From positions 1 to 22,553 of IMG/VR virus record IMGVR_UViG_3300012189_000039: DNA of 22,553 nt; one strand, given 5' to 3'. This DNA comes from a virus. The translations under genes were made by a program, and so were the position numbers. How positions within the stretch are numbered: position 1 is the first letter of the stretch; every line of letters begins with the position of its first letter. Below, piece after piece: positions 1-22,553 of the stretch. A model generated the notes under the pieces. That model was not told the DNA's origin. It saw only the letters and a program-made list of their open reading frames with translations, and searched no databases.

Positions 1-898
1 CAATAAAAGCACCGAAGTCAAAATCGCAAAGGCTATAAAGAAGCGAAGGAAACGCATCGTAGCCAAAACGTGGAGTAAACTCAAGAGCATATACTCCGTC
101 CTTGTTGACAACGCAGTTAACGTCGATAGGTCCGACGTAGAGGTGTTCTGCAAGTACATCTGTTAACTTTAGTAACGTTTGTTTCACTATCGGGTCTTTG
201 GAGTCGCAAGCCCAAACGACGTTGCCTGTACAGCCTCCCGACGGGCCAAGGTCACCATTCAGGAACTGTTTTCGTTCAAGAGTGTGGTTGAACATTCCGT
301 CGATCCACTCATGACCATTGAACCAACCTTCGGTTGACAAAGCGACGCCCTCGACGAACTCTTGAACTGTTAGATTCACCTCGTCAGAGCTATGCTCTTT
401 TTTGTATTGCTCAAGATACGAAAGTGCCTCCTCGACATTCGAAGCAACGAAAGAAGGAACGACGCCACTCAATGAACCTTCTGGTTTAAGAACTACCTTC
501 TCACTTTCGTTTCCCATCGCTTGAACCAGCTTCGCAGCGTCGTCCCAGTTTTCCGCGTGTGTTGAATTTGGTGTTTTTATTTCTGCCTTCTCAAACACCT
601 CCTCTGCTAACCTACGGTCTTTTTCGAGCTTATCAGCAAAGCTCCCTCCTCCGAAGATACGAGCTCCGTCGTCGCGGAACTTGTCTAGGATTTGGCCGTA
701 GCCAGTCACGTCAGCTATGACAGTCTGGCCTTGGGAAAAAGAGTCTGCGAAGTCGACGATTCCTTGACCTTGGTGTTCGAAAGCGTGGTCGAATATCTTT
801 ATCTTCGCGTTGTGGCCTTCGGCTTTCAGCCGTAGTACCAAGCCAACGCCGTCGCCGCATTCGCTGAGTATAAGAAAGTTTCCCACTTTTTTGCTCAT
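1..898 (-). CDS. PurD-like ATP-grasp ligase (partial, runs off left edge)
   Basis: An open frame of 299 codons starts with ATG at 898 and has no stop before the window edge, so the C-terminus is missing. The N-terminus (GNFLILSECGDGVGLVLRLK) looks like the nucleotide-like fold that opens phosphoribosylamine-glycine ligase. The middle has the ATP-grasp pattern: VVLKPEGSLSG, then VQEFVEGVALSTEGWF, then LNGDLGPSGGCTGN, which matches the GPNTGGMG-type loop of PurD. Near the edge YALEFTPRFGYDA corresponds to the metal-binding LEFNxRFGD segment, with T in place of the usual N. The family joins an amine to a carboxylate using ATP. Whether this one makes a purine intermediate or modifies a phage or host molecule cannot be told. 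It overlaps the endolysin stop by 4 nt (ATGA), so it is translated with the late block. The family call is firm; the substrate is unknown. Confidence 0.8.
   Translation of the reverse strand, partial: MSKKVGNFLILSECGDGVGLVLRLKAEGHNAKIKIFDHAFEHQGQGIVDFADSFSQGQTVIADVTGYGQILDKFRDDGARIFGGGSFADKLEKDRRLAEEVFEKAEIKTPNSTHAENWDDAAKLVQAMGNESEKVVLKPEGSLSGVVPSFVASNVEEALSYLEQYKKEHSSDEVNLTVQEFVEGVALSTEGWFNGHEWIDGMFNHTLERKQFLNGDLGPSGGCTGNVVWACDSKDPIVKQTLLKLTDVLAEHLYVGPIDVNCVVNKDGVYALEFTPRFGYDAFPSLLYSLCDFDFGAFI
161..177. promoter_or_regulatory. Dyad site, copy of TGTTA-N7-TAACA within ATP-grasp gene
   Basis: TGTTA (161-165), ACTTTAG, TAACG (173-177): one mismatch. The spacer is close to that at 5728. It lies inside coding sequence, so it may be chance or an internal binding site. 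Confidence 0.4.
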
Positions 899-1317
899 GT
901 AGTCGTGTTCGTCAAATCTTCCATTTCACCAGACGAAGTCACCGAAGGATGAACATACTCAAAATGCGAAGGGTCGTGATGCTCAGCCCAATCCCCACCC
1001 CAGCGAAGTCCAAGACTCTTACCTACTTCGCCAATTCTCTGCCAATCAGGATGAGTCGGGTCCCAGTCGGGTTTGTGTTCTGATAAGACCGACAATGGGA
1101 CAATGTCAATAGCTTCGGACTTCTCCTCAGGAGGCTGCGGCAGATGCTTCGCGTGTTGAGTCCACGATAGCCCATCCACAAGCTTCTGCTGTTGCTGAGC
1201 TTCGTCGCGGATTATGTCGACGATTCGACAAGGCACTCCGATTTTGACGCAACCTTGGAGGAGTTGTTCGCAAAGTGGTCGGAAGTAGGAAGCGGCGTCG
1301 TTGAGTGTGTTTGTCAT
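895..1317 (-). CDS. Endolysin, M15-type peptidase (VanY / L-Ala-D-Glu carboxypeptidase-like)
   Basis: This 140-residue protein has the three zinc-ligand segments of the M15 peptidase fold: SWTQHAKH around residues 51-58 (the SxHxxG region, degenerate here), EAIDIVP with Asp71, and DPSHFEY with His118. LGLRWGGDW just before the last ligand is typical of phage M15 lysins, which cut peptide crosslinks of peptidoglycan at the end of infection. There is no signal peptide, so release would need a holin; small membrane proteins are encoded upstream in the same arm. The start overlaps the preceding stop by 4 nt (ATGA), and the stop overlaps the start of the ATP-grasp gene in the same way. The first motif departs from the classic SxHxxGxAxD spacing, with about 15 residues between the His and the Asp, so which His binds zinc (55 or 58) is unclear. 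Confidence 0.85.
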   Translation of the reverse strand: MTNTLNDAASYFRPLCEQLLQGCVKIGVPCRIVDIIRDEAQQQQKLVDGLSWTQHAKHLPQPPEEKSEAIDIVPLSVLSEHKPDWDPTHPDWQRIGEVGKSLGLRWGGDWAEHHDPSHFEYVHPSVTSSGEMEDLTNTTT

Positions 1318-1616
1318 AGACTATTGTATCCAAGGTCGACCGATACAGAATTATTCGAACCATTAACCAAAGGAGATGGAAAAGTCAAAGTGACTTTATT
1401 TTTATTAAGAGTCGCTCCTATTGGTGTTGGTATTCCATTTATAGAAACAGTAGCGCTGATTATAGAATCTGGAAAAAGGTTCGGAAATATCGCGTCTAAC
1501 GAACTCCCACCAACACCATTCGTTACAAAAACGAATGGTGCGTTCAAATCAAAAGTAAAAGATGTACTCGTACCATCACCAATAATATCAATTCCAGCCC
1601 TCAAAAAAGCCTGCAT
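1314..1616 (-). CDS. Small virion-type protein, unknown function
   Basis: 100 residues, rich in Thr, Ser, Asn, Gly and beta-branched residues, with no membrane segment and no Cys. The composition and alternating hydrophobic pattern suggest an all-beta domain such as a small head or fibre component. The ATG at 1616 has a strong AGGAGG 7 nt upstream, and the SD overlaps the stop codon of the previous gene. The stop overlaps the endolysin start (ATGA), so it is translated in series with the lysis gene. I do not recognise the family. Confidence 0.7.
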   Translation of the reverse strand: MQAFLRAGIDIIGDGTSTSFTFDLNAPFVFVTNGVGGSSLDAIFPNLFPDSIISATVSINGIPTPIGATLNKNKVTLTFPSPLVNGSNNSVSVDLGYNSL

Positions 1617-1626
1617 CGAAATCCTC

Positions 1627-1926
1627 CTATTTTACATGAATTCGAAGCGTAACACCAACCGACAAAGCAAAAACAATAAGACCTTCAAACCAATTCTCTA
1701 GATTGTACGTCTGAATTTCTCCAATTTGTCCAGCCCCAGCAGATTGCGACAAAGAGTTGACTATCGACTTATTATTTCGGTCCCTGATGTCGGCCAGTTG
1801 AGTTCCAGCAGCTACGGCTCCCCCACCAACAACTTCGATGAATTTGATAAATTCTTGGTATGGATAAATCACTCCCGCCCCGGCTGTGTCAATAAACCAA
1901 CTCCGACTACTAAGGTCATTGGCCAT
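1627..1926 (-). CDS. Unknown small protein with hydrophobic C-terminal segment
   Basis: 99 residues from the ATG at 1926. A longer reading from 1971 is possible, but the AAGGGA just upstream supports the inner start and the upstream stretch is explained by the preceding 53-codon gene. The protein has a Gly/Ala-rich centre (VVGGGAVAAGTQLADI) and ends with a hydrophobic run (FEGLIVFALSVGVTLRI) that could be a transmembrane segment, followed by a basic tail. It sits between a small membrane-protein gene and a virion-type gene, three genes before the endolysin, so a minor structural or lysis-accessory role is possible. No family recognised. Confidence 0.65.
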   Translation of the reverse strand: MANDLSSRSWFIDTAGAGVIYPYQEFIKFIEVVGGGAVAAGTQLADIRDRNNKSIVNSLSQSAGAGQIGEIQTYNLENWFEGLIVFALSVGVTLRIHVK

Positions 1927-2077
1927 GTGTTTTGAATCCCTTTCCCATCTCGATAGACTCAAGACGCGCAATGCGGTCTTTCATGTCTTTGAGTATATAC
2001 ATCCCCATTGACATAAGAACCGTCTGAAAAGCTTGGAATACCGCGATGATAATTAGAGCTACCACTTCACCCGTCAC
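1916..2077 (-). CDS. 53-residue membrane protein, holin-like candidate
   Basis: A GTG at 2077, preceded closely by GGGGGAA, opens a 53-codon frame ending in TGA at 1916-1918. Residues about 5-29 form one hydrophobic segment (VVALIIIAVFQAFQTVLM and onward), followed by a charged, probably helical tail (KDMKDRIARLESIE). One N-terminal membrane helix plus a cytoplasmic charged or coiled tail is the pattern of small phage holins or XhlA-like proteins. The gene overlaps the start of the next gene by 11 nt and lies three genes upstream of the endolysin. Function is inferred from topology and position only; an inner-membrane spanin or a virion protein are alternatives. Confidence 0.6.
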   Translation of the reverse strand: MTGEVVALIIIAVFQAFQTVLMSMGMYILKDMKDRIARLESIEMGKGFKTHGQ

Positions 2078-2093
2078 AGTTTCCCCCAGGGAC

Positions 2094-2762
2094 TTAGTTG
2101 AAGTTGTACTCTATTAACAAGTCGAAGCCGAAGAACGTTACTGTCGTCGTTGCGGCTCCAGTGATAACATCCTCGATCCAAATGTCTTGGTCTGCAATAT
2201 TACGATAAATCTGTTGCGCCGCTGGCAGTGCTACGTTTGTGACATATGGATTCGCACGAAAAGCCGTTGCAAGTCCGTTCGCACCAGAAGCAACTACAGC
2301 CGAGGTTGCAGCAGCGACGTTATCGACGAACAAAGTTTGGTCAACTCGACATGTATGCGAAGTTGCATTAGCTACTCCAAGTTGATAGATAGAATCAAAA
2401 CTAAGAAGCTTAATTCCCTTAAGTTTGAAAGCCGTTCGAGGAGTGATTGGCTGACCAGTAGCCATACTTGGAATAGTATCGGGGCGTCCTTGGTACTCCG
2501 CTGATCCAGGAATGCCAGTGCCGCCGAATTGCTCTTGCAAATCTTCGAAGAACCCAAGTCTGCGCATTGCTTGCTGAGTTACGTTGACAGCAAACGTATT
2601 CGCTTGCGCTGCTGGAGTTCCTAAAACAATCCCCCATTGACCAGCAGCAACACGAGCTACCGCGAGAGTTGCTCCTGTAAATACAATATCTCCGGGGGTT
2701 GCTCGGGTGCGACCGTCGGTGAACCCCAAATCCTGTTGGTATCTACTTTTAGTATGGGACAT
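2094..2762 (-). CDS. Putative virion structural protein, 222 aa
   Basis: The ATG at 2762 has AGGAGG upstream at a suitable distance. The protein is Ala/Gly/Thr-rich with few charged clusters, no Cys pair, no signal peptide and no membrane segment. The C-terminus (TTTVTFFGFDLLIEYNFN) looks like an edge beta strand, as in many capsid-associated or fibre proteins. It lies downstream of the capsid gene in the late block, separated from the upstream zinc-protein gene by a 149-nt gap holding a long inverted repeat. The name is based on context and composition; I do not recognise a family. Confidence 0.7.
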   Translation of the reverse strand: MSHTKSRYQQDLGFTDGRTRATPGDIVFTGATLAVARVAAGQWGIVLGTPAAQANTFAVNVTQQAMRRLGFFEDLQEQFGGTGIPGSAEYQGRPDTIPSMATGQPITPRTAFKLKGIKLLSFDSIYQLGVANATSHTCRVDQTLFVDNVAAATSAVVASGANGLATAFRANPYVTNVALPAAQQIYRNIADQDIWIEDVITGAATTTVTFFGFDLLIEYNFN

Positions 2763-2822
2763 GTCGTTAAGGCCTCCTAAGCCTTGAGTCTATCTAGCGA
2801 TAGCTACTAACCGACTAACTTC

Positions 2823-2906
2823 TTTAAGGTGCTCTGTGTGGAGGTCGACCCTCTTCGCTCGCCCAGCCCCGTGCTCACAAAGAAGGACTCAACAGAGCAC
2901 CTTAAA
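2823..2906. repeat. 15-bp perfect inverted repeat with 54-nt loop
   Basis: TTTAAGGTGCTCTGT at 2823-2837 is the exact reverse complement of 2892-2906. The loop (2838-2891) holds a second small palindrome, GGTCGACC. This is the only sizeable gene-free gap (2763-2911) in the left half of the window. No T-run follows either arm, so it is not an ordinary intrinsic terminator. On the minus strand it would form a stem in the transcript between the zinc-protein gene (stop at 2912) and the SD of the 222-residue gene. A processing site or mRNA-stabilising stem is possible. Confidence 0.85.
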
Positions 2907-2911
2907 CTTGT

Positions 2912-3172
2912 TTAACGCTCATCGTCAACGTCGATAGGTTGCTGAAGGATATCAGCAACTTGCATTTCTTGGTCCGCTGACTGACTAAGCGCTTCTTGAA
3001 TCAAATAATCACGTTGAAACGTTAGTGGGTTGTCCCAACACTTTGGACATACGAGAAGTCCTCGACGTAGTCCTGGCTGTCTGCGAAGTTGCGAGACGTG
3101 GTAGTCCCACGCGCAAATATCGCAAGCGTGCCAAGGGTCTCCTCGTATTCCAGAGTGTGCTTGGTTAGGCAT
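2912..3172 (-). CDS. Small zinc-binding protein, 86 aa
   Basis: CDIC (residues about 17-20) and CPKC (about 42-45) form a four-cysteine zinc site about 25 residues apart. WDYHVSQLRRQPG between them suggests a treble-clef or ribbon fold. The N-terminus (HSGIRGDPWHACDICAWDYH) is of a kind often found in short phage head-region proteins. The acidic C-terminal half has no recognisable motif. The ATG lies one base after the stop of the exported protein gene, so it is translationally coupled. Role unknown; a structural zinc protein or virion accessory is plausible. Confidence 0.75.
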   Translation of the reverse strand: MPNQAHSGIRGDPWHACDICAWDYHVSQLRRQPGLRRGLLVCPKCWDNPLTFQRDYLIQEALSQSADQEMQVADILQQPIDVDDER

Positions 3173-3173
3173 C

Positions 3174-4154
3174 TTACGGCACAGTCACTGCCGACCAAGC
3201 AGCCGCAACGCAAACGTTCAACGTAGTTGTCGTCGTACCGACAGTAAGAAAAGCTCCAGTAAACGCAGTACAAGCCGTTGTTGGAGCAGCCGGACCCCAA
3301 TAAACGACAAGAGGATAAGGAATTGTCGTCATATTGAAGGTAACAGACGTAGTCGTGTCGCCAGCCGTAAACGCTGTTATGTTCGGAGCGACGTAAGCAG
3401 CCTTCACTACTGAAGGCAAGGCGTAAGACCCTGTTGCGGTACAAGTCAACGATTGTCCTACGTTTGCCAAAGTTGATGGAAGAGTCCCCGCTTGAAGCTG
3501 TACAGTACACGCACTAGGAGCAGTTCCTGTCACAACCCAACCTAGAATCTGAGTTGGATAGTTAGAATTCTCGAACAGCGTCATATTCGCCGCATTCGAA
3601 TTTGGGTATGTTAGAAGTGTTCCCGGAGTAGCCGGTCCGCCAGCGCCACCGACGAAACCGGCCGATGACGTGAATGTAGCTGAACTATTCAACGAGCAAC
3701 TTGCAGTCGAGCTTGCACTCAGCGTGCAGATTGTCGCGTTGATAGTTTGGAGTGTCTCAGCCGCAGCCGCGCCGCCGGAGGCGCCAATGTAGATTCGGTA
3801 GCCGATAATCGAGCCGAAACCTCCAGCCGTGACGGGAGGAAATACCGTCACGGTCGAGGTCGAGCCGGTTGTCGTGATTACCGAGGAGGCCGCCGTGTCT
3901 ACAGAGCAAGGAGTCTCCGTATTTGCGAGTGAGAAAAACGTCACGCAAATACGATACGTCCCTGCTGCGACAGCACCTCCGGTAAGCGAGGTCGACGCTC
4001 CTGTAGCAGTCGAAGTCGACGAGCCTTGTCCAACCAACACCGTTGGAGGAGCAGTGGCGACCGTATCAACGAAGCTTTGGAAGAGGGTCTGTTGAGCAAA
4101 CGAAGGTAGAGCGCAAAGTGCTAGGATTGCGAGTAATGTAGGTAGTTTTTTCAT
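3174..4154 (-). CDS. Exported Ser/Thr/Ala-rich protein with Sec signal peptide
   Basis: 326 residues starting at an ATG with AAGGAG upstream, directly after the capsid gene stop. Residues 1-20 (MKKLPTLLAILALCALPSFA) form a textbook Sec signal peptide with a likely cut before QQ. The mature part is a low-charge, Ser/Thr/Ala/Gly-rich beta-type chain with segments such as AGTYRICVTFFS and GSIIGYRIYIG, which recall FN3-like or bacterial surface repeats. Several separated Cys residues suit an oxidising compartment. An export signal immediately behind the major capsid gene is unusual, since virion proteins assemble in the cytoplasm. It may instead act in the host envelope. No specific family assigned. 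Confidence 0.8.
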   Translation of the reverse strand: MKKLPTLLAILALCALPSFAQQTLFQSFVDTVATAPPTVLVGQGSSTSTATGASTSLTGGAVAAGTYRICVTFFSLANTETPCSVDTAASSVITTTGSTSTVTVFPPVTAGGFGSIIGYRIYIGASGGAAAAETLQTINATICTLSASSTASCSLNSSATFTSSAGFVGGAGGPATPGTLLTYPNSNAANMTLFENSNYPTQILGWVVTGTAPSACTVQLQAGTLPSTLANVGQSLTCTATGSYALPSVVKAAYVAPNITAFTAGDTTTSVTFNMTTIPYPLVVYWGPAAPTTACTAFTGAFLTVGTTTTTLNVCVAAAWSAVTVP

Positions 4155-4166
4155 GTTTGTATCTCC

Positions 4167-5120
4167 TTACGGCCCGTTGCTGCCGAAGGTGCCCTCCCAA
4201 ACTGTAGCTCCTACCGAGATACGCATGAACGATACTTGCTTGATTGAGCGAGTGTCGAAGTCATCAGCAAAGTCCTCGTCAAGCTCGTGTCTAACAAAAT
4301 ACTTCAATCGATGCGCCATCTTGTCAGCAATGACGAACCACGCGCTCTGCGAGGTGAGATAGTGACAGACGAAGTACTGCAAGTCTTCGGCCAACACAGC
4401 GTTGATTTCATTGTCCGCCGTATACGGCTTGTGCGGAGAGCCGAGAATTTCACGTGCAATCCACTTTAGCTCCGGCGGAATAACGACAGTACGCGGCTTG
4501 ATTGTAATCGGCAAGCCTTGACTGTCCGGAAGACGTTCGAAGAAATTGACCATCAACTGAATAGCCGTGAAGCTAAGATCAACATCGACGAGTGGCCTGT
4601 TCGGATATGTACCAGCCGCGGCAATAATGTTCGAGATACCAGGAGCGACCGAAGTTGCAGCCGGCCCGCCGAGTAGCGGATGGCTCGTATTGAACAAAGA
4701 CAAACCGTCCGTTGTCGTCACTGTCGTAAAGCCGAGGTTGAAGACGTTAAAGCTTTGCTGCTCTTTGATGAAGTGAGCAGAGCGAGCCAAGGCTTTCGGA
4801 ACTTGGTTGATTACGTTGTACTGGTCGTCCTCGTAGAGTTCGAACGAACAGCGAACGCCGAGACCGTAGGTTAGGTGAAGATACCGCTTCGAGCCGCCTT
4901 GAATAGCGTCGGAGTATGAAATCGCCTCACCTTCAGGCTTTTCTACAAGGGGAGGAAGTCCTGCGAACTCGACTTCGTCTTCGTAGGCCATCTTCGACGT
5001 CTCGACGTGAAATATGTGACTATACTCCTCGTCGCGTTGTAGTAAATCGACCCAGTGTAAAAATTCGTCGTGCAAACCGGGAGCCATAAGTTGCGCGAAT
5101 TGACCTCGAACCATAGTCAT
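4167..5120 (-). CDS. Major capsid protein, Mu gpT-like
   Basis: 317 residues from the ATG at 5120, one base after the preceding stop; a second ATG two codons on (5114) is equally possible. A start at 5183 would lie inside the preceding gene. The N-terminal MVRGQFAQLMAPGLHDEF, the central receding-loop-like region and the C-terminus (SVGATVWEGTFGSNGP) match the pattern of Mu-like major head subunits, and the length fits a HK97-fold capsid protein. Position supports the call: portal, scaffold candidate, two small head proteins, then this gene. There is no obvious SD, so it is probably coupled to the upstream decoration-protein candidate. A signal-peptide protein follows at once. Confidence 0.82.
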   Translation of the reverse strand: MTMVRGQFAQLMAPGLHDEFLHWVDLLQRDEEYSHIFHVETSKMAYEDEVEFAGLPPLVEKPEGEAISYSDAIQGGSKRYLHLTYGLGVRCSFELYEDDQYNVINQVPKALARSAHFIKEQQSFNVFNLGFTTVTTTDGLSLFNTSHPLLGGPAATSVAPGISNIIAAAGTYPNRPLVDVDLSFTAIQLMVNFFERLPDSQGLPITIKPRTVVIPPELKWIAREILGSPHKPYTADNEINAVLAEDLQYFVCHYLTSQSAWFVIADKMAHRLKYFVRHELDEDFADDFDTRSIKQVSFMRISVGATVWEGTFGSNGP

Positions 5121-5121
5121 G

Positions 5122-5703
5122 TCAGGCCACCAACTGTGCTGAGGCAGGCAGCACAACGAAGTATACGCCACGAGGAAGTGCACTTTGGTCGTTTGGATCG
5201 AGCCTGACTATTTCAACAACAGCCGTGGCTCCGGTTTTTGTTTTGTCAACATACCAATGACCATCAGCGTCGAGAGTCATTCCGTATTGCTTCGTAAGGT
5301 CAGTAGCAACAACGTTCTGAGCAGGACCGACTTGGCCAAGGAAGACAGTGTCAACAACAGACACTTCAAATCCCTGACGGCCATCACGAAACAACGGTCT
5401 TGATATACTGACAGCCGCAGGCTGAAACGGAACGGCTTGTCCAGTCGACGGCTGCGGACTTGGGTTAACCGCGGCTGTAGGATTTACTCCCAAAGCAGCG
5501 AGGTTGTTTCCGAACTCCTTCGAAAAGCCAGCAATTCCAAATGCGACCGTAACTCCATCCCACGCCTTCAATCCCCCGTCACCAGCGGCTACTTGAACGG
5601 GAGTCCCAGGCAAGAACGTCTGTCCGGCTTCTTCTATGATTCGTCTTATACGCGGTTGATTTCCGCTTACAGTCTGAATCGAGTGGATTTCAGCTGATGC
5701 CAT
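5122..5703 (-). CDS. Putative head decoration / capsid-stabilising protein
   Basis: 193 residues from the ATG at 5703, chosen because AAAGGAG lies 6 nt upstream; the longer reading from 5745 has no such signal. The sequence is beta-rich with patterns such as FLPGTPVQVAAGDGGLKAWDG, seen in small capsid-surface or head-fibre proteins encoded just before the capsid gene. It has no Cys and no membrane segment. The stop is 1 nt before the capsid start, implying co-translation in large amounts. An 8-bp-arm dyad lies 25-41 nt upstream of the start. Role is from position and composition. Confidence 0.65.
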   Translation of the reverse strand: MASAEIHSIQTVSGNQPRIRRIIEEAGQTFLPGTPVQVAAGDGGLKAWDGVTVAFGIAGFSKEFGNNLAALGVNPTAAVNPSPQPSTGQAVPFQPAAVSISRPLFRDGRQGFEVSVVDTVFLGQVGPAQNVVATDLTKQYGMTLDADGHWYVDKTKTGATAVVEIVRLDPNDQSALPRGVYFVVLPASAQLVA

Positions 5704-5724
5704 TAGTTCTCCTTTCGTCGATGT

Positions 5725-5747
5725 AATTGTTAACTTTTGTAACAATT
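5725..5747. promoter_or_regulatory. Dyad site, copy of TGTTA-N7-TAACA (8-bp arms)
   Basis: AATTGTTA at 5725-5732 and TAACAATT at 5740-5747 are perfect inverted arms around a 7-nt spacer. The 17-bp core (5728-5744) matches copies at 161, 13564, 16864 and 22287. It lies in the gap before the decoration/capsid gene pair, 22 nt from the start codon, where a DNA-binding protein could affect transcription. Confidence 0.6.
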
Positions 5748-5773
5748 GCGACAGGGGCGTGCCGCAAACTCTT

Positions 5774-6370
5774 CTACGTATTGTCCCTCGTCAAAGCGTC
5801 AGTTTCAGCTAGAGTCGGAACATACGAAGAAACTTTTTTGGGAAGCGATGCCAAAGCATCGACTGGCTGACGGCGGGAGTCAGCGGCTTGGTGTTCGGTC
5901 ATTCCGCCTTCGATAGTCACGCCGGGCTTCTTGACTCGCAGACGAGCGTTTTGTTCGTTCCACTTTAGCGCACCGATATAGTCCTTACGCGGGATTTTGA
6001 GTAGAATTAAATCACCGTACATAATACGTCCGTCCTTGCATATCGACGGTGGACAAGTCAGACCTTCGTTTGAAAGTACGTCCTCGGGCCTCGCCGGGAC
6101 AAAACCCATCGCGATGAGCTGGTCGTAGCGTAGACCAGACTCCTTCTCACCGACAGCTCGATTGCCCCAGAAGAGGGACAAGTTCGGATTCTTCGGCTTC
6201 AGATTGATAAAGTTCGGCGCGCGAAGCGGCTTCGCTTCGATTTGGTCATACGGCAACGCTACTTCGATCGAGGCTGTTATGGGAGGAGTCGGCGGCAGCC
6301 CCCTTCCCGGCTGTTGGGAAGGGGGCAGATTCTTGGACGTCAATGTCGGTGGTGTATTAGGCGTTGACAT
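5774..6370 (-). CDS. Head-region protein, 198 aa, unknown function
   Basis: The ATG at 6370 is chosen because AGAAAGAAGG precedes it; it overlaps the scaffold-candidate stop by 14 nt in another frame. The first 45 residues are Pro/Ser/Thr-rich and probably disordered (LPPSQQPGRGLPPTPPIT). After that comes a more ordered region with GDLILLKIPRKDYIGALKW and a charged helical part. No catalytic motif or membrane segment is seen. Its place between scaffold and decoration genes suggests a minor head protein, assembly chaperone or protease cofactor, but no family is recognised. Confidence 0.65.
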   Translation of the reverse strand: MSTPNTPPTLTSKNLPPSQQPGRGLPPTPPITASIEVALPYDQIEAKPLRAPNFINLKPKNPNLSLFWGNRAVGEKESGLRYDQLIAMGFVPARPEDVLSNEGLTCPPSICKDGRIMYGDLILLKIPRKDYIGALKWNEQNARLRVKKPGVTIEGGMTEHQAADSRRQPVDALASLPKKVSSYVPTLAETDALTRDNT

Positions 6371-7109
6371 ATTGCATAGCCTTCTTTCTCTTAAGATAAT
6401 TTTCATGAGTCACGCCCATCTTATCTGCGACGTGTTTTTCGGCATCAGTGAGTTGATCGGTTGCGGGCTTCTGCTTTCCATCGTCAGTCGTCGAGACACT
6501 CGACTGAACAGGCTCCATGAAGTTGTATTTCTTCTTTCGAATCTCCGGATCACGAAGTTCGTCTGCGTGGACACCTTTCAGGTACATATAGATACCAAGC
6601 CACGCCTGTGGTGTCGTGAGTTGGATAGTTTGGTACTTCTTTGCTTCAGCATCCATCTCAGCTCCCCAATGCTGAAACAACCGCCCGTCCATCGTTTTGC
6701 TGTTGGAGGCGAGGTCAGCATTATTGAGTTGTTGCTGCGCGAGCATTCTTGCTGTCATAGCAGCGGTTTGAATCGCGATGTTAGCGACAGGTGCAACACG
6801 CTGCCCAAAAGCTTTGTCTGGCTCCTCAACGAAGTTAGCAAGCTCGTTGTTGTTATTGTCACTGCCGTTCGGATTCGCATTACGATTCGCTTCCGCGGCT
6901 GCGAGACGTGTCTTAACGGCTTCGAACTCCGTTTGAATCGCCGTGACTCTCTCTGTGTCTTTGACACGCTCAGCTTCAAGCTCAGTCACACGAGTTGAGG
7001 CTTTATCAGCCGCGTCCATCATTGCAAGAATGTCGTCTTCAGACTTGTCCTTGAAACGCTCCGGTACTTTATCCTTCTTCTTTGCGTTTATTGAGTCCAA
7101 CCATCCCAC
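6357..7109 (-). CDS. Putative scaffolding protein
   Basis: 250 residues starting with GTG at 7109, with GAGGAGG ending 6 nt upstream. Residues about 20-75 form a strongly charged coiled coil (ASTRVTELEAERVKDTERV), followed by an Asn-rich linker (NANPNGSDNNNNE), Ala/Gln-rich helices and a basic C-terminus (ENYLKRKKAMQYVNA). An acidic helical body with a basic helical tail that binds the capsid is the usual layout of phage scaffolds, and the gene lies between portal and capsid as expected. No protease motif is visible, so maturation cleavage is not evident. Confidence 0.7.
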   Translation of the reverse strand: MGWLDSINAKKKDKVPERFKDKSEDDILAMMDAADKASTRVTELEAERVKDTERVTAIQTEFEAVKTRLAAAEANRNANPNGSDNNNNELANFVEEPDKAFGQRVAPVANIAIQTAAMTARMLAQQQLNNADLASNSKTMDGRLFQHWGAEMDAEAKKYQTIQLTTPQAWLGIYMYLKGVHADELRDPEIRKKKYNFMEPVQSSVSTTDDGKQKPATDQLTDAEKHVADKMGVTHENYLKRKKAMQYVNA

Positions 7110-7377
7110 TTTGAACCTCCTCTATCTTCTTTCGTTTTCCAGTTGTTATATCGTGTAGGTACTCACGAATCATAGCTGGAAGCTCGATTATTTGACCCAA
7201 AATCCTCAAAGCTCCCTGAGCACGGAAAAGCTCCTTCTCGTCATCCGACGTTCGAAGAATTTGATAATCCCTGTCCGTCCACTCTCGAAGCATCTCATTG
7301 AAGTCTCTGGCCTCCGCCGCCTCCAGCCACGTTAGAGTCTGGTTGGGGCTGCGTGCCAGAAGCTGATTGATTCCCAC
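7069..7377 (-). CDS. 102-residue protein overlapping the portal C-terminus
   Basis: A GTG at 7377 with GGAGG 5 nt upstream opens a 102-codon frame. The first 83 nt lie inside the portal gene in another frame, and the last 41 nt lie inside the scaffold-candidate gene. The protein is highly charged and helical (ARDFNEMLREWTDRDYQIL, ELFRAQGALRILGQII), with no Cys and no membrane segment. Without it there would be a gap of about 185 nt between portal and scaffold, and its SD is good, so I take it as real. Function unknown; a small head-assembly or connector-associated protein is possible. Confidence 0.75.
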   Translation of the reverse strand: MGINQLLARSPNQTLTWLEAAEARDFNEMLREWTDRDYQILRTSDDEKELFRAQGALRILGQIIELPAMIREYLHDITTGKRKKIEEVQSGMVGLNKRKEEG

Positions 7378-9175
7378 CTTGACCTCCGGGTTGTTGTTTC
7401 ATTGGATCGGGGACGAGTCTATCTACCTCTTCGTGACCAAAGTTCTTGAGAATCTTCTTCATGAGTAGGTTCGACGCGACGATGACTTCCTTGAAGTAGC
7501 TCTGAACCTGCGGTGGCGTCATTACATTCTGCATCGAACCGAGCAAGCTCGCGACCATTTGGTAATGGCGAGCCATTATTTGGCTAAGCATTACATCATT
7601 TTGCTTCTCAACCTCTTTGTTTACAGACGCGGTCGAAGAGTAACAAGGAAGGCCAATTTCCTTACGAGTTATCGCCGTGATTGCATCTTTGATACTAGCC
7701 GCCTTCGCTCCAAAGAGTTTCAGTCGTGCTTCGTGGAACTTGCTTCCTTCGCCAAAAACGCCATACTGATAAGTAACAAGCCTCATCAATCGAGTATGGG
7801 AGTCGCGCATATCAGAGATGTTCAAGTCCTTGCGTGAGTTGCCTTCCTGCATCACCGAGAGAGTACCCATCGCAGAGTAGATACCACGCTTCCCCGGAGC
7901 TCCCGCTCCCATACCTTGTTGAGGCGGACTTACTCCCGAGCGCCGCTCCGCGAGTTCGAGCAGCATACGAAGCTCATCGAGGTTAATTTGACTAACATCG
8001 CCGTGAGCCAAGGCTTCGATTTCACCTTCGTCAGCAGGCAACATCGCTGATGGGTAAATACGATAGCCTTGATGCAGTTTAGAGTCAGGATGTACACGCC
8101 ATACGCGAGTGTTTGCGACAGTTTGGTTATCGCGGTAGCCATTATAGGTTTCAGAGGCGCCCTCCTGGAACATCCAAAGCATCTCGGCGAAGCCGTAGCC
8201 CGGATACATATCGTCGCGATGAGCCATGCGCGCGCCGACGAACCATTCTTTTTGAAAGTTGTCGTAGACAACACGTAGAAGCTTGTCGCTCTTTTCGTGA
8301 TACGTCGCTATCAAACGAGGAGCGAAGCTTTCGTCGTTGTAACGCCACGTGACGTAACATTCCCAAATGTCCCACTCTTCGTGACCGTATGAACCTATAG
8401 TCTTGGCTCCGAGTGTCTCTTCTTTCTCTGTCTGCTCGTTGGTTGCGAAGGTCCGATCCGGAACCTTCAAAACTTCCTCGACGGTAGTACGACTGTAAAC
8501 GTCGGAGAACTTTCGTTCTTCAATCTCGTAACGAGTCATAATACGCTTGTGGATTTTGATATCCATATCCTCAAGACGCTTCGCCGCAATCGGGAAGTAA
8601 AAGCCACTGAACGGAAGTTTCTCTGGCCGCGGGCCTTCGTAGATAGTCTTATTGAGGAAATCGCGTGGCTTCCCAGTTCCGTCACCGCCTGGGATAAGAA
8701 AGTCGCGTGTTTTGTTTTCCCATGGCGTTTTGAATGTAATCATCCCATACTTGATACACTCACGGTAGCCTTCGTTGTAAACCCGGTAAAGGTCCAGCTC
8801 TTCAGGCTCCAAACAGACATACTGCATATACTCTTCGTAGGCTTCCTTGAGCTTGTCTGACTCGGTCCCGAAGTCGCCTAAGACTTTAGCATAGACAATA
8901 GGATCGGTTTTGAAGATACCGGCCATTATCTGAGCGTGGAGAGTGTCAGTATGAATCGCGATGAGCGGAATGACAAGATTCGAAGCATTCTGGAACGGGA
9001 ACTGTCGTTGCTCCTCACGAGGCCGTGCTTCATACGCCGCTCTCCACTTTACGACCTTCTCTTCGTAGAGCTCCTTCATCGAATCCTTAAGCTCACGAAC
9101 GCGCTTCTTCAAATACTTACGAAGAGCCTCGTCCTTCTCCGTGGAGAGTTTCGCGACAATGAGTTGTTCGGCCAT
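7295..9175 (-). CDS. Portal protein
   Basis: 626 residues, a usual portal length. The N-terminal helix-rich part is followed by FPFQNASNLVIPLIAIHTDTL, the conserved early segment of P22-like portals in which a Trp/Phe-Asn-Asn-style loop precedes helices of the wing. A central ALAHGDVSQINLDELRMLLE stretch and a long helical C-terminal region follow, ending in a Gly/Gln/Ser-rich flexible tail. The twelve-subunit portal ring is the DNA gate that docks the terminase and later the neck. The flexible tail is encoded by the stretch that also encodes the start of the next gene in a different frame. The gene lies after the terminase genes and before scaffold and capsid, in canonical order. Confidence 0.88.
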   Translation of the reverse strand: MAEQLIVAKLSTEKDEALRKYLKKRVRELKDSMKELYEEKVVKWRAAYEARPREEQRQFPFQNASNLVIPLIAIHTDTLHAQIMAGIFKTDPIVYAKVLGDFGTESDKLKEAYEEYMQYVCLEPEELDLYRVYNEGYRECIKYGMITFKTPWENKTRDFLIPGGDGTGKPRDFLNKTIYEGPRPEKLPFSGFYFPIAAKRLEDMDIKIHKRIMTRYEIEERKFSDVYSRTTVEEVLKVPDRTFATNEQTEKEETLGAKTIGSYGHEEWDIWECYVTWRYNDESFAPRLIATYHEKSDKLLRVVYDNFQKEWFVGARMAHRDDMYPGYGFAEMLWMFQEGASETYNGYRDNQTVANTRVWRVHPDSKLHQGYRIYPSAMLPADEGEIEALAHGDVSQINLDELRMLLELAERRSGVSPPQQGMGAGAPGKRGIYSAMGTLSVMQEGNSRKDLNISDMRDSHTRLMRLVTYQYGVFGEGSKFHEARLKLFGAKAASIKDAITAITRKEIGLPCYSSTASVNKEVEKQNDVMLSQIMARHYQMVASLLGSMQNVMTPPQVQSYFKEVIVASNLLMKKILKNFGHEEVDRLVPDPMKQQPGGQGGNQSASGTQPQPDSNVAGGGGGQRLQ

Positions 9176-9181
9176 CTTCGA

Positions 9182-9352
9182 TTAAAGAGCCAAAAGAGCC
9201 TTGATATCGTCTTTGTTCTTCAAATCCTGAGCGTCAGCTGCAGCGACGATCTGGTCGGTCGTCATACCAGCTTGTCCCTTAATCCACTTAATCATCGCAA
9301 TGGCTTCGTCTACAACAGTAAGTGCAAGTGAGACTGCGACATTAGGGTCCAT
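9182..9352 (-). CDS. 56-residue small protein
   Basis: ATG at 9350-9352 with AAAGGAG upstream; the start shares one base with the stop of the lipoprotein gene (TAATG). The protein is MDPNVAVSLALTVVDEAIAM followed by an amphipathic helix and an Asp/Lys-rich end (KNKDDIKALLAL). The first helix is moderately hydrophobic but broken by charges, so it is probably not a membrane anchor. Gene packing and SD support it. The portal start follows within 6 nt. Function unknown. Confidence 0.65.
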   Translation of the reverse strand: MDPNVAVSLALTVVDEAIAMIKWIKGQAGMTTDQIVAAADAQDLKNKDDIKALLAL

Positions 9353-9786
9353 TACTTTGCTCCTTTCGCGCTCTGAACCGCAAGACCGATACCATTGATA
9401 GCAGTCTCGACGGCCTTGAGATAGTTCTGAACCACAATGTTCCCAATTACCGGAGCTGAATTCTGCGCGCAGGAAACAAAACTATTGGCTATTGGAAGGA
9501 AAGCCGTCGCTCCTGCCGCACCGGAGTTGTGTACATTGACAGCCGCCCGACGAAACGTCATATTGCAGTCTGTAACGATTGTCAGATAAGATGCGACCGT
9601 CGCCTTGGCCGAGTCGTTGATGGTCCCATTCGCGTAGTATGCGGTCGTAATCTTGATAGCCGAGCTTACAGCCTGAGACACGTCGGCTGAGCCTTGTATA
9701 GCCGCTCGGTAGGGGTCTTTGGGACAGCCACTACTTTGTAAGACTAGAAATAGTAGGAACGACAGAACCACCACTTTGCGAACCAT
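9352..9786 (-). CDS. Putative phage lipoprotein
   Basis: 144 residues from the ATG at 9786, chosen for GGAGGAGG upstream; the reading from 9837 adds residues that do not fit a signal peptide. The N-terminus is MVRK, a hydrophobic run VVVLSFLLFLVLQ, then SSGC with Cys21, which is a slightly weak lipobox (Ser at -3). The mature part is an Ala/Val/Ser-rich helical chain with two later Cys. It would be attached to an envelope membrane. It overlaps the holin-like gene upstream by 56 nt. Candidate roles are an Rz1-like spanin component or superinfection exclusion; I cannot choose between them. Confidence 0.7.
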   Translation of the reverse strand: MVRKVVVLSFLLFLVLQSSGCPKDPYRAAIQGSADVSQAVSSAIKITTAYYANGTINDSAKATVASYLTIVTDCNMTFRRAAVNVHNSGAAGATAFLPIANSFVSCAQNSAPVIGNIVVQNYLKAVETAINGIGLAVQSAKGAK

Positions 9787-9988
9787 TCGTACCTCCTCCA
9801 AGTTTTGAAGAAAACGCACGTGCGAAATTCGATGCAAAAGTGTTCAGAAATTTGAAAAGCCAGATGTAGAATAGACCAGAGCCGGACAACGGAGCAGGCA
9901 TCGCGCCGACAGCAGCGCTGAATAACATATAGCTTACCAAAGGTGCGACTGTTGGGTGATTCGTGTAGAGTTGAATGAACCAATTCAT
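9731..9988 (-). CDS. 85-residue membrane protein, holin-like candidate
   Basis: ATG at 9988 with AAGGAG upstream. The chain opens with an amphipathic start (MNWFIQLYTNHPTVAPLV), then hydrophobic stretches YMLFSAAVGAMPA and FYIWLFKFLNTFASNF, then a flexible Gly/Ser tail. Two short membrane segments in a small late protein next to a lipoprotein gene suggest a holin or pore-type lysis protein. The second segment is only moderately hydrophobic, so a virion-associated membrane-active role is an alternative. The last 56 nt overlap the lipoprotein gene in another frame. Confidence 0.7.
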   Translation of the reverse strand: MNWFIQLYTNHPTVAPLVSYMLFSAAVGAMPAPLSGSGLFYIWLFKFLNTFASNFARAFSSKLGGGTNGSQSGGSVVPTISSLTK

Positions 9989-10016
9989 TGTAGCTCCTTA
10001 CAAACTCTTACCGAGC

Positions 10017-10364
10017 TTAGCTCTGAGTTGCTGTCAAACCACTCGGTGCAGTTGGCAGCACGAATGTGTCCGTGTAGGTCACCGCCGAAACCGGAGTTGC
10101 TGGACTAATCTTGGTGTAGGGTCCACCACTTACAGTCCCTCGATAAATATTATATCCAGCAACCGTACTAGTCGATGCCAACCAATTTAGTGTACAAATG
10201 TGCTTGCCTTGAGTAAACACACACGATGCTTGGTTGGAGAAGACTGATTCAAATCCGCTCGAATCTTGTGCGGTAACAACATAGAAAAACGAAGGTCCCG
10301 TCTGCGCACGAGAGGTTCCTGTAAATAGCAAAAGCAGAGGTAGTAAAAGAAAAAGACGTTTCAC
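10017..10364 (-). CDS. Exported small FN3-like protein
   Basis: 115 residues starting with GTG at 10364, with AGGAAG upstream; the start overlaps the stop of the preceding 42-codon gene. Residues 1-20 (MKRLFLLLPLLLLFTGTSRA) are a clear Sec signal peptide with a likely cut before QTG. The mature part has the fibronectin type III strand pattern LNWLASTSTVAGYNIYRGT followed by GGPYTKI and VTYTDTFV. Such exported FN3 domains usually mediate adhesion or carbohydrate contact. As with the protein encoded at 3174-4154, export is surprising for a packaging and head block. Host envelope action or a role as a soluble decoy is possible. Confidence 0.78.
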   Translation of the reverse strand: MKRLFLLLPLLLLFTGTSRAQTGPSFFYVVTAQDSSGFESVFSNQASCVFTQGKHICTLNWLASTSTVAGYNIYRGTVSGGPYTKISPATPVSAVTYTDTFVLPTAPSGLTATQS

Positions 10365-10489
10365 GTTTTACTTCCTTTCTTATTCGGCTTAAAACCTGTC
10401 GATGCTATACAGACTGCCCAAGGGTTAACTCGTTTACCTTGACGTTTTGACTTCACTTTGCGTACGCAGTCCATCAGTTTCTTCGGCAT
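10361..10489 (-). CDS. 42-residue basic protein linked to terminase
   Basis: The ATG at 10487-10489 shares a base with the terminase stop (TAATG), and the TGA overlaps the GTG of the next gene (GTGA). The product is MPKKLMDCVRKVKSKRQG, then NPWAVCIASTGFKPNKKGS, highly basic with two Cys. Short proteins of the pattern 'CVxKVKxK...NPWAVCxAS' are common near packaging genes in unrelated phages, which supports it as real. Their role is not established to my knowledge; nucleic-acid binding is suggested by charge. Confidence 0.75.
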   Translation of the reverse strand: MPKKLMDCVRKVKSKRQGKRVNPWAVCIASTGFKPNKKGSKT

Positions 10490-12174
10490 TAGTGAATCTC
10501 TATAGAGTACGGTTGATTAACCCGTTGAGCTCCTCGTTGGTTCGCGAGCAAGCTCTGGAGATAAGACTCATAGCGCTGAGGCGTCTTAATGAGTTGTGGC
10601 ATATACGCCAGTCCATCGAGTATATCCACGAACCTACCCTTTGGGAAAGTAGTATACTCTCCCAAGAAATCTTGAAATTTCCTTTGAGTATAAAATCGCC
10701 CAGATTCGAAGATAGGGGAGAGAACGTTGCGTATTCTCCATTCCTTCTTACGAGTAAGCTCACCATCTGGACCCTCGACTTCTCCCTTGAGTTCCACGAT
10801 TTGACAACGTTGTCCTTTGAGTTGAGCAAGCTTCGTGAGGTAATGTCCTATGTATTTTTGAGCCGCGATAGTCTCAAGACCGACCTTGGTCAACTTCCAC
10901 TTCGCCATAGTTTCAAGGATTTGGTTGTAGAACTCATCGTAGGACGCTGCCTTAGCCCAACAATCGAGGTGGTAGTAGTTCCCACCCGAAGACTCACCAA
11001 CTACGTTGATAGAATGCCGACAACGACCCATTCCTTGATTGCCTGAGTGATTCGGATCGACTGTCATTCCCACGCGCAAGTGCTCGCGTGGGAAATCTTT
11101 GATGACCACCCCATCACGAACCTCGTGACGAATCATCGTCTTGAAACCGTTCTGCTCGCTCGGTTCTTCAATAACGAAGTGGTTGAGCCATTGTTCCTTG
11201 AAGTCGGCATTCTCAGGAGCGGCGGGGTTGTTTAGGAATTGACAGGAGAAATGATACGAACCGAGACGCTTGCGCCATCTGTCGAGCTTTTCAGCACTGA
11301 ATTCCTCAGGGAAGATAGGTGTATCGGAGGGGTGCTCAGGACAGCAGCCGCCTAAAGCTCCGTGGAACACGATATTGAACCAAGGCTCATGCTCCCTTAT
11401 GTGTGAGTTTAAGTCGGTGTAGGACCAACGATTACCGACGATAAACTCGTCGTTTTCGTGAGTCGCAGAGTCTGGATTCTCGAACGCGCCTACGAGTAGT
11501 TGGTGGTACTCAATAGTCTTCTCCATGATGGAGATAGACTCAATAGCCTTACGACCAACGAGGTCGTCCTGAACTAGCAAACCGTTGTAGTGCCGAGACT
11601 GAAGTGCACCGCCCACGCCCAAGAAGTCGAAGGTGCCTTCGCCATGTGAAGCTGCGCCCGGCGTCCGTTTATGATGCAACGAGTAGTTCGACCAAGTACA
11701 CGACGAGTCGGGGATGATTTCCGGGAAGAGGACTCTAAAGATAGCATTAGAGCCATAATGTCCGCTGATACGACTGCCCAGTTTGGCTGCGTTCGTAATG
11801 TTTTCACAGACGAGGAGGTTGCGTGAGTCACGGCGATGCATCCTTTTCATAAAAGATATAAACTCATCTTCGTAACCAAGGACTCGGAAGTAATCCTCGT
11901 CCTGGCTGTTAAAAGGAAGAGCGCGCCAGATTGGGTAGGATTCTGAGCAGATTGTCGATTTGAAGTGGTCGCGTGGGTACTCGAAGAGGTGTTTTAGATG
12001 GTCGCACTCTAAACTCAGACACCAAGAGCGGTGAAGGTGGTCGGTGAGGCGTTTTCTACGAAGCGTGTTTTTGGTGAAATAGAAAAGCGAGCCAAGCGCG
12101 TTGATTCGCATCTTGGCTATCTTAACGTCGTGACTGTCAACCGACGCTATTTGAATTGGAACGAAGCGTTGCAA
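10489..12174 (-). CDS. terL: Terminase large subunit (ATPase plus nuclease)
   Basis: 561 residues if translation starts at the TTG at 12174; neither this nor the ATG at 12111 has a good SD, so the start is uncertain. The ATPase half has the Walker A variant PRDHFKST (residues 67-74), with R and K in the terminase-type positions, and Walker B LLVQDD (199-204). The nuclease half has Asp373 in VGMTVDPNHSG, Glu434 in VGLETIAAQK and Asp517/Asp520 in FVDILDG, the acidic cluster of RNase H-like terminase nucleases. The enzyme drives DNA into the prohead through the portal and cuts concatemers. It follows the small terminase candidate and one disordered protein. Confidence 0.92.
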   Translation of the reverse strand: MQRFVPIQIASVDSHDVKIAKMRINALGSLFYFTKNTLRRKRLTDHLHRSWCLSLECDHLKHLFEYPRDHFKSTICSESYPIWRALPFNSQDEDYFRVLGYEDEFISFMKRMHRRDSRNLLVCENITNAAKLGSRISGHYGSNAIFRVLFPEIIPDSSCTWSNYSLHHKRTPGAASHGEGTFDFLGVGGALQSRHYNGLLVQDDLVGRKAIESISIMEKTIEYHQLLVGAFENPDSATHENDEFIVGNRWSYTDLNSHIREHEPWFNIVFHGALGGCCPEHPSDTPIFPEEFSAEKLDRWRKRLGSYHFSCQFLNNPAAPENADFKEQWLNHFVIEEPSEQNGFKTMIRHEVRDGVVIKDFPREHLRVGMTVDPNHSGNQGMGRCRHSINVVGESSGGNYYHLDCWAKAASYDEFYNQILETMAKWKLTKVGLETIAAQKYIGHYLTKLAQLKGQRCQIVELKGEVEGPDGELTRKKEWRIRNVLSPIFESGRFYTQRKFQDFLGEYTTFPKGRFVDILDGLAYMPQLIKTPQRYESYLQSLLANQRGAQRVNQPYSIEIH

Positions 12175-12195
12175 TTTGAGTAGACAGGGGGCTGA

Positions 12196-12531
12196 CTACT
12201 TCTTCTGAGTACCTCCTGAACCTTCGGTGTTTGCGTCGTGACCAGCTTCGCTCTTGCCAACTTCCTTACCCGAAGCACAACGGTTGACATCGTTTTTGCT
12301 TCGCTGCGCAAGCCTCCCCGCAGGCGGGCGAGCGGGGATGGTGTTGAATCCCGACTTGTTGTTCGTGTTTGAGTGGCGTTCGGCAAACGAGGGAATACTG
12401 TCGCTGGAGAAGGAATCGGTGATTGGGTACTCTGGTCTGGAGGCTTGCCTATTGGACTCCTTCGACGGATGGCCTCTGCCGTGTTTGGACTTGGGAGGGC
12501 TTCCGCTTGGTGAAGTAAAAGAGCCGGCCAT
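12196..12531 (-). CDS. Disordered Ser/Arg/Gly-rich protein between terminase genes
   Basis: 111 residues of low-complexity, polar sequence (GSFTSPSGSPPKSKHGRGH and similar) with almost no hydrophobic clusters, so probably unfolded. The start shares its A with the stop of the small terminase gene (TAATG), the junction type used throughout this arm, which favours it over the plus-strand reading of the same DNA. A GC-rich segment near 12316-12338 holds an imperfect inverted repeat (CCCGC...GCGGG). Function unknown; a flexible linker or RNA/DNA-binding accessory of packaging is conceivable. Confidence 0.6.
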   Translation of the reverse strand: MAGSFTSPSGSPPKSKHGRGHPSKESNRQASRPEYPITDSFSSDSIPSFAERHSNTNNKSGFNTIPARPPAGRLAQRSKNDVNRCASGKEVGKSEAGHDANTEGSGGTQKK

Positions 12532-13022
12532 TAGTTCACCACCTTCTTCTCTGTCTCAGCGTACGTAGACGCAATCTTATTGCCCTCTTGCGCCGCAGCC
12601 TCGATAACCTCTGCTGGGATTCCTGGCGCGACCGATTCATCGGAACGGGACTCGACGAGGCTTCTATCAGGGTCACGATTAAGTATCTCTTTCGCAGCAA
12701 GCATCGCTGCTTTTAAGTCACGGCGTTGTGTCACAGTATCCACCAAAGCCCGCAGAGCAGCGGGTACGGCTTGCCTCATTTCTTGATGAATAGCTTCAAT
12801 CTTACCGGCGAGCGCACGATCCATTGCTGACAGATGCCCATTCAGGTACGCGGCCTCTTCCTCGATATACTCAGGCGTCGCGAGAATCTGGGCGAGGCCA
12901 GACGAGGACATACCAAGCATCTTTTGAATCTTCGTATCCGAGATTCCCGCAACGCGCCATCGTACGATTTGCGGAATCTTGATGTTAGTCTTCGAATACG
13001 AAGTTGGTTTAAGTCCAGCCAT
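12531..13022 (-). CDS. terS: Terminase small subunit candidate
   Basis: 163 residues from the ATG at 13022, which shares a base with the preceding stop (TAATG); an upstream reading to 13094 lies within that gene. The N-terminal part IVRWRVAGISDTKIQKMLGM is a helix-turn-helix of the 'LxxxGxSxxxIAxxLGxS' type found in small terminases, followed by ILATPEYIEEEA, also typical. The middle is an Ala-rich coiled-coil oligomerisation region (MRQAVPAALRALVDTVTQRR) and the end is charged. Small terminases form rings that recognise the packaging site. The position just upstream of the large subunit supports the call. Confidence 0.8.
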   Translation of the reverse strand: MAGLKPTSYSKTNIKIPQIVRWRVAGISDTKIQKMLGMSSSGLAQILATPEYIEEEAAYLNGHLSAMDRALAGKIEAIHQEMRQAVPAALRALVDTVTQRRDLKAAMLAAKEILNRDPDRSLVESRSDESVAPGIPAEVIEAAAQEGNKIASTYAETEKKVVN

Positions 13023-13234
13023 TATCCATTCGTCCCGTAAACTCCATGCCAAGTCGTCTGACCGACCTCGACCTTGAACTTCTGGCTTCCACACTCACAA
13101 GGAATCTTGAGCCACCATTGGTCGCCTTCGATTCGTTCCCACAAGGCGACTCGTCCGCAGACCGAACACTTGAATGGCGAGGCCGAAGCATTGTCGCCAA
13201 GGAAGTCGGTCCGGTAGAGCTCTAGCGCGGCCAT
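13022..13234 (-). CDS. Zinc-ribbon protein, 70 aa
   Basis: CSVC (residues 23-26) and CEC (46-48) form a likely zinc ribbon, with Trp and Arg between (GRVALWERIEGDQWWL). Length and layout resemble one-domain zinc ribbons that sit at the head of phage packaging operons. The start is 5 nt after the stop of the upstream gene and the stop runs into the terminase small-subunit start. It may help in DNA or nuclease recognition near the packaging site, though this is inference. Confidence 0.72.
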   Translation of the reverse strand: MAALELYRTDFLGDNASASPFKCSVCGRVALWERIEGDQWWLKIPCECGSQKFKVEVGQTTWHGVYGTNG

Positions 13235-13239
13235 TGAAC

Positions 13240-13401
13240 CTACTTTGCTGAGGCCGCGGCTGGTGGGGCCTTCTGCTTCGCTTCGAACTCTTTGATCTCT
13301 GTCGACGTATGAGTGTCGCAGTAGACCTTGGTCTTACCTTGCCAATCATCTCTGTGGGAACCCTGCTTGCAGAGCGCACAACAAACTTCGACGTTTGCCA
13401 T
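13240..13401 (-). CDS. Small Cys/His protein, first gene of the late arm
   Basis: 53 residues from the ATG at 13399-13401, with GAGGTG 8-9 nt upstream. The motif CCALC (residues 7-11) paired with YCDTH (27-31) gives a CxxC...CxxH zinc site; an Ala-rich end follows. It is the first frame after the promoter at 13451-13479, leaving a leader of roughly 40 nt. The competing frame at 13095-13379 gives an Arg-rich chain without motifs. Function unknown. Confidence 0.7.
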   Translation of the reverse strand: MANVEVCCALCKQGSHRDDWQGKTKVYCDTHTSTEIKEFEAKQKAPPAAASAK

Positions 13402-13450
13402 ATCGATTCACCTCAACGAAGTTGATACACCCTCTCTACAACCGTTTGCG

Positions 13451-13479
13451 ATATTACCATAGGCGGTGGCAAATGTCAA
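13451..13479 (-). promoter_or_regulatory. Late-arm sigma70-type promoter
   Basis: On the minus strand TTGACA (13474-13479) and TAATAT (13451-13456) are separated by exactly 17 bp. This is close to the bacterial housekeeping consensus. It points into the packaging and head arm, and the first gene starts about 50 bp downstream of the -10 box. It is the best promoter match on the minus strand that I found. Confidence 0.75.
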
Positions 13480-13563
13480 GCGCGTAACCCAAACAAAACA
13501 CGCAAGTTACAAGAAAAAACAACGACTCCCTTCTACTCAGCGGCTTCGCCACAACGACACAAC

Positions 13564-13580
13564 TGTTAACTTTGTTAATG
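13564..13580. promoter_or_regulatory. Dyad site, imperfect copy of TGTTA-N7-TAACA
   Basis: TGTTA (13564-13568), 7 nt, then TAATG (13576-13580), two mismatches in the right arm. The spacer ACTTTGT resembles the spacers at 161 (ACTTTAG) and 5728 (ACTTTTG). It lies in the divergent control region about 85 bp upstream of the late promoter, so it could bind the same regulator. Confidence 0.45.
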
Positions 13581-13884
13581 ATAGTATCTTCGATGTAGGA
13601 AACCGAGAAAATTTTTTGCGGAGGTAAGACTCGTACTCGACCTCGTACTCGTTTTTAGCCCCCACCCCTCCCGCCTGCGGCGACCGTGCGTAGCACGCGA
13701 ACACTATATACGACAGTAGCGGTAGGCTTGCTGTGGTGAACGACTCGCTCGGTGTTACGAGTAGCGTCGTCGGCATAGCAATGAACGTAATATAGACCAC
13801 GACTGTCGACAAACGCACTATCACTAGGCTCGTTGTGTGTCGTATAGTAACTCAACACGCGCTATTGCGCAGAGGAGAATGACT

Positions 13885-14187
13885 ATGACACAGAATGGGA
13901 CAAGTGTGCAAGAGATGGTCAACGACGGCGTAGACTCTAACGCGCATCTCATCGTTGAGATATCGCAAGCGTCTTACGACGCGCTGACCGAAGTTGTAAA
14001 CCGTGCGACCGACCGTGGTCTTGAGTCTTCGTTTGAACACTGGCTCAATGACGCGGTCAAGACGGGTGCGACAGCGCGACTTCGAACTTGGAACGACCGC
14101 GACGTTGTTACTCTATATAAACAAGCCGCATCGGGAAACGACAAGGCGAAAGCCAAACTCGCGAAGATGCTAGGCATCACGAAGTAG
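13885..14187 (+). CDS. First right-arm gene; possible ribbon-helix-helix-like protein
   Basis: 100 residues from the ATG at 13885, which has AGGAG 8 nt upstream; the ATG two codons earlier is too close to that SD. The sequence has one short strand-like piece (HLIVEIS), a helix (QASYDALTEVVNRATDRG) and a second helix (SFEHWLNDAVKTG), the order of a ribbon-helix-helix DNA-binding domain. A basic and helical C-terminus follows (AKAKLAKMLGITK). As the gene next to the control region it is a candidate regulator of the arms. The fold assignment is tentative. Confidence 0.6.
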   Translation: MTQNGTSVQEMVNDGVDSNAHLIVEISQASYDALTEVVNRATDRGLESSFEHWLNDAVKTGATARLRTWNDRDVVTLYKQAASGNDKAKAKLAKMLGITK

Positions 14188-14545
14188 TTTGTCACACCGA
14201 AGGTGCGAAGCACAGCGAGTCTTGTGATGGTGCGTTGAGTCGGTGTGGAGCACTTGTGTACATTGTAATAGTGTACACACTACCCCCGACCCCTGTCGTC
14301 ATCGAGTGTGTATATATTATTATTTATGTACACACACATCAACGTCAGGGGAAGAGACTGGTGTGTACAGATATCCTTTGTACACAAGTGCTACGCAAGT
14401 GTCAGGAGCAACCTTCGGTGTGTTGTCTGTCAAGACGTTCGCAGAACGTTGTAGACAGCGAAGGCGAAGCTTAAGTGGTAGGTACGCCCACAAGCCGACA
14501 CAAGATGGACTCAACGCACTATCGTTGTATTCAGTGAGGCACTCA
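14188..14545. other. Gene-free, highly structured region (inverted-repeat cluster)
   Basis: 358 nt between the first right-arm gene and a 31-codon gene. It contains a large nested dyad (14249-14392), a 12-bp perfect inverted pair flanking it (14193-14204 with 14411-14422), a hairpin at 14427-14458 with arms CTGTC-ACGTTC and GAACGT-GACAG, a hairpin at 14469-14495 (GCTT-GTGG with CCAC-AAGC), and a GTGC-gaa-GCAC mini-hairpin near 14203-14213. Frames crossing it have Cys/His-rich, non-protein-like translations and no SD. It may be a replication origin, a structured RNA or a binding array. Confidence 0.7.
14249..14392. repeat. 144-bp nested dyad on a single axis with five TGTACA sites
   Basis: Outer arms AGCACTTGTGTACA (14249-14262) and 14379-14392 are perfect complements. 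Inside, on the same centre (between 14320 and 14321), GTACACAC (14273-14280) pairs with 14361-14368, CCCCTG (14290-14295) with 14346-14351, and GTGTGTATATA (14306-14316) with 14325-14335 with one wobble, around the AT-only loop TTATTATT. Internal gaps are the same length on both sides (10 and 10, 9 and 9, 10 and 9-10). TGTACA occurs at 14257, 14272, 14327, 14364 and 14379, four of them as mirror pairs. Confidence 0.9.
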
Positions 14546-14641
14546 ATGTCAATCGCTACTGCGATTTGTTTTGTCGTTCTTGTATATATCGGCGTCATTG
14601 CGTCGACGGTCAGACTCGCGATGGAGTCGCGTCGTGGGTGA
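14546..14641 (+). CDS. 31-residue single-helix membrane protein
   Basis: ATG at 14546 with GAGG about 7 nt upstream. The product MSIATAICFVVLVYIGVIAS is one hydrophobic helix, followed by a short basic tail (VRLAMESRRG), positive inside. The stop overlaps the GTG start of the next gene by 8 nt, as expected for a coupled pair. The longer frame through the inverted repeats to 14243 is not credible. Very small membrane proteins in early phage regions often alter host envelope or membrane-protein activity, but no target can be named. Confidence 0.55.
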   Translation: MSIATAICFVVLVYIGVIASTVRLAMESRRG

Positions 14642-14939
14642 CACTCCTATCAGTCGTATCTACAAAGACCTTGAACTATATACCGACGATGCTATCGCCG
14701 CATCGAACAATCCTATTCCAGCATCGCAGAAGTATCAACCATCGACGGCGTGGATTGAGTTTCTCTTCACTGTCCACCCACCCCTCAACAAAGCGAACGA
14801 GTTTATCTGCTATCACAACAAGTTCAACTGGCGGCCATGTCGACAGTGTCGACGTTCGCCGGAGTATGCTCGAATGTGGAAAGAGAAATACTGGCCGAAG
14901 GTCGTGGCACAACTGACCACGAATCGAGACACACAATAA
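14634..14939 (+). CDS. 101-residue protein with Cys pair, unknown function
   Basis: Start taken as the GTG at 14634, with GGAG 8 nt upstream inside the preceding small gene; the frame continues upstream to 14571 but without an SD. The chain has an N-terminal helix with LELYTDDAIAASNN, an aromatic centre (STAWIEFLFTVHPP) and NWRPCRQCRRSPEYARMW, a CxxC motif set in a basic stretch. One CxxC alone may bind metal by dimerising or be a redox pair. A promoter begins about 50 bp after its stop. Not recognised. Confidence 0.6.
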   Translation: MGDTPISRIYKDLELYTDDAIAASNNPIPASQKYQPSTAWIEFLFTVHPPLNKANEFICYHNKFNWRPCRQCRRSPEYARMWKEKYWPKVVAQLTTNRDTQ

Positions 14940-14957
14940 CATAACTGTGTAATTATT

Positions 14958-15018
14958 ACAAGTCGTTGATAACAAAGCACATTTAGTGCTTGCATTTACG
15001 CGTACAAACTGGTAGCAT
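14958..15018 (+). promoter_or_regulatory. Promoter P1 with shared 23-bp upstream block
   Basis: TTGCAT (14990-14995), 17 bp, TAGCAT (15013-15018). The block at 14958-14980, ending in TTGATAACAAAGCAC, is 20/23 identical to the one at 16784 and 19/23 to the one at 21333. AAGCAC-atttа-type symmetry (AAGCAC ... GTGCTT) spans 14975-14991 here only. The GIY-YIG gene's ATG lies 5 nt beyond the -10 box, so the transcript is expected to begin at or next to the start codon. Confidence 0.75.
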
Positions 15019-15023
15019 ACTTA

Positions 15024-15410
15024 ATGCGTAAACTCCAAGTACTATCGACACTCATTTTGACAGACAAAGAGTACGAACACTTTATAAGTCCGTGTGTGTA
15101 TATCTTTCGTTGTTGGGAGGATTGTATCTATATCGGCGCATCAGCACGAGGCATACTTCGCGTGCTAGACCCCCAACATCCCGTCCGAAAGGTTATGAAA
15201 GAAGCAAAACTTCCAATAACAACGACCGACATTCGATGGTGTACTTCGAAGAAAGAAGCATTTGACCTCGAACTTCTTCTCATTCAAACACTCAAGCCGC
15301 AATTCAATCGCGACACGACATCGAAGATGATACGTGGACTTGGTGCTACAAAAGAGCAAATCATTGACGCTTTATCGAAACTAGAGGACGAAGAAAATGC
15401 CAGTTCCTAA
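15024..15410 (+). CDS. GIY-YIG endonuclease-like protein
   Basis: 128 residues. VYIFRC (25-30) and CIYIGAS (34-40) are the paired GIY-YIG strands, with both tyrosines kept (Tyr26, Tyr36). Arg46 in GILRV, Glu83 in FDLELLLIQTL (the catalytic metal ligand) and Asn95 in KPQFNRD complete the active-site set. The domain nearly fills the protein and no separate DNA-binding domain is seen, so it may be a stand-alone homing nuclease, a host-DNA nuclease or a repair-type enzyme. No SD precedes the ATG, and the promoter sits directly on the start, so translation is probably leaderless. Its last 14 nt overlap the next gene. Confidence 0.85.
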   Translation: MRKLQVLSTLILTDKEYEHFISPCVYIFRCWEDCIYIGASARGILRVLDPQHPVRKVMKEAKLPITTTDIRWCTSKKEAFDLELLLIQTLKPQFNRDTTSKMIRGLGATKEQIIDALSKLEDEENASS

Positions 15411-16098
15411 ACAACTAGCAGGAGTTCGTGGCGATGAGTGTCAATGCGGACGTCGCGCAAGTGTTCGTCATTGTACGTCGTGTGGAAGCTCACGTAGTTA
15501 CGGCTATGCTCAACCACAATGGCATCAAAAGCTCGACGGCTCGATGGAGAAGGTACGACTTTATCGTTGCATCGCCTGTGGGCATCAATACACAGACGCC
15601 GAACGTGAGTTTTGTGAAGCTCCTCCTATTACAGCCGCATTAGCAGCACAAAAGCTACAAGCGGTAAGCGAAGCCTCCAAATCAGGCGAGTATTTGAATC
15701 CAGCCGAGGTTAAACTCGCAGAGGCTTTGGATAAGCTTCTTAAGTCACCAACGCATTCAGAAGAGACTCGTCAGAAGCTGAAAACGCAGCTTCAAGGTGT
15801 CTATTCAGATATGATACTAACAGAGTCTCAAAGACTAAATGTCTCTCCAGAAGAGATAAGACAAAAAGAGTCGATGGATTCTTACATAGAAAGACATCTG
15901 CTAGAATTCGAACAGCAATTATCGAAAACAAACAGCGACTCAAAACCTCAAGAGACAGAACCAGATGAAGATGCCTCCGCGAAGAAACGAGAATACAGTC
16001 TTGAATGGTCCCGTTACCGTTTTATTCACGGTCGCACACCAACACCAACGGTCGATGAGTACGTTCAGAGACGTCTAGCGGGGGAGGTGTTTTCGTGA
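15397..16098 (+). CDS. Zinc-ribbon protein with helical tail, 233 aa
   Basis: Starts at the ATG at 15397 inside the nuclease gene, with GAGGACGAAG upstream. The first 75 residues have three Cys pairs: CQC (15-17), CTSC (26-29) and CIAC (58-61), plus nearby His, giving one or two zinc-ribbon-type sites (YRCIACGHQYTDAER resembles a transcription-factor-type ribbon). Residues about 80-150 are helical and charged; the end contains a Trp/Tyr-rich segment (YSLEWSRYRFIHGRTPTP). A nucleic-acid-binding or replication-accessory role fits its link to the nuclease, but no family is assigned. Confidence 0.75.
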   Translation: MPVPKQLAGVRGDECQCGRRASVRHCTSCGSSRSYGYAQPQWHQKLDGSMEKVRLYRCIACGHQYTDAEREFCEAPPITAALAAQKLQAVSEASKSGEYLNPAEVKLAEALDKLLKSPTHSEETRQKLKTQLQGVYSDMILTESQRLNVSPEEIRQKESMDSYIERHLLEFEQQLSKTNSDSKPQETEPDEDASAKKREYSLEWSRYRFIHGRTPTPTVDEYVQRRLAGEVFS

Positions 16099-16295
16099 CT
16101 TGGAGAGAACTCAATAGAGAAGAACAAATCAAGGTCATCGAATGCTTCTTCGACAGCAAAGATGGCGACGATATTCGTCAGGACATCGTCGATACTCTTT
16201 GCAAAGGCGATGAGTATCGAGTAAATCACGACACGGTTGCAACGTGGTTCGACCTACAAGACAAAGAGTTTCAGTTGGAGATACTACAAACATGA
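16095..16295 (+). CDS. 66-residue acidic helical protein
   Basis: GTG at 16095 with GGGAGGTG upstream; the start overlaps the previous stop (GTGA), and its stop overlaps the next start (ATGA). The sequence (LNREEQIKVIECFFDSKDG, then DTVATWFDLQDKEFQLEIL) is strongly acidic and helical, without Cys pairs or membrane segments. Small acidic proteins can mimic DNA or bind host enzymes; that is speculation here. Translational coupling on both sides supports the gene. Confidence 0.7.
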   Translation: MTWRELNREEQIKVIECFFDSKDGDDIRQDIVDTLCKGDEYRVNHDTVATWFDLQDKEFQLEILQT

Positions 16296-16609
16296 ACGAA
16301 CAAGAACTAGCCGCGTTAGCGACACAACACGGTGTCACAGTCGAGGCTTTGGTCGCGGCATTGCAAGCAGTCGCTCCAAAGTCGCAGCCAACTGTCGTAT
16401 CCCACGACCAAGACCAAGACTTTTGGCTTATCAAAGAAGGATACTTCGAAACGACGATACCAAAACGCGATGCTCCTACAAAGGAGCTTGCTCTTGACAT
16501 GTGTACAAACACACTCCAACCGTGGTACTTCGTCGGTCCAGAGCATGACTTACCGAACGAAATCAAGTCCATCACTTACAGTCAATGGTGTGACTGGGTA
16601 AGGAGCTAA
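16292..16609 (+). CDS. 105-residue protein, unknown function
   Basis: Starts at the ATG at 16292, coupled through ATGA; the frame upstream to 16244 belongs to the previous gene's DNA. The N-terminus (NEQELAALATQHGVTVEALV) is a helical segment like a small HTH or LysM-like start, followed by a Gln/Asp-rich linker and a folded aromatic region (DFWLIKEGYFETTIPKRD, WYFVGPEHDLP, YSQWCDWVRS). No catalytic motif identified. It is part of the run started by promoter P1. Confidence 0.7.
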   Translation: MNEQELAALATQHGVTVEALVAALQAVAPKSQPTVVSHDQDQDFWLIKEGYFETTIPKRDAPTKELALDMCTNTLQPWYFVGPEHDLPNEIKSITYSQWCDWVRS

Positions 16610-16610
16610 G

Positions 16611-16760
16611 ATGAATCACGTTATTGACACACTAATGCTTCTAAGTGCTATCTTTGTACTCGCAGGTGTCTGCACAACTCTACTCTGCGACATCTTTGAC
16701 TACCCAAAAGGACATCAATGTAGCGGAGCCTATTGTTCGCGGTGTCAAGGCAAGCGCTAG
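16611..16760 (+). CDS. 49-residue membrane protein with C-terminal Cys cluster
   Basis: ATG at 16611 with AAGGAG 5 nt upstream; stop TAG at 16758-16760. Residues about 5-27 (IDTLMLLSAIFVLAGVCTTL) form one transmembrane helix. The tail CSGAYCSRCQGKR has three cysteines in 9 residues plus a His just before, a small metal-binding knuckle. The layout suggests an inner-membrane anchor with an exposed zinc site. It ends the P1 unit; promoter P2 begins 24 nt later. Role unknown. Confidence 0.65.
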   Translation: MNHVIDTLMLLSAIFVLAGVCTTLLCDIFDYPKGHQCSGAYCSRCQGKR

Positions 16761-16783
16761 ACTTTCGTTTTGTATTCGCTTTT

Positions 16784-16842
16784 ACAAGTCATTGCAAACA
16801 AAGCACTTACGACTTGACTTCGTTCTGACAAGATTGTACACT
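16784..16842 (+). promoter_or_regulatory. Promoter P2 with shared 23-bp upstream block
   Basis: TTGACT (16814-16819), 17 bp, TACACT (16837-16842). The upstream block at 16784-16806 ends in TTGCAAACAAAGCAC and lies 7 bp before the -35 box, against 9 bp at the two other copies. Transcription should start near 16849, giving a leader of about 83 nt before the 167-codon gene; the dyad at 16864 falls inside that leader. Confidence 0.78.
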
Positions 16843-16863
16843 AGCAAGGTACATAGACGCTAT

Positions 16864-16880
16864 TGTTACTTCTGTTAACA
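16864..16880. promoter_or_regulatory. Dyad site, perfect TGTTA-N7-TAACA, in P2 leader
   Basis: TGTTA (16864-16868), CTTCTGT, TAACA (16876-16880). Both arms are exact. It lies about 15-31 nt downstream of the expected P2 start site, a common place for a repressor operator. Together with the site at 5728 it defines the dyad consensus. Confidence 0.6.
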
Positions 16881-16931
16881 GTAGTTTCAAAAGCCCAAAG
16901 TTTCAACGTAGTTAAATTAAAGGAGAAAACG

Positions 16932-17435
16932 ATGCGCGAAACAAGTAAGACGAAGGTCTGCTATGCAGAATTGCAAGCCGACCAATCCAAAAAGCAGTAC
17001 ATCACGAGCGAAAGCGCGTGGAACAAGATAGTCAAGGATGCTGGCGCTGAAACACCTCCGGTCGCACCGCCTGACCTAGTCGCTACTCAAACGTTCGGCT
17101 ACAAGTTTGCCGAGTCTGTTGACGAAGCGGTCACGCTTGCGGGTGGTAACGGTGTCGGGGAGTACGAAAACATTGAAGTCTTCCTCGGTGTTTTCAACTA
17201 CGCAGCTTCGCTTCGGCAAGACAACGAAGCAAACGACATCCTTCAAGGCGAAAGCTTCGCTGCGAAGGAAGGCGTCTGGGATGTTAGCTACGCTGTCGCA
17301 CAGAAGGTCGAACGTGCGAAGATGACTCCTGAAGAGCAAGCGATTAAAAGCTTGGCGAAGGGTGGCATCCACATAACCCCGGACCAACTGCGTGCGGCTC
17401 TAGCGATGATCAGTCAGCAAGCTGCGACGGCTTAA
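16932..17435 (+). CDS. 167-residue protein expressed from its own transcription unit
   Basis: ATG at 16932 with AAAGGAG 7 nt upstream; the frame to 16863 is leader sequence. The protein has no membrane segment and a single Cys. An N-terminal Lys-rich region (TSKTKVCYAELQADQSKKQY) is followed by a Gly/Glu-rich middle (GGNGVGEYENIEVFLGVFN) and a helical end (MTPEEQAIKSLAKGG...ALAMISQQAATA). The last part resembles short helical domains of phage DNA-associated proteins, without a match I can name. A strong promoter, an operator-like dyad, a good SD and an immediate intrinsic terminator mark it as a highly expressed monocistronic early gene. Confidence 0.8.
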   Translation: MRETSKTKVCYAELQADQSKKQYITSESAWNKIVKDAGAETPPVAPPDLVATQTFGYKFAESVDEAVTLAGGNGVGEYENIEVFLGVFNYAASLRQDNEANDILQGESFAAKEGVWDVSYAVAQKVERAKMTPEEQAIKSLAKGGIHITPDQLRAALAMISQQAATA

Positions 17436-17490
17436 TCCAACGACATTAACGCCGACGGTGCTATAGCTCACCGATATCTCCTCACCAACC

Positions 17491-17525
17491 GACCCAACAG
17501 TCTCGGCGTTCTGTTGGGTCTTTTT
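17491..17525 (+). terminator. Intrinsic terminator
   Basis: GACCCAACAG (17491-17500) and CTGTTGGGTC (17511-17520) form a perfect 10-bp stem with a 10-nt loop, followed at once by TTTTT (17521-17525). It closes the 167-codon unit. No promoter is evident between it and the next gene, so downstream genes may depend on read-through. Confidence 0.92.
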
Positions 17526-17621
17526 ATCCGAGCAGACAAGAATCTCAACAAGGAGAAGAGGACGGTCCAAAAAGAGTAGTACAGGACGAAAACGGGCCTC
17601 GGAACTTGTCTGCTCGGATAA
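17524..17621. repeat. 17-bp perfect inverted repeat with 64-nt loop
   Basis: TTATCCGAGCAGACAAG at 17524-17540 is the exact reverse complement of 17605-17621. The loop contains AGGAG-type purine stretches and a GGAC-g-GTCC mini-palindrome, but no credible gene. The left arm begins inside the T-run of the terminator, so the terminator and this stem are directly joined. It lies 41 nt before the next start codon. A long RNA stem here could mediate antitermination, processing or leader control. Confidence 0.9.
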
Positions 17622-17662
17622 GAAGTTCAAACGAAGTTAAATCAAACAAGGAGACAGCCACA

Positions 17663-17974
17663 ATGTCGCAACTCCAAAGTCGTAGACGTAAGCATTGGAC
17701 TCAAACACCGATAGGTCGTCGTATTCAACACAACAAGATGGTAAAGTATTGGCGCGAGCGCAAGGCGCTTCCTCAAGGTGAGTCGTCAATTCATGACGCG
17801 GAAATCGTCAATGAAAACAGACTGAAGAAGGCGTTCAAAGACACACTCCCACTCGACGACCACGGTAAAGACGCGCTTGTTGCTATTCTTGACAACGTCT
17901 GGGCGGGAATGTCGGTTGAGGAGAAAATCGCGTTGCTCGACCCTCGTGGCCCGTCGAATCCAGAGGGACTCTAG
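17663..17974 (+). CDS. 103-residue basic protein, unknown function
   Basis: ATG at 17663 with AAGGAG about 11 nt upstream. The N-terminal 40 residues are very basic (QSRRRKHWTQTPIGRRIQHNK), then comes an acidic helical part (DDHGKDALVAILDNVWAGMS). The basic arm suggests nucleic-acid contact. The leader before it resembles the leader before the 167-codon gene (GTTAAAT followed by an A-rich stretch and the SD). Its stop shares a base with the GTG of the next gene (TAGTG), so the two are translated in series. Confidence 0.72.
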   Translation: MSQLQSRRRKHWTQTPIGRRIQHNKMVKYWRERKALPQGESSIHDAEIVNENRLKKAFKDTLPLDDHGKDALVAILDNVWAGMSVEEKIALLDPRGPSNPEGL

Positions 17975-18480
17975 TGGCTATTAAGTGTCGGATATGGTGG
18001 ACAGAGCAGGCGCAAGCCTACGCCGTCGTTTCAGGCTATAACAAAGACGTAGTCGCTGCTCTAAAGACCATCATCCCAAGCGGTGACCGTGACTTTGACC
18101 CCAACTCTAAAACGTGGTACGTCAAGGAGGCCTACGGCGAAGCGATTCGTAAAATCGCTGAAAGCGCATTCGGCATTGGCTCGGTGTCGTTCACATCAAA
18201 AACCGTGGTCGAGCAAACAAGACAGCAACAAGGCTTCTCGACTGGTGCTCGACACTCAGCATCGAACTCGTACCTAACCCCCTCAACCGCAGGTACGACC
18301 GAAGATGCGGTCGTCGCGTTTATGAATCTCGTACCGTTCGACGCAGCGAAGAACTGCTACAGGCTCGCGGCACAGAGTCTACATCCTGACAAGCACCTCG
18401 ACGACGCTAACGCGGGGGCGAAGATGGCGAAGCTCAACGAGCTGTGGTCAAGAGTAGAAAAGGAGTTCTATAAGAGATGA
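17974..18480 (+). CDS. J-domain (HPD) protein with HARP-like N-terminus
   Basis: 168 residues from the GTG at 17974, with GAGGGA upstream. The C-terminal third (about 110-168) matches the core of a DnaJ domain: CYRLAAQSLHPDKH, with HPD at residues 137-139, then an Ala/Lys-rich helix and LNELWSRVEKEF, like the INEAYEVL helix. The N-terminal 60 residues (DRDFDPNSKTWYVKEAYG) recall the HARP/SMARCAL1-type module, in which a Phe-Asp-Pro...Lys-x-Trp core packs on a helix. The J domain would stimulate host DnaK (Hsp70). Phage uses include replication-complex remodelling, as in lambda, where the host J protein is used. J call good; HARP call tentative. Confidence 0.72.
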   Translation: MAIKCRIWWTEQAQAYAVVSGYNKDVVAALKTIIPSGDRDFDPNSKTWYVKEAYGEAIRKIAESAFGIGSVSFTSKTVVEQTRQQQGFSTGARHSASNSYLTPSTAGTTEDAVVAFMNLVPFDAAKNCYRLAAQSLHPDKHLDDANAGAKMAKLNELWSRVEKEFYKR

Positions 18481-18758
18481 ATAACGATTGGCAACCCGCA
18501 ATCATCGCTCCAAAAGAGCACATAGCGATGCTCCATACAAAAGATGGTTCTGATGTATGGAAACATGCCGGAAAGCGTATACGAGTCAGACCCACCAACG
18601 AATTGGACAAAGCTCTGGTAGAAGAGGGCTTTAGACTCGAGTACGGTTGCTCGGGAGAATTAATCGAAGTGCATCCAAAAGATGCAATCGAGTTGTGGCC
18701 TTCGTTTTTTACAGGAGTACGCATAGGAATTTGTACCTGTGCCGTGTTTCTCGACTGA
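18477..18758 (+). CDS. 93-residue protein, unknown function
   Basis: ATG overlaps the J-protein stop (ATGA). The chain is mixed alpha/beta with DVWKHAGKRIRVRPTNELDK and CSGELIEVHPKDAIELWP, which suggests a small beta-barrel-like fold. The C-terminus (GVRIGICTCAVFLD) is hydrophobic with two Cys. No motif is diagnostic. Coupling and a consistent codon pattern support a real gene in the second half of the right-arm operon. Confidence 0.65.
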   Translation: MNNDWQPAIIAPKEHIAMLHTKDGSDVWKHAGKRIRVRPTNELDKALVEEGFRLEYGCSGELIEVHPKDAIELWPSFFTGVRIGICTCAVFLD

Positions 18759-18768
18759 AGGAGAAACT

Positions 18769-18945
18769 ATGAACTTCGACGACAGATTTACCGACAGTGA
18801 TGTTCACGCAGGAAGTATGATATATCGCTGTTGGACTTGTGGAGCAGTAGTCGAAGACACTACTCGTCATGAAGAATGGCATCAAGAGTTGGAGAAAGAA
18901 CGTCCATCAAGACCAACTGATTTTAACACAGAGGAGAAGCTATGA
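18769..18945 (+). CDS. Small CCHH zinc-finger protein, 58 aa
   Basis: ATG at 18769 with GAAGGAG 7 nt upstream. The motif CWTCGAVVEDTTRHEEWH (residues about 21-38) is a CxxC...HxxxH arrangement like that of short zinc-finger proteins found in many phages of actinobacteria and other hosts. An acidic tail follows. It overlaps the vWA gene start by 4 nt (ATGA). It may bind DNA, RNA or a protein; nothing more can be said from sequence. Confidence 0.72.
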   Translation: MNFDDRFTDSDVHAGSMIYRCWTCGAVVEDTTRHEEWHQELEKERPSRPTDFNTEEKL

Positions 18946-19709
18946 ACAAAATCATCAAACCCGGCGATGTTTCATCCTCGGGTCTTATGCTGAACAAAGG
19001 AAAGCTTCGCTCGGCCTCGACGCCGTTTCAACAAAGAGTCAACCAAGCGAAAGCCAACGAAGTTGACCCGGCGACGATGGCGAACCGTATTTGTCTCATG
19101 CTTGACAAGTCGTCGTCGATGTCGACCAAGGAGCGTGCAGGTGACAGTCGTATCGACCTACTCAAGAAAGCGCTCCAAAACTTCATCCAACGCTGTGACT
19201 TCACCAACACCGCCATCGCTATCGAAACGTTTCCCGAATCGTTTGAGCTTGCTTTGACGAACTCTTCGTTGGTACTGTCAACCGCAGGTTTTATGTTCGA
19301 AGCGGGTGGAAACACACCGATGCGTCGCTGTGTCGAAGCCGCGCTTGGGAAGGTGCCTATGACACGGGGTGTTATCGTGTCTGACGGTGAGGCGACCGAC
19401 TGGCACAATCCCCACGGTTACGACGACGATGACACGTCGGACGAGAAGCGAAGCTCGCAAGCCGATTCACTGCTCGCAAAATACAAAGAAGTCGGCATAC
19501 CGATCGACTGTGTCCACATCTCGACCGACAGTGGTGGAGAAGCTCTGCTCCGCCAAATCGCGACTGCGACAGGTGGACTGTTCATCAAATTCACCGACGT
19601 CAGTGCGTTCGCGCAAGCCTTCGGCTATCTCGCTCCCGGCTTCAGAGCAATGCTCACCGACGGTCGAGTAAGCGCTTCGGAGCTTGGGGCAAGGGATGTG
19701 ACTCGATGA
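18942..19709 (+). CDS. von Willebrand factor A (MIDAS) domain protein
   Basis: 255 residues with GAGGAG upstream. The complete metal-ion-dependent adhesion site is visible: DKSSS at 55-59 (DxSxS), Thr125 in GGNTPM, and Asp148 in VIVSDGEATD. The domain spans about 47-235, nearly the whole protein, with no signal peptide, so it acts in the cytoplasm. In cellular systems such cytosolic vWA proteins work with MoxR-type AAA ATPases or in ring assembly; no MoxR partner is in the window. It lies between a zinc-finger gene and the FtsK-like motor in one coupled operon, so a shared complex is possible. Confidence 0.85.
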   Translation: MNKIIKPGDVSSSGLMLNKGKLRSASTPFQQRVNQAKANEVDPATMANRICLMLDKSSSMSTKERAGDSRIDLLKKALQNFIQRCDFTNTAIAIETFPESFELALTNSSLVLSTAGFMFEAGGNTPMRRCVEAALGKVPMTRGVIVSDGEATDWHNPHGYDDDDTSDEKRSSQADSLLAKYKEVGIPIDCVHISTDSGGEALLRQIATATGGLFIKFTDVSAFAQAFGYLAPGFRAMLTDGRVSASELGARDVTR

Positions 19710-19888
19710 GTTGTACAGAAACATGTCACATTTGTATTCACAACTTGAAAGCCATGATTACAGCCGCGCAACGAAAAGGTCTCGGTTTCTTAACAGAAAT
19801 AGAATACGACGACCAAGAACCGACTATCGTTGTATTTCACTTCGAACACGGAACGGCGATTATCAACAATGCTAAACACGACGACTAG
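19706..19888 (+). CDS. 60-residue Cys-containing protein
   Basis: ATG overlaps the vWA stop (ATGA) and the end overlaps the FtsK-like gene by 20 nt. The start (SCTETCHICIHNLKAM) has three Cys and two His in 10 residues, a possible metal site, followed by a beta-strand pair (LGFLTEIEYDD, TIVVFHFEHGTAII). It is too small to assign. Its place between vWA and motor genes makes it a candidate bridging or regulatory subunit. Confidence 0.6.
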   Translation: MSCTETCHICIHNLKAMITAAQRKGLGFLTEIEYDDQEPTIVVFHFEHGTAIINNAKHDD

Positions 19889-21008
19889 CCGAACTGACGA
19901 ACAAAACGCGACTGTCATAGCCCTTGCTCACAAGCTCGCTCAACTCGGTTTCACCGCCGACTTCGTTGACCCGATCTCTGTCGGCCCCATTATCAGTGTC
20001 TACAGATTCCAACCGAAAGGTTCTACAAAGGTGAGCCAGCTCGAAGGACTGTCGCAGGACTTCGCTGTCGCCCTCGGCGCTGAGGACGTCATGTGCAAGC
20101 GAATGCCTGGTGAGTCTGCGGTGGGGGTGTTTGTGCCGAACAAGACACGTCAGTGGGTGAAGTGGTATAATCATTGTACCCTCGACACAACAAAGTACAA
20201 ACTTCCCATGATTCTCGGTATCGACTACCTCGGCAAACTTATCGTCGAAGACCTAACTACAATGCCTCACCTCCTGATCGCCGGCTCGACCGGCGGAGGT
20301 AAGTCCACGTTACTGAACAGTATTATTGGAGGCATAATTTTAAACTACTCCGAAGACGATATTCAATTCGAACTCAGCGACACCAAAGGCGTTGAGTTTA
20401 CTCAGTTCGAAAAAGCAAACAACTTGCGAAGCAACATTGCAACCTCTGTTGGACTCACAATAGAAAAGTTCGACGAACTCATCGTTGAGATGAACAGGAG
20501 GCTCAAAACATTTGGTCAAACTTCGACAAGAAACATACTCGAATACAACGCGGCAAGACAAGGCTCGAAAGCTCGCCTCTCATACATTCTTATTGTTATC
20601 GACGAGCTCGCAGATTTGCTTACTAACCGTCAGCGGGTCCCGGACCCGGACGACCCCGAAGGCAATAGAACTATTACTCTTGGAACGCAAACGTCGAGAA
20701 AGCTGGCACAACTTGCTCAAAAGGCTCGGGCTACAGGGATTCATATCATCGCATCGACTCAGCGGCCAAGCGTTAAACTCTTGGAAGGAGATATCAAAGC
20801 GAACTTCCCTGCTCGCCTTGCTTTCCGACTACCGAGTGAGGCAGATAGTCGTACCGTTCTTGGTATCGGAGGGGCTGAGCACCTACTCAGTAGAGGTGAC
20901 ATGCTCTTCATCAACCCCAATAAACCGGGCTTGCAGAGGGTTCATGCTCCACTCTCTACACTCGATGATATCAAGAGCGCGATCGAATACGCAGCGCAAA
21001 GGAGGTAG
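19869..21008 (+). CDS. Soluble FtsK/SpoIIIE-type DNA translocase
   Basis: 379 residues from the ATG at 19869; a TTG at 19830 is an alternative and neither has a strong SD. Walker A is GSTGGGKST (139-147), Walker B is LIVIDELADLL (241-251), followed by ATGIHIIASTQRPSVKLLEG (288-307), IKANFPARLAFRLPSEADSR and GAEHLLSRGDMLF. These are the diagnostic motor motifs of FtsK. The first ~130 residues fit the alpha domain. Both the membrane domain and the DNA-reading gamma domain of bacterial FtsK are missing, so this is a free hexameric motor. In a phage it could move or sort DNA during replication, resolve ends, or strip host proteins. It is not a packaging terminase; that is encoded separately. Confidence 0.9.
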   Translation: MLNTTTSRTDEQNATVIALAHKLAQLGFTADFVDPISVGPIISVYRFQPKGSTKVSQLEGLSQDFAVALGAEDVMCKRMPGESAVGVFVPNKTRQWVKWYNHCTLDTTKYKLPMILGIDYLGKLIVEDLTTMPHLLIAGSTGGGKSTLLNSIIGGIILNYSEDDIQFELSDTKGVEFTQFEKANNLRSNIATSVGLTIEKFDELIVEMNRRLKTFGQTSTRNILEYNAARQGSKARLSYILIVIDELADLLTNRQRVPDPDDPEGNRTITLGTQTSRKLAQLAQKARATGIHIIASTQRPSVKLLEGDIKANFPARLAFRLPSEADSRTVLGIGGAEHLLSRGDMLFINPNKPGLQRVHAPLSTLDDIKSAIEYAAQRR

Positions 21009-21010
21009 TC

Positions 21011-21175
21011 GTGTTTGAGGACTCTGATTTGTTCAATCTTATCATCCTCCCTGACATTATAGACGAGGACGAAGAAAACGAGGACATTGACAATGATTAC
21101 AGCGATTCTGATACTCCTATTCGTAAGCGTCGTTCTTCTGGGGAGTGCTTTGAATTCCCTGAAGAAAACGACTGA
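21011..21175 (+). CDS. 54-residue very acidic protein
   Basis: GTG at 21011 with AGGAGG 6 nt upstream, overlapping the end of the motor gene's SD context. The product is dominated by Asp/Glu (DIIDEDEENEDIDNDYSDSD), with a short basic patch (RKRRSS) near the end. Acidic small proteins next to DNA motors may mimic DNA or bind a basic partner. The last 83 nt overlap the following membrane-protein gene in another frame. The strong SD is the main support. Confidence 0.62.
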   Translation: MFEDSDLFNLIILPDIIDEDEENEDIDNDYSDSDTPIRKRRSSGECFEFPEEND

Positions 21176-21302
21176 CAACAACACCAAAGCCATCAGCGCG
21201 CTTATCGACGCTAATATACAGACAATGGAGCATACTCGGCTGGTGGCTCAGTTTGTTGGTCTGCGACCGAAGACGGATAAAACACAGCCGAATACGAATT
21301 AG
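21093..21302 (+). CDS. 69-residue membrane protein
   Basis: ATG at 21093 with GAGG about 9 nt upstream. Residues 1-20 (MITAILILLFVSVVLLGSAL) form one clear membrane helix, followed by a Lys/Asn/Thr-rich soluble part (NSLKKTTDNNTKAISALIDA) that is probably a helix or coil. It starts within the acidic gene. It is the last gene of the operon before a palindrome GGTACTAGTACC (21311-21322) and promoter P3. Function unknown. Confidence 0.65.
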   Translation: MITAILILLFVSVVLLGSALNSLKKTTDNNTKAISALIDANIQTMEHTRLVAQFVGLRPKTDKTQPNTN

Positions 21303-21310
21303 ACCGATTT

Positions 21311-21322
21311 GGTACTAGTACC
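21311..21322. repeat. 12-bp perfect palindrome GGTACTAGTACC
   Basis: Fully self-complementary, 9 nt after the stop of the membrane-protein gene and 11 nt before the shared block of P3. No T-run follows, so a terminator is doubtful; a protein-binding site is possible. Confidence 0.5.
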
Positions 21323-21332
21323 CAATTTCGTC

Positions 21333-21393
21333 GTAACTCGTTGAAAACAAAGCACTTATTTAGCTTGACTAAACTCGGCGGCCCTGCTATGAT
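21333..21393 (+). promoter_or_regulatory. Promoter P3 with shared 23-bp upstream block
   Basis: TTGACT (21365-21370), 17 bp, TATGAT (21388-21393), the strongest -10 of the three. The block at 21333-21355 ends in TTGAAAACAAAGCAC, 9 bp before the -35 box as in P1. The HNH gene's ATG at 21402 is only 8 nt after the -10 box, so transcription should start at or within a base or two of the start codon. Confidence 0.82.
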
Positions 21394-21401
21394 TTCCACT
21401 G

Positions 21402-21737
21402 ATGTTTTTGAACCTAAGGGAACGGGCGGTCGTAAAGCTTGGTGGTCGGTGTCAAGAATGTGGGTCGGATAATCTAAAAAGACTTTTGCTCCATCATGCA
21501 AACCATGATGGAAACGAGCACCGAAAATCAAGTTCGGAGAGTATTAGACATCTTAGAATACTCGATGGTTTGGATTCTGAATTGTACGTCGTTCTGTGTC
21601 GAGCTTGTCACGCAGCAAGACACAGAACAATAAATCCGAAGATGTTGAAAAGACTTTCCTCTGTAATCAAAGAAGCTTCAAGGCCACTCAAAGTAGGACC
21701 GAGGGAATTAACAGTGGCTATCATGAAAGTTATTTGA
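21402..21737 (+). CDS. HNH endonuclease-like protein
   Basis: 111 residues starting at ATG 21402 with no SD; the promoter sits on the start. CQEC (residues 17-20) and CRAC (65-68) are the structural zinc pairs, and LLLHHANHDGNEHR supplies the first His of the active site, with CHAARH (68-73) closing the beta-beta-alpha-metal fold. There is no separate DNA-binding domain. Possible roles are mobile nuclease, DNA nicking in replication or packaging, or host-DNA degradation. The P3 promoter links its expression to the GIY-YIG nuclease (P1), both leaderless, which suggests common timing. Confidence 0.82.
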   Translation: MFLNLRERAVVKLGGRCQECGSDNLKRLLLHHANHDGNEHRKSSSESIRHLRILDGLDSELYVVLCRACHAARHRTINPKMLKRLSSVIKEASRPLKVGPRELTVAIMKVI

Positions 21738-21744
21738 ACAGAAA

Positions 21745-21900
21745 ATGAATCCCAAATTTACCACAGTCACGGTGTCACTTCACCGTGACCTTGCGGAGCG
21801 ACTACGTAAAAAGTTTCCAAAGTACGGCGAGTTGTCACGAGCGATGCGTTCTGTTATAGAGCAGATACTCGAAGGTCGTATCAAACCGACCACAAAGTAG
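21745..21900 (+). CDS. 51-residue ribbon-helix-helix-like protein, regulator candidate
   Basis: ATG at 21745, 7 nt after the HNH stop, with no clear SD. The sequence TTVTVSLHRDLAERLRKKF, followed by GELSRAMRSVIEQILEG, has the strand-helix-helix layout of Arc/MetJ-like DNA-binding proteins, and the Thr-x-Thr-x-Ser strand would sit in the major groove. Such dimers bind short palindromes, so this is a candidate reader of the TGTTA-N7-TAACA sites; that link is inference. The small size and codon pattern fit a real gene, but the weak SD lowers confidence. Confidence 0.6.
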   Translation: MNPKFTTVTVSLHRDLAERLRKKFPKYGELSRAMRSVIEQILEGRIKPTTK

Positions 21901-21903
21901 AAA

Positions 21904-22095
21904 ATGTGGAAATGTCCAACATGCAATTGTCCTTTAGACGACGAAACTGGCGACAACCTTGACCAAAAACTCCGTCCGCTCCTTGAAGCTTGGGAAGAAG
22001 AAGGAACTTATCTTAAGAACGAACCAGAGTACGACGGAGGTTATGGAGATGTATTACTAATGGTCGTAAAAAAAATTAGAGTGTTACTTTCATAG
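21904..22095 (+). CDS. 63-residue zinc-knuckle protein
   Basis: ATG at 21904, 3 nt after the preceding stop. The first residues MWKCPTCNCPLDDETGD have three Cys in a CxxCxC pattern, a partial zinc knuckle lacking a visible second pair. The rest is acidic and helical (LRPLLEAWEEEGTYLKNEPE). A dimer could complete the metal site. Function unknown. Confidence 0.6.
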   Translation: MWKCPTCNCPLDDETGDNLDQKLRPLLEAWEEEGTYLKNEPEYDGGYGDVLLMVVKKIRVLLS

Positions 22096-22116
22096 TTTCA
22101 CAAAAAAGAGGCAAAA

Positions 22117-22553
22117 ATGTCAAAGCCTGAACTCCCTTATGAACCAATCCCAGTAAAATCGCAAGGAGCCTATTCAGGAGACGACCCGTTACCAGATTTT
22201 GTTCCAGACTCCGAACAGAACCACCAACTCCCATCCTCCGAAGACCTTGACTCCATCGCGGAGGAACAACGTATTGCTGAAACAACTGTTACAAATGTTA
22301 ACGATAGTGACCCACCAGTAGTCCCTCCAAACGACACAAAATGCGTCATCTGTGGTAGCGTTGCCGAGCGTATCTGTACTCAGTGTGGGCAGGACTTCTG
22401 TGTGAAGCATTTCTGTCCCGTTCACGAACTTGCTACGCAGTCGGAGCCTTTAACAGAAGAGGACGGAACAACTCACCAAGGTCGTAGAATACGTCTCATC
22501 GGAGAAGGCTGGCCCAACTCCCTTCGGATGATTAAAGACTATTCCGACGAAGA
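22117..22553 (+). CDS. B-box-like zinc-finger protein (partial, runs off right edge)
   Basis: ATG at 22117 with AGAGG upstream; 145 codons are visible and the frame is open at the edge. The first ~70 residues are Pro/Ser/Glu-rich and look disordered. Then CVICGSVAERICTQCG, followed by CVKHFCPVH, forms a cross-brace of C2, C2, CH and CH ligands, the pattern of B-box/HIT-type zinc fingers, rare in phages. Downstream is GRRIRLIGEGWPNSLRMIKD. The dyad at 22287 lies inside the coding region. Interaction with a host or phage protein is the likely role of the finger. Confidence 0.72.
   Translation, partial: MSKPELPYEPIPVKSQGAYSGDDPLPDFVPDSEQNHQLPSSEDLDSIAEEQRIAETTVTNVNDSDPPVVPPNDTKCVICGSVAERICTQCGQDFCVKHFCPVHELATQSEPLTEEDGTTHQGRRIRLIGEGWPNSLRMIKDYSDE
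22287..22303. promoter_or_regulatory. Dyad site, copy of TGTTA-N7-TAACA within zinc-finger gene
   Basis: TGTTA (22287-22291), CAAATGT, TAACG (22299-22303): one mismatch. Read on the other strand it is GTTAACATTTGTAACA, very like the site at 5728. It is inside a coding region. Confidence 0.4.

Follow-up and report, generated by a model that had tools for sequence, protein, structure and literature searches.

Introduction

To our knowledge, replication origins have hardly ever been located in tailed phages that are uncultured. Phage T7 carries RNase III sites in its early mRNA, in hairpins between early genes, and in phi29-type packaging RNA the structure is kept while the sequence diverges among relatives. 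The OriL palindrome of HSV is similar in size to the phage element described here. At geminivirus origins, an AT-rich loop lies between complementary sequences that vary by species, with iterons beside them, and the stem serves to force the loop strands apart (PMC10653810). HSV OriS has an AT-rich spacer with inverted boxes on either side, and a hairpin forms from its single strand once unwound (PMC12543377).

We analyzed a 22,553-base virus contig from IMG/VR (the window, which here means this whole stretch of DNA), in which a large nested dyad had been noticed between genes. The dyad belongs to a family-wide element whose position and structure are conserved and whose function is putative. 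Judged from sequence, it could be a DNA element resembling a replication origin, carried by a family of uncultured tailed phages, a reading that we tentatively favor over a hairpin acting at the mRNA level; the strand tests described below do not separate the two. Both had been offered in the original prediction, as an origin whose unwinding core has sites on its flanks and as a long hairpin RNA, and among the readings proposed there they are still the best two.

Like the stem-loop origins of geminiviruses and CRESS-DNA viruses, the phage element has a conserved AT-rich loop, a variable complementary stem, and short repeated boxes, or iterons, flanking it (PMC10653810). Unlike them, it has an apex of 15 to 26 nt, and the apex sequences of the hairpins lack TAATATTAC, the nick motif (NANTATTAC type) of rolling-circle origins. 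Its stem is several times longer, and its carrier is a 48-kb tailed dsDNA phage; Phage_GPA-type Rep (PF05840, the sole profile behind our HUH result) was found in none of 9 records, with a positive control. With HSV OriS and OriL it shares an AT-only spacer of about 18 to 20 bp between inverted binding boxes (PMC12543377). The HSV arms, however, are fixed UL9 binding sites, whereas the phage arms are hypervariable and we know of no UL9-like protein in the family, and the two are not homologous.

A large dyad around an AT-only core

The four nested arm pairs that had been described on one center around an AT-only core were confirmed (Table 1). The center at 14320.5 gathers 48 of 72 possible ungapped Watson-Crick pairs at a half-width of 72, against 34 for the runner-up center anywhere in the window. 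As RNA, 14249-14392 folds at -70.3 kcal/mol (z = -9.3), and shuffles were never as good. The proposed folding of both strands gave a strong result on each, with z = -8.5 (+) and -8.1 (-) for 14190-14545. The view that coding does not explain this symmetry is supported, and the symmetry is in fact larger than first stated, since an outer helix encloses the dyad. This helix was observed in the window and in the related contig L003 only; between the two, one T-A pair became C-G, another T-A became T-G, and a G-T became A-T, so that + strand pairing was preserved in every case. No Rfam family or tRNA was found, the Rfam matches all being below the gathering threshold and mostly to microRNA precursors.

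Table 1. Features of the element and its surroundings, in window coordinates
Feature	Position	Strand	Remarks
Small conserved ORF (family A6)	13885..14187	+	Upstream of hairpin; adjoins element in relatives
Outer helix, 5' side	14226..14241	+	Its first 12 nt correspond to GATGGCGCGATG, which precedes the hairpin in relatives
Conserved long inverted repeat/hairpin	14243..14398	+	52 pairs in + strand fold; equivalent place in 12 other non-redundant contigs
Outer arm, 14 bp, perfect, 5' side	14249..14262	+	Pairs with 14379-14392
GTGTA box, base of 5' arm	14256..14260	+	55 nt before AT core; position -53 to -65 in 8/13
Second arm, 5' side	14272..14282	+	Pairs with 14359-14369
Third arm CCCCTG, 5' side	14290..14295	+	Pairs with 14346-14351
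Apex arm, 5' side	14306..14316	+	Pairs with 14325-14335
GTGTA box, 5' edge of AT core	14308..14312	+	
AT-only apex TATATATTATTATTTAT	14311..14327	.	The window's longest AT-only run; likely the core that unwinds, or else the loop of an RNA
Apex arm, 3' side	14325..14335	+	Pairs with 14306-14316
TACAC box, 3' edge of AT core	14329..14333	-	
Third arm CAGGGG, 3' side	14346..14351	+	Pairs with 14290-14295
Second arm, 3' side	14359..14369	+	Pairs with 14272-14282
Outer arm, 14 bp, 3' side	14379..14392	+	Pairs with 14249-14262
TACAC box, base of 3' arm	14381..14385	-	
TACGC box just outside 3' arm	14392..14396	-	Alternative partner of basal GTGTA
Outer helix, 3' side	14508..14523	+	Helix kept in L003 via 1 double and 2 wobble changes

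TGTACA had been reported five times in 128 bp. The count is correct (five copies in 14257-14384), and the window holds 13 copies against 4.2 expected, a number reached by 0 of 100 shuffles. The copies are not independent, however: TGTACA is self-complementary and lies in mirrored arms, so that the five amount to about three. The fifth copy, at 14327, lies inside the apex arm without a TGTACA mirror, and the copies sit in TG/TA-rich sequence.

The hairpin occupies the same place across a phage family

Relatives were scanned with a sliding fold, and hairpins were then extracted from the intergenic region. The scan gave syntenic + strand peaks about 5 kb ahead of the FtsK gene, and the symmetry was indeed present in relatives, with a long hairpin at the equivalent intergenic place in 12 other non-redundant contigs: L003 (group G1, with L004), L006 (G2), L007 (G3), L008 (G4), L014, L020, L021, L022, L025, L026, L028, and L100. 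Together with the window these give 13 hairpins of 133 to 170 nt, with 38 to 67 pairs, a longest uninterrupted helix of 8 to 24 bp, and + strand fold z values from -4.1 to -12.0. They lie 29 to 135 nt past a stop codon and usually 3 to 55 nt ahead of the next start.

The structural genes (terminase large subunit, portal/adaptor type proteins) run leftward, and the rightward genes start at about 13.88 kb. The element lies next to the small ORF, where the structural and early operons diverge, and follows the first gene of its operon. The usual order in relatives is small ORF, hairpin, small Cys/His ORF, zinc-ribbon ORF (GDECQCGRR), and later an FtsK/SpoIIIE-like gene; the window and L003 have a different ORF in place of the small Cys/His ORF.

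In 14 contigs (the 13 above and L011), an AT-only tract of 15 to 26 nt at the apex is the longest AT-only run of the contig, and this holds also in contigs of 44 to 48 kb with about 51% GC. The gene order of L011 is the same, and its tract lies in a weaker hairpin of that intergenic region. In L015, the small ORF is followed by a different hairpin, and the AT core and boxes (CGTATAATATATTATACAC) are in the next intergenic region; core and boxes away from a long stem indicate that they form a unit separable from it. In L005, only about 90 nt separate the small ORF from the one that follows, with no such hairpin there, and the contig ends soon after.

GATGGCGCGATG precedes the hairpin in seven relatives, and its combination with an ATATATWTT core at 57 to 87 nt occurred in five of 2.9 million viral contigs, all of the same family. 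A scan with the downstream ORF gave no further family members, and nucleotide searches found no match to the locus in cultured phages or to the hairpin in plasmids. A rule based on composition, which asks for the longest AT-only run to lie at the tip of a long inverted repeat that follows an operon's first gene, found the element in 14 contigs despite little sharing of arm sequence, and could find it in contigs missed by alignment.

Two related contigs, L104 (end at 3507) and L106 (end at 3566), terminate within the hairpin's 3' arm or just where this arm finishes. The palindrome seems to have broken these assemblies, which may hide the element in other phage contigs. Such ends are also what an explanation by chance or assembly artefact could point to, but it is already refuted, since 13 independent contigs share the anatomy while their arm sequences are unrelated.

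Arm sequences turn over while pairing is kept

Aligning the two arms of each of the 13 hairpins without a G-U bonus gave 784 Watson-Crick pairs and 220 mismatches, with scores above all shuffles save for L022, which ties with its best shuffle. From one hairpin to another, the arms are not alignable across the family. L008 and L100 are 97% identical in the upstream ORF, whereas alignment of the two hairpins gives 60% and that of shuffles 56%; for L007 and L008, the ORF is 90% identical and the hairpins align at 44%, against 45%. Nearly complete arm turnover with pairing kept, next to a gene that is 97% identical, makes a strong natural test of structure-only selection. Because the arms vary freely yet stay complementary, we conclude that a single strand folds, be it DNA or RNA. 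The retained complementarity rules out plain double-stranded protein sites, and it is folding that is under selection, not only the binding of a protein to the duplex. Relatives had been expected to display either compensatory change, as for an RNA, or conserved TGTACA with drifting arms, as for protein sites, and neither outcome was found in pure form. We also considered whether the arms are copies of the phage's own genome elsewhere; 12-mers were shared only at control level.

Such freedom of the arms would suit an RNA, in which only pairing matters, and the nearest alternative, almost as plausible as an origin, is that the early polycistronic mRNA contains a long hairpin between genes 1 and 2. 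It would be cut, or else protected, by RNases specific for double strands, or would act as a regulatory RNA of about 300 nt in the window phage and L003. The element lies on the transcribed strand between a stop and a start codon, its + strand folds have z values of about -4 to -12, and its uninterrupted helices of up to 24 bp are putative targets of RNase III, for which a transcribed stem of some 20 bp or longer is expected. Furthermore, the outer-helix changes between the window and L003 all preserve + strand pairs, most hairpins have an AT tract that is rich in T on the + strand, and mismatches of the G-T type outnumber A-C ones (64 versus 39, P = 0.018). As in the T7 RNase III hairpins, a long imperfect stem, of a kind recognized by its double-strandedness, stands between co-directional early genes; the element of the phage family is much longer, however, its apex is AT-only, its boxes keep fixed positions, and its cleavage is putative. 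A strand test by folding energies was suggestive at first, but the preference lost significance after correction for base composition (P = 0.11 for the energy excess, 0.30 for z). An mRNA hairpin would predict neither the longest AT-only run of the genome at its apex nor inverted boxes common to the hairpin and a promoter region, and the restriction of the outer helix to the window and L003 and the lack of an Rfam family also count against it. If the element does act as RNA, it would be an unlisted structured element of early phage mRNA.

Short boxes surround the AT core

TGTACA as a conserved site was rejected; it was absent from the hairpins of the relatives first examined and is specific to the window phage. 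What is conserved in relatives is a shorter box, GYGTA(A)/(T)TACRC, found in inverted pairs at the arm base and the apex edge, and the TGTACA sites of the window are GTGTA(C)/(G)TACAC versions of it. GTGTA occurs in the 5' arm of 10 of 13 hairpins, a number never reached in 300 shuffles. The basal box stands at a fixed distance from the AT core (-53 to -65) in 8 of 13, with 0.6 expected, and in six hairpins it is mirrored by a TACAC/TACGC that lies between about +50 and +66.

GYGTAA was observed 26 times up to 130 bp from the core, against 3.0 expected (P about 3e-16), for boxes defined after inspection of the same hairpins, with paired copies that are non-independent and genomes that share ancestry. 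The excess is still large when the count is halved for arm pairing, and look-alike controls were flat (observed versus expected, AYGTAG 4 and 3.5, GYATGA 2 and 4.3, GRGTAA 1 and 3.4). L026, L028, and L011 have weak boxes or none, the last two having T-rich cores with few boxes. The DnaA box TTWTNCACA had 4 perfect matches against 0.12 expected, in just 3 of 15 contigs.

An inverted pair, GTGTA-N4-TACA, followed by TTGATAACAAA, lies at 14946-14959 of the window. L006 and L008 carry it about 100 nt before the zinc-ribbon ORF, ahead of a strong TTGACA-type promoter of a later gene. By its sequence, this pair is probably an operator with the same box as the hairpin, and its place near a later promoter fits a DNA-binding protein. 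It is improbable, however, that the hairpin as a whole is a transcriptional operator whose GYGTA(A) boxes are bound by a phage regulator, with the small upstream ORF as the candidate. Boxes ahead of a later promoter and a conserved adjoining ORF agree with that idea, but it leaves about 50 unconserved yet complementary pairs unexplained, and the ORF has no detectable DNA-binding family, a weak predicted model (pLDDT 66.7), and no PDB match. A ribbon-helix-helix protein, suggested for this ORF by sequence reading, was unsupported by the model and the fold search.

A candidate replication origin

We favor a replication origin because viral stem-loop origins are likewise built from an AT-rich core, inverted boxes, and a variable stem. 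The GYGTA(A) boxes would be bound by a protein of the phage or of its host, and the AT core would melt; the arms would fold into hairpins, as a cruciform or on the exposed single strands, and could keep the core open so that the phage's own replication proteins can load. The position next to the small ORF, where the operons diverge, the placement of the longest AT-only run in 14 contigs, the GYGTAA excess, and the fixed basal box are all consistent with an origin. So are the separable core and boxes of L015, the box pair ahead of a later promoter in L006 and L008, the DnaA-box matches, if in 3 contigs only, the loop, stem, and iteron pattern shared with geminivirus origins, and the AT spacer between inverted boxes shared with OriS. 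The family also encodes replication genes: the 48.5-kb contig G003 (L118) has a DNA_pol_A and UDG fusion, AAA_24, and PDDEXK.

Against an origin, no initiator was identified. GC skew, proposed as a check, has its minimum 0.9 to 6 kb from the element, and the direction of transcription would by itself give rise to this minimum. The element would also be transcribed within its co-directional operon, its hypervariable arms are at least as easily explained by an RNA hairpin, and the boxes, defined post hoc, are absent or weak in three contigs. With more reserve, we suggest that tailed dsDNA phages might use a fold-dependent stem-loop origin, with an AT-only core and short boxes in a long hairpin whose arms are selected solely for complementarity and swapped wholesale between close relatives.

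Gene content of the family and neighboring elements

The family comprises about 15 contigs without a close cultured relative (best terminase tblastn identity, 29%), and two protein queries against 84,980 GTDB genomes gave no match to host prophages. Tyrosine integrase (PF00589) was absent from 14 records, with a positive control in all 14 genomes, and a dimeric recombinase of that kind, proposed originally to act on the dyad, is therefore unsupported. Reverse transcriptase (PF00078) was likewise absent from 14 records with a positive control, and no retron msr-msd was identified. As these two and DnaB are missing from the 14 records, we infer that the family is virulent. G003 has a direct terminal overlap of 127 nt, so its genome is circular or terminally redundant, which leaves the proposed end-resolving enzyme without support. 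In G003, 6305-9016 encodes the fusion of UDG and a family A DNA polymerase (903 aa), and 3872-5170 encodes a ParB-N-DNA methylase fusion (432 aa).

The terminase genes start about 1 to 2 kb from the element on the opposite strand, a proximity that might suggest a hairpin for packaging or concatemer processing. We consider this very unlikely: nothing ties the element to terminase, and it is hypervariable, whereas terminase sites are normally sequence-specific. Phi29-type packaging RNA resembles it in keeping structure despite sequence divergence among relatives, but has another architecture, without a single long stem, and the packaging link is absent for the phage element.

A possible 31-aa hydrophobic ORF at 14548-14643 of the window, not seen in L003, has GAGG upstream and appears coupled to the gene that follows (GTG near 14634). 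Another intergenic hairpin (AGTACTCTCACTCCATAGCAACGTTCTAGAGC...GATGGGGTGAGAGTA), with no Rfam match, precedes the zinc-ribbon ORF in L006 (about 5750-5850), L007 (about 5290-5390), and L008 (about 5365-5470); in contrast to the main hairpin, its sequence is near-identical in these three relatives.
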